Of a DNA stretch of 64,000 nt, positions 1 to 64,000 are shown piece by piece. Position numbers and translations under genes: made by a program. A model generated the notes under the pieces. The model was not told the DNA's origin. It worked only from the letters and a program-made list of their open reading frames with translations, and did no database searches. Numbering within the stretch: the stretch's first letter is position 1; every line of letters begins with the position of its first letter. Origin of the DNA: Pseudomonas helmanticensis (lineage in GTDB: Bacteria; Pseudomonadota; Gammaproteobacteria; Pseudomonadales; Pseudomonadaceae). The stretch is taken from NCBI RefSeq assembly GCF_900182985.1, contig NZ_FXUY01000001.1, positions 868,001 through 932,000 of the forward strand, in the 5' to 3' direction.

Positions 1-66
1 AATAACGTTTTTGAAATTAGCCCGGTAAGGATTTATATGTGGCCGTACTAGTTATGTTTCGGCGGG

Positions 67-1611
67 TTAGTCCACAAAGAACTCACCTGTTGATGCTTTT
101 CCCTGGATTTTTCCATCGAAATGCTCAGTCATGGTAGAAGAGAATATTTGCGCGACCGTATCAGCGTTAAATTTTTCATCGTGCTGGAATAGTACGGCGT
201 CATGCATTGGTACTTTTATTTGAATGTTGGCTTCGTTTCTGAGGTTCAAAAGTGACTTTTTAAATATGAGGGATGCGGTGCCTTGTACTATTTGGCTCAC
301 GGAAGATCTCTTCTCTTGCTCTGATAAAGGCCCGATAATTTCTCGTCTCATATGGTTTCCTAAGGAGGTTTTGACATAGCCCTGTTGTTGAAATTCTGAA
401 TGTATAGTGACTTTCCATTTTTCAAAAATGCAAAATTTGTTAAAGAAATCCTTGGCTGCTTGCCTGTTTGCACCATAGTTTGATGCTGCGTCGTAAAGGC
501 TTTGTTTTCGCATTCCATAAGCGTATGAGAGAAATAGTCTTTTTGCCTCCTTTCGATTGGCTTTGTTACCGAACAGTTCCTCTGCGACGGTTTCGTAAAG
601 ATCGCCGCTGGCATAAAGTCTCAGGATTTCGCTATCGCCGGATAGTACTCCCATTATTCCTGCCTCATATTGATCAAAGTCGACATAGGAAAATAGCTTT
701 CCTTCATCTGGTAAGAGTATGTTTCTATGTTGTTTTGCTAGATTTTGTAATGATGGGTCTTTGAAGTATATTCGAGATGTGACTGAGCCGAAAACATCTG
801 TAATCGGATAGATTCTTCTCTGGCTTAAGGGTATTAAATTGAGTACTTTTCTTGATTTTGCAATTTTCATGAGTTGTAAAAGATCTATAGCAAAATCGTC
901 CTGCATAGGTACAAATTTCAAAACGTACTCCACATTTACTCCGGAAAAATCATAACCTTTTGGTTCTAGGTAGTTGATGATTTCAGTGTCTGTGGGTGTT
1001 TCTAATGGTAGATTGTATTTTGCAGAGAAGGCTTTAAGAGCCATATAGTATTCAAATTCAATGTTTTTCTTGTGCAGGCGAAGTTTGTCTTCGTTTATTG
1101 CGATGCCTTTGGCTGCTGATTTTATTAATTGCTCTGTTATTGGTCGCTCTATCTTGATAAATCGATCCCATTCATCAAGTTGTTTTGCTGAAGTTTCTAT
1201 CTCTTCTGACAGTGTTAGCAAAGCTTGACCTACTGTAGCGAGGATACTTTCATCTATAGCGCATTTTCGGTGGAAAATGGCAAGGTACTTTTTGATTGTG
1301 TCTGCCTCAACCAGTTCTTTTAAAGACTGAGCTACGTCAATTTTTTCTTTTAGTTCTCTGTCGGTCTTTTGGCCAGATGTTGAGATTCGGAGTTCTTCGA
1401 TGTCAGTAATGATTTTTGGTAATTGCTGGGTTGCTTCATATATTGCAGGTGCTATTAGCCAATAGTCATGGCAAATGATCTCTGCACTATCCGCGACGAG
1501 TTTTTCGGCTGATACCTCTTCAATCTGGGTTGCATCCCATAGATAGAATAAATCATTGCCCTGCTCAGTGTAGTCGTGGATGAAAAGTAGTGCTTTTTTA
1601 TTGTTACTCAT
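67..1611 (-). CDS. Family A DNA polymerase-like protein, partner of the adjacent reverse transcriptase
   Basis: The C-terminal half has the three polymerase motifs of family A (Pol I/T7 type). Motif A reads VDFDQYEAG near residue 312. Motif B, around residue 355, has the R-x-x-A-K...YG pattern (RKEAKRLFLSYAYG). Motif C is PMHDAVLF near residue 468. The two metal-binding aspartates are therefore kept, but the usual HDE is HDA. A thumb-like stretch (ERPITEQLIKSAAKG) precedes the palm. At 514 aa it is far shorter than Pol I (about 930 aa); I see no 5' nuclease and no convincing 3'-5' exonuclease motifs. The start overlaps the end of the upstream reverse transcriptase gene by 8 bp (ATGAGTAA), which suggests translational coupling. 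The gene is AT-rich with codon use unlike its neighbours, pointing to transfer. Inference: it copies or completes DNA made by the reverse transcriptase. Confidence 0.85.
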   Translation of the reverse strand: MSNNKKALLFIHDYTEQGNDLFYLWDATQIEEVSAEKLVADSAEIICHDYWLIAPAIYEATQQLPKIITDIEELRISTSGQKTDRELKEKIDVAQSLKELVEADTIKKYLAIFHRKCAIDESILATVGQALLTLSEEIETSAKQLDEWDRFIKIERPITEQLIKSAAKGIAINEDKLRLHKKNIEFEYYMALKAFSAKYNLPLETPTDTEIINYLEPKGYDFSGVNVEYVLKFVPMQDDFAIDLLQLMKIAKSRKVLNLIPLSQRRIYPITDVFGSVTSRIYFKDPSLQNLAKQHRNILLPDEGKLFSYVDFDQYEAGIMGVLSGDSEILRLYASGDLYETVAEELFGNKANRKEAKRLFLSYAYGMRKQSLYDAASNYGANRQAAKDFFNKFCIFEKWKVTIHSEFQQQGYVKTSLGNHMRREIIGPLSEQEKRSSVSQIVQGTASLIFKKSLLNLRNEANIQIKVPMHDAVLFQHDEKFNADTVAQIFSSTMTEHFDGKIQGKASTGEFFVD

Positions 1612-3463
1612 AAGGACTTATTTCCTCGTAGATGCTTAGTGCACTGGCAGGTTCTCTATCAATTAACGGGATTCCGTTATCGAAGTAAGGTTTGGCGCGT
1701 AAGCCAGTCCACATAAGTTTTGTGCCGATTTTTGGTACTAATTCGGCGACATCCTCTTTGGAGAATTCACTAATGGCGAGAAGAAAGTTTCTTTGATGGT
1801 AGAAAGGCCAATCATCGCGGAACTCTTGAATAAGTGGGCGAAGATGATCAGTCTCATCGATGCAGCGTAAATAGATGAATATGGCAGAGCATTCGGAGTG
1901 AAGTACGTTTTCTGTAATTTTTCTTTTGGCAAAGTTTATGGCTTCACTGTTTTTGTATTTTGCTCTTGCGAGTAGTAGCCATAAGTGAAAATTTTGCCAG
2001 GAGTAAATAGAGCGGTCGTGATCTTGGAGGTAATTAGATATTTTTTCAAGTTCGTCTGGAGATGGTTTTAATGCCCATAATATTCGGCAGTACTGGTCTG
2101 TGGAGGCTGCATGGTCTTCTAAGGTTTCAATAAGTAAGTGCTTGAGATCTATGGCTATGTCTGTTTGTATGTCGAATAAGTTGGCTTCCGTAAGTTGGAT
2201 TAGTCGATTGATGGCGAAACGGAACTGTCGGGATTGAGATTGTTTTTCTGTAATGCATTCGCGAAGTAGTTGGTGAATATATTTCGCGGATCTAGCTATA
2301 ACTCTTCTGCTTCTAGATCGCCACATACTGTCAATTGTTTGGCTGCGGTCGTCTGTTGTTGGAAAGCTTTCGCTAATTTCTTGGGTAGGGCTATTGTTTG
2401 TCAGGATGTTGGTTTTTGCAGAGTTGATGTTCATTCCGACCTTTCGGAGCTGATTGATCAATTCAGTTAGCGCGATTTTAGCTGCTTGTGGGGAATTGCA
2501 TATGATTCTAATGTCGTCAACGTATCTGTAGTAATCGTACTTGAGAGCTACCATGGTTTGATCAACAGAGTTCAATACAACATTAGCAATAAATGACGAC
2601 GCATCTCGATTCTGTGGTAGACCATGTTTTTCATTAAACCCCCAGCGACACAAGAGTTCACAGAGTGTATTTATTGAGTTTCGTATCATTAGTTTTTTTG
2701 GTCCGCTTGCCGCTATTTTGTCTATGCTCTCCTCAAAGGCTGATCTTATTGAATCAATTGATATGTTTTCAAAGTAATTTATGAGATCTGTTACTAATAG
2801 CGCTTGGTTGTTTTGAATCGCGGTTTTGGTCACGCCTTCGAAAGTGGTCCAAAGTTCTATGCGGCTTTTGAATATGTATCGCTCAGACGTTCTGTTTTTA
2901 TTGTATCTGTGCCCAAGTACTCTGTGTGATAGCAATGGGTCGTAATATGGAATAAGAAATGAGCAGATTGCTTGGTAAATAAATCTATCATAAAAGTCTG
3001 TTTCGAGAGAGTATCTTAACCCAATGCTTTTTTTGGGGATGTCGTAGACTGTCCTCATAGCTCCTTGATATTTTCCGTTACCATCCAATATTAAGCTCTG
3101 AAGATTTTCGTGCAAATATTTTTTGTTTTCTATTAAATCTCGATGCTGGAGAACATCGAAAAACCAATCATCTCTCATGTCTTGAGTTAAATGTTGCAGT
3201 ACTGCATCTATGTCTATGTCAAATGCTAGTAGATCGATGGCCTTTTTGGGAGTGTCTTCTTTTAGAATGCCATAAGCGAGGCATGTTTCTATAAAATGGT
3301 GAAGTTTTTTTTTGACTTTTTTTGTTTTTAAGGTTGGGTCGTTATTTTTAATCAGATCTATAATTGAATTTAGGTCGTGCTTTACTTTTTCCGCTTTTGA
3401 AAGTACTTCGGGATCTAAGTGAGGTCGGATTTTTTGTGCTTCGCTTCCAAGTTCTTCCGACAT
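1604..3463 (-). CDS. Reverse transcriptase with C-terminal helical region (Abi/UG-like, putative defence RT)
   Basis: A retron/group II-type reverse transcriptase core is visible. It has a PKKSIGLRYS segment near 145, motif A LLVTDLINYFENIS near 223 (catalytic Asp), motif B GLPQNRDASSFIANVVLNS near 281, motif C YRYVDDIRIICN near 313 (YVDD), and a motif D-like region near 340. About 110 N-terminal residues and about 230 C-terminal helical residues flank the core. That is the architecture of abortive-infection/'unknown group' RTs rather than group II intron proteins: there is no maturase or HNH domain, and no msr-msd layout was recognised. An AAAGGA ribosome site lies 8 bp before the ATG. It is the first gene of an operon with the polymerase-like gene, and both are AT-rich. 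A role in phage defence is inferred from family and island context. The RT call is firm; the subgroup is not assignable by eye. Confidence 0.9.
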   Translation of the reverse strand: MSEELGSEAQKIRPHLDPEVLSKAEKVKHDLNSIIDLIKNNDPTLKTKKVKKKLHHFIETCLAYGILKEDTPKKAIDLLAFDIDIDAVLQHLTQDMRDDWFFDVLQHRDLIENKKYLHENLQSLILDGNGKYQGAMRTVYDIPKKSIGLRYSLETDFYDRFIYQAICSFLIPYYDPLLSHRVLGHRYNKNRTSERYIFKSRIELWTTFEGVTKTAIQNNQALLVTDLINYFENISIDSIRSAFEESIDKIAASGPKKLMIRNSINTLCELLCRWGFNEKHGLPQNRDASSFIANVVLNSVDQTMVALKYDYYRYVDDIRIICNSPQAAKIALTELINQLRKVGMNINSAKTNILTNNSPTQEISESFPTTDDRSQTIDSMWRSRSRRVIARSAKYIHQLLRECITEKQSQSRQFRFAINRLIQLTEANLFDIQTDIAIDLKHLLIETLEDHAASTDQYCRILWALKPSPDELEKISNYLQDHDRSIYSWQNFHLWLLLARAKYKNSEAINFAKRKITENVLHSECSAIFIYLRCIDETDHLRPLIQEFRDDWPFYHQRNFLLAISEFSKEDVAELVPKIGTKLMWTGLRAKPYFDNGIPLIDREPASALSIYEEISPYE

Positions 3464-3820
3464 ATCTAAAATCCTTTAGCGGTTATCTGGGTTGTTTTTT
3501 AGATAAATAACACTGATATTGATTTTGGGGTTGAATTACAAAGAGCGCGCAGCGTCAAAAATCCCCTTAAGACTCTAGCACTTCTTTCAATGTGTGCCAT
3601 GTTGGGGGCGTGTGGCGCATGGTGGTGCGCTGATGAGACGGGCCATACTATTTTGCAGGAAAGCGCCGTAATCGCCATGGTGTTTCCATCGCTTAAACGT
3701 AACCCCGCATAGACGTTTAAATTACACAAATCGTTACGCCACAAAGGCTACAACGCCTTGCGCCGTTGCCTACGCCTACTACAGAATCCCCCGGCATACG
3801 CGCTATAGGGGCGGGCTATA
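3464..3820. other. Intergenic region: RT promoter zone and edge of low-GC island
   Basis: The first 75 bases are AT-rich and must carry the minus-strand promoter and leader of the RT operon; no clear -35/-10 pair can be fixed. From about 3541 composition becomes GC-rich, so the right edge of the imported segment probably lies near 3540. The rest holds only a low-quality minus-strand open frame (3499-3744), which I do not accept as a gene. An unannotated non-coding RNA for the RT could be here, but no strong fold was seen. Confidence 0.4.
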
Positions 3821-4048
3821 TCGTTGCCCGGTCACTGCAAAACAGTGATCGGGTTTGGTAGCCCGCTTCTTGATAGCCGTATGACGACACCTTATGCAGT
3901 CTCGATTTTGAGGCTCAGCTTTTATGGTGGCCATGCGTGGGGCTCATTCGTGAGCGCCGGGGTTTGCTATCTTGACCGGTCTACCAACCCACGCATGGCC
4001 GCCACCCATCGTTTGGTAGCGAGAGTGACGGCTCTTTATTTCTTATAA
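3821..4048 (+). repeat. Nested inverted-repeat element upstream of DUF6124-type gene
   Basis: Several pairings are visible. CCCGGTCACTG (3827-3837) pairs with CAGTGATCGGG (3843-3853). GGTGGCCATGCGTGGG (3926-3941) pairs with the segment 3988-4006 containing CCCACGCATGGCC. GGTTTGGTAGCCC (about 3852-3864) pairs imperfectly with GGTCTACCAACCC (about 3978-3990). A second TTTGGTAGC copy sits at about 4011. The pattern looks like a structured leader or transcribed repeat rather than a coding region. It ends 15 bp before the downstream start codon, so it may be its 5' untranslated region. From memory, similar leaders precede this gene family in other fluorescent pseudomonads; this is not verified here. 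Confidence 0.5.
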
Positions 4049-4063
4049 GGTAGCGAGTCCTCT

Positions 4064-4429
4064 ATGTTCAAACCAACGCCAAACCCACCGGACACCGATC
4101 CGATCCCGTACGACCCAACCCTCGAACCTCAAAAGATAAAAGAGGCGACCGACCGCGCCATCAACTTCTATCTCAACCCCGGCTCACTGAAACTCTCAAT
4201 CCCTTCCCGCAAAACCAGCAAGATCTTCCTCATCGATCCCGCCGTGGACGAAGAAACTCTACTCCTCGAAGCCTGCGAGTCGTTGGCCGCCGCCAGTGAC
4301 ATGGCACGTGACATGAGCGATGTCGTCGACAACTCACAACGACGAACCCTGCTGATGCTGCATCAGGTGATCATGCTGAGTGAGCTGATGGTGAATCGAG
4401 TCCTGGATGGACGCCGCTTGCCGCACTAG
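4064..4429 (+). CDS. DUF6124-type protein of unknown function, copy 1
   Basis: This is a 121-residue soluble acidic protein starting MFKPTPNPPDTDP. It is clearly paralogous to the next gene: both are 121 aa and share a proline-rich N-terminus, an ETLL...ACESLA.A block, and a C-terminal R.TLL...QV.ML.EL.VN..LD block. It has no signal peptide, transmembrane segment or catalytic motif. I recognise the family as the Pseudomonas-enriched DUF6124, with no known function. The start is the first ATG after the structured repeat. Tandem copies suggest local duplication followed by divergence; the REP between them was acquired after or during that event. Confidence 0.75.
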   Translation: MFKPTPNPPDTDPIPYDPTLEPQKIKEATDRAINFYLNPGSLKLSIPSRKTSKIFLIDPAVDEETLLLEACESLAAASDMARDMSDVVDNSQRRTLLMLHQVIMLSELMVNRVLDGRRLPH

Positions 4430-4464
4430 TTGCGGCTTGATGCACGGTTGCACCGCGAACGCCG

Positions 4465-4549
4465 TGTAGGAGCTGCCGTAGGCTGCGATCTTTTGATTTT
4501 GATTGTTGAAGAGCAGATCAAAAGATCGCAGCCTGCGGCAGCTCCTACA
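4465..4549. repeat. REP pair (GCGATCTTTTGAT type) between the DUF6124 paralogues
   Basis: Two inverted REP arms of the form TGTAGGAGCTGC...GCGATC face each other around a short AT-rich loop. The left arm has a T where the right arm predicts C, tolerated as G:U in RNA. It may act as a transcription or mRNA-stability barrier between the two paralogues. Confidence 0.9.
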
Positions 4550-4615
4550 GGGGGCATTTTGCGGTGGTTATTTCTTTTAAAGTGCCTTGATGGGTGCTTG
4601 CTGGAGTTTCAGTTG

Positions 4616-4981
4616 ATGTTTGAAACCACTAATAGTCCGCCGGGGACAGATCCGGCGTCGCCGTATGAATCATTCGATTCGAAGAAGCTTCACGCGGCGG
4701 CAGAGCGGGCGCTCGATCATTATCTTGCGCCTGAGAAGATCATGGCGACGCCGTATAGCCCCAGCACTTTGTTCATGGTCAATCCGCAATCCGACACTGA
4801 AACCTTGCTGGTCAATGCCTGTGAGTCGTTGGCCTCGGCGACGGTGATGCTCGGTGATTTTGCCGGGATGCTGGAAGGGCCGAATCGCAATACGCTGTTG
4901 GGGATTGCGCAGGTGGTGATGTTGGGGGAGTTGGCGGTGAACAAGGCGTTGGATAACGTCGAGTTGAAGGCGCCGGTCTAG
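4616..4981 (+). CDS. DUF6124-type protein of unknown function, copy 2
   Basis: The open frame extends upstream to 4430, but that part is read through the REP and is not coding. The ATG at 4616 follows a CTGGAG ribosome site and gives MFETTNSPPGTDP, aligning with copy 1 and giving the same length (121 aa). Conserved blocks are ETLLVNACESLASA and the C-terminal QVVMLGELAVNKALD. There is no membrane or secretion signal. Function is unknown. Confidence 0.75.
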   Translation: MFETTNSPPGTDPASPYESFDSKKLHAAAERALDHYLAPEKIMATPYSPSTLFMVNPQSDTETLLVNACESLASATVMLGDFAGMLEGPNRNTLLGIAQVVMLGELAVNKALDNVELKAPV

Positions 4982-5010
4982 CGTTTGTGCCTGGCTGATT
5001 CGGAATAAAC

Positions 5011-5034
5011 GGCCAGGGTGCAAGCTCCCTGGCC
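5011..5034 (-). terminator. Hairpin terminator at end of fimbrial operon
   Basis: GGCCAGGG and CCCTGGCC form a perfect stem around a TGCAAGCT loop. Read on the minus strand it is followed by GTTTATT, a modest U-tract. It sits just after the remnant downstream of the usher, so it probably ends that transcript. Confidence 0.55.
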
Positions 5035-5040
5035 GCACAA

Positions 5041-5211
5041 TCACTGCGCCGCTACCAACGTCACCAACGGCTTCGGCGCATCCAGCGTGCTCTGAAACAC
5101 CGGCACGTATTCATCTTTCATCATTTTCCCCTCCAACGCCCGCTGGTGTTTCGACAAGCTGCCGATCTGGCTATCGGTGATGGCGTAGGTCGCGGCGCTT
5201 AAGCCCCGGTC
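5041..5211 (-). pseudogene. 3' remnant of an unidentified coding sequence after the usher
   Basis: Directly after the usher stop codon the same reading frame stays open for 56 codons with Pseudomonas-like codon choice. It encodes segments such as TYAITDSQIGSLSKHQR and QSTLDAPKPLVTLVAAQ and ends in TGA just before the terminator. The only internal ATGs would give a 27-residue peptide. It looks like the C-terminal end of a lost gene or a former usher extension. I cannot name the family. Confidence 0.35.
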
Positions 5212-7749
5212 TTACTGACACACCGCATCCGCCACCCGATAACCATCGACCATCGGTGCTTTGCTCACGTCCAGTTCGATGCGGCAGCTCTGTTCGGCTT
5301 TTTCGCCCCATTTCATTTGGTAGACCTTGCCTTCACCCACGGACAGCAACACTTGACCGGCCTGGCCGACGACGCCGGCGCTGGCGCCTTTTTCGTTGGT
5401 GATGGGGGTGCCGAACGGCGGTTGTTTGCCGTCCTTGAGGCGCACGTTGAGCAGGGCTTTTTCCGAGCGGCTGGCGGCGAAGCTCGCTTTGACCACGGCG
5501 CCGCGACGGGGCACGACGTTGGTCACGCCTTCTTCGATGTCGATGTTGTTGTCCAGTTCGCCAGTGTCGAGGGCCACGCGGTTTTTGCGGTACGGCGTGA
5601 CGTACGGCACGAGGGCGTAGCCCTTGGCGTTGGTCAGGGTGCCGGGGGCGTTGAGGACGCCGACGTCCGGGGTGTCTTTGACTTCGACCAGGGCCACGGT
5701 TTCGCCGAGGGTCTGGCCGAATTCGAGGCCATCGCTGTGGCCGAGCACGGAGCCTGCGGCGCTTACCGAGGTCTGGCGGTAGCCGCTGCCGACGCTGACG
5801 CCCGCGCCGAGTTGGGCGAACGGTGCGCGGTAGCCGATCAGGGCCGAGCCGTTGTTGCCGCCGTTGTCGGAGCGGTTGGCGTTGACGTTGTAGTTGAGGT
5901 TGCCGTCGCGCCCGCTCAGGCCGGCGCGCTGGTCGAGGCTGCCGTCGTTGTTGCGGGTGACGGTGTAGGTCCCGGTGCTGCGCGTCTGGCCGATGGGCAT
6001 CGACACGGTGAACACCACTTGGTTGTTCTGGCCGAAGTTGTCGGTCAGGGTTTTGCTCGCGTAGATGCCGTAGGTCACGCCCTTGTGTTGGGTGTTGAAG
6101 CCCAATTGCATCTGTTTGTCTTCGCGCGAGCTGCCCCAGTAGTTCTGTTTGCTCATGTTCAGGTAGAACGAGCCGTAGCTGTCGAGCGCCTGGTTGATGC
6201 TGGCTTCGACTTTGCTGCGCTTGGAGAACGTGTTGAATTCGTTCGGTTCCTGCAGGCTCACCGCTTCATCAAAGTCGCGATAGCCTTCGGTGGAATAGCG
6301 ATAGCCGGCGAAGCGGACCGAGGTGCCGGTCTCGAAAGCCTTGCCGTAACGCGCGCCAAAACTCTGGCCTTTTTCTTTGCCAGCCGCGACCCCGGAGCCA
6401 CTCGGCACGTCGGTTTGCGCTTGGGTCACGTCCAGCGACACGGCGCCGAGACTGCCGAGGCTTTTGCCCACGCCGACGACGCCGGCGCGATAGAAGTCGG
6501 CGCCCAACAGGCCGCCATACAACGTCAGGTCGAACGGCAAACCGTACGCCAGTGACGCCTGGGCGAAGAGCGGACGCTGGCCGCCGTCGACGGCGTTGTA
6601 CTCACCGGCGGTGGCGCTGTAACGCCAGGTTTTTTCCCGCAGCATGTTGGCCAGCGTGGCGTACGGCTGGGTGAAACGCCGTTCGCGGCCGTCGGCTTCG
6701 GTGATGATCACTTCGAGGTCGCCACTGCCCGACGCCGCGTTGAGGTCGTCGATTTCGAACGCACCGGGCGCCACGTACGTGGTGTACAGCGAGTAGCCGT
6801 TCTGGCGCACTTCGACCTTGGCCTGGGTTTCGGCGATGCCGCGAATGATCGGCGCATAACCCTGCATCGAGTCCGGCAGCATGCCCATGTCCGACGCCAC
6901 TTGGGCGCCGCGAAACGGAATGCTGTCGAACACGTCGCCGGGGGTGAAGCTTTCGCCGAGGGTCAGGGTGCCCTTGATCGCGGTCAGGTCGCGCTGCGCG
7001 TAGGTGTTGCTGCGCTGCCAGTCCTGCTGGCCGTCTTCGTCCTGACGGAACGAGGAGCTGGAGCGAAAACGCCAGTCGCCGAGGTTGAATCCGCCGTTGG
7101 CGTAGAGGTTGTATTGCGTGCCGCTGCCCCGCGCATCGGACTGCGTATTGGCCGCCGAAAACTGATAGTTGAGCATCGCCGCGTTGATCCCGCGATCCCA
7201 TTCTTCGGGGGCGACATAACCGGCGGCGTCGCGGCGCAGGGCGATCTGCGGCACGCTGATGTCGAGGGCCAGACGCCCGGCGTCGAAGCTCACCGAGGCG
7301 CCTTCGATCAGTTCGGCAAGGTCGATGCACGCGGGGAATGTTTCGCCCGGGGTCAGGAACGCCTCGACCTTGACCCCCAGTTCCTTGAGAAACGCTTCGG
7401 ACAGACAGGCGCGCACTTCAGCGCTTTTGGCGTCCTTGGCGAAGGTCATGTCGCGGCGGTCGAAAAAGCTCTGGTTCAGGCGGATTACCACCGGATAGGT
7501 GCCAGGGCCGATGCTGCCGCTGTTGGCGATGGCGTCCAGATCGAGGTTGGGCCCGGCGCTGGCGCCGCCGAAGGGCTGCATGAAGCTGGCATCAAACTTC
7601 GCCGGTTCGTCCGCGCTTGCCGAACTGCCCATCAGCGCCGCGAGAATGGCGACCGACAGATGCAATGGAACAAAAGGCGCGGACTGACGATGACGGTTCA
7701 GGGCTTCGATTCGCATGACAATACTCAACACTCGGCCGTCACGCGGCAT
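5212..7749 (-). CDS. Outer-membrane fimbrial usher (FimD/PapC family)
   Basis: The usher is an outer-membrane beta-barrel that receives chaperone-subunit complexes and threads the growing pilus. A signal peptide ends near SSASA. The PapC_N domain follows (FDASFMQPFG...LDLDAIANSGSIGPGTYPVVIRLN), then the barrel and plug with the conserved DVFDSIPFRGAQVASDMGMLP-type region and APGAFEIDDLN. C-terminal domains end in SKAPMVDGYRVADAVCQ with a usual late Cys pair. Length (845 aa) is normal. The start is uncertain: 7749 lacks a ribosome site, and ATG 7716 (MRIEALNRHR) also leaves a full signal peptide. It is the last intact gene of the operon, 42 bp after the chaperone. Confidence 0.93.
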   Translation of the reverse strand: MPRDGRVLSIVMRIEALNRHRQSAPFVPLHLSVAILAALMGSSASADEPAKFDASFMQPFGGASAGPNLDLDAIANSGSIGPGTYPVVIRLNQSFFDRRDMTFAKDAKSAEVRACLSEAFLKELGVKVEAFLTPGETFPACIDLAELIEGASVSFDAGRLALDISVPQIALRRDAAGYVAPEEWDRGINAAMLNYQFSAANTQSDARGSGTQYNLYANGGFNLGDWRFRSSSSFRQDEDGQQDWQRSNTYAQRDLTAIKGTLTLGESFTPGDVFDSIPFRGAQVASDMGMLPDSMQGYAPIIRGIAETQAKVEVRQNGYSLYTTYVAPGAFEIDDLNAASGSGDLEVIITEADGRERRFTQPYATLANMLREKTWRYSATAGEYNAVDGGQRPLFAQASLAYGLPFDLTLYGGLLGADFYRAGVVGVGKSLGSLGAVSLDVTQAQTDVPSGSGVAAGKEKGQSFGARYGKAFETGTSVRFAGYRYSTEGYRDFDEAVSLQEPNEFNTFSKRSKVEASINQALDSYGSFYLNMSKQNYWGSSREDKQMQLGFNTQHKGVTYGIYASKTLTDNFGQNNQVVFTVSMPIGQTRSTGTYTVTRNNDGSLDQRAGLSGRDGNLNYNVNANRSDNGGNNGSALIGYRAPFAQLGAGVSVGSGYRQTSVSAAGSVLGHSDGLEFGQTLGETVALVEVKDTPDVGVLNAPGTLTNAKGYALVPYVTPYRKNRVALDTGELDNNIDIEEGVTNVVPRRGAVVKASFAASRSEKALLNVRLKDGKQPPFGTPITNEKGASAGVVGQAGQVLLSVGEGKVYQMKWGEKAEQSCRIELDVSKAPMVDGYRVADAVCQ

Positions 7750-7791
7750 CGGCAGCGTGCAGGCAGGTTCGCAAGGAAAGGGGTGGCGGTG

Positions 7792-8532
7792 TTACGGGGC
7801 GCTGCTCAGCTCGACTTTTTTCGGCTCGCTGTAACCGCCGTAGTCGTTGATCGCGGAGAACACCACCGCGCCGCTGCGGCCGCTGAAACCCGGCAGCGCA
7901 TAACGCTGGCTGCTCATTGGCGCGACCATTTTCGGTTCATTGACTTCAACCACTTGCTCACCGGCCTCGACTTTCACGCCGATAAAGGACACGTGAAACG
8001 CTGTCGGGTTGTTGACCACCAGCACCGGTTTGCCTTGTTCCTGTTGCAGGCTCCAGCGCAGTTGCGGCGGTGCCTCCATCGCGTTGCCCTTGAGGGTGGG
8101 CGGGCGATAGAAGACTTTGATCCGCGTGCGCATGGCGATTTTCAGGGTGTTGGCGTCGGCCTTGCCGGCCAGCGGAATTTCCTGGGCGTTGAAATAGAAA
8201 ACCGATTCGCGGTCTTGCGGCAGATCGCCGGGGACTTTCTGAATACGCACCATTTGCTCTTTGCGCGGATCGAGGCGAAACAGCGGTGGGGTGGCCACGA
8301 ACGGCGTGGCAGTGGTGTTGTCGTCGGCCTCGGTGTTGATCCAGGCTTGCACCGCGTAAGGCTCGGGCGTGGTGTTGCTGACCGTGATCGAGGCATCGCG
8401 TTTGTTGCCGTCGTACACGATGCGCGTGCCGCCGAGCATCACACCGGCCTGGCTGAAACTGCTGAGCAATGTTGCGCTCAGCAATACGGCCAATACCGAT
8501 GCGGTTTTGAAGGGGGAAATTGCTGGGTTCAT
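7792..8532 (-). CDS. Periplasmic fimbrial chaperone (FimC/PapD family)
   Basis: It binds pilin subunits in the periplasm by donor-strand complementation and delivers them to the usher. A signal peptide (MNPAISPFKTASVLAVLLS...SQA) precedes an N-terminal immunoglobulin-like domain. The family segment RIVYDGNKRDASITVSN is present, and RLDPRKEQMVRI and the basic MRTRIKVFYRP motif mark the subunit-binding cleft. The open frame runs to 8601, but the ATG at 8532 has AAGAGG at 9 bp and fits the signal peptide; the ATG at 8541 touches that ribosome site. The mature protein is about 220 residues, as usual. It is co-transcribed with the usher. Confidence 0.93.
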   Translation of the reverse strand: MNPAISPFKTASVLAVLLSATLLSSFSQAGVMLGGTRIVYDGNKRDASITVSNTTPEPYAVQAWINTEADDNTTATPFVATPPLFRLDPRKEQMVRIQKVPGDLPQDRESVFYFNAQEIPLAGKADANTLKIAMRTRIKVFYRPPTLKGNAMEAPPQLRWSLQQEQGKPVLVVNNPTAFHVSFIGVKVEAGEQVVEVNEPKMVAPMSSQRYALPGFSGRSGAVVFSAINDYGGYSEPKKVELSSAP

Positions 8533-8584
8533 TGCGTTCATCCTCTTGTCGGCACGGCCACAAAAAACCGTGGCAAAGGGAAGG

Positions 8585-8615
8585 GCCTCCGGCGGCGCCA
8601 ATCGCCGCCGGAGGC
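8585..8615 (-). promoter_or_regulatory. Strong GC hairpin between pilin and chaperone genes
   Basis: Thirteen paired bases (GCCTCCGGCGGCG with CGCCGCCGGAGGC) surround a 5-nt loop, 10 bp after the pilin stop. No immediate U-tract follows on the minus strand. In chaperone-usher operons such a hairpin commonly stabilises the abundant pilin message and partly blocks read-through. That role is inferred here from position. Confidence 0.6.
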
Positions 8616-8624
8616 TGACCGGAC

Positions 8625-9173
8625 TTATTGGTAGTCGACGGTAAACGCGGCTTTGGCGTTGGCCGGACCGGAAGTGGCGGCGCCGGTGGCGACGTAGTTG
8701 GCGGTGAAGCGCAGCGGCTGGGTCAGGTCCAGATAAGGCGAGGATTCCAGGCCCAGTTGCACGTCTTTACCGGACGCATCCTTGATCTGCACGGCGACGT
8801 TGGTGGCCACGCCGGCTTCCGGCAGCAGGCCGATCCACTGGCCGCTGGAACCGGCGTTGCCGCTCAGCGAAAGGAACTTGACCACGGCTTTCTTGCCGGT
8901 GACGTTGCAGCCCGGTGCGGTGGTGTCGATGGTCAGGGTGAACGCGCCGCCACCCGCCACTGCGCCGGCCGTGGCGAGGGAGGTGGCCGGCACACTGCCG
9001 AGGCCGACGTCGCCGGCACCGGCCGAACCGTTGAGGTCGGACACCACGACCGGGCAGGTGTTGTCGGTCACGCTGCCGACAAAGTTGATTTCACCGTCGG
9101 CGGCCATTGCGGCTTGCGAAGCAGCTGCCAGAACCAGGGCCAGGGACAAACCTTTGAGCGCAAAATTTTTCAT
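8625..9173 (-). CDS. Major fimbrial subunit (type 1 pilin-like)
   Basis: This is a 182-residue secreted pilin. The signal peptide MKNFALKGLSLALVLAAASQ ends at AMA-ADGEINF. The mature part starts with the FVGSVTDNTCPV pattern of the donor strand and first Cys; the second Cys is in APGCNVTGKKAVVKF. The C-terminus FTVDYQ has the penultimate aromatic typical of chaperone recognition. The longer frame to 9275 is upstream leader; ATG 9173 has TGGAAG at 6 bp. The gene has its own promoter/operator (9274-9337) and is followed by the 8585-8615 hairpin, so it is probably expressed above the assembly genes. Confidence 0.92.
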   Translation of the reverse strand: MKNFALKGLSLALVLAAASQAAMAADGEINFVGSVTDNTCPVVVSDLNGSAGAGDVGLGSVPATSLATAGAVAGGGAFTLTIDTTAPGCNVTGKKAVVKFLSLSGNAGSSGQWIGLLPEAGVATNVAVQIKDASGKDVQLGLESSPYLDLTQPLRFTANYVATGAATSGPANAKAAFTVDYQ

Positions 9174-9273
9174 GATCACTTCCAGATATTGAGTAAATGT
9201 CCTTGAGCCCGAAGGCCCTGAGACGGATCGACGTCGCCATCCCGTCTGGGGCAGAGCGTGGCGTCTGAGGCTC

Positions 9274-9337
9274 ATTATCGGGATGCCGATCAGGGCGCTA
9301 TGTAGGGAAAATCCCTTTGCTTGTAGGAAAATTCCCA
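9274..9337 (-). promoter_or_regulatory. Pilin promoter with two palindromic operator sites
   Basis: On the minus strand ATCCCGATAAT supplies a -10 (GATAAT at 9279-9274), about 100 bp before the pilin ATG, with no good -35. Just upstream lie TAGGGAAAATCCCT (9303-9316) and TAGGAAAATTCCCA (9324-9337), whose centres are exactly 21 bp apart (two helical turns). This is the arrangement of an activator-dependent promoter. The TAGGAAnnTTCC palindrome resembles RcsB/LuxR-type response regulator boxes. The same module precedes the adhesin gene. Confidence 0.6.
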
Positions 9338-9365
9338 GCGCTTGCTTCCGCTAAATCAGCACCGC

Positions 9366-9420
9366 CATAAAAAACGCTCCCCTTTGGCACCGCGCGGAAT
9401 CGGCGATGGCAAAGGGGAGC
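9366..9420 (-). terminator. Intrinsic terminator of the adhesin gene
   Basis: Read on the minus strand, GCTCCCCTTTG and CAAAGGGGAGC form an 11-bp stem around a 23-nt loop, followed by GTTTTTTATG. It lies 36 bp after the adhesin stop, separating the adhesin transcript from the pilin-chaperone-usher unit. Confidence 0.8.
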
Positions 9421-9455
9421 GTGGGAAACTGAAACGGTTTTTTTGGCAGCGGGGC

Positions 9456-10517
9456 TCAGCGATAAGTCACGGTGAAACTCGCGTGGCCATTGGCGGTGCC
9501 GGGTTGCGGCGTCTGGCCATCGCCGGTCTGGATATAACGGGCCTTTAGCGGCACTGAAGTCACGCCGTTGACGATGCGATTCAGGCGCACGGGCTGACCC
9601 AGATTCATCGGCGTGCCGTTGTCCTGCAACACCTGGATCGCCACGCCTTGAGCGGTCGAATCGCTCGACAGGCTCAAGACACCGTTGGCCGCGTCGAGGA
9701 TGGTCGACGTCTTGTCGGCATCGATCTGAATATTGGCGAAGTTGCCGTTGAAGTAGCCGTTGGTGTTCGACGGGTAGTTGTTGCCGGCGATGCACGCGTT
9801 GAGGGTAATGGCGAACGGCTGGGCCTGCGTGGTGGAGTTTTTGCCGTTGAATACGCGTTTTTCCCAGGTGCCCATCGGCACGTTGATTTGATTGCCCGGT
9901 GCGGCCGGCAAAGAGCAACCGGCCAGGGTTACGGTCGCGGTGAAGGTCAGGTCGAACATTGGACCCATGTCCGAAGTGCCAGTGGCGACCAGTTGATTGA
10001 TGGTATGGGTGCCGGGCGCGATTTCACCGGTCTTGATTAGCGCGTAACGCATCATCGCCTGGTTCATGTTCGCCTGGCTGGCGGCGGTGCGATTCATGTT
10101 GAAGGGAATGAAGCGGTTGGGATTACCCGGCGGCGGAATCCATGCGGCAGCAAAACCAGTCATATAGATGGCCAGGCCGATGCCGGGCACATTGGTCTGC
10201 AGCAAGGCATTGGCCGGCACATCCAGCACGTCCACCGGAATGTTTACCGCCACTGGACCGATCAGTGTCGTGTTGTAGGTGGCCGTGCCATAACAAAGCA
10301 AGGTGTCACCGAAATTCAGCTGTCGCATGGTGCCGTTGGCGTTCAACGTGGTGCCGATCGGTACGTCTCTCGGTGCGAACACCGCACCACCGGTGAGCGT
10401 CAACTGCTTGACCGTATTGTTGCCCGTCGCCCAGGTGCAAGCCGCCATCGCCGGCGCCGCCATCAGCATCAACGCCGACGCGCCAAGCCCGCCCAGCATC
10501 CGTGATCCGATCTTCAT
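9456..10517 (-). CDS. Two-domain fimbrial adhesin/tip protein
   Basis: This is a 353-residue secreted protein. The signal peptide MKIGSRMLGGLGASALMLMA is cleaved after AMA, leaving ACTWATGNN. The N-terminal about 180 residues would be the receptor-binding domain. The C-terminal part, from about TFTATVTLAGCSLPAAPGNQ, is a pilin domain with two Cys and ends HASFTVTYR, the donor-strand/chaperone signature. This is the FimH-like layout. ATG 10517 has GGGAGGG at 9 bp; the frame beyond it is not coding. It is unusual in being the first gene of the locus with its own terminator and promoter rather than the last gene of the operon. The ligand is unknown. Confidence 0.85.
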   Translation of the reverse strand: MKIGSRMLGGLGASALMLMAAPAMAACTWATGNNTVKQLTLTGGAVFAPRDVPIGTTLNANGTMRQLNFGDTLLCYGTATYNTTLIGPVAVNIPVDVLDVPANALLQTNVPGIGLAIYMTGFAAAWIPPPGNPNRFIPFNMNRTAASQANMNQAMMRYALIKTGEIAPGTHTINQLVATGTSDMGPMFDLTFTATVTLAGCSLPAAPGNQINVPMGTWEKRVFNGKNSTTQAQPFAITLNACIAGNNYPSNTNGYFNGNFANIQIDADKTSTILDAANGVLSLSSDSTAQGVAIQVLQDNGTPMNLGQPVRLNRIVNGVTSVPLKARYIQTGDGQTPQPGTANGHASFTVTYR

Positions 10518-10549
10518 TGCATGTGCCCTCCCGAAAAGAAAACGGCCAT

Positions 10550-10912
10550 TCAATGCAGGCTGACTGCATCTGGACGTTGTTGGCGTCGGCCAACGAAGGG
10601 CTGAATTATCAGGATCACAAGGGTCGCATCGAATAGCCGGCTTCCCGCTGGCTTGTAGGAAATTTCCCAGAGGTTTCGGCAGCAGCGAGATTCAAGGCCA
10701 ATCCGAGTCGTGATACCCGGAAGCAGGCTGCGATCCTTGATACCCATCATTCGCGGCCAAGGCCGGAACAGCGGTTGCCATGCATGAGCGGACAGCTCAC
10801 AGTTCTGAATGACAAAGCGCTCGGGTTTGCCGTCTCTCATGACACCGTCAAACAGCGCGAGCACGATGGCGCACGCCTGATCTGCGGTCAGTTTGGCGTT
10901 GCGCTCACTCAT
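10550..10912 (-). CDS. Hypothetical protein after SseB, possibly 3'-truncated
   Basis: It begins MSERNAKLTADQACAIVLAL two bases after the sseB stop codon, which suggests co-translation. Codon use is Pseudomonas-like for roughly the first 80 codons. The last third overlaps the adhesin operator and -10 region and encodes a non-descript C-terminus, so the real gene may have lost its 3' end. No family is recognised. It could also be a chance extension of a short decayed gene. Confidence 0.4.
   Translation of the reverse strand: MSERNAKLTADQACAIVLALFDGVMRDGKPERFVIQNCELSAHAWQPLFRPWPRMMGIKDRSLLPGITTRIGLESRCCRNLWEISYKPAGSRLFDATLVILIIQPFVGRRQQRPDAVSLH
10605..10669 (-). promoter_or_regulatory. Adhesin promoter, twin of the pilin promoter
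   Basis: ATCCTGATAAT on the minus strand gives the -10 (10610-10605). TAGGAAATTTCCCA lies at 10656-10669 and is nearly identical, with flanks GCTTG and AG, to the distal pilin operator. A degenerate site beginning TAG and containing TTCCC sits at 10634-10647, where the proximal site is expected. Distance to the start codon matches the pilin promoter within 10 bp. Confidence 0.55.
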
Positions 10913-10914
10913 GC

Positions 10915-11709
10915 TTAGCCAAAACCAAACAATGAACGCAGCCAGCCTGCCGACTTCCGCTCATAGAAGGCCACGGTTTGTTTGAGGAAGTAATCGCTCA
11001 GGCCGGTTTCACCTTCGCTGACGCGGTACAGATCAACAGGCTCGCCATCCGGCGCGGTGTCCCCGGCGACGTTACCGGCTTCGCGCATGACCAATTCAAT
11101 GTCGCCGTCCGCTTCGATACCGATGATCAGGTGAGGCTTTTGATCCGTCGAGGCATCGTGCATCAAGGCCAGAAACGCACGTTTTACGTTGCGATGTTTG
11201 GCGAGCAGTTGCGTGAGCGAGTTGATCATCTGCGTCGGGTATTGCGAAGGCTGGCCGAGCAGCACTTGCGTGTCTTTTTCGACGGTGCGTTGTGTCGGCT
11301 TTTGGCCGATCGCATCGGAGAGCAGGTTGCGCACTTCTTCCGGGTAAAACTCTTTGCCATACGGCGACTTTGGGTTGAGGAACAGTTGCGCGCCCAAGGT
11401 GATTTCAAACAGCGCTTTGGCCGGGATTTCGATGTAGGACTCTTCGCTGTCGATGGACTTTTGCAGGGTTTGCAGTGAAGAGAAAAACGGGATGACCGGG
11501 GACCCGTCGGGTTTTTGCCAATGGGCGATGCTGATGTTGCTGCCCGCCTCAAGGTGGGCCGGGCCTTCGCCGGTGCCAGTGGTGCCGAGCACGTAGATGG
11601 TCGAGCTCAGCAGGGCTTTGAAAAACTCGGGTCGGTGCGCGGGCTCGTCTGCCGCCAGGCGCAGTGAGTGTTCGAGGGCGTTTTCTTCCTGGGTATTGGT
11701 GATGTCCAT
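10915..11709 (-). CDS. sseB: SseB family protein (enhanced serine sensitivity)
   Basis: This is a 264-residue cytosolic protein with both SseB halves. The N-terminal part contains EFFKALLSSTIYVLG, then IPFFSSLQTLQKSID and KALFEITLGAQLFLNP. The C-terminal SseB_C part runs from about residue 150 (LAKHRNVKRAFLALMHD...IGIEADGD). The biochemical role is unknown; E. coli SseB was named for serine sensitivity when overexpressed. The start is taken at ATG 11709 with GGA at 7 bp; ATG 11721, four codons earlier, has no ribosome site. A small unknown gene follows two bases downstream. Confidence 0.8.
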   Translation of the reverse strand: MDITNTQEENALEHSLRLAADEPAHRPEFFKALLSSTIYVLGTTGTGEGPAHLEAGSNISIAHWQKPDGSPVIPFFSSLQTLQKSIDSEESYIEIPAKALFEITLGAQLFLNPKSPYGKEFYPEEVRNLLSDAIGQKPTQRTVEKDTQVLLGQPSQYPTQMINSLTQLLAKHRNVKRAFLALMHDASTDQKPHLIIGIEADGDIELVMREAGNVAGDTAPDGEPVDLYRVSEGETGLSDYFLKQTVAFYERKSAGWLRSLFGFG

Positions 11710-11881
11710 CGATCGTTCCATAAAAACAGACAGTAAGTGAATGGCGCAGAGCAGGTCAGTCGCTGCTGCACCCTAGCAGAATCCAGCGCTTGCCTTGAGC
11801 GTGTACGTCGGGAACGGCAGTCGAATAAAGCGCAAACGGGTTAAACCTTGGAACCGGGATTGTTTTTGATTGGCGGCAGGG

Positions 11882-12442
11882 TCAAGTGGCAAGCGAAACA
11901 AGCGTGTCGAGGATGTTGATGGGCACGTAGAGCAGAGTAATGGTCGCATAGGCTTTGCGCGAGCGCGCCACAAATGCGCAGATCGGCAAGGCAATCATGA
12001 TCACGTCGAGCAGGCCCCACAGTGCGAGCGGGTTGGCCTGGAACAGCGTGACATTGACGATCAACCCGAGGCACAGGTAGGTCGACAGCGACAGCAAGGC
12101 GTAACGGCCATCCTGTTCGAAGTAGACACGCAAACCGTGCTGTTCGTCCTCGCTGCGGCTGGGCAGCAACAGGGCGGCTGTGACGAACAGCGAGAGCGTC
12201 AGCATCACCAGCAGTAGAAATTCAACGAAGCTGAAGGTTTGTTTGACCGACGACAATGCATTGACCGCCCACCAAAATTCCAACTGTGTGGTGAACAATA
12301 TCACTGCCCAAACCAGCGCAACCCAATCCGGCGCCGCCAAACGGCGGATACGGAATACCGTTAATACACCGAGCAGCAGACGAGTGACGGAGAGCCCGAG
12401 GATCATCGAGAGAACGGTGGCGACGATTGGGAAGTTGTTCAT
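11882..12442 (-). CDS. Hypothetical inner-membrane protein
   Basis: This is a 186-residue protein with about five or six hydrophobic helices: residues 5-25, 40-60, 73-93, 113-133, 140-158 and 165-182. No catalytic or transport motif was recognised. Basic residues in RIRRLAAPD and ARSRKAYAT suggest cytoplasmic loops. It stands alone on the minus strand, with 172 bp between its stop and the sseB start. Function is unknown. Confidence 0.65.
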   Translation of the reverse strand: MNNFPIVATVLSMILGLSVTRLLLGVLTVFRIRRLAAPDWVALVWAVILFTTQLEFWWAVNALSSVKQTFSFVEFLLLVMLTLSLFVTAALLLPSRSEDEQHGLRVYFEQDGRYALLSLSTYLCLGLIVNVTLFQANPLALWGLLDVIMIALPICAFVARSRKAYATITLLYVPINILDTLVSLAT

Positions 12443-12569
12443 CCGGCCTTCCGTGAACGCTGAAAGGGTGCCTTGGGCAGACTAGGTGGGGCCGGGAGGG
12501 CCGTCAAACACGACGGTGCGGTTGGGTTGGCAGAATACGGCCGCAAATCCTGCTGCGCTGAGGTAACGG

Positions 12570-12617
12570 TTGGCTGGAGCTAATGGGGAGTCGAGTTATG
12601 TTGAGGTGGTTGCGTAG
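12570..12617 (+). pseudogene. 3' fragment of a paralogue of the gene at 13268
   Basis: In frame it encodes LAGANGESSYVEVVA and a stop, matching the end of the intact gene (LSGASGGGESSYVEVVA). The 31 bases 12585-12615 match 13601-13631 at 30 positions. The frame is closed by a TAA just upstream. This is the tail of a duplicated copy. Confidence 0.6.
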
Positions 12618-12715
12618 CGCTCAAGGTTTTGCTCAGCATTGAACGCGTTTTGAGGTTCAATCCTTCGAAAGCGCTTGATGAAAAAGGCGCCATCGACCAA
12701 TACCGCTGTGGGCAT
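12618..12715 (-). pseudogene. 5' fragment of a NYN-domain ribonuclease-like gene
   Basis: The minus strand starts MPTAVLVDGAFFIKRFRRIE with AGGAAG six bases before the ATG. It has the first beta-strand and Asp of a NYN (LabA-like, PIN-related) domain (VLVDGAFF). After about 33 codons the sequence runs into the 3' fragment of the neighbouring gene family and terminates. The rest of the nuclease is missing. The start and ribosome site are intact, so this is a truncated gene, not a chance frame. Confidence 0.55.
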
Positions 12716-13267
12716 GTTTTCTTCCTGATAACAAAACGCCCAAGGGTTAGGCGCGTCCTGGATGGGTAGGACGGCGTACTGCCTTGGGCGGGATGGGAGC
12801 AGATTAGGTGCGGTCGATAGAGGCGTCAACCACTCCTTTTCAGTTTGATCAAGCTTTGTATAGGACCTTGCTTGCCCAACGCTTTCGCTGATGGGCAGTG
12901 ACGGGGAAACGATAAAACTGAAAGGGAAAGCAGGCAAGCCAGCCAAGTCTGTAAGATTTGTAGGCAAAAGCGCGCTGTGTTGTAGCCTTGATGCGGCGGT
13001 ACCAAGGTGTCCGCTTCGAGTTTGCATGCTCGCCCGTTTCAGGTAGCAGGCATCGCCATCGTTTTCATGGGCGATGGTGGTGTTGGTGGGCGTCAGGTTT
13101 GTGATTGCTGGCCCGCGCGCAGGCATGGTTTCAAGTCCGGAATGTGCGAGGCCGGGCGACCTGCAGTGGCGGGGCGCTGACGAACTCGAATTGGCCGCTG
13201 CCGCAAACCGATCGGGTAGGATGCTCGCATACTGGAATAAGCCCTCTCGACCAAGGACGCGACTTTT
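12716..13267. other. Intergenic region without a supported gene
   Basis: About 550 bp. It would contain the promoters of the NYN fragment and of the gene at 13268. A 350-codon minus-strand frame crosses it, but apart from the NYN start it has no protein-like composition. No repeat, tRNA or strong hairpin was found. Confidence 0.5.
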
Positions 13268-13633
13268 ATGGAAACCCTCTTTTCTCAAGTCAGCGAGCGT
13301 TTGCACGATCGTCGATTCGCGGTAGCGGATAACACGCAGGGCCTGTCGGGTAGCGGCACAGTGTTTCATTACTGTGTTGAAGGTTTGGGGATTTCGAGCA
13401 GTTATCAGGGTGGTCGGATTCGCGTGGGTCATCAGGTGGGACGTGTGACGGGGCCGGACACGATTGAGCTGTTGTTTCATTGCCTGACGACTGAGGACGA
13501 GATTTTGTCTGGTTGGTCGCGTGGCGTTGTTGGTGTGGATGAGGCGGGGCGGACTACTTTGAGTTTTGTGTGGGGATGGTTGTCGGGGGCTAGCGGGGGC
13601 GGGGAGTCGAGTTATGTTGAGGTCGTTGCGTGA
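13268..13633 (+). CDS. Small beta-rich hypothetical protein ('N-acetylglutamate synthase'-annotated family)
   Basis: It has 121 residues with the pattern of a widespread small family: F.V.DNTQG.SGSGTVFHY, then SSSYQGGRIRVGHQVGRV and LSFVWGWLSG. Members are sometimes labelled N-acetylglutamate synthase in databases, but there is no acetyltransferase motif here and I would not infer that activity. AAGGACG stands 9 bp before the ATG. A duplicated tail of the same family lies 1 kb upstream. The next gene starts 18 bp downstream and may be co-transcribed. Confidence 0.65.
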   Translation: METLFSQVSERLHDRRFAVADNTQGLSGSGTVFHYCVEGLGISSSYQGGRIRVGHQVGRVTGPDTIELLFHCLTTEDEILSGWSRGVVGVDEAGRTTLSFVWGWLSGASGGGESSYVEVVA

Positions 13634-13651
13634 ACAGAAGAGAGGCATTTG

Positions 13652-13906
13652 ATGAGTAGATTGTCAGCACTGATCGCGCAAGCGAGTGCCGGACTTTCCG
13701 TGCAGCAAAGTATTTCGGATGAGAAATGGGTGGCCATTGCGCAGCAATGCGGGGACGAAGAAGTCGCTGAAATACGTGATCGAATTGACGCGCTGAAGGC
13801 TGAATTGCTGACCGTTGAGGATTGGGACGGCGATACTCAGGATGAGATTCATCTGGCGATTGCTCACTTCACCAGGATGCTGAAGCTTGCGTCTGATTCT
13901 GTCTAG
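13652..13906 (+). CDS. Hypothetical 84-residue protein
   Basis: This is a short acidic, probably helical protein (MSRLSALIAQASAGLSVQQS...). AGAGG stands 6 bp before ATG 13652; the in-frame TTG one codon earlier is not needed. It ends 8 bp before the REP that was split by the IS110 element. No family is recognised, but codon use and ribosome site support translation. Confidence 0.5.
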   Translation: MSRLSALIAQASAGLSVQQSISDEKWVAIAQQCGDEEVAEIRDRIDALKAELLTVEDWDGDTQDEIHLAIAHFTRMLKLASDSV

Positions 13907-13954
13907 CGGTTGGCTGGGCGGACGCCTTCGCTGGCAAGCCAGCTTGTATGCTGG

Positions 13955-14115
13955 GACTTGAAGGGAGGAGGAGGGACAAAGCCAGATTCTGACTGTTGAC
14001 GCAGTACAGATCCGTGGGAGATTTCGCCCCTCCTCCTTTCACCCAAGCGCCGATAAAGAATGCATCTGGCCAGGACCGACGATAGGAACAAGCCTGCGCC
14101 CCTGGGTGAGCCCCT
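13955..14115 (+). ncRNA. Putative bridge RNA of the IS110 element
   Basis: Two stem-enclosed loops lie in the left non-coding end. Loop 1 is closed by GGAGGAGGAGGG (13964-13975) with CCCCTCCTCC (14027-14036). It contains AAGCCAG (13979-13985), identical to the 7 bases left of the target core, and GTGGGAG (14014-14020), complementary to CTCCCAC on the right. Loop 2 is closed by CACCC (14040-14044) with GGGTG (14104-14108). It contains AAAGAAT (14055-14061), 6/7 identical to the right end of the element before the core, and ACAAG (14088-14092), complementary to CTTGT at the left end. Order and logic match the bridge RNA of IS621. The 5' and 3' ends are estimates. Confidence 0.8.
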
Positions 14116-14150
14116 TCAAGTGTTCAAAACCATATCTCGGGGGATGTTCA

Positions 14151-15098
14151 ATGGCAATGCCGGTTTCTGTCGTAAAGCCTATTGTGGGCGTGGATGTTGC
14201 CAAGAATGAACTGGTCATCTATCAGGCCGAGCTGGATCTGCTCGAGACTATTTCCAATGACAAGACAGCCATCAAAAAATGGCTGAAAGCCTTGCCTGCA
14301 CCTGTTGATTTGGCTATCGAATCGACCAACATCTATCACCTGGCGTTCGCCGATCTGGCCCATGAAGCCGGGTGCACGATTTACATGGTCGATGGCTACG
14401 CGTTGAGTCATTACCGAATAGGGGTGAAAGTTCGCGCCAAAACCGATGCGCTGGACGCCAAGCTGCTCGCTCGTTATCTAAAAAACGAATACGAAGAGCT
14501 TCATCCTTGGATCCCGCCATCGCCTTTATATCGCCGCCTTCTGAGCCTTTTCCGCCGTCGTGCAGCGCTGGTTCAGGCACGGGTTGGTCTGGTGCAAAGC
14601 TGGGCGAATGAACCGCTGCTCAAAAGCGCGTTTGCTGAGCAAGTGGCCTCAATGCAGAGGCTCGAAACATTGGTCGAGAAGATGATCAACGATCAATTAA
14701 AAGAGGCTGGGCTGCTCGCAGATCTGAAGCGCTGCACAAAAGTTGAAGGTATTGGTTTTTTGACCGGAGCCCGTTTGATCGCAACATTTCAGCGGGGCGA
14801 CTTCAAAAACGCGGATGCATTTATTGCGTTTTTGGGGATGGATTTGCGCGTGTCGCAGTCAGGACAAAAGGACGGTCGCCGGAGCCTGACCAAACGCGGA
14901 GACCCAGAGGCCCGGCGACTGCTCCATAACGCAGCCATGTCGGCCAGCCGTACACCGGCTTGGAAAAGCTTCTACGAGGAGCAAAGAAACCGTGGGTTCA
15001 GTACGACACAGGCGCTGGTGATATTGGCTCGCAAGCTTGCGCGAGTGGTATTCGCGCTGCTGAAGGGGCAAAGCGAATACCAGCCGAAGGGAGGTTGA
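14151..15098 (+). CDS. IS110-family transposase/bridge recombinase
   Basis: This is a 315-residue DEDD recombinase. The N-terminal RuvC-like domain shows VGVDVAKNEL (first Asp), LAIESTNIYH (Glu) and KTDALDAKLLARYL (Asp pair). The C-terminal Tnp domain (transposase_20) has VEGIGFLTGARLIATF and SQSGQKDGRRSLTKRGDPEARRLL, where the catalytic Ser of IS110 proteins is expected. ATG 14151 follows a GGGGGATG ribosome site; an ATG six bases later is possible, and the upstream frame lies in the RNA region. The protein would act with the RNA encoded just upstream. It appears intact, so the element may be active. Confidence 0.9.
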   Translation: MAMPVSVVKPIVGVDVAKNELVIYQAELDLLETISNDKTAIKKWLKALPAPVDLAIESTNIYHLAFADLAHEAGCTIYMVDGYALSHYRIGVKVRAKTDALDAKLLARYLKNEYEELHPWIPPSPLYRRLLSLFRRRAALVQARVGLVQSWANEPLLKSAFAEQVASMQRLETLVEKMINDQLKEAGLLADLKRCTKVEGIGFLTGARLIATFQRGDFKNADAFIAFLGMDLRVSQSGQKDGRRSLTKRGDPEARRLLHNAAMSASRTPAWKSFYEEQRNRGFSTTQALVILARKLARVVFALLKGQSEYQPKGG

Positions 15099-15114
15099 GG
15101 GCTTCCCCTCAACC
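15093..15114 (+). other. Hairpin at the right end of the IS110 element
   Basis: GGTTGAGG and CCTCAACC form a perfect stem that overlaps the transposase stop codon and lies 8 bp inside the element end. No U-tract follows, so it is probably an end structure rather than a terminator. Confidence 0.5.
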
Positions 15115-15172
15115 ATAGAATCTCCCACAGTGTCCGCTGCGTGCTTAAAGCCTGGGCAAAAACGCAAACCCC

Positions 15173-15265
15173 CTGTAGGAGTGAGCCTGCTCGCGATAGC
15201 GTCCGTCCAGCCAACCTCTTTTTTGACTGTCCCACCGCTATCGCGAGCAGGCTCACTCCTACAGG
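15173..15265. repeat. REP pair (GAGTGAGCCTGCTCGCGATAGC type)
   Basis: Two exact inverted arms, TGTAGGAGTGAGCCTGC... and its complement, flank an AT-rich loop. The right arm supplies the stop codon of the anti-sigma gene on the minus strand. Confidence 0.9.
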
Positions 15266-16062
15266 GATTTGGGTTGGTTCGGGGTTTGTGGTTCGGCGCA
15301 AAAAAGTTTGGGATGTGGGTTAAGGGGGGGTTGCAGGAGTTGGCTGAGGGTTTGCAGTTCGCCTTTTTCTACGTCGGAGACGAGGACGTAGCGCATGTGG
15401 TTGGTTTGCCACGAGACAACGTTGAAGCCGCGGATTGATTGGGCTTGCTGCGGTTTGTCAGCGTCAGGGGTCGGCAGGATGAAGACGTTGATGATGTGTT
15501 TGGCGTGGCCGTAGCTGAGCGCTGCGGCGGTTTGGTGCTGCAGGTAGTCGAGGCGGCCGCCCAGCAGCGGGAAACCTTGCGCGGCGTAGTCGAACACTGG
15601 CGGCGAGAAGTCGAGTTTGCCGGTGAACCACGGTTTGACGGTGTGGCGGTCGGAGGAAACGACGTCGTTGAGGTGTTCGCCCATCAGCGAGCGCACGTGG
15701 CTGGCCACGGCTTCGTCCATCAACGGTTGTTCGCTGCCCGGCGTCGCGACGTAAAGCATCACCGCCAACGCTAACGCCGTCGCGGAAAAAGCTGGGGCGA
15801 ACCATTTGCGCCAGCGTTCCATCAAGCCAATCGGCGGCGCTTCAGGTGCAAAGAGACTGGCGGCCAACGATGCCGGCGCCGGGTAATACGCGGCATGGCG
15901 CTTCACGCTGACCTTTAGCGCTTTCACCTCCTCACACACCTGCGCGCATTGCGCACAAGCAGCCAAATGCGCCGCCACCTCCGCAGCCAACGCGGGCTCA
16001 AGCTCCTGATCCACATAACCCTGCAACCGCACCCGGCACACCGGGCAATCAAGTTCATTCAT
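15259..16062 (-). CDS. Membrane anti-sigma factor with zinc-finger domain
   Basis: The N-terminal zf-HC2-type anti-sigma domain has CPVCRVR at the start and the HLAACAQCAQVCEE motif at residues 31-44. A single membrane segment follows (FSATALALAVMLYVATPG, about 93-110), then a periplasmic domain ending in KSL. It would hold the co-encoded ECF sigma factor at the membrane. The start overlaps the sigma gene by 8 bp. The last codons and the TAG stop (CTG-TAG) lie inside a REP, so the natural C-terminus was probably altered by REP arrival. The inducing signal is unknown; metal or oxidative stress is plausible from the divergent genes. Confidence 0.85.
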   Translation of the reverse strand: MNELDCPVCRVRLQGYVDQELEPALAAEVAAHLAACAQCAQVCEEVKALKVSVKRHAAYYPAPASLAASLFAPEAPPIGLMERWRKWFAPAFSATALALAVMLYVATPGSEQPLMDEAVASHVRSLMGEHLNDVVSSDRHTVKPWFTGKLDFSPPVFDYAAQGFPLLGGRLDYLQHQTAAALSYGHAKHIINVFILPTPDADKPQQAQSIRGFNVVSWQTNHMRYVLVSDVEKGELQTLSQLLQPPLNPHPKLFCAEPQTPNQPKSL

Positions 16063-16567
16063 GATCGTGCAACTTCAGTAATTCAACTTTGAGCATCGCG
16101 CGGGCCCGGGCCAGGCGCGACATGACGGTGCCGATCGGGATGTCGGCGACCAAAGCGATGTCTTTGTAGGGCAGGTCTTCGAGTTCTTTGAGCACGATCA
16201 CCTCGCGATACGCTGGCGGCAGGGCGCTGAGGGCTTGCTGGAGCAGGGCGGCGTTTTCGCTGTGAATGGCCAGCAGTTCCGGGCTCTGGCTGTGGCTGAG
16301 CGCGCCTTCGTGTTCGCCGATGTCGTCGTCAATCGGCACCCAATGCCGGCCGGCCGAGGCTTTGAGCCAGGTGTAGCTTTCGTTGCGCACGATGGTCAGG
16401 AACCACGCTTTGGCGTTGCCATCGGCGAAACGCTGCAAAAACCTGAAAGCGCGCAAGGCGCTTTCCTGCACGACGTCGCGCGCGGCGCTGTCGTTGCCGG
16501 TCAGCCAGCGCGCGAGGTTGTAGGCGGCGTCCAGATGGGGCGCGATCAGTTCCTCAAATTGCTTCAT
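16055..16567 (-). CDS. ECF-type RNA polymerase sigma factor
   Basis: This is a 170-residue sigma-70 family protein. Region 2 has DAAYNLARWLTGNDSAARDVVQE and ALRAFRFLQRF. Region 4 has LPPAYREVIVLKELEDLPYK and IALVADIPIGTVMSRLARAR, a helix-turn-helix. There is no region 1 or 3, as expected for ECF sigmas. It is cognate to the overlapping zinc-finger anti-sigma gene. Its own promoter region carries GGAATAA-N16-GTT, and the same element faces the divergent metallophosphoesterase gene, so auto-regulation and control of that operon are likely. Confidence 0.92.
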   Translation of the reverse strand: MKQFEELIAPHLDAAYNLARWLTGNDSAARDVVQESALRAFRFLQRFADGNAKAWFLTIVRNESYTWLKASAGRHWVPIDDDIGEHEGALSHSQSPELLAIHSENAALLQQALSALPPAYREVIVLKELEDLPYKDIALVADIPIGTVMSRLARARAMLKVELLKLHDHE

Positions 16568-16593
16568 GGTTGGTTCCGCACCGTCACTCCTCT

Positions 16594-16675
16594 ATAACCG
16601 TGCTGCGTGGGCGTTTATTCCCGCGAAATTATTTATTTTTTTGTGCGGAATAAACCGCCGCCGCGCTTGGTTTCC
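16594..16675. promoter_or_regulatory. Divergent ECF promoters sharing GGAATAA-N16-GTT
   Basis: GGAATAAAC occurs on the minus strand at 16621-16613 and on the plus strand at 16647-16655, as a perfect inverted pair. On both strands a GTT follows 16 bases after GGAATAA (minus GTTATA, plus GTTTCC), the spacing of ECF -35/-10 elements. The minus copy serves the sigma gene (leader about 30 nt) and the plus copy the phosphoesterase gene. Confidence 0.6.
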
Positions 16676-16720
16676 CTCGTGTCAGCTACCTCACTGTAGT
16701 TCGCCCGCGAGGACACACCG

Positions 16721-17689
16721 ATGGACATGCATACAAAATCTCAACGCCGCACCGACAGCTTGCTCAACCCGGACCGACGCGCGCTGCTCAAGTGCTCGGC
16801 GTGGGTCGGGGCCGGCGTTATCTGGGCTTTGCACGGCGGCATTCCGAAAGCCTTCGCGCTGGATGCGGCGGGCAACGTCAGCGATCCCAAGGCGTTTGCC
16901 AGCACTTTTCATTTCGTGCAGATCAGCGATTCGCACATCGGCTTCAACAAGGAAGCCAATCCTGAACCGGTGAAGACCTTGCAGGTGGCGATCGACAAAG
17001 TGATCGCACTGCCGAAACGGCCATCGCTGATCCTCCACACCGGCGACATCACCCACCTGTCCAAAGCCGAGGAGTTCGACACGGCGGCGCAGTTGCTCAA
17101 GGCGCTGCCGGCCACCGTGCATTACGTCCCCGGCGAGCACGACACCCTCGATGCGGGCGGCGGTGCGCTGTATCTGCAACGCTACGGCAAGGGCACCAAA
17201 GGCAACGGCTGGTACAGCTTCGATGACCACGGTGTGCATTTCATTGCGTTGGTGAATGTCTTCAACTTCCAGGCCGGGCGCGAGGCCAATCTCGGCGCCG
17301 ATCAACTCGCCTGGCTGGCCGATGACTTGCGCGCGGTGTCCAGCAGCACGCCGATCGTGGTGTTCACGCACATTCCGCTGTGGACGATCTATCAGCCGTG
17401 GGGCTGGGGCACCGAGGACGGCGATCAGGCGATCGCGATGCTGCGCAAATACGGTTCGGTGACGGTGCTGAACGGGCACATTCATCAGGTGATTCAGAAG
17501 GTCGAAGGCAACATCACTTTCCACACCGCCCGTGGCACGGCGTACCCGCAGCCGGCACCGGGCGCGGCACCTTCGCCGGGGCCGATGACCGTGGCGGCGG
17601 ATCAGTTGCGCAATTATCTGGGGCTGACCGATGTGCGCGCCACACAGGGTGATCACCCGTTGGCGCTGATCGATTCGACATTGGTTTAA
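16721..17689 (+). CDS. Tat-exported metallophosphoesterase (calcineurin-like)
   Basis: The N-terminus has a twin-arginine signal (DRRALLKCSAWVG, hydrophobic stretch, cleavage near AFA). The calcineurin-type metal sites follow in order: QISDSHIGF (D-x-H), LHTGDITH (GD), PGEHD (GNHD variant), FTHIPLW (H) and NGHIHQ (GHxH). Length (322 aa) is normal for a secreted phosphoesterase with a two-metal centre. The substrate is unknown. It is the first gene after the plus-strand ECF promoter and is followed 15 bp later by a cupredoxin, so the two form one periplasmic operon. Tat export implies folding or metal loading in the cytoplasm. Confidence 0.88.
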   Translation: MDMHTKSQRRTDSLLNPDRRALLKCSAWVGAGVIWALHGGIPKAFALDAAGNVSDPKAFASTFHFVQISDSHIGFNKEANPEPVKTLQVAIDKVIALPKRPSLILHTGDITHLSKAEEFDTAAQLLKALPATVHYVPGEHDTLDAGGGALYLQRYGKGTKGNGWYSFDDHGVHFIALVNVFNFQAGREANLGADQLAWLADDLRAVSSSTPIVVFTHIPLWTIYQPWGWGTEDGDQAIAMLRKYGSVTVLNGHIHQVIQKVEGNITFHTARGTAYPQPAPGAAPSPGPMTVAADQLRNYLGLTDVRATQGDHPLALIDSTLV

Positions 17690-17704
17690 GGGGAGGGCGC
17701 AACG

Positions 17705-18013
17705 ATGAAAACGCGATTTGCGGCGCTGCTCTGCCTGATGATGTCAACGCCGACATGGGCGCAGGATGTGAAGATCGACATCAAGGAATTCATGTTCGGC
17801 CCCAAGGATCTGACCGTGGCCGTGGGCACCAAGGTGACGTGGGTGAACGACGATCAGATCCCGCACACCGTGGCGGAAACCCACAAGGTGTTTCGCTCGG
17901 GGGCGCTGGACACCGATGACAGTTTTTCCTGGGTGTTCGATACGCCGGGGGAGTTTGAGTATTTCTGTGCGTTGCATCCGCAGATGATCGGCAAGATTAT
18001 CGTGACGCAGTGA
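17705..18013 (+). CDS. Periplasmic cupredoxin (plastocyanin/amicyanin-like)
   Basis: This is a 102-residue protein: signal peptide MKTRFAALLCLMMSTPTWA, then one cupredoxin domain. Type 1 copper ligands are visible: His in QIPHTV, then Cys, His and Met in YFCALHPQM. The motif EFMFGPKDLTVAVGTKVTWVN is typical. It would carry electrons or bind copper in the periplasm. It sits 15 bp after the metallophosphoesterase, is likely co-transcribed, and is under the ECF sigma by context. The same sigma, phosphoesterase and copper protein grouping hints at a metal-related envelope response, which is inference. Confidence 0.88.
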   Translation: MKTRFAALLCLMMSTPTWAQDVKIDIKEFMFGPKDLTVAVGTKVTWVNDDQIPHTVAETHKVFRSGALDTDDSFSWVFDTPGEFEYFCALHPQMIGKIIVTQ

Positions 18014-18098
18014 CCCCTGATTTTCATGCCAGTCAGGGTTCACGAAGTTTGCTCAGTTGCCGATATAGAGCGATAACAAATAATTTCGGGATTCATTG

Positions 18099-18779
18099 AT
18101 GGCTGATTTGTCATGGAAGCAAACTCTTTCAATTTCACTTCTCACTGCTGCTATTACCCTGGGAGGTACGACCTACCAGCAGGCACATCAAGATCAAAGA
18201 GCGGACAAGGTAAGTTTTCTCGACGGTGCACAGACCACTGCACAGGAAACCAGTCGTCTTATGGATAACGGATACAACGCCCTAGCCAAGTTGTTGAAAG
18301 GGATGGATCAGAAGGGTTGGGAAGATTTTTCCAAAGGGCCGCTGGATGAATATATGGAGTTTCGCCGAGGGTGGCGCCAGCAGTTGATCGCTGAGCACTT
18401 CAAGCTTTCCAGATACTTCGGTAAGGATATGGCAAACGAACTTATTAATATCGATGAGATCGACATTCGGCCTACGGACAATCGATCCTCGTCCAATCCA
18501 TGCTCGCGCCCTACAAAGTACCAACACTCTGATATCGAAAAGCTGGCCGCAGAGATCGAGTGCCATGCCCGTTTTATGACAGTCAAGCAAGATGCAGTCA
18601 ATGGCCGATTGGACGCCCAGCAAACGGATGAACTCGTTGAAGCGCTCAATTCAAAAATGGACTTGATGAATGAAACGAAAAACCTGCTTCGGAAATACGA
18701 TAAAGCTTCGGTCTCCTACTTGAGGAAACTGGACACCCGTTTGACAACGCTAGGCGTCTCGACCGTGACGGCCCTATAA
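18099..18779 (+). CDS. Hypothetical membrane-anchored protein
   Basis: It has 226 residues and lower GC than its neighbours. An N-terminal hydrophobic segment (LSISLLTAAITLGGTTY) could anchor it; the rest is charged and helical, with coiled-coil tendency in ALNSKMDLMNETKNLLRKYD. Two Cys (NPCSRP, IECHAR) lie in the middle. No family is recognised. The start is ATG 18099 rather than the TTG just before it; CGGGA upstream is a weak ribosome site. It is followed by a REP. Composition suggests later acquisition. Confidence 0.6.
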   Translation: MADLSWKQTLSISLLTAAITLGGTTYQQAHQDQRADKVSFLDGAQTTAQETSRLMDNGYNALAKLLKGMDQKGWEDFSKGPLDEYMEFRRGWRQQLIAEHFKLSRYFGKDMANELINIDEIDIRPTDNRSSSNPCSRPTKYQHSDIEKLAAEIECHARFMTVKQDAVNGRLDAQQTDELVEALNSKMDLMNETKNLLRKYDKASVSYLRKLDTRLTTLGVSTVTAL

Positions 18780-18794
18780 GAAGCCGCCCCCCCC

Positions 18795-18885
18795 TGTAGG
18801 AGCTGCCGAAGGCTGCGATCTTTTGATCTTGATATTGATCTTGAAAAACAAGATCAAAAGATCGCAGCCTGCGGCAGCTCCTACA
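18795..18885. repeat. REP pair (GCGATCTTTTGAT type)
   Basis: Inverted REP arms enclose an AT-rich loop containing repeated GATCTTGA. It lies between convergent genes and may also help transcription termination. Confidence 0.9.
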
Positions 18886-18948
18886 CGTTACGGTCGAGCT
18901 CGAGACTTTGACTCAGGATCTTGTCACCACGCCAAAATCTTCTGCAGA

Positions 18949-20061
18949 TCATCCCGCTATCTGTTCGCGGGCTATGTGCGACAGCAGAGCTGCGTCGAGC
19001 AGTTGATGCATCTGCACCGCATCGGCAAAGGTACCGGCGCTGTGGGTGCCGTTTTTGATGTCGTCGGCATAAGCGGCATACAGATACGCCAGTTCCAGCA
19101 CCGCCGACGGCAGCTCGGTGGATTTCAGCGGGTCGTAACCCTCTGGCACTGGCAGCACTTGCAGCGGCAGGTTGTCGCCGTGGGCGCCTTCGATCACGTA
19201 GTCGTCACCGATGTCGCCGAACGCTGAGCGGTTGCTGATGCGCAGGTCTCCGGCGTCACCGGTGATATCGATCTGCACGCCGGAGCCGTTGCGCTTGCCG
19301 CCTTCGATGTGTACCGACAATACGGCGTTTTCACCGAGCATACCGCTGAGTACCAGTTGATCGGGAGCTTCGCTTTCGAGCTCTTCGCCGGTTTCGCGGA
19401 TGGTCACCAGCGGAAACTGGTTGACCAGTAAACCGCTGACCTGATGTGGCCAACCGGTGGCGGTCAACAGCATGTCGAGAAAGTGCCCGGCGTAGATCGC
19501 GATGACGCTGGAGAAGTTTTCTGCCGGCGCCGTCCAGCGCAGGGCGTTGGGGCGCAGGGCCTGGAAGTAATTCATGCTGACGTGCATGCGCACCGAGCGA
19601 GGCTTGCCGACGTAGCCGCTTTGCAGCAGGTCGCGCAGGTAACGATTGTGCGGCGCCAGGCGTCGCTGCAAGCCGACGATGGTGCGCACCCCGGCAGCTT
19701 CGGCGAGGCGAAGCAGCTCTTGCGAGGTTGCTGTGCTCGGCGTCAGCGGCCATTCGCAATAGACGTCTTTCTTCGCGGCGATGGCGGCGCGCACCGCCAC
19801 TTCATGTTGCGGCGCGGTGGTCAGTACGACCACCAGATCGACTTCCGGATGGTTGACCAACTCTTCCAGCGAACCGACGACATGGCGGATGCCGTACTGA
19901 GCGGCAGCCTCGCTCGCGGCCGCTTCGCGCTGGGAATAGATCGCGCGGATTTCATACTGTGGCAGCAGTTGCAGAACCCGTACGTGGCCATGCTTGGCCC
20001 AGTTGCCGATACCGACCAGACCGACGCGGATACGGGGCGTCGTGGGGGTTGAAGTGTTCAT
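18949..20061 (-). CDS. Gfo/Idh/MocA family NAD(P)-dependent oxidoreductase
   Basis: This is a 370-residue sugar or inositol dehydrogenase-like enzyme. The Rossmann domain starts RVGLVGIGNWAKHGHVRVL (GxGxxxxxH). CEWPLTPS is the family's catalytic-loop EKP region, with W in place of K, so the classic Lys is missing. A C-terminal substrate domain follows. The loss of the EKP lysine makes the reaction uncertain. ATG 20061 has AGG at 7 bp; the frame up to 20349 is not coding. It is divergent from an MFS exporter, and the two could share control over a common substrate. Confidence 0.82.
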   Translation of the reverse strand: MNTSTPTTPRIRVGLVGIGNWAKHGHVRVLQLLPQYEIRAIYSQREAAASEAAAQYGIRHVVGSLEELVNHPEVDLVVVLTTAPQHEVAVRAAIAAKKDVYCEWPLTPSTATSQELLRLAEAAGVRTIVGLQRRLAPHNRYLRDLLQSGYVGKPRSVRMHVSMNYFQALRPNALRWTAPAENFSSVIAIYAGHFLDMLLTATGWPHQVSGLLVNQFPLVTIRETGEELESEAPDQLVLSGMLGENAVLSVHIEGGKRNGSGVQIDITGDAGDLRISNRSAFGDIGDDYVIEGAHGDNLPLQVLPVPEGYDPLKSTELPSAVLELAYLYAAYADDIKNGTHSAGTFADAVQMHQLLDAALLSHIAREQIAG

Positions 20062-20336
20062 CGCATACCTCGAAAAAGCCGTGATTGGCAGGCAGCGATT
20101 GTGCTGAGCGGTGCCCGGCGGAAAAAGGGTGTGGCGTTCGTCACTCTGCGGACTGCGCCGGGGTGAATCGGCAGGCTCGGCGGAACTGCGACTGCGGACA
20201 GCGGCGGCACAAGTGAGTGGAAAGCCAGGCTCTTTTTCCGCCGGCGACGCACGCGGATCCTTGGCGCCAGTACCGCAGAGGTCACTGGCTCTAACGTTGG
20301 CGCCTGCGGTGTTCCATTCATTTCTGGAGTGATCCC

Positions 20337-21542
20337 ATGTCTTTTCCAACGACTGACTGTGCAGACGCCGACGTGTCTGCTGCCGCCGACTCGGCGCAAC
20401 CGCTCAATGCGTGGCTGGCGGTGTTTGCCGTGGCCATCAGCGCTATCGTTTTCTGTACCACCGAATTCCTCCCGATTGGTTTGCTGCGCTATATCAGCGC
20501 CGGCATGAACGTCAGCGAGGGCACTGCTGGGTTGCTGGTGACTGCGCCCGGTTTGCTCGCCGCACTGGCCGCGCCGTTGTTGGCGATTGGCGTTGGCCGG
20601 ATCGATCGGCGTTATGTGTTGCTGAGCTTGGCGGCGTTGCTGGTGGTCGCCAATCTGCTGTCGATGCTGGCGAGCAGTTTTGCGGTTTTGCTGATCGGCC
20701 GGGTGCTGTTTGGTATCGGCCTAGGGGGGTTCTGGGCGGTGGGCGCGGGCATTGGCAGTCGTCTGGTGCAGGAAGGGTCGGTGGCACGCGCCACGTCGAT
20801 CATCTTTGCCGGGGTCTCGATTGGTATGTTGCTCGGCGGGTCTGCCGGGGCGTTGATCGGTGAGATGTTCGGTGTGACGGGCGCGTTCGCTTTGGCGCTG
20901 GGGTTGTCGGTGCTGAGCTTTGTTGCGCAAGCGTTGTGGCTGCCGAAGTTGCCGGTTGAGCGCGCCATGCCGGCGCGGGATCTGCTCGGTATCGTGCTGA
21001 CGGGCAACGGTCGTGTCGGTTTGTTGGTGATGTTTTTGGCGCTGTGCGGGCAGTTTGCTGCGTACACCTACGTCACGCCATTTTTGGCCCAGCAGGCGCA
21101 CTTTGACGCGGCGTCGATCTCGGCGATTTTGTTTGCTTATACGTTGGTGGGGTTGGGCGGCAATTTTATCGTTGGTGGCTTGCAGCGCTTCAGCGTGAAA
21201 ACGCTGCTAGCGGCAACGATTGGCCTGTTGTTTGGCGCGTTGGGAATGCTGGCGTGGTGGGCGACGTCGCCGGCGTGGGTGCTGCTGTTGATGGCGGTGT
21301 GGGGCTTGGCGTACGGCGCGTTGCCGTTGGTGTTGCAGATCTGGATGGCCAAGGCTGCACCGGATGCCCAAGAGGGTGGGATGGCGTTGTTTGTCGCCAA
21401 CTTTCAGATCTCGATTGCGCTGGGATCATTGGGCGGCGGGTTGTTGGTGGATGGGTTAGGCGTGAGTCAGGCCCTGGGGTATTGCGTGGTCGCCGGTATT
21501 GCCGCGTTGCTAGTGTTAGCGGTTAGCACCCGCAAGACCTGA
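20337..21542 (+). CDS. MFS transporter, DHA1 drug/metabolite efflux type
   Basis: This is a 401-residue protein with 12 hydrophobic helices beginning AWLAVFAVAISAIVFCTTEF, in which FCTTEFLPIGLL is the signature of the AraJ/YdhP/NepI branch. Motif A is seen after helix 2 (GRIDRRYVLL), and motif C-like glycines appear in helix 5 (GVSIGMLLGGSAGALIGE). GGAGTG stands 6 bp before ATG 20337. It probably exports a sugar, nucleoside or drug by proton antiport in the inner membrane; substrate unknown. It is divergent from the Gfo/Idh/MocA enzyme with a 275-bp shared region that shows no clear operator. Confidence 0.87.
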   Translation: MSFPTTDCADADVSAAADSAQPLNAWLAVFAVAISAIVFCTTEFLPIGLLRYISAGMNVSEGTAGLLVTAPGLLAALAAPLLAIGVGRIDRRYVLLSLAALLVVANLLSMLASSFAVLLIGRVLFGIGLGGFWAVGAGIGSRLVQEGSVARATSIIFAGVSIGMLLGGSAGALIGEMFGVTGAFALALGLSVLSFVAQALWLPKLPVERAMPARDLLGIVLTGNGRVGLLVMFLALCGQFAAYTYVTPFLAQQAHFDAASISAILFAYTLVGLGGNFIVGGLQRFSVKTLLAATIGLLFGALGMLAWWATSPAWVLLLMAVWGLAYGALPLVLQIWMAKAAPDAQEGGMALFVANFQISIALGSLGGGLLVDGLGVSQALGYCVVAGIAALLVLAVSTRKT

Positions 21543-21558
21543 ATGTCCACCACCCAAT

Positions 21559-21649
21559 GTAGGAGCTGCCGCAGGCTACGATCTTTTGATCTTGCCTTTG
21601 ACTCTACAAAAACAGATCAAAAGATCGCAGCCTGCGGCAGCTCCTACAG
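21559..21649. repeat. REP pair (GCGATCTTTTGAT type)
   Basis: Inverted arms of TGTAGGAGCTGCCGCAGGCT type lie between the convergent MFS and LysR genes, 16 bp after the MFS stop. Confidence 0.9.
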
Positions 21650-21661
21650 GGGGTGGGGGCT

Positions 21662-22591
21662 TCAGGCGCTGAGGCGCATGGTTGGCGCGGCAGGCTTGGC
21701 GGCGAGCAAGTGGGCGGCCATGAAATCAACAAACGCCCGCAGCTTCGGCGAGCGATACGGGTTGGCCGGCCACACCGCGCGAAAGGTGCCGGTGTGTTCG
21801 GTGTACTCGCCCAAGACCTGCACCAGCGTCCCGGCAGCGAGTTGCTGACGACAGGCGAAATCTGGAATGCAGACTATGCCGAGGCCAGCTTCGGCCAAGG
21901 CAATCAGCGGTTCAACCGTGCTGGACGTGGTCGCCACCGGAACCACCACATCCTCGCTGTCGACCGGCGCAATCAACGGCCAACGCTCCAGTTTTCCGTT
22001 GGTGGGAAAACGATGATGCAGGCAGCTGTGATCAATCAGATCCGCCGGTTTCAACGGCGTACCCGCGCGTTTCAGGTAAGCCGGTGAGGCCACCAGTTTC
22101 AGGTGATAGTTGCCCAGGCTACGAGCGATGAGCCGCGAATCTGAAGCATCCCCTGTGCGCACCACCACATCAAAACCATCATTGATGATGTCGACCAGAT
22201 TGTCGGAAAAATGCAGGTCCAGTTCGATCTCCGGATACGCCTGCATAAACGCAGTCAGCGTCGGTGTCATCAACATCCCGGCCAGCGGCAAACTCACGCG
22301 CAGACGACCATGCGGCGCCGATCGAGTCAGCGCGAGGCCTGCTTCCATGGCTTCCATCTCGTCGAAAATCCGTCGACAGCCGTCGAGAAATTGCAGGCCT
22401 TCTTCGGTCAATTGAATGCTGCGCGTGCTGCGATGAAACAGGCGCACACCCAAACGTTGTTCCAGCCGCGCAATCGCCTTGCCGACCGCCGAGGCCGACA
22501 GGCTCAGTTGATTGCCGGCCTCGGTGAAGCTACGGGTTTCAGCCGCGCGGGAGAAGATCTTCAGCGAACTGAGGTTGTCGAGGTTATGCAT
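21662..22591 (-). CDS. LysR-family transcriptional regulator
   Basis: This is a 309-residue regulator. The winged helix-turn-helix is at residues 5-65 (SLKIFSRAAETRSFTEAGNQ, then LSASAVGKAIARLEQRLG and LFHRSTRSIQLTEEG). The effector domain follows. It belongs to the branch of LysR proteins often found beside SDR or reductase genes. The start is ATG 22591; the longer frame to 22714 enters the upstream SDR gene. It lies 52 bp after that gene on the same strand, so it may be read from the same transcript and regulate it. Confidence 0.9.
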   Translation of the reverse strand: MHNLDNLSSLKIFSRAAETRSFTEAGNQLSLSASAVGKAIARLEQRLGVRLFHRSTRSIQLTEEGLQFLDGCRRIFDEMEAMEAGLALTRSAPHGRLRVSLPLAGMLMTPTLTAFMQAYPEIELDLHFSDNLVDIINDGFDVVVRTGDASDSRLIARSLGNYHLKLVASPAYLKRAGTPLKPADLIDHSCLHHRFPTNGKLERWPLIAPVDSEDVVVPVATTSSTVEPLIALAEAGLGIVCIPDFACRQQLAAGTLVQVLGEYTEHTGTFRAVWPANPYRSPKLRAFVDFMAAHLLAAKPAAPTMRLSA

Positions 22592-22643
22592 GCGGAAACG
22601 CTCCGGGTCGGGCAGCCCACATCGCTGTAGGCTGCCGGGGGAT

Positions 22644-23399
22644 TTACTGGGCGTAGAGTTCAACCAGTTGGCTGTTGAACGCGGTGACAAAGGCGTGTTC
22701 ATCCGGCCCGGCATTGGCGCGCAGAGGCTTGGCCCGTTCGACGAGGATTTCGACAGCGTCGGTGCCCAGCGCGGCGATCGTTTCGGCGATGAACTCGTCC
22801 AGCGGCATGGCCAGTTCCGCTTCCGAGCTGTCCATCAGTTCGGTGCGCACCCATGGCGGCGCGATTTCCAGCACGTTGACCGAGGTGTCGCGCAGCATGA
22901 AGCGTTGCGACAGGGCGTAAGAATGCAGGGCCGCTTTTGTTGCCGAATACACGGCGGTCAAGGCCATCGGCACAAATCCCAACACCGAAGAGGTGTAGGC
23001 CACGTAGGCGTTATCGGCTTGCTTGAGATGCTCGATCAGCGCCGAGGTCAGGCGAATCGGCCCCATCAGGTTGGTGGTGATGGTCGACACCAGCAATTCA
23101 TCGTCAATAACGCTGGCGGCGCTGTCGGGCAGCATGATCCCGGCATTGTTGATCAGCACATTGAGCTGCGGAAAGTCGCGGATCAGTTGCTCGGCGACCT
23201 TGGCGATGCTCGCCGGGTCGGTGATGTCCAGCTCGACCGCGTGCATGCCCGGATTAGCGGCGACGACTGCGGCGAGATGGGCCTGGCGGCGGCCGGAAAT
23301 GATCACCTGGTTGCCCAGTTTGTGCAGCGCTTCAGCCAGACCACGGCCAATGCCTGAACCGCCGCCAGTGATGAAGATAGTGTTTTCAGTCAGTTTCAT
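22644..23399 (-). CDS. SDR family oxidoreductase
   Basis: This is a 251-residue short-chain dehydrogenase. The cofactor site is ITGGGSGIGRGLAEAL, the NNAG motif is LINNAGIMLP, and the catalytic residues are Ser in YTSSVLG and YSATK (Tyr, Lys). The family is close to DltE/YciK-like SDRs. NAD versus NADP use and substrate are unknown. ATG 23399 is chosen; the TTG five codons earlier is less likely. It is 31 bp after an alpha/beta hydrolase gene on the same strand and 52 bp before the LysR gene, forming a probable three-gene operon. Confidence 0.88.
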   Translation of the reverse strand: MKLTENTIFITGGGSGIGRGLAEALHKLGNQVIISGRRQAHLAAVVAANPGMHAVELDITDPASIAKVAEQLIRDFPQLNVLINNAGIMLPDSAASVIDDELLVSTITTNLMGPIRLTSALIEHLKQADNAYVAYTSSVLGFVPMALTAVYSATKAALHSYALSQRFMLRDTSVNVLEIAPPWVRTELMDSSEAELAMPLDEFIAETIAALGTDAVEILVERAKPLRANAGPDEHAFVTAFNSQLVELYAQ

Positions 23400-23430
23400 G
23401 ATGAGTGCTCGCAAAGGGAATGAAAGAGGA

Positions 23431-24111
23431 TTACTTGGCAGCGCGAATAATCAGTTCGGCGACCGCGTCGGGTTGGGAAATCATCGAGCAGTGACCGGCA
23501 TCGACGAAGGTGCTGATGGCGCCAATCTTTTTCGCCAACAGTTCTTGCAGCGCCGGTGGAATCGCGTTGTCGAGGGTGCCGACCAAATACCAGCTCGGCT
23601 TGTTGCGCCAAGCGGCGCGGGTGAGCGGGGCGGTCAGGGCGGCGGCGGAAGTCGGGCGCTGATGGCTGAACAGCTGATGCTTTTCGGCGTCGCTGACGTC
23701 TTGTGCAAAGCCTTGGTAGACGCCGTTGTAGGTCAGGCTCAGGTTGCCGGCGTCGTCGCCACGGATCTCTGCGCTCATCAGCGAAGGCTCGACCCGTTCG
23801 GTCAGGCCCAACGCCGATTCACCGATGTCCGGGGTGAAAGCGTTGATGTAGACGAGACCGGCAACGTTGCGGTGTTCACCTGCCTCGCTGATGACTGCGC
23901 CGCCGTACGAATGGCCGACCAGCAGCGCTGGGCCGGGGCTGGCGGCGATGACTTCGGCGACGGCGGCGGCATCGGCGGCCAGCGAGGTCAGGGGTAGTTC
24001 GACGGTGCTGCTGCTCAGGCCGGCGGCGGTCAGTTCAGCGCGGACCTTGTGCCAGGACGTGCTGTCGGCCCAGGCGCCGTGGACGAGGATGACGTGTTGG
24101 ATGCTGCTCAT
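23431..24111 (-). CDS. Alpha/beta-fold hydrolase
   Basis: This is a 226-residue cytosolic hydrolase of the small esterase type. The oxyanion-hole motif is VILVHGAWADS, the nucleophile elbow VGHSYGG, the acid probably Asp in VGTLDNAIPP, and the histidine in DAGHCSMIS. An AGGAGATC ribosome site precedes the ATG. It is the first gene of the hydrolase-SDR-LysR unit. The substrate is unknown; ester or lactone hydrolysis is likely. Confidence 0.88.
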   Translation of the reverse strand: MSSIQHVILVHGAWADSTSWHKVRAELTAAGLSSSTVELPLTSLAADAAAVAEVIAASPGPALLVGHSYGGAVISEAGEHRNVAGLVYINAFTPDIGESALGLTERVEPSLMSAEIRGDDAGNLSLTYNGVYQGFAQDVSDAEKHQLFSHQRPTSAAALTAPLTRAAWRNKPSWYLVGTLDNAIPPALQELLAKKIGAISTFVDAGHCSMISQPDAVAELIIRAAK

Positions 24112-24253
24112 GCTTGATCTCCTGTGTCAGCAGCGGGCGGGTTGCCCGTGCGGTGACTTCAGGAACAATGCTATGCGTGAGCAGGGCGGCGGATGGGCCG
24201 TAAAACCGACGTTTCCGGCCAAAGCCGTTTGGCCGCAAATGCAGGTTGGCGAT

Positions 24254-25207
24254 TCACACGGGCAGCGATTCTTCCAGCGGTTCGACGGCGCTGCGCAGCG
24301 ATTGCGGCGATTGCCCGAAAGCACGCAGAAACGCCCGGCGCATGCGGTCGCGGTCGCCGAAGCCGGTTTCCGTGGCGATGTTGTCGAGCGAGTGCCGACC
24401 CTGTTCCACCAACAGCCGAGCGCTTTCCAGACGCAGGTTTTCGATGGCTTTGGCCGGTGAGGTGCCGGTTTCGGTGCGGAACACCCGGCTGAACTGGCGC
24501 GGGCTCAGGCACGCGGCGTTGGCCAGATCTTCGCTGCGCAGGTCTTTGCGCAGGTTGCGCCGGGCATAGTCGAGGGCTTGCTGGACGCGGTTGGACGTCG
24601 GGTTGAGCGCGACCAGTTGCGAGTGCTGCGACTGCCCGCCGGCGCGGCGGTGATAGAGCACCAGACTCTGCGCGACGCTACGGGCGAGGGCGGCGCCGTG
24701 GTCCTTTTCGACCATGCCGAGCGTCAAATCGAGCGCGGCGGTCATGCCGGCGGAGGTCCAGATTTTGCCGTCGACGATAAAAATCCGGTCTTCATCGACG
24801 GTGATCTGCGGAAAGTCGCGGCGCAACTCCGCCGCACGCCGCCAGTGCACGGTCGCCCGCCGACCACTGAGCAAACCGGCTTCGGCCAGGGCAAACGCGC
24901 CGACACACAGCGCCCCAACCCGACGCGCACGCGGTTCGACTTCGCGCAAAAACGCGACAACGCCCGCCGGCGTCGATGAGCGATCCATCGCGCCCGCCAC
25001 CAGAATCGTGTCGTACACGGCATTGCTGAACGGTTCGGTGTGCACCGAGGCAAACAGCGAACTGGCGACAGGCCCGCCATGTTCGGACAACACATGAATG
25101 TCGTAGAGCGGCTCGCCAGCACTGCGGTTGGCAAACTCGAAGGCAGACAACGCGGCCAGGCTCATCACCTGGAAATCCTCGCGTATCACTAAGGCCACTT
25201 TCTGCAC
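24254..25207 (-). CDS. GlxA-type AraC-family regulator with DJ-1/PfpI domain
   Basis: This is a 317-residue regulator. The N-terminal DJ-1/PfpI-like domain has the elbow RVGALCVGAFALAEAG with Cys near 101. The C-terminal AraC DNA-binding domain (about 205-310) has two helix-turn-helix units ending in GFGDRDRMRRAFLRAFGQSP. It starts at GTG 25207 with GAGGAG at 9 bp. It faces a divergent Old Yellow Enzyme gene across a region with a perfect palindrome (25247-25267), a likely operator. The effector is unknown; the enzyme partner suggests reactive electrophiles. Confidence 0.9.
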   Translation of the reverse strand: MQKVALVIREDFQVMSLAALSAFEFANRSAGEPLYDIHVLSEHGGPVASSLFASVHTEPFSNAVYDTILVAGAMDRSSTPAGVVAFLREVEPRARRVGALCVGAFALAEAGLLSGRRATVHWRRAAELRRDFPQITVDEDRIFIVDGKIWTSAGMTAALDLTLGMVEKDHGAALARSVAQSLVLYHRRAGGQSQHSQLVALNPTSNRVQQALDYARRNLRKDLRSEDLANAACLSPRQFSRVFRTETGTSPAKAIENLRLESARLLVEQGRHSLDNIATETGFGDRDRMRRAFLRAFGQSPQSLRSAVEPLEESLPV

Positions 25208-25246
25208 GGTGCAACACTCCTCAACGATCGGATGACAGCGGTGATT

Positions 25247-25267
25247 GCGGACAACCAGTCCGCAAAG
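25247..25267. promoter_or_regulatory. Perfect palindrome between glxA-like and alkene reductase genes
   Basis: TTGCGGAC and GTCCGCAA are exact inverted halves with a 5-bp spacer. The position is 40 bp before the regulator start and 132 bp before the reductase start, suitable for joint control. The protein that binds it is not known. Confidence 0.5.
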
Positions 25268-25269
25268 AA

Positions 25270-25292
25270 CGGCCCCGCAGGCCGTTTTTCCC
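25270..25292 (+). terminator. Terminator-like hairpin in the alkene reductase leader
   Basis: AACGGCC-CCGCA-GGCCGTT followed by TTTT on the plus strand, upstream of the reductase gene and with no plus-strand gene before it. It could be an attenuator if transcription starts to its left. Confidence 0.4.
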
Positions 25293-25398
25293 TGCCGACG
25301 GTTTGCCTACAGTGCGCTTCATCCCGCACCCCGTACAAGCCGAAACGGCTTAGATGAGCGATGCAGGCAAACCTTCTTCCTTCAAGCGAGTCACGATC

Positions 25399-26523
25399 AT
25401 GTCCTCACTGTTTTCGGCAATCCATCTTGGGCCTTACACCTTGTCTCACCGCGTTGTCATGGCGCCGCTGACGCGCATGCGTTCCGAAGCGGGCGATCGC
25501 CCCGGTGAACTGATGCAAACCTATTATTCGCAACGCGCTTCGCTGGGCGGCTTTATCGTCTCCGAAGCCACCGTGGTGTCGCCGACTGGCAACGGTTATC
25601 TGGGTTCGCCGGGCCTGTACAACGACGAACAGATCCCCGGCTGGAAAGCCATCACCGAAGCCGTGCACGCCAAGGGCGGGACGATTTTTCTGCAACTGTT
25701 CCATGCCGGCCGACAATCGCATCAGGACATGCAGCCCAACGGCGGGTTGCCCGTCGCACCTTCCGAAGTGGCTTATAACGGCGTGGCTTACACCGCCGAC
25801 GGTTGGGTCACCAGCAGCCCGCATCGCGCTTTGACGGAGACCGAAATCAAGGCATTGGTCGAAGACTTTCGCAGCGCCTCTGCACGGGCACTGCAAGCCG
25901 GGTTCGACGGCGTGGAAATTCATGGCGCCAACGGTTATCTGATCGACCAGTTCCTGCAGGACGGCAGCAATCAGCGCACCGATGGCTACGGTGGCAGCAT
26001 CGAAAACCGCGCGCGGTTTTTACTGGAGATCACCGAAGCTGCGATTTCCGTGTGGGGCAGTCAGCGAGTGGCGGTGCGCGTGGGGCCGAGCGGCACCTTC
26101 GGCGACATGAAGGACAGCGATCCAAAGGCCTTGTTTACCTACGTGGTGCAAAGGCTGGATAGCCTCGACCTGGCTTATCTGCACTTGATCGAACCGCGCG
26201 TACTGGGCAACGTCATCGATGACAGCAAGGACCAGGCTCCGGTCGCGTCGCAGCTGATGCGCCAGCACTATCGCGGGTTGATTATTGCAGCGGGTGGTTT
26301 TACCGCGCAGTCAGCAGAGGCGATCCTGCAAGCCGGGGACGCCGATATGGTGGCGTTTGGTCGGGACTTTATTGCTAACCCGGATTTGCCTGAGCGTTTG
26401 CGTCGTGAGTGGCCGCTCAATGACTACGACCGCGACACCTTCTACGGCGGTACTGCGCGCGGCTACACGGACTATCCGACTTTTGTGCCAGAACGGGCCA
26501 AGGGCGTTACCGCTGAGGCTTAA
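25399..26523 (+). CDS. Alkene reductase, Old Yellow Enzyme family (NemA/XenB-like)
   Basis: This is a 374-residue FMN-dependent ene-reductase that reduces activated C=C bonds and nitro compounds with NAD(P)H. Seen: RVVMAPLTRMRS (FMN contact), LQLFHAGRQSH, GFDGVEIHGANGYLIDQFLQ with the family histidine/asparagine pair, YGGSIENRARFLLEI, and GRDFIANPDLPERL. ATG 25399 gives the family N-terminus MSSLFSAIHLGPYTLSHR; ATG 25354 is upstream in frame but adds an atypical leader. It is divergent from a GlxA-type regulator and followed by a hairpin terminator. Confidence 0.92.
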   Translation: MSSLFSAIHLGPYTLSHRVVMAPLTRMRSEAGDRPGELMQTYYSQRASLGGFIVSEATVVSPTGNGYLGSPGLYNDEQIPGWKAITEAVHAKGGTIFLQLFHAGRQSHQDMQPNGGLPVAPSEVAYNGVAYTADGWVTSSPHRALTETEIKALVEDFRSASARALQAGFDGVEIHGANGYLIDQFLQDGSNQRTDGYGGSIENRARFLLEITEAAISVWGSQRVAVRVGPSGTFGDMKDSDPKALFTYVVQRLDSLDLAYLHLIEPRVLGNVIDDSKDQAPVASQLMRQHYRGLIIAAGGFTAQSAEAILQAGDADMVAFGRDFIANPDLPERLRREWPLNDYDRDTFYGGTARGYTDYPTFVPERAKGVTAEA

Positions 26524-26534
26524 GCAATGAGAGC

Positions 26535-26567
26535 GTGGGCATGCTGTCGTCGAGAGGGCATGCCCAC
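26535..26567 (+). terminator. Hairpin after the alkene reductase gene
   Basis: GTGGGCATGC and GCATGCCCAC form a perfect 10-bp stem, 11 bp after the stop codon, with only a weak CGTTTC tail. Confidence 0.55.
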
Positions 26568-26665
26568 CGTTTCAGGATGAAAACTGTCGAATACCGTGGC
26601 GATTGCCGCAGCGTTGATCGCTTGCGGCAGTTGCCCCTCACTCACACAAGTGCTCAATCGATAAT

Positions 26666-26693
26666 CCTGAAGGGCCAGTCACAGGCCCTTCAG
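26666..26693 (-). terminator. Hairpin terminator after the lipoprotein gene
   Basis: CCTGAAGGGCC and GGCCCTTCAGG form a perfect 11-bp stem. On the minus strand it lies 34 bp after the lipoprotein stop and is followed by ATTATCGATT. Confidence 0.6.
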
Positions 26694-26727
26694 GCACGGC
26701 GCCATTCCGCGCGCTGGCGACTTGGTC

Positions 26728-27201
26728 TCAGCCCTGCGCTTCATCCTTCAAATCATCCAGCGCGTCGATGATTGCCTCATCGCTGTCCGCCATCGCTTCT
26801 TGCATGTCTTTGGTGATGGTGGTCTGGATGGTCATGACTTTTTCAGCCAGATCGCGACCTTTTTTCGAGGTCAGGATGATCGCCATGGCCTGCTCGGGAT
26901 GCTGGTTGGCGCGAATCATCAGGTCGAGTTCGTCGTTGTCGAAGTGGTCGGCGTAGATCTCGACGACCTTGTCCTTCAAGTCTTCGGGATCGATGTTTTC
27001 GCGCACGACGTTGCGAATCTGCTCGCGCTCAAGCATCGGGTAGCGCGAGGCGTAAGCGGTGGAGACCATCTCGACCATGCTGCCATATTGCTTGGTCATG
27101 CCACTGGCCTCGACCAGTTCCTGCGCCTTGTCCTTACTGCCACCACAGCCGGCCAGCGCCGTTGCCAGCAACACGGCCAGGGTGATTTTTTTCATGCTCA
27201 T
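26728..27201 (-). CDS. DUF2059-like lipoprotein
   Basis: This is a 157-residue exported lipoprotein: MSMKKITLAVLLATALAGCG with lipobox LAGC. The mature part is helical and acidic (AQELVEASGMTKQY, then IRANQHPEQAMAIILTSKKG), resembling DUF2059 proteins, whose function is unknown. Three ATGs are clustered (27207, 27201, 27195). AAGGA is at 9 bp from 27201 and only 3 bp from 27207, so 27201 is chosen. A small membrane protein gene lies 38 bp upstream on the same strand and is likely co-transcribed. Confidence 0.75.
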   Translation of the reverse strand: MSMKKITLAVLLATALAGCGGSKDKAQELVEASGMTKQYGSMVEMVSTAYASRYPMLEREQIRNVVRENIDPEDLKDKVVEIYADHFDNDELDLMIRANQHPEQAMAIILTSKKGRDLAEKVMTIQTTITKDMQEAMADSDEAIIDALDDLKDEAQG

Positions 27202-27239
27202 GAGCATTGGTCCTTGAAAGATTTTGAAGTGCAGAAGGC

Positions 27240-27461
27240 TTAGCGGCGACTCAGCGCGTAGGCGCCGGCGATGATCACCAGTACGACACCGCCGATGAAT
27301 GCGCCGAGCGCCGGGAACATCGCCGCTGGCCACATCAGGCCCCGGCCGAGGTTGTAGAAGAAGCCTGCGTGGGAGTAGATGGAGCTGAACAGCCAGGAGT
27401 AGAGCGCGTAGATCAAGCCGATGACCAGATAACCGGAGATTATCTTTCCTTTGAGCGACAT
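27240..27461 (-). CDS. Small two-helix inner-membrane protein
   Basis: This is a 73-residue protein with two hydrophobic segments (IISGYLVIGLIYALYSWLF and ALGAFIGGVVLVIIAGAYAL) and a positive C-terminus SRR. AAGGAAG is 6 bp before the ATG. No family is recognised. It is upstream of, and probably co-transcribed with, the DUF2059-like lipoprotein, so the two may act together in the envelope. Confidence 0.65.
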   Translation of the reverse strand: MSLKGKIISGYLVIGLIYALYSWLFSSIYSHAGFFYNLGRGLMWPAAMFPALGAFIGGVVLVIIAGAYALSRR

Positions 27462-27618
27462 GACGTCTTCCTTGTGCGGGGGTGAAGCTGGGGATGGATT
27501 TTGAGTAACATACTATTTCAGTAGTGGCACATCAATGGCATTGCTGCACTCATCCGCTCAGCTTCACTCACACAAGCACTTGATAAACCGGTTGTTCCTG
27601 TCTGCAAAAGCCTCGCTG

Positions 27619-28677
27619 TCAGCGCTTCGCCAGATTGTCTTGCTGCTTCCAGGCCTGCTGCAAGAACTCGTTGATCAACGTTGCAACCTGCTGCTGGATA
27701 ACCCCCCGAGGACGCGCAGCCTCGCCATCTCCACAAATGATTCCATCGCCAGGCACGTCTTCTTCAAGCAGTGCCACGGCACCCGGTTTGCACATGGCCA
27801 AAAAGGTGAAATGGCTGGCATCGCGGATCTCGACATACTGCGTTGACGCCTGTGGCAGGCGTTTGGCGAGGTCGGCTGACTCCAGTTGCGCAGGCAGGTC
27901 TTGCGATGGCGCACCGGCAGCGATCACCAGCGCCGGCACCGGCAGCGCTGCCAGGCTTTCACTGGTCATCCCGCGCGAAAAACCGAGGTCAAGGGAAACC
28001 ACGGCGGTGACGCGTTTGTCGCGCAAGTCGCTGGCCAATTGAGTTTTCAGTGCGGGCGTGCTGGCCGGATTGATCTTGTCGTAATTGATGCAACTGGCCA
28101 GTTGCGGATGAACCTTGCAGTCACGCGCAAACAGCTCCGGATCGAACCGCGCACCGGCGATTTCAATGGCCGTCCAGCCACCGAGCGAATGGCCCACCAC
28201 AGCAATCTGGCGCGGTGCGACGGCGCCAAACTTCTGCGGCTGCGAGGTCACCGCCGCAATCGCCCGGCTCAGGTCGCCCGGCCGCTGCCACAACTGCTCG
28301 GCAGCTTGCGGGGTACGGTCATGGGTGGTGGTGCCGGGGTGGTTGACCGCCGCGACGATGTAACCCTGCTGGGCCAACGCACTCGCCAGCCAGCCCTGAT
28401 TGCTCCAGTTGCCCCGATAACCGTGGGAAAGCACCACCAGTGGATGCTCGCCTGCGGTGGGCGGCGCGTCGCGCACGGCGGCATTGCCGACAAACACCAC
28501 GTCATCGGCGATCAATTGGGGTGTGACAGTGGTTTTACCCGGATACCAGACGACCATCTCCAGCGCACGCTCATTGTGCGGGTCGAGGGTCGAGGACTGG
28601 AAACCGATAGCGTTGACGTCAGCGAGCGCGCTGGTGGTCAGGCAGGTTAGAAGCAGGGCACCGAGAGCTGGTTTCAA
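27619..28677 (-). CDS. Secreted alpha/beta hydrolase (dienelactone/PAF-acetylhydrolase-like)
   Basis: This is a 352-residue exported hydrolase. The signal peptide KPALGALLLTCLTTSALA is preceded by a TTG start at 28677 with GGAAG at 9 bp; no in-frame ATG gives a sensible leader. Motifs: LVVLSHGYRGN (oxyanion hole), VVGHSLGGWTAIE (nucleophile Ser), and a late DASHFTF His. It belongs to the 'predicted dienelactone hydrolase' group that also contains bacterial PAF-acetylhydrolases. Paired Cys (DCKVHPQLASC, CGDG) fit periplasmic folding. The substrate is unknown. Confidence 0.85.
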   Translation of the reverse strand: MKPALGALLLTCLTTSALADVNAIGFQSSTLDPHNERALEMVVWYPGKTTVTPQLIADDVVFVGNAAVRDAPPTAGEHPLVVLSHGYRGNWSNQGWLASALAQQGYIVAAVNHPGTTTHDRTPQAAEQLWQRPGDLSRAIAAVTSQPQKFGAVAPRQIAVVGHSLGGWTAIEIAGARFDPELFARDCKVHPQLASCINYDKINPASTPALKTQLASDLRDKRVTAVVSLDLGFSRGMTSESLAALPVPALVIAAGAPSQDLPAQLESADLAKRLPQASTQYVEIRDASHFTFLAMCKPGAVALLEEDVPGDGIICGDGEAARPRGVIQQQVATLINEFLQQAWKQQDNLAKR

Positions 28678-28769
28678 TGAGTGGATCTTCCATGATTGGG
28701 GGGAGGGGTTAGCAATTTGCAACCCGCTGGCAGTGTGCAACACAGTTTGCACACTGCGCTGTAGCTTGC

Positions 28770-29855
28770 TTACGTTGCCAGCGATAGATAAATCGCCAGC
28801 GCTCCCAGCAGGCAAGCCACCAGCGTCGGTGCATAGTGGATGGCTCGCGCCTTTGTGGTTCGCGACGAACTATCGATAGCTTCCAGTGACGACAGCCGCT
28901 GTTCAACGGCGCGAAGCAGAGTTTTCTGCTCAATATTAACCTGCTGCAGCAGACTGATCGTTGCAGATTGCTGCGTTAGTGCAGCCTCCGCCGTCTTGGT
29001 GCGGTCGGTCAATAGGTGCATCTGCCTGGCCAAGTCAGCACGCTCAGCTTCCAGAACATCCACACGGCCGGCAAGTACGCGATTGCAATTGTCGAGCGCT
29101 GGCAGTTGCTGTGAGAAGGCCCCCGTCTTCAGCGCCAGTTCAGTTATCCGTGCATCATCAAGGGTTCGATGCTGTGCGAGTCGACCTGTCTGATCGGTAA
29201 GAACTTTAACGTTGCCTTCCAGTTCCTGGGTGCGCGAAGTTGCCGATTGTTGACTTTGCTCATGCCTGGTCAACTGCGCATTGACAAACTGTTCATGGAT
29301 TTCTTTTTCTTCGCGCCATGCTTCACAGTCAATCATGCGCAGTTCCAGACTATCGACCATGTCTTGCTGTTGTAACTGGTCGCAGACCTGCTGCTGCAAT
29401 TGGTCAAGGAAAGCTTTGACCACGGCTCTCTGATTGCCATCGAGGGTTTTTGTATCTGCCGTGACCATCGCGATTTTGTTGACCAGTGCCTCATTGAATC
29501 CCTGCAGCACCTGGTTTTTCTGGGTCATGACCTTCAACATGACTTGCAGCACTTTCTGGGTGACCACGAGACTGGCGCCCAGTCCCTGAACCAGAATGGC
29601 AAGCTCTTTATCGGTGTTACCTGACAACCCCGAGGTGAGCTGGCCCCACCAGTTCCGGCTCTCCAGACTGTTCATTAGTGAGCTAGCCTGGTCTTTGACT
29701 TCTAAACTCTGGCGTGATGCCCGTTCTATGTCCAGAACCGCCTCTTCAAGGGCTCGCGTGAAGTCCCTGATCTCTTGGTGGTTGGCGGCTGTCAGGATAC
29801 CGTCGGCACGTCGCATTACAGCAGGAAGCCTGGCGGGGGTGTTATGCATGTTCAT
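28770..29855 (-). CDS. Tail-anchored coiled-coil protein, partner of the GIY-YIG protein
   Basis: This is a 361-residue protein without a signal peptide. It is nearly all helical: heptad-rich stretches such as VKAFLDQLQQQVCDQLQQQD and VDVLEAERADLARQMHLL predict long coiled coils. It ends with one hydrophobic segment (YAPTLVACLLGALAIYLSLA), a C-terminal anchor. The start is ATG 29855, 16 bp after the GIY-YIG gene, so the two are co-transcribed. I do not recognise the family. A scaffold or sensor placing the upstream protein at the membrane is a guess. Confidence 0.7.
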   Translation of the reverse strand: MNMHNTPARLPAVMRRADGILTAANHQEIRDFTRALEEAVLDIERASRQSLEVKDQASSLMNSLESRNWWGQLTSGLSGNTDKELAILVQGLGASLVVTQKVLQVMLKVMTQKNQVLQGFNEALVNKIAMVTADTKTLDGNQRAVVKAFLDQLQQQVCDQLQQQDMVDSLELRMIDCEAWREEKEIHEQFVNAQLTRHEQSQQSATSRTQELEGNVKVLTDQTGRLAQHRTLDDARITELALKTGAFSQQLPALDNCNRVLAGRVDVLEAERADLARQMHLLTDRTKTAEAALTQQSATISLLQQVNIEQKTLLRAVEQRLSSLEAIDSSSRTTKARAIHYAPTLVACLLGALAIYLSLAT

Positions 29856-29871
29856 AGGCGTGCTTCTCGAA

Positions 29872-31476
29872 TCAGGAGCGGATAATACGGAGAGTGAGAG
29901 GGTCGATCGCGGCAATGGGCTCATGAATCGACAACGTGCGGGTATAAGTTTCCATCTGTCCCAGAACCATCAGCTCTGACTCGATGTAGCCACCCAGATC
30001 GCCAAACAGCGCCAGTTCGTTTTCTGCGACGATGATGAGTTGCTCACACGCTGCGCGCTCAGCGTTCAGCACCTCCACTTGCCCGTCCTGGAAGGCGATG
30101 ACTGCGTTGATAATGCGGGTCATGAAACCTTGCAGGGCATGAGCTGAAATGCCGAAACCCACGGCAGCGACGGCTGCTGAGATGTAAGGCGCGAATGGGG
30201 CCAAGGCGCCACCTGTCTGTGCTACCAGCCATTTTTCCAGCATCAGGTCGAGCGAATCCCATATCACCAATGATCCGCTAATGATGACGGTTTCACTGAT
30301 TTTGCGGACGAGCTCCTCACGGGGCATCGTCTGCGCCCCTTTGTAGAGCTGCCAGCTGTTGTTGGCCAAATCGAAAAGGTTGCGCGCCAGGTTGTAGATC
30401 TGGCCGATGGTCTTGGACAGGGCGTTGACGATGAACTCGGCAATACCACGCAAGAGCTGTAGCGGGTTTTCCAATACATTGCGCAATACTGCGAGGATCT
30501 TCTTCAACATCCGATCTACGCGCACCTTGATCTTGGCGACGCCTCCACTCAACACGTCTACCAGTTCATCTTTGATGGCTTTGATTGCAGTCGTCGTCAG
30601 TCGCTCGAAGATGTCATAACCAACATTCTTGAAAGCCTCGCCGGCTGCACCGGCCGCTAGAGAAATGGTCGCCCCCGATGTGTCTTTGATCTTCTTCGCT
30701 TCTTGGTTGCTGCGGGTGCCCTGTTCAGTCGCCAGCTCCTCCTTTCTGTTCCTAAGCCTGCCGTCGGACAATGCCGGCTCTCGTTTGGCATCTTCGTCCG
30801 CAGAAGAATTTTTCTCGCTCTTGCTCACGTCCTTGAACTGAGCAAAGTTCTCCCTGATCAGATGGGCTTCCAATGCGGCGGCGGTCTCTTTGGATTCCAT
30901 ATTGATGAACCGGACGGTACAACCGGTTTCCATCACATCGGCGAGTTTGTAAGGCTCTGCTCCAGGTTTCTGCCCCTGCTTGTATTCGTTGAAATGGCCG
31001 GCATTCCAGCGCGATTGCATGTTCTCGCTGTCGCCCACATACACAGGCTTATCGTATTTATCGAAGACAACATAGACGCCGGGGGCGTTGGGCATTTTCT
31101 GCTTGAAATCATCCGGTCGTTGGCCATTCTCGATCGTGAACTTGCCATCGAACTTCAAGGTTGCCAGCGATGAAATGCCATGCGTCAGGCTCTTCTGAAT
31201 CATCTCTTTCCACGCCTGGCCGCGGTTTGCGACCTGCATGACGGACTGGGCCGAAGTCGCTTTCAAAGCTTCTTTAGCCTCGGCACTGAAATCGGTGTGG
31301 TTGGCGTTCGGAGTGGCGTTGCGTTTGTTGCGGTAGCCTGCCACCAACTTGCGGGTCACGTTATCGATAGCGCGATCAACAATCAGGTTGGCCATGGGTG
31401 GCAAGGTCGCCAAGACTGCATCCTGAGGATTCGGGGGCAATATCGTGCTGGAAGGTGCTTGAAGTTCGCTGGCCAC
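29872..31476 (-). CDS. GIY-YIG domain protein with helical C-terminal region
   Basis: It has 534 residues. A GIY-YIG nuclease module is at about 130-215: GVYVVFD (GIY strand, 133), PVYVGDSENM (YIG strand, 146), R156 in SRW, and Glu 203 in LEAHLIRE, the positions of the usual Tyr, Gly, Arg and Glu catalytic set. Before it lie 130 helical residues; after it come a charged linker and a long region with amphipathic and hydrophobic helices (GALAPFAPYISAAVAAVGFG). Start is GTG 31476 with AAGGA at 8 bp. The gene pairs with a tail-anchored coiled-coil gene. DNA cleavage at a membrane, perhaps in defence or competition, is inference only. Confidence 0.75.
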   Translation of the reverse strand: MASELQAPSSTILPPNPQDAVLATLPPMANLIVDRAIDNVTRKLVAGYRNKRNATPNANHTDFSAEAKEALKATSAQSVMQVANRGQAWKEMIQKSLTHGISSLATLKFDGKFTIENGQRPDDFKQKMPNAPGVYVVFDKYDKPVYVGDSENMQSRWNAGHFNEYKQGQKPGAEPYKLADVMETGCTVRFINMESKETAAALEAHLIRENFAQFKDVSKSEKNSSADEDAKREPALSDGRLRNRKEELATEQGTRSNQEAKKIKDTSGATISLAAGAAGEAFKNVGYDIFERLTTTAIKAIKDELVDVLSGGVAKIKVRVDRMLKKILAVLRNVLENPLQLLRGIAEFIVNALSKTIGQIYNLARNLFDLANNSWQLYKGAQTMPREELVRKISETVIISGSLVIWDSLDLMLEKWLVAQTGGALAPFAPYISAAVAAVGFGISAHALQGFMTRIINAVIAFQDGQVEVLNAERAACEQLIIVAENELALFGDLGGYIESELMVLGQMETYTRTLSIHEPIAAIDPLTLRIIRS

Positions 31477-31786
31477 GCATTCTGTCCTTGTTAGTGAGGC
31501 GTTTTGTTTGATGTTTCACAAGAGAAGTGGAGCCAAATCGCGTGGTGGCAATTAGATGGCTAATACGTGGATGGTGACCGGATACGCCAGGCGCGACAAG
31601 CCCCATAAGCAACAGAGACTTCAGGAACGAACGCCCTGAACGAGCGGAACGGTGCCGGGCGCAACCGGGCGCGGGAGGACTTGATAGCAGAGCAAACGCT
31701 AGCGATATCAGCAAACGCCGGGATGAGCAGTGCTGAACAGATGGCGGCGGAGGTTAATCACGCTCTGCCGCAAGTGCCCCTGAATA
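31477..31786. other. Intergenic region upstream of the GIY-YIG operon
   Basis: 310 bp between two minus-strand transcription units. It must contain the GIY-YIG operon promoter and the end of the lipoprotein transcript. I see no clear hairpin, repeat or coding remnant. Confidence 0.4.
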
Positions 31787-32500
31787 TCACTCCACGCACA
31801 GTTTCGGGGTAATAAGGATTTCCCCGGAAGCGTTGGCGCTACTTGTCCCATCGACCTTGTGCGCAGGATCTTTACGACCGCTCCATTCGACGGGATACGG
31901 CCCGGTCGCGGCCAGTATCGTTTGCATGCGAGTCATGAAATCAGCGTCGCTTCGGGCGTAGAAAACCCACTCTCGACGTTGCTCACCGGTCACGGTGCAC
32001 ACCCACTTCGCCAGGCCGTTTTCCGTTGCGGCCGACGTTAGCAAAGCTTCCATTTCATTCATGCGCACCAGATCGCGAGGTCGCGGCAGGAACTTCCGGG
32101 AAGTGTAGTTCCAGCGGACTTTCATCTTGAACGGCAACGCTTGCTGCTCCGCCGCAGAAATTGTGTTGGCAGTGTGGAAGTTCATGGGGCCTGGGATATC
32201 CAGGTAGTCGGAATCCTGTAGAGGGTCCTCGCTCGGCTCGACAAGACGTGCTTGTGTATAAAGACCAGGACCAGTGCCAAGAATGGCCTTGAGTGCCGCA
32301 TCTCTTTCGTCATTACGGTCAACCACACAGTCCTCGTAAGCCGCACTCTGGCTTGGGTCTTCATCCAGGCACGGGTCGCGTTCGACCGGTGGCGGTGGAT
32401 GGGCGCATCCCGTGTTGAGCAGAACTGTTGATGCCAACAGCAGTAGCAGCGGCAAAGTGCGATTAAGGGTGTTTTGGTTGTTGGATTTAATGCGATTCAA
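31787..32500 (-). CDS. Lipoprotein with DUF695-like C-terminal domain
   Basis: This is a 237-residue lipoprotein. A TTG start at 32500 with AAGGAAGG at 7 bp gives a leader with lipobox LLNTGC near residue 32; ATG 32581 would add 27 unlikely residues and touches the upstream stop. The mature N-terminus is proline-rich. The C-terminal region (MNEMEALLTSAATENG...GEQRREWVFYARSDADFM...YPVEWSGRKDP) resembles DUF695, a fold of unknown role. It follows a cytochrome c gene on the same strand, probably in one operon. Confidence 0.65.
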   Translation of the reverse strand: MNRIKSNNQNTLNRTLPLLLLLASTVLLNTGCAHPPPPVERDPCLDEDPSQSAAYEDCVVDRNDERDAALKAILGTGPGLYTQARLVEPSEDPLQDSDYLDIPGPMNFHTANTISAAEQQALPFKMKVRWNYTSRKFLPRPRDLVRMNEMEALLTSAATENGLAKWVCTVTGEQRREWVFYARSDADFMTRMQTILAATGPYPVEWSGRKDPAHKVDGTSSANASGEILITPKLCVE

Positions 32501-32582
32501 AAACGTGCCTTCCTTGGGGGGCGGGGAATAGTTTGGCGACGAGAGGCGTGCCGGAAATGCCTGATTAATGCCGCTTATCAAA

Positions 32583-32960
32583 TCAGCGACTTTTTGAAAT
32601 CACGCTACTCATGTATTGATTCAAGTCGCGAAAGTCTTCAACGCTCCAGGCGTGCGGCGCTATTTTTACGCCGTTCTCGCGCAGGGTCCTCGGAATCAAG
32701 TCGCCATTGGGGCGAAGGATGATCGAGGAGACGATGACCCCCGGATAATCATTCAGGCGTTTCTTGAAGGCGGTTGTTGTCAGGTCAGGTGCCGGCGGCT
32801 GGCTTTTATTTGCCAAGGGGCCTGTTGCCTTGATATCGGCTCCGTGGCACATCGCACATCGCTGCACAAAAAGACTCTTGCCATTGGCGTTATCGGCAAC
32901 GGACAAAGATGTTTGAACAACCGACAGAATTCCAAGCGCCGCGATAAGCAGTACTTTCAT
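32583..32960 (-). CDS. Class I c-type cytochrome, periplasmic
   Basis: This is a 125-residue protein. The signal peptide MKVLLIAALGILSVVQTSLS is followed by one haem site CAMCH (residues 35-39) with a distal Met candidate in the C-terminal half. Only one haem motif is present, as in small monohaem cytochromes. It would shuttle electrons in the periplasm. The next gene downstream is a lipoprotein 82 bp away. The partner oxidase or dehydrogenase cannot be told from this window. Confidence 0.82.
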   Translation of the reverse strand: MKVLLIAALGILSVVQTSLSVADNANGKSLFVQRCAMCHGADIKATGPLANKSQPPAPDLTTTAFKKRLNDYPGVIVSSIILRPNGDLIPRTLRENGVKIAPHAWSVEDFRDLNQYMSSVISKSR

Positions 32961-33011
32961 TTTTTCACGTGTCCTTGTGGCGGACCGGACTATCCGGTCC
33001 GCATTTTACGA

Positions 33012-33542
33012 TCAGCTCTGGCAGAAGCGGATGCGGTTACCGAAGGGGTCGTACACTTCCAGGACCTTGCCCCAGTCCTGTTGCACAACACTCGGACGTC
33101 CGTATCCGTAGCGCTTGTTCAATAATTCTTCGCCGAACGATTCGATGTTATGCATCGGCACAAACACCGTCGAGCCTGGACTTGCATCGCCATGATGTTC
33201 GGAAAGATGCAGTTGCAGGCCATTGCGGCTGATCCCCAGGTAGAGCGGTAGATCCGCTTCGAACCGGTGTTCGAATTCGACACTGAAACCGAGAAAGTCG
33301 AGGTAGAACTCGCGGGTTTTGGTTTCGTCGAAAATTCGCAGGATCGGAATGGCTTTGTCGAAGGTGATTGCGGATTCGGGTTTTGCCGCAGGCAGCATTG
33401 CCGATGCGGTGTTCCAGTCCTTGTAGCCCAATTGCTGCGCGACTGTTTCCAGTGCTGCGCAATGGGTCATCGCTTGATCGCTCGACGCCAGCGCGGCGCG
33501 CAGCCGTTTGGCCATCTGCTTGGCTTGTTCGATTGAAAGCAT
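33012..33542 (-). CDS. Glyoxalase/VOC superfamily protein with N-terminal helical domain
   Basis: This is a 176-residue protein. The first 55 residues (MLSIEQAKQMAKRLRAAL...QLGYKDWNTASAML) form a small helical domain often fused to this VOC family. The C-terminal about 120 residues are one VOC unit (AIPILRIFDETKTREFYLDF, then LYLGISRNGLQLHLSEHHGD and VYDPFGNRIRFCQS). Family members resemble bleomycin-resistance or glyoxalase proteins. His, Glu and similar metal ligands are partly present, but the activity is unknown. Confidence 0.82.
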   Translation of the reverse strand: MLSIEQAKQMAKRLRAALASSDQAMTHCAALETVAQQLGYKDWNTASAMLPAAKPESAITFDKAIPILRIFDETKTREFYLDFLGFSVEFEHRFEADLPLYLGISRNGLQLHLSEHHGDASPGSTVFVPMHNIESFGEELLNKRYGYGRPSVVQQDWGKVLEVYDPFGNRIRFCQS

Positions 33543-33728
33543 CGTATCTCCTGTGGTCGAGATATTCTGGTGCTCGCGTTGCCAAACCTCGACTTCAAGA
33601 AATGCGCAGGGATTTGGGGAAAAGAAGCAATGCTTTCACCTTTCCTTTCGGAAGCGAGCGGCAGGCAGCATCAGCCTGCGCCGATGATACACAGCGGCCC
33701 AACACAACGAAAGCCGTCCCCACGCCCC

Positions 33729-33807
33729 TGTAGGAGCTGCGGCACGCTGCGATCTTTTGATCTTTAAATGCAAAATCAAAAGATCGCAGCGTGCCGCAGC
33801 TCCTACA
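33729..33807. repeat. REP pair with covarying stem (GCGGCACGC variant)
   Basis: The arms read AGCTGCGGCACGCTGCGATC and its exact complement, instead of the usual AGCTGCCGCAGGCTGCGATC. Both arms carry the change, so pairing is preserved. Confidence 0.9.
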
Positions 33808-33843
33808 AAGCGTTTGCAAAACCAGACCGGGACGTGCCTTCAC

Positions 33844-34182
33844 TCACCACAGGCGCGCTTCAGCTTCATCGAATTTATCGGCGACTTTCAAAAAAGTATC
33901 TGCCCATCCGCTGCTGAGACTGAGCTCTTGAAGCGGTCCAGTAGGAGCGAAAAGCACGGCGATGTGAAGCTTGTCGGGTAGCGCGCCAGCTCTGAGCGAA
34001 TCAAGCAGCAACTCCAGTTCGGTTTTTGCCGCATCCTCATCCGCCCATGAAGACCAGCTGAAATCATTGTCAGGAAGCGATACCAACTCGATCGAGGCTT
34101 CCAGTACCTGAATGAGTAGTTCGCGGGGACTGCTGTGTTGTGGGAGGCCCTGGATCAGCTGTTTTGTGATGTCTGTTTTCAT
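33844..34182 (-). CDS. Hypothetical small acidic protein
   Basis: This is a 112-residue cytosolic protein (MKTDITKQLIQGLPQHSSPR...), acidic and helical, with tryptophan-rich FSWSSWADED. No motif is recognised. No good Shine-Dalgarno sequence stands before the ATG. The region 34183-34352 between it and the TonB receptor has no accepted gene. Confidence 0.5.
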   Translation of the reverse strand: MKTDITKQLIQGLPQHSSPRELLIQVLEASIELVSLPDNDFSWSSWADEDAAKTELELLLDSLRAGALPDKLHIAVLFAPTGPLQELSLSSGWADTFLKVADKFDEAEARLW

Positions 34183-34352
34183 AATGCTTCCATGGAAAAC
34201 GCTTGTCCAAACCGCTGACTGTCGAACTTCCCTGGGCGCCAGAGGCCGAGAAAAGTCGCATAGATAACACTCTCGATTTCACATCGCAAAGGGTTGTTCA
34301 TCCAAGTCACAGCCAGTTGAGTAGCCGTCTGAAGGAACTACTCGAAGAAGTG

Positions 34353-36479
34353 TCAGAGCAAACTCCACGAAACCCCAACATAAACCCCCATCCCTTCACC
34401 CGGCGTCGACCGCGCAGCATCCAGGCCTTTGTCGTCATAGCCCGGCGTGACCGTCGCCGCGTAGTGCTTGTTGGTCAAATTACGCATGTCCACCCAGCCT
34501 TGCCAGTCGCCCTTCGGCGCGTTGTAGCCTAGCGTTGCACCGAACAGCGCGTAAGGATCGGCGTAGTAACTGTCTGCGTAATCCACTGCAACTTTGGAAA
34601 CCAACTGGGTATTCACCGCTGCGAAGAAACCCTGCGGCCAGTCATAACGTAATTCGCCCTGGTAGTAGTGCATCGGCAACCCCGGCAAGCGGTTATCGCC
34701 GAAGCGCTCATCGTCGCGATAGTGGAAATCGCTGAACGTATACGCCTGGCGCAAGCTCAACTGTCGGCCATCGGCAGCCGACCAGAGTTGGCTGTTCAGG
34801 CTGGCTTCGACACCTTGGTGCACGGTCGGGCTGGCATTCAACTCATACGGCGTGACGGCATTGGCATCCGGCAGCACCGACAGCAGCTCATGCCGCACTT
34901 GCGCGTAATACCACGCCAGACTCCATTCGCCGACGACACTGTCACCGCGCCCACCGAGTTCCAGTGTGGTCGCTGTCTGGTTTTGCAGTTTGACCGGATC
35001 TTTTTGCGTGCCGGTTGCCGCGCCGTTGCCGGCCGGGAAGCGCACGTTGGAGCTGTAGATCAGCGACCACGGGTGCGGTGCTTCGACCGAGCGGCTGAGG
35101 TTGCCGAACACTTGCAGGTCTGGCGTGATCTGGTAGCGCAGGCCGAGGCGCGGGGCGTAGTCCCAATCGTTCATGCTGGTTTTGCCGCCGCTATGCGGGT
35201 AGGTCACGTCACTTTCGCGGCGGGTGTAGATGGCGGCGAGGCCGGTGGTCAGCCAGAGGTCGTCGGCGATTTCCAGGTCGTTGCCCAAGTGCAGGACGGT
35301 GTCCGAACCCTGATAGGTGAAGTTGCGCATGTGCGTGCCCGGCGCGTAGCCGGCGGTGTTGCCGGTGGGGATGCGCACCATTTCGCTGGCGCCGTCGTTG
35401 GGCAAATGTTTGGTCACGCGCAGGCCGACATTACTGCGGCTTTCCATGCCAAAAATTGTGTCGCGGCGTTTGTAGTCGAAGGTGCCGCTGACGTCGGTGT
35501 AGGCGACTTTCAGGCGGTTCGGGCCTTCGCGCAGGTCCATCGGGTAATCGTGATAGACCAGGCCGGTCTGGATGCTCGAATCGTCGTCGATGTAGAACGT
35601 GGTCTTGTTACCGATGAAGGTGCTGCCGGGCTGTTTGCGGCTGTCGTCGCGCGACACGTAGGAAGGGTTGGCGGCGCGAGGATCATGTTCGATGGAATGC
35701 TTGGTCACGCGGCCGGCGAGGTCGTTGTCGGTTTCGCGGTAACGGATGTAGAAGCGTGTTTCCAGATTCGGGTTGAAGCGGTAACCGAAGTTGGCAATCA
35801 GGCCTTTGCTTTCGCTGGCGGTGTGATCCTGATAACCGTCGGCGTTGGCATCGGTCAGCGACACGTAGTAATCGAAGTCGCCCAGCACTTGTCCGGAACT
35901 CACCTGGCGCTGCTGATAACCGTGGCTGCCGGTGGCGTAGCGCACTTGCAGTTTCGGAGCGTTGTAGCCGGTGTGGCTGACGTAATCGATGGCGCCGCCG
36001 AGTGCCAGCGAGCCACGGTCAAAGCCATTGGCGCCGCGCAACACTTCAACGTGATCGACCCACAATGGTTCGAGCAATTCATAGGGCGTGCCGCCGGGGC
36101 CGGTCAACGGCAGGCCATCGAGCATCGTGTACAGCCCCGAGGCATGGGCGCCCGGCGCACGGTTGATGCCGGAACCACGCACGGAAATCTTCACCCCCTC
36201 GTTACCCGCCGACTGCGCGTAAACACCCGGTTGATAGGCCAGCACGTCCTGATTGCTCGCCACGCGGCCCTGCAAAGGCTGGCGCATATCGACGACGTTG
36301 GTGGCGCCTGGCACCTGATCGAGCCGGGTCTTGGCTTCTTCGATGCTGGCGTCTGCACCGCCGCGCTCGTCGGCCGAAATCAGCACTTGCCCCAGTTCCA
36401 TTCCTTGAGTCTCGGCCATCGCCGGGCAGGCAAGGGCCAGGCCCAGCAGGGCAGTGGGCAGGGATTTGGGCGACGGCAT
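34353..36479 (-). CDS. TonB-dependent outer-membrane receptor
   Basis: This is a 708-residue receptor without an STN domain. The signal peptide (MPSPKSLPTALLGLALACPAMA) is followed by a TonB box-like GQVLISADE and the plug domain (VLAYQPGVYAQSAG, then GIKxSVRGSGINR-type KISVRGSGINRAPGAH, HVEVLRGANGFDRGSLALGG). A 22-strand barrel ends MGVYVGVSWSLL with an aromatic/hydrophobic C-terminal strand. It belongs to the FecA-like/YncD-like branch, perhaps for iron-siderophore or another chelate. ATG 36479 has GGAG at 8 bp. It is divergent from ppk2. No Fur box was clearly seen. Confidence 0.9.
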   Translation of the reverse strand: MPSPKSLPTALLGLALACPAMAETQGMELGQVLISADERGGADASIEEAKTRLDQVPGATNVVDMRQPLQGRVASNQDVLAYQPGVYAQSAGNEGVKISVRGSGINRAPGAHASGLYTMLDGLPLTGPGGTPYELLEPLWVDHVEVLRGANGFDRGSLALGGAIDYVSHTGYNAPKLQVRYATGSHGYQQRQVSSGQVLGDFDYYVSLTDANADGYQDHTASESKGLIANFGYRFNPNLETRFYIRYRETDNDLAGRVTKHSIEHDPRAANPSYVSRDDSRKQPGSTFIGNKTTFYIDDDSSIQTGLVYHDYPMDLREGPNRLKVAYTDVSGTFDYKRRDTIFGMESRSNVGLRVTKHLPNDGASEMVRIPTGNTAGYAPGTHMRNFTYQGSDTVLHLGNDLEIADDLWLTTGLAAIYTRRESDVTYPHSGGKTSMNDWDYAPRLGLRYQITPDLQVFGNLSRSVEAPHPWSLIYSSNVRFPAGNGAATGTQKDPVKLQNQTATTLELGGRGDSVVGEWSLAWYYAQVRHELLSVLPDANAVTPYELNASPTVHQGVEASLNSQLWSAADGRQLSLRQAYTFSDFHYRDDERFGDNRLPGLPMHYYQGELRYDWPQGFFAAVNTQLVSKVAVDYADSYYADPYALFGATLGYNAPKGDWQGWVDMRNLTNKHYAATVTPGYDDKGLDAARSTPGEGMGVYVGVSWSLL

Positions 36480-36665
36480 CGAGAAACTCCAGCGAACAAG
36501 GGGCGGACAATGAACAGTGCGACGTAACAAAGAACGAAGGAAACACATGGCGATTTGGCTTTTTGCCCGTTAATGGCAAACCGCAAGTCGTGGGCTAACC
36601 TCACGTGTCTGGTTTGCCGCGTCAATAAACGCTTTGTTTCCGCATTCATTCGTGAGGGCTCGGTC

Positions 36666-37481
36666 ATGGCAAAAGACAAAAAGAAGGCCGTCAAGGCGCC
36701 TGAAAGTCCGAAGTTGAAAAACAAGGATTACCTTGAGCAGTTGCGCAAGCTGCACGTTGAGCTGGTCAAGTTGCAGGAGTGGGTGATCGCCAAGGGCGTC
36801 AAGGTCTGCATCGTCTTCGAAGGGCGTGATGGCGCGGGCAAGGGCGGGACGATCAAGGCGCTGACCGAACGCGTCAGCCCTCGGATCTTTCGCGTGGTGG
36901 CGCTGCCGGCACCGACGGACCGGGAAAAAACCCAGATGCACGTTCAGCGCTACCTGCCTCATTTGCCGGCGGGAGGTGAAGTGGTGATCTTCGACCGCAG
37001 TTGGTACAACCGCGCCGGCGTCGAGCGGGTGATGGGCTTTTGCACCGAGGATCAGGCTGACAAATTCCTCAAGTCGATCCCGTGGGTCGAACATGCCATC
37101 GTCCAGTCGGGGGTGATCCTGCTCAAGTATTGGCTCGAAGTCAGCCCCGAAGAGCAGACCCGTCGACTTGAAGCGCGGATCAACGACGGCCGCAAGACCT
37201 GGAAGCTGACGCCGATGGATCTCAAGTCCTACAGCCGCTGGTACGACTACTCACGGGCGCGGGACGAGATGTTCAAACACACCGACACCGAGCATGCGCC
37301 GTGGCTGGTGGCGGACTCGAACGACAAGCGCCGGGCACGGCTGAACATCATCACTGACGTGCTCAGCCGCATTCCGTATGAGGATGTGAAACGCGAGAAG
37401 ATCGAACTGCCCAAACGGCAGAAACCGGGTAAATACCGCGAGCCGGATTACCCCTATCAACGCGTCGCGCAAAAATTCTGA
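36666..37481 (+). CDS. ppk2: Polyphosphate kinase 2
   Basis: This is a 271-residue single-domain PPK2 that transfers phosphate between polyphosphate and nucleoside diphosphates. Walker A is FEGRDGAGKGG, Walker B FDRSWYNRAG, and the lid has RRLEARINDGRKTWKLTPMD. It is of short, one-domain length. GAGGG stands 6 bp before ATG 36666; the upstream frame to 36555 is not coding. It lies alone on the plus strand, divergent from a TonB receptor. Confidence 0.94.
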   Translation: MAKDKKKAVKAPESPKLKNKDYLEQLRKLHVELVKLQEWVIAKGVKVCIVFEGRDGAGKGGTIKALTERVSPRIFRVVALPAPTDREKTQMHVQRYLPHLPAGGEVVIFDRSWYNRAGVERVMGFCTEDQADKFLKSIPWVEHAIVQSGVILLKYWLEVSPEEQTRRLEARINDGRKTWKLTPMDLKSYSRWYDYSRARDEMFKHTDTEHAPWLVADSNDKRRARLNIITDVLSRIPYEDVKREKIELPKRQKPGKYREPDYPYQRVAQKF

Positions 37482-37552
37482 TCCACCAGAACCGCAGGCG
37501 CCAAGCTTGCTTGCGAAGGCGCAGTGTCAGCCAACATTTTCGGCACAGACAT

Positions 37553-37588
37553 TACGCTATCGCGAGCAGGCTCACTCCTACAGGTTTC
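37553..37588. repeat. Single REP (GCTATCGCGAGCAGGCTCACTC type)
   Basis: One arm only: ACGCTATCGCGAGCAGGCTC followed by ACTCCTACAGG. The upstream half is replaced by a different REP-like sequence (CTTGCTTGCGAAGGC near 37505), so this is a mosaic or decayed pair. It ends 3 bp from the epimerase stop codon. Confidence 0.75.
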
Positions 37589-37590
37589 AA

Positions 37591-38331
37591 TCAATCTTGC
37601 TGAGTGCGACCTTCCAGAATGTTGAATGCATCGTCCAGCGGCGCGTAGCCGACGATCGCTTTGGTCTGGTCAATGGCAAGGCGCTTGTAGCGGTTGTTCG
37701 AGACGCCATGGACCACGTGGTATCCGCTCAGCTCGGCTTCAACGCAGTTGCGCAGTAACGCCACGACATCCCTGACACTGATAAACGCAGCGACGTCCCT
37801 GTGGCTGTGAACTTCACCCGGATGGAATTCGTTGACGTTGGCAATGCGCACGGCGATGGTCGTCATCTCACCGTCGTTGGCATACAACGACGCCAACGCT
37901 TCCCCGAACGCTTTGCCCACCCCATAAAGATTGCCGGGTCTCGGCGCCATGCATTCGTGAACTTGCACATCCTTCGGATAGCCTTCAATCGCCTGGGCGC
38001 TGCTGGCAAAGATAAAGCGCTTGCAGCCCTGCGTCTTCGCGGCGAGCAGCATGTTGTAGGTGCCCACCATATTCACCGGCAGGACAGAGGTCATGAAGTC
38101 CGCGTCGGGATTCGGATCCGCCGCGAGGTGAATCACCGTGTCTACGCCTTCACAGGCCGCAAGGCAGCCGGGCAGGTCGGTGATATCGAGAGTGCAGCTT
38201 TCCAGCGAATCCGGAAAACGACTGGCGTCGACATCGGCCAAACGCAAGTCCAGTTCATCGCCATAGGCCATCCAGAAAGCGTTGCCGATCTTGCCCGCAG
38301 CACCGGTGACCAGGATTTTTCGCGTACTCAT
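37591..38331 (-). CDS. NAD-dependent epimerase/dehydratase, uronate dehydrogenase-like
   Basis: This is a 246-residue extended SDR. The NAD site is ILVTGAAGKIGNAF (TGxxGxxG), the catalytic Ser is in FASSAQAIEG and YGVGK gives the Tyr/Lys pair. Short length and the IHLAADPNPDADF motif match bacterial uronate dehydrogenases, which oxidise galacturonate or glucuronate to the lactone. This assignment is by resemblance; other sugar epimerases of similar size exist. No sugar-uptake genes are adjacent. Confidence 0.8.
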   Translation of the reverse strand: MSTRKILVTGAAGKIGNAFWMAYGDELDLRLADVDASRFPDSLESCTLDITDLPGCLAACEGVDTVIHLAADPNPDADFMTSVLPVNMVGTYNMLLAAKTQGCKRFIFASSAQAIEGYPKDVQVHECMAPRPGNLYGVGKAFGEALASLYANDGEMTTIAVRIANVNEFHPGEVHSHRDVAAFISVRDVVALLRNCVEAELSGYHVVHGVSNNRYKRLAIDQTKAIVGYAPLDDAFNILEGRTQQD

Positions 38332-38631
38332 TTCCGTGTGTCCTCAGGGTGAGATTCCATTCTGGCCGCTCGGCCAATCCGATGAATATCATCCCCGGAT
38401 GTTTCACATCAAGGTCTTTGCCGATTCCCGGCAATACCTTGATCAGCCGTGCACGCAGCCCGCAAATAGAAAGCGGCACCTTCATAAAATTCACTGTTTT
38501 CGACGCTCAGCGCTTTTGCACACCGTCCGTCAGACACGCGCTGGAACCCATTGAACATACGTTCTTGCCGCTCTGACAGATAAGTCTGAGCAGACGAAAT
38601 TTCCCCGTCGTCTGGCTAACGGGAGAACACC
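38332..38631. other. Intergenic region between epimerase and zinc dehydrogenase
   Basis: 300 bp separating divergent genes. It contains a close repeat, TCTGACAG and TCTGAGCAG, at about 38572-38592, just before the dehydrogenase ribosome site. No coding sequence was accepted. Confidence 0.4.
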
Positions 38632-39771
38632 ATGAAAGCAATCGTTTACAACGGCCCGCGTGATGTCAGCGTGCAGAATGTCGCGGATGCCAGAATCGAA
38701 AAACCTACCGACGTTCTGGTGCGAATCACCACGACCAATATCTGTGGTTCGGATCTGCACATGTATGAAGGGCGCACCTCGATGGAGACCGGCCGGGTGT
38801 TTGGCCACGAGAATCTCGGTGAGGTGATCGAAGTCGGCGCTGGCGTTGATCGGGTCAAGGTCGGTGACCGGGTATGTCTGCCTTTCAACATCGGGTGCGG
38901 CTTCTGCGAGAACTGCGAAAAAGGCCTGACCGGTTTTTGCCTGACCGCCAACCCCGGCAGCGCGGGCGCCGCGTATGGTTTCGCCGACATGGGGCCTTAT
39001 CAGGGCGGCCAGGCTGAATTGCTGCGCGTGCCGTATGCCGACTTCAATTGTCTGGTGCTGCCCGAAGACGCCGAGGAACGCGAGGACGATTACGTCATGC
39101 TCTCGGACATCTTCCCGACAGGCTGGCACGCGACTGAACTGGCCGGTCTGCTGCCAGGTGAGAGCATTGCCATTTATGGCGCCGGGCCGGTTGGCTTGAT
39201 GGCGGCGCACTCGGCGATGATCAAGGGCGCGTCGCAGGTCTTTGTCGTCGACAATCATCCTGACCGTTTGAAACTGGCCGCGCAGTTGGGCGCGACACCG
39301 ATCAATTCGCTGGAGCAGGAGGCGGTGGATCAGATACTGAATCTGACCCACGGCAAAGGCACCGACCGTGGTTGCGAGTGCGTCGGTTATCAGTGCTGCG
39401 ATCGCCACGGCCACGAAGCCAATCACCTGACCATGAACAACCTTGTCGCCTCCACCAAAGCTACCGGCGGTATCGGTGTGGTCGGCGTGTTTGTGCCGCA
39501 GGATCCGGGCGCTGAAAACGAGCTGGCCAAGCAAGGCAAGATGGCCTTCGATTTCGGCTCGTTCTGGTTCAAGGGCCAGCAGATCCGCACTGGTCAAGCC
39601 AACGTCAAACACTACAACCGTCGCCTCGCCGAGCTCATCCATCACGGCCGGGCCAACCCTGCGCAGATCATCTCGCATCGCCTGAAACTGGCCGAAGGGC
39701 CGGACGCCTACAAGCATTTCGATGCGCGTGATAACGGCTGGACAAAAGTCGTGCTCAAACCAGCCGCTTGA
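38632..39771 (+). CDS. Zinc-dependent dehydrogenase, glutathione-independent formaldehyde dehydrogenase-like
   Basis: This is a 379-residue medium-chain dehydrogenase. Catalytic zinc ligands are Cys in NICGSDLH and the His/Glu pair in GHEN. The structural zinc Cys cluster is CGFCENCEKGLTGFC. The NAD site is AIYGAGPVGLMAA. The long insert with CVGYQCCDRHGHE is the hallmark of the P. putida FdhA type, which dismutates or oxidises formaldehyde without glutathione. GGGAGAA stands before the ATG. A strong hairpin terminator follows. Confidence 0.9.
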   Translation: MKAIVYNGPRDVSVQNVADARIEKPTDVLVRITTTNICGSDLHMYEGRTSMETGRVFGHENLGEVIEVGAGVDRVKVGDRVCLPFNIGCGFCENCEKGLTGFCLTANPGSAGAAYGFADMGPYQGGQAELLRVPYADFNCLVLPEDAEEREDDYVMLSDIFPTGWHATELAGLLPGESIAIYGAGPVGLMAAHSAMIKGASQVFVVDNHPDRLKLAAQLGATPINSLEQEAVDQILNLTHGKGTDRGCECVGYQCCDRHGHEANHLTMNNLVASTKATGGIGVVGVFVPQDPGAENELAKQGKMAFDFGSFWFKGQQIRTGQANVKHYNRRLAELIHHGRANPAQIISHRLKLAEGPDAYKHFDARDNGWTKVVLKPAA

Positions 39772-39782
39772 GTCGTTTGCCA

Positions 39783-39812
39783 GCGCCGGCGGCACTCCCG
39801 CCGGCGCGTTTC
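39783..39812 (+). terminator. Intrinsic terminator after the zinc dehydrogenase
   Basis: GCGCCGGCGG-CACTC-CCGCCGGCGC followed by GTTTCT, 12 bp after the stop codon. Confidence 0.7.
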
Positions 39813-39889
39813 TCCAGCGCTTTGCGCAAGCCATACCCATAAGAACAGTCGCTAATCCGTGATTCCATTGCCGAGTGGAGATACCTTTC

Positions 39890-40156
39890 ATGAACGACCT
39901 TCCAGCCGTCAGCAGGGCAGTCAGGCCATTGCCGTTCGAGCCTTCTTTTGAGCAGATCCCCGATGACGAAGCGCAGACCAGCGAGGAGTTGGCCAAGGCC
40001 CTGCATTCCATTATGGAAACCACCTTCAAGGACAACGGTCACGCGACGCGTAGCGTTCATGCCAAAGCCCATGGCTTGCTGCGCGGGCGGATCACGGAAA
40101 TGTCTGCGCGTTTTCGCGGTGAGCATAACGGTTGCCCGATTCACGAGCCCCGTTAG
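39890..40156 (+). pseudogene. 5' fragment of a catalase-related (SrpA-like) gene
   Basis: ATG 39890 with TGGAG at 9 bp opens an 88-codon frame. Its first 73 residues, including SIMETTFKDNGHATRSVHAK and AHGLLRG, match the N-terminus of small haem catalase-family proteins, where the His in VHAKAHG is the distal haem residue. The catalase similarity stops after GRITEM, and a short unrelated tail ends in a stop. The remaining about 250 residues are absent, so a working enzyme is impossible. The fragment may still be translated. Confidence 0.6.
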
Positions 40157-40250
40157 GGTCGGGGACGAATCGGCGCTCCACCCGTCGATTGTCCTGAACC
40201 ACTGCCATCCGGCGACTTTCTACCGGGGGAGTCCTCAAGGAGTAGTCCCT

Positions 40251-40454
40251 ATGTTCGATCAGCGAAAGCAGACAAAACTGGCGGCATGGCGCGAACTGGC
40301 GACGCAGTCGCACAAACACCTGGACCCGGAGGAGCAGTACGACGAATTGCTCAAGGCTGCCGATGAAATGGAGGAGCAAGGGCTGATCACCAGCGCCGAA
40401 TGGCGGCAACTGGTGCGCGATGCGGGGAGTGTGTTCACCGGCGATAACGGGTGA
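40251..40454 (+). CDS. Hypothetical 67-residue protein
   Basis: This is a charged helical protein, MFDQRKQTKLAAWRELATQS, with a strong AAGGAG ribosome site 9 bp before the ATG. No family is recognised. It sits between two gene fossils, so it may itself be a survivor of a deleted segment, but its start signals are good. Confidence 0.55.
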   Translation: MFDQRKQTKLAAWRELATQSHKHLDPEEQYDELLKAADEMEEQGLITSAEWRQLVRDAGSVFTGDNG

Positions 40455-40487
40455 ACCCATTGATCACTGTGATCGGAGAAAAATCCC

Positions 40488-40622
40488 ATGTTCAATATCT
40501 GTTCATCGGTGCCGACGAGGTGCAGCGTTCGTTCGGGTTTTATCAAGCGATCCGCTGACTTTTACATCGCCTGCCTGCGCGATCCGGTGGGCAACAAAAT
40601 CGCGGTATTTTTCAGCGGGTGA
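40488..40622 (+). pseudogene. Collapsed glyoxalase/VOC gene
   Basis: Both ends of a VOC gene remain. MFN and then, after a one-base frameshift, LFIGADEVQRSFGFYQAI give the first strand and helix. DFYIACLRDPVGNKIAVFF and a stop give the last strand. About 70-80 internal codons are deleted between them. The stop overlaps the region just before the oxidase gene. Confidence 0.65.
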
Positions 40623-40630
40623 GTGCCTGC

Positions 40631-42007
40631 ATGGACACGATCGATTCCGCGCTGATGGCGGCCCGTGCACAGTTCGCGATCACGATCAGTTTCCATATCG
40701 TGCTGGCGGCGTTGACCATTGGCCTGGCGAATTTCCTCATGGTGCTGGAAGCCTTGTGGCTGAAGACCGGGCGCAAGGTCTATCTGGATGTCTATCGCTA
40801 CTGGCTGAAGGTGTTTGCCCTGAATATAGCGGTGGGCACCGCCTCGGGACTGATTCTGGAGTACCAGTTCGGTCTGAACTGGTCGCGATTGGCGGTGCAG
40901 GCCGGCGATGTGCTTGGCCCGTTAATGTTTTATGAGGTGTTGGCGGCGTTTTTCCTCGAGGCCGGGTTTCTCGGGATCATGCTCTTTGGCAGGAAGAAAG
41001 TCGGGCCACGCCTGCACTTTTTTGCAACGTGCGCGGTGGCCACAGGTTCGCTCATCAGCGCGTTCTGGATTCTCTCGGCCAACTCCTGGATGCACACGCC
41101 CGCCGGTTTTTCGATTGCTGCTGACGGTCGTTTCATCGCCGAAAACTGGTGGGCAATCATTTTCAATCCGTCGTTTCCTTATCGACTGGCGCACATGACC
41201 ATCGCTGCATTGCTCGGCAGCGCCGTTTTTGTCGGCGGTATCAGCGCCTGGCAATTGCTCAAGGCTTCGGACAATCCGCGAGCGCGTCTGCAATTCTCGA
41301 TGGCGCTCTGGGTGATCGTTGTGTTGACGCCGCTGCAGATTCTGGTTGGCGATCTGCATGGCCTGCACACGCTTGAGGTCCAGCCGCAAAAGGTCGCGGC
41401 CATCGAGGGCTCATGGACGCGGCCAGCGCCAGGGGCGGGTGAACCATTGCGGCTGTTTGCCTGGCCGGACATGAGCGAGCAGCGTAACCACTGGGAGTTG
41501 GCGATTCCACGGATCGGCTCGTTGTACTTGCGCCATGACCTGAGCAGCACGATTGCGGCGCTGGATGAGTTTCCGCGCGCTGACATCCCGCCGGTGGCAC
41601 CGGTGTTTTTCGCCTTCCGCCTGATGGTCGGGCTGGCAATCCTGATGCTGGTACAAGGCCTTGTCAGCTTGCGCCTGCGCTGGCGACAGCGCCTGTACAC
41701 GTCACGCGGCTGGCTATGGAGCAACGTATTGCTGGCCCCGGCGGGTTTTCTGGCGATGCTCAGCGGATGGGTCGTTACCGAGGTCGGTCGTCAGCCGTTT
41801 ACCGTCTATGGCCTGCTGCGCACGGCGGACAGCCTGTCGTCGGTGTCACGGGCGCAAGTAATGGGGGCGACCTGGCTGATCCTGCTGTTTTACTTGCTGA
41901 TCTTCGGCATCGGCCTGTGGGTATTGTTGCGTCTGCTGCGTGAGCCGCCGCACGAGGATGAGCCTGGGCCACAGCCAACCCTGGCAGATGAAACGGGCCA
42001 TTCTTGA
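40631..42007 (+). CDS. cioA: Cyanide-insensitive (bd-type) quinol oxidase subunit I
   Basis: This 458-residue, about 9-helix inner-membrane protein carries the haems and oxidises ubiquinol. Early helix FAITISFHIVLAALTIGLAN contains the high-spin haem His. PYRLAHMTIAALLGSAVF holds the b558 His, and the quinol loop (GDLHGLHTLEVQPQKVAAIE, then MSEQRNHWELAIP) is short, as in CIO enzymes. The conserved GRQPW motif is GRQPF here. ATG 40631 is chosen over a GTG four codons earlier. cioB starts 12 bp later. It gives respiration with low oxygen or cyanide. Confidence 0.93.
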   Translation: MDTIDSALMAARAQFAITISFHIVLAALTIGLANFLMVLEALWLKTGRKVYLDVYRYWLKVFALNIAVGTASGLILEYQFGLNWSRLAVQAGDVLGPLMFYEVLAAFFLEAGFLGIMLFGRKKVGPRLHFFATCAVATGSLISAFWILSANSWMHTPAGFSIAADGRFIAENWWAIIFNPSFPYRLAHMTIAALLGSAVFVGGISAWQLLKASDNPRARLQFSMALWVIVVLTPLQILVGDLHGLHTLEVQPQKVAAIEGSWTRPAPGAGEPLRLFAWPDMSEQRNHWELAIPRIGSLYLRHDLSSTIAALDEFPRADIPPVAPVFFAFRLMVGLAILMLVQGLVSLRLRWRQRLYTSRGWLWSNVLLAPAGFLAMLSGWVVTEVGRQPFTVYGLLRTADSLSSVSRAQVMGATWLILLFYLLIFGIGLWVLLRLLREPPHEDEPGPQPTLADETGHS

Positions 42008-42019
42008 GGAACTTCAGCA

Positions 42020-43021
42020 ATGGACATCGACTGGATTACCTTGCTGTGTGCCGGTGCCCTGGCGTTCTCGGTAATGAATTACGTATTGCTCGACGGCACC
42101 GATCTGGGCGTCGGCGTGCTGATGGGCATGACCCGCGACCCCAAGGAGCGCCGCGCGATGGCGGTGACGATCGTGCCGATCTGGGATGCCAACGAGACGT
42201 GGCTGGTGCTCGGCGGCGGTGGGCTGATGGCGTTGTTTCCGTTGGCGTATGCCGTGCTGCTGCCAGCGGTGTATTGGCCTTTTATCCTGATGTTCCTGGC
42301 GTTGATTGTCCGCGCGGTTGCCCTGGAGTTTCGTGATCACGCCCCCGGCGAAGCCAGCAAACGCGCGGTCGATGGCTTGTTGCTGTGTGGATCGCTGGTC
42401 ACCGGCGTGACGCAGGGCATAGTGCTCGGCACGCTGGTGCAGGGTGTTGCGCATCAGGGCGGGCAATACAGCGGTAATGGCAGCGAATGGCTCAGCCCGT
42501 TCCCGTTGTTCAGCGGAGTGGTGCTGGTTATCGGCTACACCTGGCTCGGCGCATGTTGGCTGCACTGGCGTTGCGTCGGGCAATTGCAACTGCGCTCGGC
42601 ATGGCAAGCGCGAGGACTGGCGGTGGCGACCGTGCTGTTGCTGATTGTGCTGGTCGCCTGGACGGCGACGCTACAGCCGCAATATGCGCAGCGGCTCAGC
42701 GATCCACGCGTGTGGATGTCGGCGGGCGTCGTGCTTGCGGTGTTGTTGACGGTATTTGCCTTGGGGTTTGGCACACGTCAGCATTTCGTGCCGCTGTTCG
42801 CCGCACTCGGCGTGTTCGTGTTGGCTTTTGCCCTGATGCTGGTGGCGCTTTACCCGTTGATTGTCCCACCGGATCTGACCTTGCAGGCGGCAACGTCAAG
42901 CCCCAAAAGCCAGTTGTTCATGCTGATCGGTTTCGCCGTACTGATCCCGGTGACGCTGATTTACAACACCTATGGTTTTCGCGTTTTCAGTGGCAAGGTT
43001 CGAGTAAGCGGGCAGGCGTGA
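42020..43021 (+). CDS. cioB: Cyanide-insensitive (bd-type) quinol oxidase subunit II
   Basis: This is a 333-residue membrane protein with 8-9 helices. It begins MDIDWITLLCAGALAFSVMN and has the family block YVLLDGTDLGVGVL and WDANETWLVLGGGGLMALFP. The helix with YNTYGFRVF is at the C-terminus. It stabilises the haem subunit. It is 12 bp after cioA and clearly co-transcribed. The stop lies 13 bp from the stop of the convergent GGDEF-EAL gene, with no hairpin between. Confidence 0.93.
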   Translation: MDIDWITLLCAGALAFSVMNYVLLDGTDLGVGVLMGMTRDPKERRAMAVTIVPIWDANETWLVLGGGGLMALFPLAYAVLLPAVYWPFILMFLALIVRAVALEFRDHAPGEASKRAVDGLLLCGSLVTGVTQGIVLGTLVQGVAHQGGQYSGNGSEWLSPFPLFSGVVLVIGYTWLGACWLHWRCVGQLQLRSAWQARGLAVATVLLLIVLVAWTATLQPQYAQRLSDPRVWMSAGVVLAVLLTVFALGFGTRQHFVPLFAALGVFVLAFALMLVALYPLIVPPDLTLQAATSSPKSQLFMLIGFAVLIPVTLIYNTYGFRVFSGKVRVSGQA

Positions 43022-43034
43022 CGGGCCAATCGGC

Positions 43035-45647
43035 TCAGGTCACGCGACCTTTCTTGTGCTTGGGCTGCGCGCTTCTCGAGCTTTCCAGCAACTGTGCGAA
43101 CGCGGCCTTGTCGATCGGTCGGCTCATGAAGTAACCCTGCACCTCGTTGCATTGATCCTTGCCGAGAATGTCCAGTTGTTCTTCGGTTTCGACGCCTTCG
43201 GCGGTGACGGTCAGGCCCATGGCTTTGCCCAGCCCGATAATGGCTTGTACCACCGCGCGGTCGTTGCTGCCGCTGCTGATCGAGGCGATGAAGCGCTTGT
43301 CGATCTTGATGCCGTCGAACGGATAAGCGCGCAGATAGCCGAGGGACGAATAGCCCGTGCCGAAGTCATCCATGTTCAGGCGCACGCCGAGCTCCTTGAG
43401 GGCGTTCATGGTGGCCAGCGCACCGTCGGTGTCATTGAGCATGACGTTTTCGGTGATTTCCAGCTCCAGGCGGCTGGCCGGGAAACGTGTTTGCACCAGC
43501 ACTTCGCGAACATCCTCGACCACGTCGCTGACGGCAAACTGTGCGGGCGACAGGTTCACCGAAAGCAGGATATCCGCCGGCCAGGTCAACGCGGTTTCGC
43601 AAGCCTCACGCAGCACCCAACGACCCAGCGGAACGATCAGGTCAGTCTGCTCAGCGAGCGGAATGAACACGTCCGGTGCTAGCAAACCCTGAATCGGATG
43701 CTGCCAGCGCACCAGCGCTTCGACGGATACGATGTGCTTGCCATCAACCTTGTAGCGTGGCTGGTAATGCAGGACGAACTCGTTGTGCGTGAGCGCATGG
43801 CGCAGGTCATCTTCGAGTTGCCGACGGGTCTGGATCTGATCGCTCATGTGCGCTTCGAAATAGCACCAAGTGTTCTTGCCTTCGGATTTGGCCTTGTACA
43901 GCGCGATGTCGGCGTAGCGGATCAGATCGCTGGCGACATAACCGTGGCGGCGGCTGAGGGCGATGCCGATGCTGGCGCCGACGTGCAACGGATGCTGCTC
44001 GAACAGCACCGGTTGATGCAGGCTGCCGATCAGCCGCGTGCAGAACTTGTCGATTTCGTTGTGGCTGTCCATGCCATTGAGCACCACCACGAACTCGTCG
44101 CCGCCCAGACGCGCGACGATGTCGTGTTCGCGGGTGCACTCGCGCAGGCGTGCAGCGACTTCTTGCAGCACTGCGTCGCCGGCGGGATGGCCGAGGGAAT
44201 CGTTGATCGGCTTGAAGTTGTCCAGGTCGATCATCAGCAGCGACAGCGCCGGCGCGTGTTCCTTGAGTAGCAGGGCTTCGTCGAGATAACGCGCGAGTTT
44301 GTTGCGATTGGGCAGGCCGGTCAGGGCGTCGTGCATCGACAGGTGCTGGATCTGGGCGTGGGCGGCGACCTCGTCGGTGATGTCGCTGGCGGTACCGCGA
44401 TAACCGATCACCGCGTCCTTGTCGTAGATCGGCCGGGCCGACAAGCGGCAGTGACGTTGCTGGCCCGATTGATCGCGGTAGGTACAGCGCAGATCGCTGG
44501 CATTGGCTTCTTCGGTCAGTTTGCGCAGCCACAGTTGCAGCGGCGTGGTGTCGCAAAACAGCAACTGACCAATGTCTTGCCCGAGCCACAGGGTTTGCGG
44601 GTAACCGGTCACTTCGCTAAAGCGCGCCGACAGATACGTCAACGCCAAATCGCGGTCGACTTCCCAGATCCAGTCCGAGGCCGCTTCCGCAACGGCGCGA
44701 AATCGTTCTTCACTGGCTTCCAGACCACGGTTGACCGACTCCAGCGCGATGTTGGAGGCCTGCATCACGGCGAAGCTTTTATCGACGTATTGCGAGGAGC
44801 GCAGGGCATGCCGAAAAAAGTAGGTCGTCAACAGCATCAGCACCAACATCGTTGCGCCAAGGGTCGGCAACAACGACCACAACAGTTGCTGCCCCGGGCG
44901 TTCCTGGTCAGCAATGAGGCTGAAACCGGTGCTGTCCAGCGCCACCCGTGGCTGGTCTGGCGCGATGCTTTCATCGGGGGCGAGGGTCAGGTTGCGCAGG
45001 CCATAGCCGCTGCCGATCGCACGCAATTTGGTCGGGGTCAGTTTGTCGACGAACACCAGCACCGAGGTTTTCTGCGGATCGCCCAACGGTCGTTCATCGT
45101 TGGGCAGGATCGCCGCCGCCGAAACCAGCGCTGGCCAGCCTTCGAACAAGGCGTAAACGCTGACGGGTTTGCTCTGGTCGGCCAGCCCGTGCACCTGATC
45201 CACCAGCGCGGCGGCCGGAAGTTGCAAGTACGCAGCGATGTCCGCATCGACTAATTGGCCACGCACCACCGCGTAGCGCGTGCGTTCGCGGTCAAGCACG
45301 AACACGCCGTCATAGCCGTCGCTGGTGAACAGGGTTTTGCCGATATTCTGCTCGGTGTACGCCCAGTTTGTGTCGACCGGATCGCCGAGATGCTCATAGG
45401 CGGTGGTCCAATAAGCGTAGCTGCTGAGGTAGTTTTTCGAGGCGGTGATGCGGTTTTCCAGGGCGCGGGCCGAGTAAAACCGGGTTTCTTCGATTTCTTC
45501 ACGGTCGAGGCGGTTGGCAATGCCGAGCAGAGCGATGGTGGCCGCGATGACCCCGGTGACGAACAACGCGCCGACGGCAAAGGCCAGGCGCCGGGTGACG
45601 GCACCTTGCCGGGGTGGAAGGGGCGCCGCATAGCTGGAAATGTCCAT
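43035..45647 (-). CDS. CHASE4-PAS-GGDEF-EAL cyclic-di-GMP enzyme
   Basis: This is an 870-residue inner-membrane signalling protein. TM1 is near 20-42 (LAFAVGALFVTGVIAATIAL); the periplasmic CHASE4 domain (about 45-265) carries FTSDGYDGVFVLDRE; TM2 is near 270-290. A PAS domain (about 320-440, WIWEVDRDLALTYLS) precedes GGDEF (about 440-600) with intact RLGGDEFVVV. The EAL domain has SVEALVRWQHP, ELEITENV, DDFGTGYSSL, KIDKRFI and AEGVETEEQ, all key residues for phosphodiesterase activity. Both domains look active. ATG 45647 has AAGGA at 7 bp. It may tune biofilm or fimbrial output; no direct link is visible. Confidence 0.93.
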   Translation of the reverse strand: MDISSYAAPLPPRQGAVTRRLAFAVGALFVTGVIAATIALLGIANRLDREEIEETRFYSARALENRITASKNYLSSYAYWTTAYEHLGDPVDTNWAYTEQNIGKTLFTSDGYDGVFVLDRERTRYAVVRGQLVDADIAAYLQLPAAALVDQVHGLADQSKPVSVYALFEGWPALVSAAAILPNDERPLGDPQKTSVLVFVDKLTPTKLRAIGSGYGLRNLTLAPDESIAPDQPRVALDSTGFSLIADQERPGQQLLWSLLPTLGATMLVLMLLTTYFFRHALRSSQYVDKSFAVMQASNIALESVNRGLEASEERFRAVAEAASDWIWEVDRDLALTYLSARFSEVTGYPQTLWLGQDIGQLLFCDTTPLQLWLRKLTEEANASDLRCTYRDQSGQQRHCRLSARPIYDKDAVIGYRGTASDITDEVAAHAQIQHLSMHDALTGLPNRNKLARYLDEALLLKEHAPALSLLMIDLDNFKPINDSLGHPAGDAVLQEVAARLRECTREHDIVARLGGDEFVVVLNGMDSHNEIDKFCTRLIGSLHQPVLFEQHPLHVGASIGIALSRRHGYVASDLIRYADIALYKAKSEGKNTWCYFEAHMSDQIQTRRQLEDDLRHALTHNEFVLHYQPRYKVDGKHIVSVEALVRWQHPIQGLLAPDVFIPLAEQTDLIVPLGRWVLREACETALTWPADILLSVNLSPAQFAVSDVVEDVREVLVQTRFPASRLELEITENVMLNDTDGALATMNALKELGVRLNMDDFGTGYSSLGYLRAYPFDGIKIDKRFIASISSGSNDRAVVQAIIGLGKAMGLTVTAEGVETEEQLDILGKDQCNEVQGYFMSRPIDKAAFAQLLESSRSAQPKHKKGRVT

Positions 45648-45869
45648 GTGCTCGTCCTTGATCCGCTGTCTGTTGAATCTAGAACCATGGCGTGGGTGCA
45701 ATGTTCCGATTCTTCTGCGCGACTGCCCTCAAAAGCGTAGTGAACCCGCTGCAATTTGCCCGTCAAAGGGGCAGTTGCCGATCAGCGGTGAATCCCGAAA
45801 GCACAAGACTTCCCGCTGAAAAACCGGATAATGGCGGCCATTCGTTTAGCCGTATTCTGGTAATCCCGC

Positions 45870-48068
45870 ATGGAAATCAAGGTCAACTTTCTCGACAACC
45901 TTCGACTTGAAGCCAAGTTCGACGACTTCACGGTGATCGCCGATCAGCCCATTCGCTACAAGGGTGATGGCTCGGCACCGGGGCCGTTCGACTACTTCCT
46001 CGCGTCGTCGGCCTTGTGCGCGGCTTACTTTGTGAAGTTGTACTGCGACACCCGCAACATCCCCACGGAAAACATTCGCCTGTCGCAGAACAACATCGTC
46101 GACCCGGAAAACCGCTACAACCAGATCTTCAAGATCCAGGTCGAGTTGCCGGCCGACATTTCCGACAAGGATCGCCAAGGCATCCTTCGCTCGATCGACC
46201 GCTGCACGGTGAAGAAGGTCGTGCAGACCGGCCCGGAATTCATCATCGAAGAAGTCGACAACCTCGACGCCGATGCGCAGGCTTTGTTGATGCCGGCCTC
46301 CGGCTCCGATGCGGGCACTTATATTGCCGGCAAGGACCTGCCGCTAGAGCAGACCATCGCCAACATGTCGGGGATTCTCGCCGACCTGGGCATGAAGATT
46401 GAAATCGCCTCGTGGCGCAACATCGTACCCAACGTCTGGTCGCTGCACATTCGCGACGCGCATTCGCCGATGTGTTTCACCAACGGCAAGGGCGCGACCA
46501 AAGAGGGCGCACTGGCCTCGGCACTGGGCGAATTCATCGAGCGCCTGAACTGCAACTTCTTCTACAACGACCAGTTCTGGGGCGAAGAGATCGCCAACGC
46601 CGAGTTCGTCCATTACCCGGACGAACAATGGTTCAAGCCTGGCCCGAAAGACGAGTTGCCGACTGAAATTCTCGACGAGTACACACTGAAGATTTACAAC
46701 CGCGACGGCGAGCTGCGCGGCTCGAACCTGTTCGACACCAACTCCGGCAACACTCAGCGCGGCATCTGCTCGCTGCCGTTTGTGCGCCAGTCGGACAATG
46801 AAGTGGTGTACTTCCCGTCCAACCTCATCGAAAACCTCTACCTGAGCAACGGCATGAGCGCCGGCAATACCTTGGCCGAAGCGCAGGTGCAGTGCCTGTC
46901 GGAAATCTTCGAACGCGCGGTCAAACGCGAAATCCTCGAAGGCGAAATGGCCTTGCCGGATGTGCCGCAAGCAGTGCTGGAGAAATACCCGAGCATCCTC
47001 GCCGGCATCAAAGGCCTGGAAGAGCAGGGCTTCCCGGTGCTGGTCAAGGACGCGTCGCTGGGCGGCGAATTCCCGGTAATGTGCGTGACCCTGATGAACC
47101 CGCGCACCGGCGGCGTGTTCGCCTCGTTCGGCGCGCACCCGAGCCTGGAAGTGGCGCTGGAACGCAGCCTCACCGAATTGCTTCAGGGCCGCAGTTTCGA
47201 AGGCCTCAACGACTTGCCGCAGCCGACCTTCTCCGGTCAGGCCGTCACCGAGCCGAACAACTTTGTCGAGCACTTCATCGACTCCAGCGGTGTGGTGTCG
47301 TGGCGTTTCTTCAGCGACAAGGCGGATTTCGAATTCGTCGAGTGGGACTTCTCAGGCGAGGGCGAAAACTCCAACGCCGAAGAGGCCGCGACCCTGTTTG
47401 GCATCCTTGAAGACATGGGCAAGGAAGTCTACATGGCGGTCTACGAGCACATCGGTGCCAAGGCCTGCCGGATTCTGGTGCCGGACTACTCGGAGATCTA
47501 CCCGGTCGAAGACCTGATCTGGGACAACACCAACAAAGCCCTGCAATTTCGTGCCGACATCCTCAATCTGCACACCCTGAGCAAGGTCGGCCTGCGCAAC
47601 CTCGCCCAAGGCCTGGAAAACAGCGAGCAGGACGACTACACCGAAATCACCACGCTGATCGGCATCGAGTTCGACGACAACACGCCGTGGGGCAAGCTGA
47701 CCATTCTCGAACTGCGCCTGCTGATCTGTCTGGCCCTGCAAAAGTACGAGCAGGCCAAGGATCTGGTCGAAGCCTTCCTGCAATACAACGACAACACCGT
47801 CGAGCGCGGCTTGTTCTATCAAGCGGTCAACGTGGTGCTGGAGATGGAGCTGGACGAGGATCTGCAGCTGGAAGACTACGAAGCCAACTTCCGCCGCATG
47901 TTCGGCAACGAGCGCATGGACGCGGCGATTGGCTCGGTGAACGGCAGCGTACGCTTCTACGGCCTGACGCCGACCAGCCTGAAGCTGGAAGGTCTGGACC
48001 GGCATCTGCGCCTGATCGAGAGCTACAAGAAGCTGCACACGGCGCGGGCCGGTTTTACCGCCCGATAA
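45870..48068 (+). CDS. ycaO: OsmC-YcaO fusion protein
   Basis: It has 732 residues. The N-terminal about 130 are an OsmC-like domain with its two Cys (SSALCAAYFVKLYCD region, and DRCTVKK) in the peroxiredoxin-like positions. The rest is a YcaO domain, an ATP-dependent enzyme fold: GKGATKEGALASALGEFIER and CLSEIFERAVKRE carry the ATP/metal acidic residues. E. coli YcaO is tied to beta-methylthiolation of ribosomal protein S12 with RimO. The fusion couples a thiol-active domain to this function. A bidirectional terminator follows the gene. Confidence 0.88.
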   Translation: MEIKVNFLDNLRLEAKFDDFTVIADQPIRYKGDGSAPGPFDYFLASSALCAAYFVKLYCDTRNIPTENIRLSQNNIVDPENRYNQIFKIQVELPADISDKDRQGILRSIDRCTVKKVVQTGPEFIIEEVDNLDADAQALLMPASGSDAGTYIAGKDLPLEQTIANMSGILADLGMKIEIASWRNIVPNVWSLHIRDAHSPMCFTNGKGATKEGALASALGEFIERLNCNFFYNDQFWGEEIANAEFVHYPDEQWFKPGPKDELPTEILDEYTLKIYNRDGELRGSNLFDTNSGNTQRGICSLPFVRQSDNEVVYFPSNLIENLYLSNGMSAGNTLAEAQVQCLSEIFERAVKREILEGEMALPDVPQAVLEKYPSILAGIKGLEEQGFPVLVKDASLGGEFPVMCVTLMNPRTGGVFASFGAHPSLEVALERSLTELLQGRSFEGLNDLPQPTFSGQAVTEPNNFVEHFIDSSGVVSWRFFSDKADFEFVEWDFSGEGENSNAEEAATLFGILEDMGKEVYMAVYEHIGAKACRILVPDYSEIYPVEDLIWDNTNKALQFRADILNLHTLSKVGLRNLAQGLENSEQDDYTEITTLIGIEFDDNTPWGKLTILELRLLICLALQKYEQAKDLVEAFLQYNDNTVERGLFYQAVNVVLEMELDEDLQLEDYEANFRRMFGNERMDAAIGSVNGSVRFYGLTPTSLKLEGLDRHLRLIESYKKLHTARAGFTAR

Positions 48069-48072
48069 AATC

Positions 48073-48109
48073 AAAACCCGTGGTGAAGAATGTCTTCATC
48101 ACGGGTTTT
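48073..48109. terminator. Bidirectional terminator
   Basis: AAAACCCGTGGTGAAGA and TCTTCATCACGGGTTTT pair fully except for one G:U, leaving a 3-nt loop, with A and T runs on both sides. It lies between the convergent YcaO and AraC genes. Confidence 0.9.
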
Positions 48110-48113
48110 GCGT

Positions 48114-48983
48114 TTACTGCAACGGCACGTAGATATCCGTTTGCCATTGCTCTTGCGGCGTCTCGGGATAGACGCTCAGGTAATGGAAAAACAGTGGCTG
48201 ATCCCTGAGTTCCTCGCCACTGGCGGGTAACCAGTCACGGTAGATCGGATAGATCGATTCGCCGATGTGATCCGGTGAACCAGTGTGTCGCACCACCACG
48301 TAACGTCCTGCGGCGATGACGCGTTCGTGTACACCGAATTCGTTGGGCGCTACCGCCTCGTCAATTTCGCCGCACACGGCAAAACGGAAATCCTGCGCAG
48401 GCGTGGTGTCCGGGTTGCCATAGGGAATCCCGAACGTCCGGCTCGTCGCCACCGGTGATTGGCCGCTGTGCATTCGCCACTCGATGAATGTGCGCACGCT
48501 TTCGTTGACCAGTCCTGGTGGGCCGTGGTGTTCCAGCGCGGCGACTCTGACGCTGGCGAAGTCGACGATTCTTGTTTGCATGATGACGCTCCTGGAAAAA
48601 TGAGGAATAGCGAACACCGCATTCCAGTGCTGCCAGTTGGCGGCCTTCCTGAACGTACTCGGCGCCATGCCAAAGTCGCGCTTGAACGCTCGGCTGAAAG
48701 ACTCCGGGCTGTCGAAACCGGCGTCGGCTGCGGCATCCAGTATCGAATATGGCCCCCTCGCACTCAGCCGGTGCGCCGCCCGGCGCAAGCGCATCAACTG
48801 CACGTAACGCGAAACCGGTACGCCGACAAAGGCACTGAACTGCCGATGGAAGTGAAACGCCGAAAAGTTCGCCACCTGACTCAATGCGTGGATCGACAAG
48901 TCACCTTCCAGATGGGCCTCGATATAGGCAAGTACCGCGTTGAATCGCTGGGTGTAGGCGACTGGGGTCGGCAGTTCGGACAC
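48114..48983 (-). CDS. AraC-family regulator with GyrI-like effector domain
   Basis: This is a 289-residue regulator. The AraC DNA-binding domain is N-terminal (about 8-110): LSIHALSQVANFSAFHFHRQ and ILDAAADAGFDSPESFSRAF. The C-terminal GyrI-like domain (about 135-289) is a small-molecule binding fold (RIVDFASVRVAALEHHGPPG, then AGRYVVVRHTGSPDHIGESI). This is the Rob/SoxS-GyrI architecture linked to drug responses. The ligand is unknown. The gene converges on ycaO. Confidence 0.9.
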   Translation of the reverse strand: MSELPTPVAYTQRFNAVLAYIEAHLEGDLSIHALSQVANFSAFHFHRQFSAFVGVPVSRYVQLMRLRRAAHRLSARGPYSILDAAADAGFDSPESFSRAFKRDFGMAPSTFRKAANWQHWNAVFAIPHFSRSVIMQTRIVDFASVRVAALEHHGPPGLVNESVRTFIEWRMHSGQSPVATSRTFGIPYGNPDTTPAQDFRFAVCGEIDEAVAPNEFGVHERVIAAGRYVVVRHTGSPDHIGESIYPIYRDWLPASGEELRDQPLFFHYLSVYPETPQEQWQTDIYVPLQ

Positions 48984-49142
48984 TGGCTGATGTCTCCTTG
49001 GAATGCGGTCTGCAAAGCATCGGCGAAAGCGCCGGGATGGCGCCTAGCCGGGTTTGCTCAAATGTGGCATAAGTCCCGGCCAGCGCACATCAGCGTGCAC
49101 CGCGTTTGCATGGAATAACCATTACGTCATGGAGATACCCGG

Positions 49143-49583
49143 ATGGCGGAAAAAATCGTCAAGTCCAAACTGGTCAACTTTCTGGTGGCCGACGTTGAAG
49201 TCAATTACGAAGAGGTCGGCAATTTCTACGACAGCGTCGGCGCCGGCAATGTGAACGTGCTGGCTGGAGTGATGGAAGCGTTCCAGCAAGCCTACGGCGG
49301 CCTGTGGGTCGGCGGCAGCATGCAATTGACCAAAACCGCGTTGCACCTCAACGCCAATGCCATGAACCGCTTGGTGCAGGACGGCACGCTGGACATCGAG
49401 ATTCCGCTCGGCATGATCAAAAGCGTGTGCATCGACGGCGGTTTCATCACCCGGATCATCCGCCTGGATACCGATGCCGGGTGCGTGATGTTTCGTTGTT
49501 TTGGCGCTAAGGAAGTGGTCGCCCTGATCGAGAAGATGATCGTGCCGCGTGTTTCGTTGGCGGTGCTCAAGCGGGTTTTGTAA
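49143..49583 (+). CDS. Conserved hypothetical protein, GRAM/PH-like
   Basis: This is a 146-residue cytosolic protein. The C-terminal half (TKTALHLNANAMNRLV...IEIPLGMIKSVCIDGGFITR) resembles the GRAM/PH-like pattern where a strand-rich domain ends with an isoleucine-rich IIRLDTDAG segment. The N-terminus is charged. No enzyme motif is seen. A GAGATACCCGG sequence stands before the ATG. It lies 55 bp upstream of mug. Confidence 0.6.
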   Translation: MAEKIVKSKLVNFLVADVEVNYEEVGNFYDSVGAGNVNVLAGVMEAFQQAYGGLWVGGSMQLTKTALHLNANAMNRLVQDGTLDIEIPLGMIKSVCIDGGFITRIIRLDTDAGCVMFRCFGAKEVVALIEKMIVPRVSLAVLKRVL

Positions 49584-49638
49584 GTTTGATTTGACGCGGT
49601 TCATGGCGCTCGAATCGCGTTTCAGGGTAGGTGATCGA

Positions 49639-50157
49639 ATGGCAGGCGAAGGACTCGAAGACATCCTCGCAGAGAATCTCGCAGTGGTTTTCTGCGGGAT
49701 CAACCCGGGGCTGCTGGCGGCGGCTCAGGGGCATCACTTTGTCGGGCGTGGTAATCGCTTCTGGCGCACTTTGCATCTGGCCGGGTTTACCCCGCATGAA
49801 GTGGCGGCGAAGCAGGATCGTTCGATCCTGCAATACGGTTGTGGCCTGACGGCGGTGGTCGACCGGCCAACCGCGCGCGCGGATCAGTTGTCGCTGGCGG
49901 AATTCAGCGCGGCGGCGGAAGCTTTCGAGGACAAGATCCGCCAGCATGGGCCACGCTACGTGGCGTTTCTCGGCAAGGTGGCGTATGCCGCGCTGTCGGG
50001 CCAGAAGCACGTCGCGTGGGGGTTGCAGACGCACACCTTCGGTAACGCGGCGGTTTGGGTGCTGCCCAACCCGAGCGGGCGCAATCTTGCGTTTACGCAG
50101 GAGCAATTGGTGGCGGCGTACCGGCAACTGCGGCTGGCCAGTTCCGCTGTGCAGTGA
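49639..50157 (+). CDS. mug: G/U mismatch-specific DNA glycosylase
   Basis: This 172-residue monofunctional uracil/ethenocytosine glycosylase excises U from G:U pairs. The active-site motif is VVFCGINPGLLAA, where Asn replaces the Asp of other UDGs, and the second motif is VLPNPSGRNLAF. FVGRGNRFWRTLHLAGF is family-typical. ATG 49639 with AGGTG at 6 bp matches the family start; the frame further upstream overlaps the previous gene. Confidence 0.92.
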   Translation: MAGEGLEDILAENLAVVFCGINPGLLAAAQGHHFVGRGNRFWRTLHLAGFTPHEVAAKQDRSILQYGCGLTAVVDRPTARADQLSLAEFSAAAEAFEDKIRQHGPRYVAFLGKVAYAALSGQKHVAWGLQTHTFGNAAVWVLPNPSGRNLAFTQEQLVAAYRQLRLASSAVQ

Positions 50158-50447
50158 CCTGGCCCTGGGCGCGGCAATTTTTTCTCACCAGCCAGAATTG
50201 ATGCAGTCGACGCTGCGCCGCAGGTCGCTACCATCCAGGCAGCGGTGGCGCTCAATACAGCGCAATGAGTGGCTGATTTCGCCACCATCGAGCCGACAAA
50301 ATGGCCCCGGGAACGGCTTTACGTTCCCGAAAAATAATAACTGGCTGTTTTAAAACAAATTTTTTTTCATTCAGGGCTTCACAGATGGAAGGAATGTTGG
50401 TAAATTGCCGCGCATTCGCACACAGACAGATACACAGTGTGAGATAC

Positions 50448-50522
50448 AGGGGCGTCGCCAAGCGGTAAGGCAGCAGGTTTTGATCCTGCCATGCGTTGGT
50501 TCAAATCCAGCCGCCCCTGCCA
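50448..50522 (+). tRNA. tRNA-Gln (anticodon TTG)
   Basis: 75 nt cloverleaf: acceptor AGGGGCG pairs with CGCCCCT, the anticodon stem CAGG/CCTG encloses TTTTGAT with anticodon TTG, the T loop is GTTCAAATC, and the CCA end is encoded at 50520-50522. An intrinsic terminator follows at once. Confidence 0.97.
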
Positions 50523-50530
50523 TATTCAAG

Positions 50531-50563
50531 AAAACGCCAGTTCGCGAGAACTGGCGTTTTTTT
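50531..50563 (+). terminator. Intrinsic terminator of tRNA-Gln
   Basis: AAAACGCCAGTTC and GAACTGGCGTTTT stem followed by TTT, 8 nt after the CCA. Confidence 0.9.
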
Positions 50564-50600
50564 ATGCCTGCGATTTGTACGATGCTGAATCTACCGTCGT

Positions 50601-50668
50601 GATCGCGAGCACGGCTCACTCCTGCATGAGGACGCGTTCCAACTGCAGGAGTGAGCCTGCTCGCGATA
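50601..50668. repeat. REP pair (GAGTGAGCCTGC type), degenerate
   Basis: The left arm GATCGCGAGCACGGCTCACT has CACGG where the right arm predicts CAGG. The right arm AGGAGTGAGCCTGCTCGCGA is canonical. It lies between tRNA-Gln and the convergent HoxX-like gene. Confidence 0.85.
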
Positions 50669-50691
50669 GCTCCAGCCCATTCACCGTCGAT

Positions 50692-52410
50692 TCAACCCAC
50701 CAACTCGACTTCCTGCCCCCGCGCCCAATCCGCCACCAGCCGCGCCGGTGTCCCGCACACCTCGCGCTTGTAGACGAAGTGGTGGCATTTCTCGGCAAAC
50801 CCGCTGCGGTTGTAGAGCATGTCTTCCTGCATCTCTTGCAGCTCACTGTCGCGGCACTGCTGAATCAGCACTTGATCAGTCCGCGACTTGCGCTCGCGCA
50901 CGGCGGCGTAGGTCGGATCGCTAAGCACGGCGTTGGCGCGTTGCAGCAGCCACAGGGCAAACTCATCCGGGCAGCGCGGGCCGATTTCCTGAACCATGCC
51001 CAATTGCAGTGCCTGGTGGGCGCTGACCGGCAGGCACGCCTGGGTCAATTGCTCGGCCATTGCCGGGCCAACTGCGCGGGGCAGGCTGTACGTCCAGTAT
51101 TCCGAGCCATACAAACCCATGCTCTTGTAGTGCGGGTTGAGCACGATGTCGGCCCGGGCGAAGACAATATCGGCGGCCAACGCCAGCATCACACCGCCAG
51201 CGCCGGCACTGCCGGTTACGCCGCTGACCACCAGTTGCCGCGCACTCAACAGCTCTGCACAGACATCGTCGATCGCCTGAATATTCGCCCAGGCCTCGGC
51301 GCCGGGATCTTGAGCTGCCTGAATCACATTCAGATGCACGCCGTTGGAAAAACTGCCGCGTCCGCCCCTGATCAGCAGTACCCGCGTGTCGCGCGACTTG
51401 GCCCAACGCAACGCTTCGACCATGCGCTGGCACTGCTCGGTGCTCATCGCGCCGTTGTAGAACTCGAAGGTCAGCTCGCCGACATGCCCCGACTCACGAT
51501 AGCGCAGCGGTTGATACGCCTCGTCGCTGAACGGCTGGCTGGCGATCGACCAGTCCAGTGTCGGCACATTGGCCAATTGCCCGGCGAGCACATGCCGCGC
51601 CGGTTGCTTGAAGGTTTCTTCGCCTGGTTGCGGTTTGCGCCGTAGCGAACCGAGCCACACGCTCTGATCACCCGCTGCGACCAGCACCGCATCATCGTGC
51701 ACGGCGAGAATCTCACCGGGCAGACCGCTGCGCGAATCCACATGCGCGTCGTAAACGTAGTACTGGCCGCCGGCGAGGCTCGCCAACACACCCGGTTGGC
51801 CATCGGCGGCATCGATGCAACGTTTGATGAAACGCGCGCAGTCGTGCCAGCTGAAGCTGCGATCCACCTGTTTCATGTTCGGTTGCAGGCGGCCGCGGAC
51901 GGTCGGATTGGCGTAATCCAGCGGTATCGGCACAAAGCCGTCGACGAATTTCTCCACCACCTCGCGAATGCAACGAATCGCCGCATCGCTGACCCGACCG
52001 TTGTACAGCTCGGATTTGCGCAGCCCCGACGGCAGATTGAATTCGCACGTCGCCCAGACCGGGCCAGCGTCCATTTCCTCCACGGCTTGCAGGGCGGTGA
52101 CGCCCCAGCGCGACAGTTCGTTGCTGATCGCCCAGTCCAGCGCGCTGGCCCCACGATCGCCGACGATGCCTGGATGAATGATCACCACCGGACGTTGCGT
52201 GTTGCTCCATAACGCTTGCGGTACGCGGTCCTTGAGGAATGGGCAGATCACCAGATCCGCGCCGCTGTGTTCAATCTGTTCGCACACCGAAGTTTCGTCG
52301 GTGAACAGCACGACGCTGGGCGAGTGCCCGGCCTGACGCAATTCCAGCCAGGCGCGTTGCGTCAGGCCGTTGAACGCCGACGACAGCAGGATGATGTTGA
52401 GTGGTCGCAT
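50692..52410 (-). CDS. hoxX: HoxX-like protein (formyltransferase plus enoyl-CoA hydratase fold)
   Basis: It has 572 residues. The N-terminal half is a formyl-THF transferase-like domain (VVIIHPGIVGDRGASALDWA at 75-94, then GPVWATCEFNLP). The C-terminal half is an enoyl-CoA hydratase/isomerase fold (LIRGGRGSFSNGVHLNVIQA, then VTGSAGAGGVMLALAADIVF). HoxX of O2-tolerant [NiFe] hydrogenases turns N10-formyl-THF into CO for the active site. No hydrogenase structural or hyp genes are in this window, so the role here is open. It is divergent from the FecI gene. Confidence 0.85.
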   Translation of the reverse strand: MRPLNIILLSSAFNGLTQRAWLELRQAGHSPSVVLFTDETSVCEQIEHSGADLVICPFLKDRVPQALWSNTQRPVVIIHPGIVGDRGASALDWAISNELSRWGVTALQAVEEMDAGPVWATCEFNLPSGLRKSELYNGRVSDAAIRCIREVVEKFVDGFVPIPLDYANPTVRGRLQPNMKQVDRSFSWHDCARFIKRCIDAADGQPGVLASLAGGQYYVYDAHVDSRSGLPGEILAVHDDAVLVAAGDQSVWLGSLRRKPQPGEETFKQPARHVLAGQLANVPTLDWSIASQPFSDEAYQPLRYRESGHVGELTFEFYNGAMSTEQCQRMVEALRWAKSRDTRVLLIRGGRGSFSNGVHLNVIQAAQDPGAEAWANIQAIDDVCAELLSARQLVVSGVTGSAGAGGVMLALAADIVFARADIVLNPHYKSMGLYGSEYWTYSLPRAVGPAMAEQLTQACLPVSAHQALQLGMVQEIGPRCPDEFALWLLQRANAVLSDPTYAAVRERKSRTDQVLIQQCRDSELQEMQEDMLYNRSGFAEKCHHFVYKREVCGTPARLVADWARGQEVELVG

Positions 52411-52707
52411 GAATGTTCTTCCTTGAATGGGATCAGCCGCGGGCTCCCGGTGAGCCGTCCCTGGCCTTCGATGGAGCCGGAAGATTAATCAGTGTCCAGG
52501 CGTGCACTCGTGACCAGGGTCAACGTTGTGTTGGCCAATGTTTCTGCGGCGATGAAGGGTCTTATGCAAAATTGTTTGTTTATGATTATTTTTTATTCCT
52601 TCAAATGTTTTCGACGCTATTGCACAGTCGCGCCTGATCAGAGCCGGACGATCCCGGCAGAACGATGGTTTTTCGCAGCGGGTGGACCCCGTTTCAGGGA
52701 GCAAGGC

Positions 52708-53214
52708 ATGGGTGGGCATAACCCGCATTACCAGATCATTGGGCAAATGTTCCAAAAGGACTATCGCTGGCTGTGCGCTGCCGTCGGCCGCACGCTGGGT
52801 TGCCCGCACGGCGCGCAGGACATCGCATCGGAAACGTTTCTGCGGGTTCTGGCGCTGCCGGATCCAACGGCCATCCGTGAGCCGCGCGCACTGTTGACCA
52901 CCATTGCCCGGCGCTTGGTCTATGAAGGCTGGCGTCGTCAGGATCTCGAACGTGCCTATCTGGAAAGCCTGGCGCTGGTGCCGCAACCGGTGCATCCATC
53001 GCCAGAAGAGCGCGCGCTGGTGATCGAGGCGTTGCTGGCGGTGGATCGCCTGCTTAACGGTCTGTCGGCCAAAGCCAAAGCGGCGTTTCTCTATCACCAG
53101 CTCGACGGTTTGACTTACAGCGAGATCGGCCAGCGCCTCGGCGTGTCGACCAGTCGCGTGCAGCAATACATGGTTGAAGCGTTCAAGCGTTGCTACCAGG
53201 CGATGCAGGCATGA
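52708..53214 (+). CDS. fecI: FecI-type ECF sigma factor
   Basis: This is a 168-residue iron-starvation-type sigma factor. Region 2: QMFQKDYRWLCAAVGRTLGC, then DIASETFLRVL and EPRALLTTIARRLVYEGWRR. Region 4: LSAKAKAAFLYHQLDGLTYS and QRLGVSTSRVQQYM. ATG 52708 follows AGGGAGCAAGG; the frame upstream to 52492 is AT-rich leader. Its TGA overlaps the ATG of fecR (ATGA), so translation is coupled. With the STN receptor downstream this is a cell-surface signalling system. An AT-rich stretch at about 52565-52600 could hide a Fur site, unproven. Confidence 0.92.
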   Translation: MGGHNPHYQIIGQMFQKDYRWLCAAVGRTLGCPHGAQDIASETFLRVLALPDPTAIREPRALLTTIARRLVYEGWRRQDLERAYLESLALVPQPVHPSPEERALVIEALLAVDRLLNGLSAKAKAAFLYHQLDGLTYSEIGQRLGVSTSRVQQYMVEAFKRCYQAMQA

Positions 53215-54167
53215 GGCCCGACGAAACGCTGGTCGATGAGGCGGCGCAATGGATGGCGTTGTTGCAGTCGGGCGACGTCAGCCTCGGCGAGCGGGCGGCG
53301 TTCGATGCCTGGCGCGCGGCCGATCCACGGCATCAGCAGATCATCGAGCAAATGGGCGGCGGTTTGAATCTGCTGCGCAATCCGAGCCTGAGTGGATTGC
53401 CACGCAACAGCCTGCTGCACAGCCTGAATGCGCCGTCGAGTCGTCGGCGTTTTATCAGCGGCAGTTTGAGCGTGCTCGCTGTTGCCGTGTTGGCCGGTTT
53501 GCTCGGGCGGCGTTATGGCTGGCTGCCCGAAGCGGGTGAACTGTCGACCGGCACCGGAGAACGACGCGATTTCACTCTGCAGGATGGCAGCGCGTTGACC
53601 CTCAATGCGCGCAGCCGGGTGGTGCCTTTGTTCGACAGCACTCAGCGCTTGCTGGCACTGCGCAGTGGTGAGTTGCTGGTCGACGTCGCCAAGGATCCGT
53701 CGCGACCGTTTGTGGTCGAGACCGAACACGGTCGCATGCGCGCGTTGGGGACGAAGTTTCTGGTGCAGCAGGGCGACGATTCCACGCGTTTGGTGATGCT
53801 CCATTCGCAGGTCGAAGTGCTCACGGCGGGTGGCGCGCGGCAGGTGGTCGGGGCGGGTGAGAGTCTGACTTTCAACGCCGCTGGCGTGCTGTCCATGGAG
53901 CGCAGCAGAGGCCACGAAGGCGCCTGGACGCAAGGACGGCTGGAGGTACGCGACCGTCCGCTGAGTGAAGTCATCGACAGCCTGCGTCGCTATCGGCGGG
54001 GCATTTTGCATGTCAGTCCGGAGGTCGCCGATCTGCGCCTGAGCGGTCTCTATCCGCTGGATGACAGTGACCGCACGCTGCAATTGCTCGAGCGTTCGCT
54101 GCCGATCCGCGTGACTTGGCACAACCCCTATTGGGTCTCCATCGCCCCCCGCACCAACCCCCTGTAG
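53211..54167 (+). CDS. fecR: FecR-type sigma regulator
   Basis: This is a 318-residue inner-membrane regulator. The cytoplasmic anti-sigma domain (ETLVDEAAQWMALLQSGDVS, W-rich FDAWRAADPRHQQI) is followed by SSRRRFISG and one membrane segment at about 82-100. The periplasmic FecR domain has RRDFTLQDGSALTLNARSRV, then LGTKFLVQQ, and a C-terminal receptor-contact region. The twin Arg before the helix recalls Tat-inserted FecR proteins. The stop TAG (CTG-TAG) lies in a REP arm. It relays receptor occupancy to FecI. Confidence 0.92.
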   Translation: MRPDETLVDEAAQWMALLQSGDVSLGERAAFDAWRAADPRHQQIIEQMGGGLNLLRNPSLSGLPRNSLLHSLNAPSSRRRFISGSLSVLAVAVLAGLLGRRYGWLPEAGELSTGTGERRDFTLQDGSALTLNARSRVVPLFDSTQRLLALRSGELLVDVAKDPSRPFVVETEHGRMRALGTKFLVQQGDDSTRLVMLHSQVEVLTAGGARQVVGAGESLTFNAAGVLSMERSRGHEGAWTQGRLEVRDRPLSEVIDSLRRYRRGILHVSPEVADLRLSGLYPLDDSDRTLQLLERSLPIRVTWHNPYWVSIAPRTNPL

Positions 54168-54240
54168 GAGCCGCCGAAGGCTGCGATCTTTTGATGTTGT
54201 TTTTTAAGATCAAAAGATCGCAGCCTGCGGCAGCTTCTAC
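54163..54240. repeat. REP pair (GCGATCTTTTGAT type) overlapping the fecR stop
   Basis: Inverted arms, TGTAGGAGCCGCCGAAGGCT on the left and canonical on the right, around a TTGTTTTTT loop. It separates fecIR from the receptor gene. Confidence 0.9.
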
Positions 54241-54384
54241 GGGAAGCAAGGATCGAGATTTGCGGCAGCGCGGTGCGTTCTATTCGGTTATAGGGATATG
54301 ACTTCTTGGCCTAAATGCCGGCCTATAAAAAGCGCCGGCCCGCTGCTCATTCCCTGCAGATGCCTTCAACAGGGAAGCCCCTCG

Positions 54385-57306
54385 ATGTTCTCATTCAAAC
54401 AACAATTACCTCGACTGACCCTCGCCGCTGCGCTGGCCATGGGCATTGCGCCGTTGCCAGCGCTGGCGCAGGAAGCCGCTGCGGCGGTATTCACGTTCGA
54501 CATTGCCAGCGGCCCGCTCGACGAAGTGCTGCTGGATATCTCGCGGCAGGCCGGCGTGCCGATTTCCTTCAGTCAGGACCTCGTGCAAGGCAAGCGCAGC
54601 GCGGCCGTGCGAGGTGCTTTGGGCGGCCGGCAAGCGGTAGAAAAGGCCTTGCTCGGCAGCGGCCTGCAAGTCGAGCAAAGCAATCAGGGTTTGAGCATTC
54701 GTGAAGCTGACGCTGCCGCACCAGTGCCAGCCAAAGTCACTGTGGTGGCGCCCGTCACCAATGCCGATTACCGCATGGAAAAAGTCACCGTCACCGGCTC
54801 GCGCATCGCCCGTGCACAGAGCGACGGCGCGACGCCGGTCAACGTCATCACCCATGAAGAAATGGAAGCGCGCGGCTACAAGAACGTCTACGACGCCTTG
54901 GCCACCCAGACGCAAAACACCGGCATGACCCAAGGCGAAGACTACGGCAACACCTGGCAACCGGCCGCCAGCGCGCTGAACCTGCGCGGCCTCGGCCCCA
55001 ACCATACGCTGGTGCTGATCAACGGCCGGCGTGTGGCGGATTACCCCACGCCGTACGACGGCAAGGTCAATTTCACCAACCTGGCGAACATTCCTTCAGC
55101 GGTGATCGAACGCATCGAAATTCTCAGCAGCGGCGCCTCGGCGATCTACGGTTCGGATGCCATCGCCGGGGTGGTCAACATCATCCTCAAAGACAAGATC
55201 AACGGTGTCGACGTCAACCTCAAGGGCGGCACCAGCGAGCGCGGTGGCGGCGATAACCAGCGCTTGCAGATCAGCGGCGGCGGCAGTTGGGGGGATTTCG
55301 ACGGCTTGTTCGGACTCGAACTGACCAACCGTGACCCGATCTGGGCCGATGACCGTGGCTTCATGCAAAGCGGCCCGTTGGCGGATGTCGGCTACCGCCG
55401 CGATCTGAGCAACAGTCGCTATCTCGGCCCGGGTTGCGGCGCCTATCAGGGCACCTTCGACAACAAGCTGTTCAACAGTGGCGGGCGTTGCCGCACCGAT
55501 CAGATGTACAACGATTACTGGACCGTGCAGACCCAGAAGGAAAACTACGACGGCTACACCCGGGGCACCTGGCATTTCAGCGACAGCGGCCAGGTCTTCG
55601 CCGACTTGATGTACGGCCTCGACCACATCCAGAACAACACCCGTGGCCCGACCTTCACCTCGCCGGATTTCATCAACCAGAACAGCGGCAACCTGGAGCG
55701 CTGGTATCGTCGATTCGGTGAAGAAGAAATTGGCGGGCGCACCAGCAATAACAGCAAGTGGCGCGACACGTCGTGGACCGGCACCCTCGGTCTCTCCGAC
55801 AAGATCGCCGACACCGGCTGGAGTTACGACCTGGCGGCCAATCGCTCGGAATATCGCAGCGTCAGAACCACCCGTTACACGCCGCTTTCATCAATCCAGG
55901 ATTTTTACCTCGGCCCCCAGTTGGGCGTGAGCGGCGGTTATCCGGTGTTCGCCCCGGATGCATCGCGTCTTGATCGGCCACTGACGCCGCAGGAATGGCA
56001 GCAGTTTCGCGGCAACCTGACCCAGAGCAGCAAGTCGGTGTCGACCAGCTACAACGCCTCGGTCAATGGCGATCTGTTTGATCTGCCGGCCGGCCCGGTA
56101 GGGTTCGCCGGTGTGATCGAGGCGGGCAAGCAGGAATACCGCGTCGACCCGGATGACGGCCTCAACGACGGCAGTTTCTACGGCGTCAGCCCGGCGCAAA
56201 GCTCCGGTGGCTCGCGCAAGCGTTATGCCGCGGGCGGCGAGTTCAGCATTCCGGTCACCGACACCGTGCTGGCCACGGCGGCGGGGCGTTGGGATCAGTA
56301 CAAGTTCAGCGGTCGCACCGAGCAACAGAAAACCTACAACCTCGGTCTGGAGTGGCGTCCGGTGACCAGCCTGTTGCTGCGCGGCAGTTACGGCACCAGT
56401 TTCCGCGCGCCGGACCTCAACTACATCTATCAATCCGACAGCAACGGTTACTACCCGGCGCAGATCGACTACTACGGTTGCAGCCAGGGCGTGGAGGGCG
56501 CCTGTGATCGCGGGCGGGTCGATTACACCCAGAGCGGCACTGCGAATCTGGAGTCTGAACGGGGTAAATCCTGGACGTACGGGTTTGTCTGGTCGCCGTC
56601 GCGCAACTTCGATTTTTCTACTGATTTCTGGCGTGTCGAGATCGACGACTTGCTGACCACCGTCGACGAAAACCGTTTGTTGCAAGAAGAAAACGAATGT
56701 CGCAATGGCACCCAGGACATCAACTCGGCCAATTGCCAATCGACCTTGGCACGCATCGATCGCAACGCCGGCAATGCGGCCATCGATCCTAACCAGTTAC
56801 AGCGCGTGCGAGTGAACGCCATCAATGCCGCCAGCGAACGTGTCAGTGGCCTGGACTTCAAGAGCAACATCCGCTGGGGCGCCGGGCAATACGGCGCCTT
56901 CAGTTCGGCGCTGGGTTACACACTGGTGCTGTCGCATTACTACAAGGAGTCGGACGAAGCGCCGACCCAGGATTGGCGTACCTCGCGCACCAACTACGAC
57001 TGGCGCAGCAAGGTCAACGCCAGCCTGACCTGGGATTATCAGAAAGCCACGGCGACGCTGATGGGCATTCGCTACGGTTCGGTCACCAATGGCGCGGGGG
57101 ACGGGCGTTTGTCGCCCTGGACGGTGTTCAACGCCAGCGCACGTTACAAACTCAATGATCGGGCGAGTGTCGGGCTGACCGTGAACAACCTGCTCAATCA
57201 GGTTAAACACGATGATTCGGCAGGCTGGCCGTACTACCCGACCGGCAACTATGACCCGTACGGGCGGCAGTGGTGGCTGGATGTGAGCTATCACTTCGGC
57301 GGCTGA
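54385..57306 (+). CDS. TonB-dependent receptor with STN signalling domain
   Basis: It has 973 residues. The signal peptide (MFSFKQQLPRLTLAAALAMG...ALA) is followed by an STN domain (about 36-95, FDIASGPLDEVLLDISRQAG, then SIREAD), as in receptors that signal to FecR. The plug has VTVTGSRIARAQ and NLRGLGPNHTLVLINGRRVA, and VERIEILSSGASAIYGSDAI-type residues. The barrel ends WLDVSYHFGG. It is of the large oligosaccharide/siderophore receptor branch that often has GSRI plugs. ATG 54385 has AGGGAAG at 8 bp. It is the partner of the adjacent fecIR pair; the ligand is unknown. Confidence 0.92.
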   Translation: MFSFKQQLPRLTLAAALAMGIAPLPALAQEAAAAVFTFDIASGPLDEVLLDISRQAGVPISFSQDLVQGKRSAAVRGALGGRQAVEKALLGSGLQVEQSNQGLSIREADAAAPVPAKVTVVAPVTNADYRMEKVTVTGSRIARAQSDGATPVNVITHEEMEARGYKNVYDALATQTQNTGMTQGEDYGNTWQPAASALNLRGLGPNHTLVLINGRRVADYPTPYDGKVNFTNLANIPSAVIERIEILSSGASAIYGSDAIAGVVNIILKDKINGVDVNLKGGTSERGGGDNQRLQISGGGSWGDFDGLFGLELTNRDPIWADDRGFMQSGPLADVGYRRDLSNSRYLGPGCGAYQGTFDNKLFNSGGRCRTDQMYNDYWTVQTQKENYDGYTRGTWHFSDSGQVFADLMYGLDHIQNNTRGPTFTSPDFINQNSGNLERWYRRFGEEEIGGRTSNNSKWRDTSWTGTLGLSDKIADTGWSYDLAANRSEYRSVRTTRYTPLSSIQDFYLGPQLGVSGGYPVFAPDASRLDRPLTPQEWQQFRGNLTQSSKSVSTSYNASVNGDLFDLPAGPVGFAGVIEAGKQEYRVDPDDGLNDGSFYGVSPAQSSGGSRKRYAAGGEFSIPVTDTVLATAAGRWDQYKFSGRTEQQKTYNLGLEWRPVTSLLLRGSYGTSFRAPDLNYIYQSDSNGYYPAQIDYYGCSQGVEGACDRGRVDYTQSGTANLESERGKSWTYGFVWSPSRNFDFSTDFWRVEIDDLLTTVDENRLLQEENECRNGTQDINSANCQSTLARIDRNAGNAAIDPNQLQRVRVNAINAASERVSGLDFKSNIRWGAGQYGAFSSALGYTLVLSHYYKESDEAPTQDWRTSRTNYDWRSKVNASLTWDYQKATATLMGIRYGSVTNGAGDGRLSPWTVFNASARYKLNDRASVGLTVNNLLNQVKHDDSAGWPYYPTGNYDPYGRQWWLDVSYHFGG

Positions 57307-57440
57307 TTGCGCGATTTTTTCTCGATGGCGTCCTACGAAAAACGGCGTTTTTTGCGGCAAGCAGGGAATTTTTCCGACGACTTTTTCAGGTTGGTCGTCG
57401 GACGCGGGATCTATAGCATCGGTCGTGACATTGAAGTCGC

Positions 57441-57459
57441 TGAGCGGTTTGAGCGCTCA
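57441..57459. promoter_or_regulatory. Candidate operator of the RES-Xre toxin-antitoxin locus
   Basis: TGAGCG (57441-57446) is followed after GTT by the perfect palindrome TGAGCGCTCA (57450-57459). Such repeated half-sites are expected for self-repression by an Xre-type antitoxin. The site is 118 bp before the chosen antitoxin start and 22 bp before an alternative start at 57482. Confidence 0.45.
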
Positions 57460-57577
57460 GAGCCCAGACAAAGGATGGATTATGCGTACCCAACACATCG
57501 AGCATGAAACGCCTGCTTATTCCCCTCGCCATCTTTGGCGCGACGATCGCGCCAGATGCCCCATTGAGGATGCCGTG

Positions 57578-58054
57578 ATGCCCGTAACGAAAGCGCCCAG
57601 GCTTACGGGGCTGAAGAAGGTCGAGGGCAAACCTGTCGAGCTGCTCGTGCATGGCCAGAACATGGGTGACGATGCGATGCTGATCGTTCAGCTGACGAAC
57701 GATGGTTTTGAGCTGAGTGACGTCGTCAACATGCTTTCAACCTCGCAAATGTACCTGCAAGGTGACATGGTCAAACGGATCACCGGCAAGTCTGTCAGAA
57801 CCGTGCGCCGGCTTATGAAGCAAGGTGATCCGGTTCGGCTTGATCCCCGGCAGAGCGTCATCGCCTATCAATATGCGTTGGTACTTGAGCTGGCCATTCG
57901 TGCATTTGCGGGACTGTCCCGGGCCGAGGAGTGGATGCAGAAGCCGAGCCCTTATCTGAACGGTCACGTGCCATTGGAATTGACCCTTCATCCACTGGGT
58001 TTTCAGATGGTCGAGCAATACCTGAATCAGATCTTGTATGGCGGCTACCCATGA
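57578..58054 (+). CDS. Antitoxin of RES-Xre type (MbcA/ParS/Xre domain)
   Basis: This is a 158-residue antitoxin. An Xre-like helix-turn-helix is at about 50-90 (LQGDMVKRITGKSVRTVRRL), then the antitoxin-specific C-terminal MbcA/ParS/Xre domain (YALVLELAIRAFAGLSRAEE...PLELTLHPLGFQMVEQYLNQ). It binds the toxin and represses the operon. GAGGAT precedes ATG 57578. An alternative ATG at 57482 with AAGGA at 7 bp adds 32 residues of low-quality sequence. The gene's TGA overlaps the toxin ATG. Confidence 0.88.
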   Translation: MPVTKAPRLTGLKKVEGKPVELLVHGQNMGDDAMLIVQLTNDGFELSDVVNMLSTSQMYLQGDMVKRITGKSVRTVRRLMKQGDPVRLDPRQSVIAYQYALVLELAIRAFAGLSRAEEWMQKPSPYLNGHVPLELTLHPLGFQMVEQYLNQILYGGYP

Positions 58055-58554
58055 ATCCTTTGCCTTGGGACGAGCAATGGTACGCCTGGCGGCTGGACCG
58101 GGAGGCATACGGAGGTACGTGGGACAGCGGGGTTGGTTCAAAGCTGAAGGGTGGTCGATGGAATGCGCCCGGTCGGCGAGTCGTTTACGCGTCGGTCGAT
58201 CCGTCTTCGGCCATTCTCGAGGTGGCAGCCAATCGCAGTTTTGATGCGCTGGACAGCGAGCCGCATGTACTCACGTGCTTTGAGGTCATCAGTGATGCAA
58301 GGGTCAGAATCGTACAGCCAGAAGAAGTGCCGAATCCTTACTGGTTGAACCCCTCACGACCGTCACCCAATCAACAGCTGTTTGTCGACGCATTATTGGC
58401 CGAGCATCCATTTGTGCTGATCCCCTCGGTGGCAACCCGTCATTCGTGGAATCTGCTGGTGAGCTGCGAACTGGCAGAGGGGCAGTTCAAGATGGTCTCT
58501 CAGGAGCGATTTGGCCTGGATACCCGGCTGTTGAAGGAGATGGCATCGACCTGA
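58051..58554 (+). CDS. RES-domain toxin (NAD+-degrading)
   Basis: This is a 167-residue RES-domain protein. The named residues are visible: Arg in WYAWRLDREAYGG with GGRWNAPGRRVVYAS, Glu in SSAILEVAAN, and Ser late in ATRHSWNLLVSCELAEG. Characterised RES toxins degrade NAD+ and arrest growth. The start overlaps the antitoxin stop (ATGA), the usual antitoxin-first order. The pair is inserted between two TonB receptor genes. Confidence 0.9.
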   Translation: MNPLPWDEQWYAWRLDREAYGGTWDSGVGSKLKGGRWNAPGRRVVYASVDPSSAILEVAANRSFDALDSEPHVLTCFEVISDARVRIVQPEEVPNPYWLNPSRPSPNQQLFVDALLAEHPFVLIPSVATRHSWNLLVSCELAEGQFKMVSQERFGLDTRLLKEMAST

Positions 58555-58671
58555 TGTGTGAGCATTGTTTTTTTGCATAACCTCATCACCCAACGGTCTA
58601 ACCCGCGCTCTATAAATCCCTCTGCGTCGTCGCACATCCCTGCATAAACCAAAACGCAGGGATGGCTGTTC

Positions 58672-61326
58672 ATGATTCAGTTTTCACCCGTTAAATCGCC
58701 TTTGAGCCTGGCCTTGCTGCTGGCTATCAACACGTTGCCGGCGATCGCCGCTGATAGCTCGGCAAATGAACCCGTTACCCAACTGCAACGGGTGGAAGTC
58801 ACCGGCACGGCAATCCGCCGCGTCGATGCCGAAACCGCAGTGCCGGTGACCATCCTGCGTGTCGAAGAACTGCGTGAGCAGGGCGTTTCCACCACTGAAG
58901 AGCTGGTCAGTCGTATTTCCGCCAACCAGTCCTCAGTCGGCTCGGGCCGTTCGGTGGGCTCGAGCAGCGGCGGGGCGTCTTATGCGGACTTGCGCGGGAT
59001 TGGCCCGAACAAGACGCTGGTGCTGCTCAATGGGCGTCGCCTGAGCAACAACGCCACCAACGCAATCAATGGCTCCGGGGTAGACCTCAACACAATTCCG
59101 TTCGCTGCCATCGACCGGGTTGAAGTATTGCGCGATGGTGCTTCGGCGCTGTACGGCACCGATGCCATCGGCGGCGTGATCAACTTCATCACCAAGACCA
59201 GCCTCACCGAAGGGCAGATCAGCAGCAACTACGACACGCCAACGCATTCCGGCGGTGGTGAAAGCCGCAATTTCAGCGGCAGCTGGGGTTTTGGTGATTT
59301 GCAGAATGACCGCTTCAACGTTTTCGGCGTGGTCAGCTACGACAAACAACAACGCCTGGCGGCGGATGATCGTGGCTACACCTACAACTATCAGCCCGGT
59401 CGTGGTCTTGATTACACCTCGGGTACAGCCTCGCCGGCGAACTGGAGTCAGGGGCGCAACGCGACGAATCCGCTGGCGGGGTCTGGCTGCAACGCCCCGG
59501 GCTTGCTCTCGCGCAACGGCATCTGCCGCCAGAGCCTGTGGAATTATCTCGATCTGGTGCCGGAAACCGAAAAGACCTCGGCCTTCGCCAAAGCCACCGG
59601 CAAGCTTTCGGATGACCACAACGTCAGTCTCGAGTATTTCTGGGCGCGCAACGAGAACCGCACACAGATCGGCCCCGGCACGTTGATGGGCAATCAGGTC
59701 AATCCGGGCTCCGCGTTCTACCCGGGCAACGGCATTACTCCTGGCCCGAGTGGCGTTGCGCTTGACCCGACGCAGCCAGTGGATGTGAACTGGCGTGAAA
59801 GCGCTGTCGGCGCACGGCAGCATGAGGACGACAACACCGGTCAGCGCTTACTCCTGAGCTTCGACGGCACGCTCGTCGGCTGGGACTACAACCTCGGTGC
59901 CTCGTACAACCAGAACAAAGTGATCAATAGTATTGAAGCCGGCTACGTCAACGACCATGCGGTCAGCGCCGGCATTGCCAACGGTGTGATCAACCCTTTT
60001 GGCCCGCAGACAGCAGCAGGTTCGGCGCTGTTGGCAGCCAACGCGGTGGACGGCGATTACGCCACGGCGGTAGGGCGGGTGAAGGCCATCGACGGGCGTA
60101 TCAGTCGCGAGATCGGTGACTGGTTCGGTGCCGGGCCTTCGGCATTGGCGTTGGGCGGCGAATACCGCAAGGAAGACTTCCATCAGGACTTCGCGCAGTT
60201 TGCCGGGGATGTGCAAAGCCTTGGCGTCGACCCCAACGGTAGCGTTGCCGGGGATCGCAGCGTCTCGGCCGAATACGCCGAGGTCAACGTGCCGGTACTC
60301 GATAGCCTCGAACTGTCTGCGGCGGTGCGTCACGACAAATACAGCGATTTTGGCAGCACCACCAACCCGAAATATTCGTTCCGCTTTCAGCCGTTCAAGG
60401 AACTGGTGGTGCGTGGCGCTTACAGCGAAGGTTTCCGCGCGCCGTCGCTGTATGAACTGTACAACCCGAATTTCACCAGTTTCACCAATGCCAACTACAA
60501 CGACCCGCGTCTGTGCCCCGGCGGCAATCCGAGCAACGGCGGCATCGCCAACCGTGACTGTGCGCAACAGTTCAACCGCAGCACCGGGGGCAACACCGAG
60601 CTGAGCCCGGAAACGGCGCGCAACGTCACCGTCGGGTTTGTCTATCAGCCGTTCGACCGCCTGACCACCAGTCTGGATTTCTGGTGGATCGACATTGCCA
60701 ACCAGATCGCCGAGTTCCCCGAGTCGGCGGTTTTCGAGAACCCGGAGCTATACCCGGATCGCTTGATCCGCAAGCCTGACGGTTCCATTGATCATGTCGT
60801 CACCGGTCTGGCCAACCTCGGCAAGATCAAGACCAACGGGGTCGATGTCAGCTTCGACTATCGCTTGCCGAGCACGCCGTACGGCAATTTCGGCATCGGT
60901 CTGCAAGGCACTTACGTCACGCGTTATGACTACCAGCAACAGCTCAAGGGCGACTATATCGACAAGCTCGGCGACTTCCGTGGCGGCGACTTCGCTTCGG
61001 CGGGCGCAGTGGCGCGCTGGCGTCACAGCCTGACGGGTAGCTGGAACTACGGCCCGTTCGGCGCAAGCCTGACCAACCGCTACACCAGCGGTTATCACGA
61101 CTCGGATCGCGAGGCGCACGACTACGTCGGTTCCTACAACGTCTGGGACCTGGCCGGCACCTACACCTGGCGCAAGACCCTCAGCGTGACCCTCGGCGCG
61201 AAAAACCTGTTCGACCGTGAGCCGCCATTCAGCAACCAGACCTACACGTTCCAGAGCGGTTACGACCCGAAATACGGCGATCCGTTCGGGCGGACGCTGT
61301 ACACCCGGGTCGCCTACAAATTCTGA
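58672..61326 (+). CDS. TonB-dependent outer-membrane receptor (no STN)
   Basis: It has 884 residues. The signal peptide MIQFSPVKSPLSLALLLAIN ends near AIAA. A TonB box-like VTQLQRVEVTGTAIRR follows, with the plug (PVTILRVEELREQGVST, DLRGIGPNKTLVLLNGRRLS, RVEVLRDGASALYGTDAIGG). The barrel ends in LYTRVAYKF with a terminal Phe, as required for assembly. It is homologous to the preceding STN receptor in plug and barrel motifs, so the two are probably duplicates or partners. A REP follows. The ligand is unknown. Confidence 0.92.
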   Translation: MIQFSPVKSPLSLALLLAINTLPAIAADSSANEPVTQLQRVEVTGTAIRRVDAETAVPVTILRVEELREQGVSTTEELVSRISANQSSVGSGRSVGSSSGGASYADLRGIGPNKTLVLLNGRRLSNNATNAINGSGVDLNTIPFAAIDRVEVLRDGASALYGTDAIGGVINFITKTSLTEGQISSNYDTPTHSGGGESRNFSGSWGFGDLQNDRFNVFGVVSYDKQQRLAADDRGYTYNYQPGRGLDYTSGTASPANWSQGRNATNPLAGSGCNAPGLLSRNGICRQSLWNYLDLVPETEKTSAFAKATGKLSDDHNVSLEYFWARNENRTQIGPGTLMGNQVNPGSAFYPGNGITPGPSGVALDPTQPVDVNWRESAVGARQHEDDNTGQRLLLSFDGTLVGWDYNLGASYNQNKVINSIEAGYVNDHAVSAGIANGVINPFGPQTAAGSALLAANAVDGDYATAVGRVKAIDGRISREIGDWFGAGPSALALGGEYRKEDFHQDFAQFAGDVQSLGVDPNGSVAGDRSVSAEYAEVNVPVLDSLELSAAVRHDKYSDFGSTTNPKYSFRFQPFKELVVRGAYSEGFRAPSLYELYNPNFTSFTNANYNDPRLCPGGNPSNGGIANRDCAQQFNRSTGGNTELSPETARNVTVGFVYQPFDRLTTSLDFWWIDIANQIAEFPESAVFENPELYPDRLIRKPDGSIDHVVTGLANLGKIKTNGVDVSFDYRLPSTPYGNFGIGLQGTYVTRYDYQQQLKGDYIDKLGDFRGGDFASAGAVARWRHSLTGSWNYGPFGASLTNRYTSGYHDSDREAHDYVGSYNVWDLAGTYTWRKTLSVTLGAKNLFDREPPFSNQTYTFQSGYDPKYGDPFGRTLYTRVAYKF

Positions 61327-61335
61327 ATGCCCCCC

Positions 61336-61410
61336 TGTAGGAGCTGCCGCAGGCTGCGATCTTTTGCTTTTTCAAGAGCAACAGATCGCAGCCTGCGGCA
61401 GCTCCTGCAG
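61336..61410. repeat. REP pair (GCGATCTTTTG type)
   Basis: Inverted arms, TGTAGGAGCTGCCGCAGGCT and a right arm ending GCTCCTGCAG (G in place of A), lie between the receptor and yejA. Confidence 0.9.
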
Positions 61411-61499
61411 GGGCACGGTTGGCCTGCTGAAAAATTTCTGGTGACTGATCGGACGCCTTCGCGGGCCAGTAACAGCACCACGTAAAAAGGATCTGCCAA

Positions 61500-63350
61500 A
61501 TGTTCGCCAGACACCCCATTCTGAGCCTTTGCCTGCTGTTCAGCCCAATGGCATGGGCGGCGCCGCAACCGTTCCTGACGGTTTACGGCGAAAGCCCAAA
61601 ATACGCCGCTGACTTCCAGCACCTCGCCTATGCCAACCCCGACGCACCCAAGGGCGGCAGCCTGCGCCGCTCCTCACTGGAAAGCGGCCCCTTCGATCAC
61701 CTGATTCCCTACACCGACAAAGGCACCGGCGTTGCCGACATTGACGGTTGGCTTTACGCGCCGTTGGCCTATCGCAGCAAGGACGAGCCTTACAGCGTCT
61801 ACGGTCTGGTCGCGCAGCAGATGGAGCTTGATCCCGATCGCCGCTGGTTGCGTTTCTACCTGAACCCCAACGCACGTTTCGACGACGGCACGCCGATCAC
61901 CGCTGAAGACGTGCGTTACACCTTCGAATTGTTCACCAGCCAAGGCAGCCTCAAGTACCGCCAGCAATTTCGCGATGTCGCAGAAGTAGTCGTCGAGTCG
62001 CCGACGCAAGTGCGCTTCAACTTCAAGAACAATGACAGCCGTACCTTGCCCCTGGACCTGGCGACATTACCGGTGCTGCCCGAACATTGGTGGCGCAGCC
62101 GCAACTTCGCGGAGGGTGCAGGTTTCGAGATTCCGCCAGGCAGCGGCCCCTATCGAGTCAGCGCCGTGGATACCGGGCGCAGCGTCAAATTTCAACGGGT
62201 ACAGGACTGGTGGGCCAAGGATCTGCCGATCACTCGTGGGCTGTACAATTTCGAACAGTTGAGTGTGGAGTTTTTCGCCGATACCGACGTTTCGCGTCAG
62301 GTGCTGAAGGCTGGCGGCTTCGATTACAACCGCGAATTCTCGGCCACCAGTTACACCATCGGCTATGCCGGCGCGGCGCTGGAACAAGGCAAACTGCTGC
62401 GTGAACATCTGGCGCCGGGGGCGGCGCAAGGTGCACAGGGTTTCGTCTTCAATTTGCAGAAAGCGCAATTTCAGGATCGCCGCGTGCGCCAGGCGATCGC
62501 CATGCTCTGGGATTTCGAATGGAGCAACCGGCAGATGATGCGCAGCATGTACCTGCGCCAGCGCAGCTACTTCTCTCACAGCGCCTTGTCGGCCACCGAG
62601 TTGCCCGACGCCGAGGAGCTGAAAATCCTTGAACCGTTGCGCGGACAAATACCGGACGAGGTGTTCACGCAAGTGTTTCAGGCGCCGAAAACCGACGGCA
62701 GCGGCAACGTTCGCGCCGAACAATTACAGGCGCTGAAGTTACTGGAAGCGGCGGGTTGGACGCCGCGCGGCGATCAATTGGTCAATGCTGCCGGTGAACC
62801 GCTGCACTTCACCTTCCTCAACGGCCAGAAGGGTTTCGAACGGCTGCTGTTGCCGTTCAAGCGCAACCTTGCGCAGATCGGCATCGGCTTCGATATCCGC
62901 CAGGTCGACACCGCGCAATACACCAACCGCGTACGTAACCGCGACTACGACATGATCGTCGCCGGTTACCCGGTGAGTCAGGCGCCGGGGCGCGAGATGT
63001 TCAATTATTTCGGTGCTGACGGCGCCGCTGATCCCGGTTCGAACAACTACATGGTCTTGCGGGATCCGGCGGTCGACGCGCTGCTCGAAGGACTGGCGCA
63101 AGCCGACAGTCGCGAGAGCCTGCTGCGTCACGCGCGTGCTCTGGATCGGGTGTTGCAGTGGGGTTATTACTGGGTTCCCAACTATTACCCGCCAGGTATT
63201 TCCACGGTCTGGTGGAACCGGTTCGGCCGCCCGCAAACTGCGCCGCTGTATGACGCCGGTCTCGACACCTGGTGGGAAATCAGCCCCAGCGCATTGACCC
63301 ACGCGCAGATGCAGCAACAGCCAAAGGAGTACGCCCATGTGGGGTTATAG
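61500..63350 (+). CDS. yejA: Periplasmic solute-binding protein of a YejABEF-type peptide ABC transporter
   Basis: This is a 616-residue SBP_bac_5-family protein. The signal peptide [20 protein letters not shown] ends at AAPQ. Mature motifs: [20 protein letters not shown], then [20 protein letters not shown], and [30 protein letters not shown]. It binds oligopeptides (or microcin-like cargo) for the permease encoded next. AAAGGAT precedes the ATG. It overlaps yejB by 14 bp, so it is the first gene of the operon. Confidence 0.9.
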
Positions 63351-64000
63351 CCTGCGGCGTCTGCTGCTGATCGTGCCAACCCTGCTCGCCATTTTGCTGG
63401 TCAACTTCGTCATCGTCCAGGCTGCACCCGGAGGCCCGGTGGAGCAGGCCATCGCGCGTTTGCAGGGCATCGGCGTCGGTGCGGCAGTGGGCGCCAGCCA
63501 TGTCGAAACGATGGGTGGCGAATCCCGAGCGACGCGCGGGCTGGACCCGAAACTGGTGGCGGACATCGAGCGTCAGTACGGCTTCGACAAACCTGCCAGC
63601 GAACGCCTGTGGCTGATGCTCAAGAGCTATGCGCAACTGGATTTCGGCCAGAGTTTCTTTCGCGGCGCCAGCGTCACCGAACTGATCTGGCAAAAACTCC
63701 CGGTGACCTTGTCGCTGGGATTGTGGGCGACGCTGATCACTTATCTGGTGTCGATTCCGCTGGGCATTCGTAAAGCCTTGCACAACGGCTCGGCGTTCGA
63801 TGTCTGGAGCAGCGCGGCAATCATCATCGGCTATGCGATGCCGGGCTTTCTGTTCGCGCTGTTGCTGATTGTGGTGTTTGCCGGCGGCACTGCGCTGGAC
63901 TGGTTTCCGGTGCGCGGGCTGATCTCGGAAAACTTCGCCGAACTGTCGCTGTGGGGCAAGGTCGCCGACTATTTCTGGCACCTGGTGCTACCGGTGACGG
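63337..64000 (+). CDS. yejB: Peptide ABC transporter permease (YejB-like), 3' end outside window
   Basis: 221 codons are visible, cut by the window end. It starts [20 protein letters not shown] with AAGGAG before the ATG, overlapping yejA. The first membrane helix, a large periplasmic loop ([20 protein letters not shown], a Yej-specific insertion) and helices around [20 protein letters not shown] follow the DppB/OppB permease pattern. The EAA-type coupling loop would be beyond the window. It forms the inner-membrane channel with YejE. Confidence 0.9.

Follow-up and report, generated by a model that had tools for sequence, protein, structure and literature searches.

The 64,000-nt stretch of Pseudomonas helmanticensis DNA analysed here (the window) carries a reverse transcriptase (RT) and a family-A DNA polymerase (PolA) that form one coupled, co-inherited unit. 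The pair is a UG9-PolA DRT, a kind of system that is catalogued among candidate phage-defence systems and is apparently uncharacterised. It belongs to this catalogued kind because both proteins match PADLOC profiles and the UG9-PolA association is already in print: for complete genomes, the myRT paper (2021) gives a co-occurrence of 94% between UG9 and the PolA-type domain PRK14975 (PMC8934634 Table 4). An earlier note on this DNA had been unable to place the pair in a named type, a position superseded by its assignment to UG9 (the RT) and RTasPolA (the polymerase) in PADLOC. From the anatomy of the two proteins we infer, tentatively and as a possibility that falls somewhat short of probable, that the RT would prime a strand on itself, that PolA would supply the second strand, and that the duplex would be held on the RT.

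Gene organization
The two open reading frames and their short overlap (Table 1) are as the earlier note had them, and so is their setting, a low-GC island of about 40% GC. GC content is 0.39-0.44 across positions 1-4000 and 0.495-0.664 in later 1-kb windows, and the island begins approximately 117 bp outside the window on its left side (L028:5884) and extends to near position 3679. No integrase was seen adjoining the pair in the window, again as first described.

Table 1. Features of the RT-PolA pair and its right flank, in window positions
Feature	Position	Strand	Basis or remark
RT gene, UG9-type, with C-terminal helical-repeat tail	1604..3463	-	619 aa; PADLOC RT_UG9_small, Pfam RVT_1, structure model
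PolA gene, RT-associated family-A DNA polymerase (RTasPolA)	67..1611	-	514 aa; PADLOC, DNA_pol_A, Klenow-type model
8-bp overlap: RT end and stop codon, PolA start codon	1604..1611	-	in 13 of 14 loci
Tyr618 codon, RT penultimate residue, candidate priming site	1610..1612	-	homologue conservation
GAGGAAA, putative Shine-Dalgarno-like stretch within the RT gene ahead of the PolA start	1621..1627	-	sequence reading
YVDD, RT catalytic motif, residues 314-317	2513..2524	-	alignment
PolA motif A Asp311	679..681	-	alignments
PolA motif C Asp471	199..201	-	alignments
RT leader within the island	3464..3678	-	matches no RNA family; folding unremarkable
Hotspot right flank, outside the pair	3679..4429	+	C4 antisense RNA, a1b1 element, DUF6124 gene
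C4 antisense RNA, right flank	3920-4009	+	RNA family scan
a1b1 target element of C4 antisense RNA, right flank	3818-3869	+
DUF6124 gene, right flank	4064-4429	+

Coupling and distribution
The neighbourhood survey comprised 14 loci: the window, five other Pseudomonas, Hylemonella, Photorhabdus, Duganella, Thalassospira, an Eisenbacteria bin (L017), and three plasmids of Paraburkholderia, Dinoroseobacter and Falsirhodobacter. Identity to the window RT ranges from 75% down to 29%, and PolA comes after RT in every one of the 14, with no homologous locus lacking the polymerase, which bears out the dedicated partnership proposed in the earlier note. The 8-bp overlap is identical in all loci except L017, where it measures 1 bp and PolA starts inside the RT stop codon. 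Identity matrices of the two proteins are correlated (Spearman 0.92, p 0.0001; 13 loci, L017 excluded). In trees of 13 loci, from which the broken P. cerasi RT was excluded, RT and PolA share 6 of 10 splits; the four discordant PolA splits have support of at most 62, and every PolA split with support of at least 80 is found again in the RT tree. The conserved coupling, together with the profile scores, rules out the pair as a product of chance or artefact.

Presence in Pseudomonas is patchy. Of 298 genomes searched for the RT, 4 had it, and the PolA profile, run on 398, hit these four genomes and no others. Searches among genomes of the class (1 of 369) and around Hylemonella (1 of 349) each returned a single match, the query genome or centre itself, and the three positives among 243 relatives were all loci already found. 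Some relatives carry the pair on conjugative or mobilizable plasmids, and all five matched plasmid records annotate the matched features as RNA-directed DNA polymerase and DNA polymerase. The pair was unmatched in 50,697 phage records, two peptide patterns gave no match in viral contigs, and the Photorhabdus pair had no DNA match in E. coli genomes.

The reverse transcriptase
RVT_1 is the sole Pfam match on the 619-aa chain (53.6 bits), and among PADLOC models RT_UG9_small leads with 823 bits, followed by UG9_large (294) and UG21 (179), with Drt4 (59), UG17 (DRT10; 59), the UG10 models (~52) and Drt9 (49) scoring lower. These scores agree with the Abi/UG-type affiliation given to the RT earlier and place it in UG9, rather than in a well-studied group with a different partner. 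The best retron RT model reaches 39.8 bits against a cut-off of 235, and an Rfam scan of L003 (E up to 1) listed no retron RNA. The YVDD motif of the earlier description is present; Y314 to D317 are invariant in the RT alignment, and the motif recurs in 119 of the 120 homologues listed (of 745 matched).

The long helical tail described with it appears in the structure model (mean pLDDT 74) as 13 helices from residue 387 onward, so that the predicted protein joins an RT domain to a helical-repeat (alpha-Rep) domain, a class 1 UG/Abi feature. The model aligns through residue 590-603, helical tail included, with DRT6 (the top fold match), DRT4, AbiK, AbiA and Abi-P2; its alignment with DRT9 is restricted to the RT domain, with which G2L4 and group II RTs also align. 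Since sequence similarity is near-equal for UG15 (35.6 bits), DRT9 (35.1) and AbiK (32.2), the AbiK/DRT4-like class of this RT rests on the model fold, which leans toward template-free synthesis. According to the literature consulted, AbiK, AbiA and DRT4 synthesise DNA from a protein primer and need no template, and DRT6 is given no resolved product. That the two enzymes could make and complete cDNA, as the earlier note had it, is plausible, with the reservation that 'cDNA' may be the wrong word if the enzyme works without a template, as its modelled fold suggests.

A candidate priming residue
The C-terminus of the RT reads Y-E-E-I-S-P-Y-E. Among the 120 RT homologues listed of the 745 matched, the penultimate Tyr occurs in 120, a Tyr at -8 in 118 and a Pro at -3 in 117; the divergent L017 RT is without the penultimate Tyr, and the Tyr at -8 is missing in L016 and L022-L024. 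The tail comprising residues 612-619 has pLDDT below 50. Two bases of the Tyr618 codon are also part of the PolA ATG, and in the window the Glu codons ahead of the Tyr codon form the Shine-Dalgarno-like stretch. Part of the conservation of the Tyr could therefore be explained by the overlap of its codon with the PolA start. However, the first base of the codon, which lies outside the ATG, does not vary among 13 loci (T in all 13), unlike the base preceding it, and selection for the Tyr is thereby favoured.

Precedents for a primer in this position are available: DRT9 uses Y496 and Y498, which lie in a peptide with the ending YDYE (PMC12483538), and DRT10 uses a Ser or Tyr at its C-terminus (PMC12632851). 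If the RT primes on itself, Tyr618 in its predicted flexible C-terminal tail would most likely be the priming residue. The conserved linker at 370-384, with S383 and S385 invariant, provides a second candidate priming site.

Search for a linked RNA
Primer residues at the C-terminus in DRT9 and DRT10, both of which are ncRNA systems in the accounts available, also raise an RNA-templated variant, in which the RT would copy an unrecognised linked ncRNA from the C-terminal Tyr, as in DRT2, DRT9 and DRT10, and PolA would add the second strand. A few observations in the flanks are in its favour. L023 and L024 match on both sides of the pair, and 223 nt of their leaders are 79.8% identical. An exact match of 15 nucleotides, approximately 90 nt upstream of RT, links L016 with L023, and a fold z of -2 or below was obtained for 4 of 39 flank pieces (the upstream pieces of L012, L015 and L016 and the downstream piece of L016). 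Against these, blastn of 500-nt flanks from 13 loci (E up to 0.1) linked no other locus pair, and the L023/L024 leader is conserved no better than the fourfold sites of the genes (203/245 and 189/241). In L025, the listed upstream ORF ends 51 bp before RT. Rfam (E up to 1, on L003, run without a positive control) gave no match within the pair or the 215-nt leader, and the modelled tail fold is of the AbiK/DRT4 type, not that of DRT9. No linked ncRNA was thus detected, a weak conclusion drawn from few loci and without a DRT of known ncRNA as positive control, and we regard the RNA-templated variant as unlikely.

The polymerase
PolA scores 612.6 bits against PADLOC RTasPolA and 94.6 bits against Pfam DNA_pol_A. 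In alignments its polymerase residues are intact (D311, E316, R353, K357, Y365, H470 and D471), and among the 120 homologues listed motif A is kept in 119, motif B in 119 and MHDA in 117. We take Asp311 and Asp471 to correspond to Asp705 and Asp882 of Pol I in E. coli numbering. Leu361 stands at the position of Pol I Phe762, and Ala472 replaces the second acid of motif C. The earlier note had seen a Pol I palm without nuclease domains; the family matches indeed show none, whereas an exonuclease domain probably persists in shortened, vestigial form, since the PolA model aligns with Klenow-type enzymes starting at residue 1. The exonuclease DxE is not kept in the alignment.

A copy of the host enzyme can be rejected as the source of PolA: the host's Pol I is encoded separately, at C1:4281852-4284641 (1189 bits), and the RT partner scores only 66.6 bits against the Pol I model, whose cut-off is 720.

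With its catalytic residues kept, PolA might do something other than second-strand synthesis, such as extending or repairing the ends of phage or host DNA, or processing the RT product. We consider such a role rather improbable, as strict coupling and co-inheritance suggest action on the RT product itself or within one complex.

Genomic context
The island occupies a hotspot whose flanks are common to relatives while the intervening stretch varies. On the left, the flanking gene, which from reading by eye we take to encode a 2OG-Fe oxygenase, ends at L028:5882, to the left of the window; on the right, the C4 RNA and DUF6124 genes start right of 3679. We assign the C4 RNA to the flank because it is present in all six hotspot loci scanned, two of which are without a listed RT among the ORFs read. 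The DUF6124/C4 block is in the opposite orientation in G680 and G097.

Clear PADLOC matches of other families fill the slot in three of the six relatives read: a UG5-nitrilase RT of ~1000 aa in G207 (1017 bits), a PDC-S02/NucS-like protein with a UvrD-type helicase and a GmrSD-type enzyme in G230 (up to 315 bits), and a PDC-S06 AAA_13 pair in G680 (377 and 532 bits). In G199 the slot contains a protein of 720 aa that matches NERD weakly (27 bits), in G097 two ORFs, both without a match, and in G011 a spacer of ~1 kb; the scan left out this spacer and some shorter ORFs of G199, G230 and G097. Elsewhere, integrase-domain genes lie near the pair in L009 and L014, DUF6538 proteins, presumably recombinase-type, in L013 and L015, type I restriction genes in L013, and an MmeI-type enzyme in L024.

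Circumstantially, the slot and the mobile contexts point to a defence role of the pair. G2L4 RTs are said to act in DNA repair, and a mobile or domesticated RT-polymerase pair serving repair in a similar manner would be consistent with the match of G2L4 and group II RTs to the modelled RT domain and with the Pol I-like character of PolA. The patchy presence in Pseudomonas, the defence-type genes that share the slot in relatives, the plasmids, integrase and restriction genes around the pair, and the predicted Abi-enzyme tail all speak against a function outside defence, which we hold to be quite unlikely.

Proposed mechanism
Under the reading that we prefer, self-primed synthesis by the RT followed by copying by PolA, phage infection would lead the AbiK/DRT4-like RT to synthesise single-stranded DNA without a template, with one of its own amino acids, most likely Tyr618, as the primer. 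The coupled PolA, probably unable to proofread, would copy this strand, the duplex product would stay attached to the RT, and either the duplex or its synthesis would block phage growth or arrest the cell. A PolA that does no more than scaffold or regulate the RT, with dispensable polymerase activity, would suit Leu361, Ala472 and a coupling that also fits a protein complex, and is very unlikely in view of the near-complete retention of motifs A, B and MHDA.

A broader proposition is that a template-free, self-priming RT with its own Pol I-type polymerase produces an RT-tethered duplex that no nucleic acid encodes and that itself serves as antiviral agent or signal; we put this proposition forward as a doubtful possibility. 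The question of whether bacteria build template-free duplex DNA, and whether such DNA stops phages, becomes addressable through single substitutions in this pair, given its conserved coupling, its two active sites and the candidate for the priming residue.

Comparison with known systems
A literature search, beyond whose reach lay the main UG/Abi survey (Mestre et al. 2022, which reportedly deals with UG9 and PolA), found no experimental work on UG9-PolA, in line with the earlier description of the pair as little studied. DRT9, which we take to be the system behind the name UG28, and DRT10 (UG17) resemble the pair in that both have a primer residue at the C-terminus or close to it, matched here by the conserved penultimate Tyr, and differ in their use of an ncRNA, none being detected here in few loci and without a positive control. 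Within the available text of the 2014 survey, UG9 was seen only in Proteobacteria and its tie to the Abi lineage is unclear (PMC4244168), and the accessible text of two DRT reviews, PMC12926913 included, does not mention UG9 by that term.

The closest counterpart is the catalogued UG9 with RTasPolA (PADLOC PDLC03786 and PDLC03816; 'UG9 - PRK14975' in myRT), which has the same arrangement and is matched strongly by both proteins; the RT N-terminus is longer here, with ~75 residues ahead of the model match, and no other difference was found. DRT4 (UG15), DRT6, AbiK, AbiA and Abi-P2 are like the window RT, as modelled, in that a helical tail extends from the RT domain. In the excerpts available, however, DRT4 is a single-gene system with DRT6 as its relative, unlike the present pair with its PolA partner, and the priming residues of AbiK and AbiA sit elsewhere in the chain than the C-terminal Tyr proposed here.

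The products of DRT1 to DRT10, as summarised in the material at hand, range over toxic genes, homopolymers, random strands and alternating repeats, with the second strand attributed to a cellular polymerase in DRT9 and to a second RT in DRT3. DRT3 is similar to the pair in having two DNA-synthesising proteins with a joint duplex DNA product, a duplex that is only proposed here, and differs in using two RTs and an ncRNA rather than one RT and a Pol I-type, family-A enzyme. DRT7 (UG10) likewise links an RT to a second DNA-synthesising activity, but as a primase-polymerase in the same chain, whereas RVT_1 is the only Pfam domain of the window RT and the Pol I-type enzyme is separate. UG9 joins an RT of AbiK/DRT4-like predicted fold to a dedicated DNA-copying enzyme.

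Contents and flank of the slot

The chromosomal slot that holds the reverse transcriptase (RT)-polymerase pair in the window is flanked by a block of DUF6124-type genes together with a C4 antisense RNA (79.3 bits) and the a1b1 element that this RNA targets. The antisense RNA is present at the hotspot loci of all six relatives scanned, and many Pseudomonas genomes carry DNA resembling the C4/DUF6124 block at no fewer than two sites. Genes located to the right of the hotspot appear, judged from their translations alone, to encode usher-, chaperone- and pilin-like fimbrial proteins.

What occupies the slot varies among relatives, with defence-type or unknown genes in L065 (G199), L066 (G207), L067 (G230), L069 (G680) and L070 (G097). 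A Pfam search with the 720-aa slot protein of L065 returned no match, and the two ORFs in the L070 slot matched nothing in Pfam or PADLOC. It is possible that these are new defence genes.

Features at the hotspot and in the Eisenbacteria bin
Feature	Coordinates	Other loci	Position
C4 antisense RNA, a1b1 target element, DUF6124-type genes	window 3818-4978	L065-L070	slot flank
Fimbrial usher-, chaperone- and pilin-like genes (putative)	window 5212-10553		right of hotspot
Divergent UG9-like RT with coupled PolA	L017 5932-9152		

Variation among the pairs

At two other loci with the pair, L016 and L023, the leaders share 15 identical nucleotides (E 0.009 in the comparison of flanks) about 90 nt upstream of RTs that have just 46% identity to each other. 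In Pseudomonas cerasi (L011), the UG9 RT reading frame is interrupted near the tail and falls into two pieces in different frames, one of 489 aa and the other of 140 aa; the PolA frame beside it is open.

A divergent example, in an Eisenbacteria bin (L017), pairs a UG9-like RT (29% identity, 402 bits) that lacks the C-terminal Tyr with a coupled PolA overlapping it by 1 bp. A binning error may lie behind this placement; if the assignment is right, L017 carries a UG9-like RT and coupled PolA beyond the Proteobacteria, the sole source of UG9 reported in 2014 (PMC4244168).
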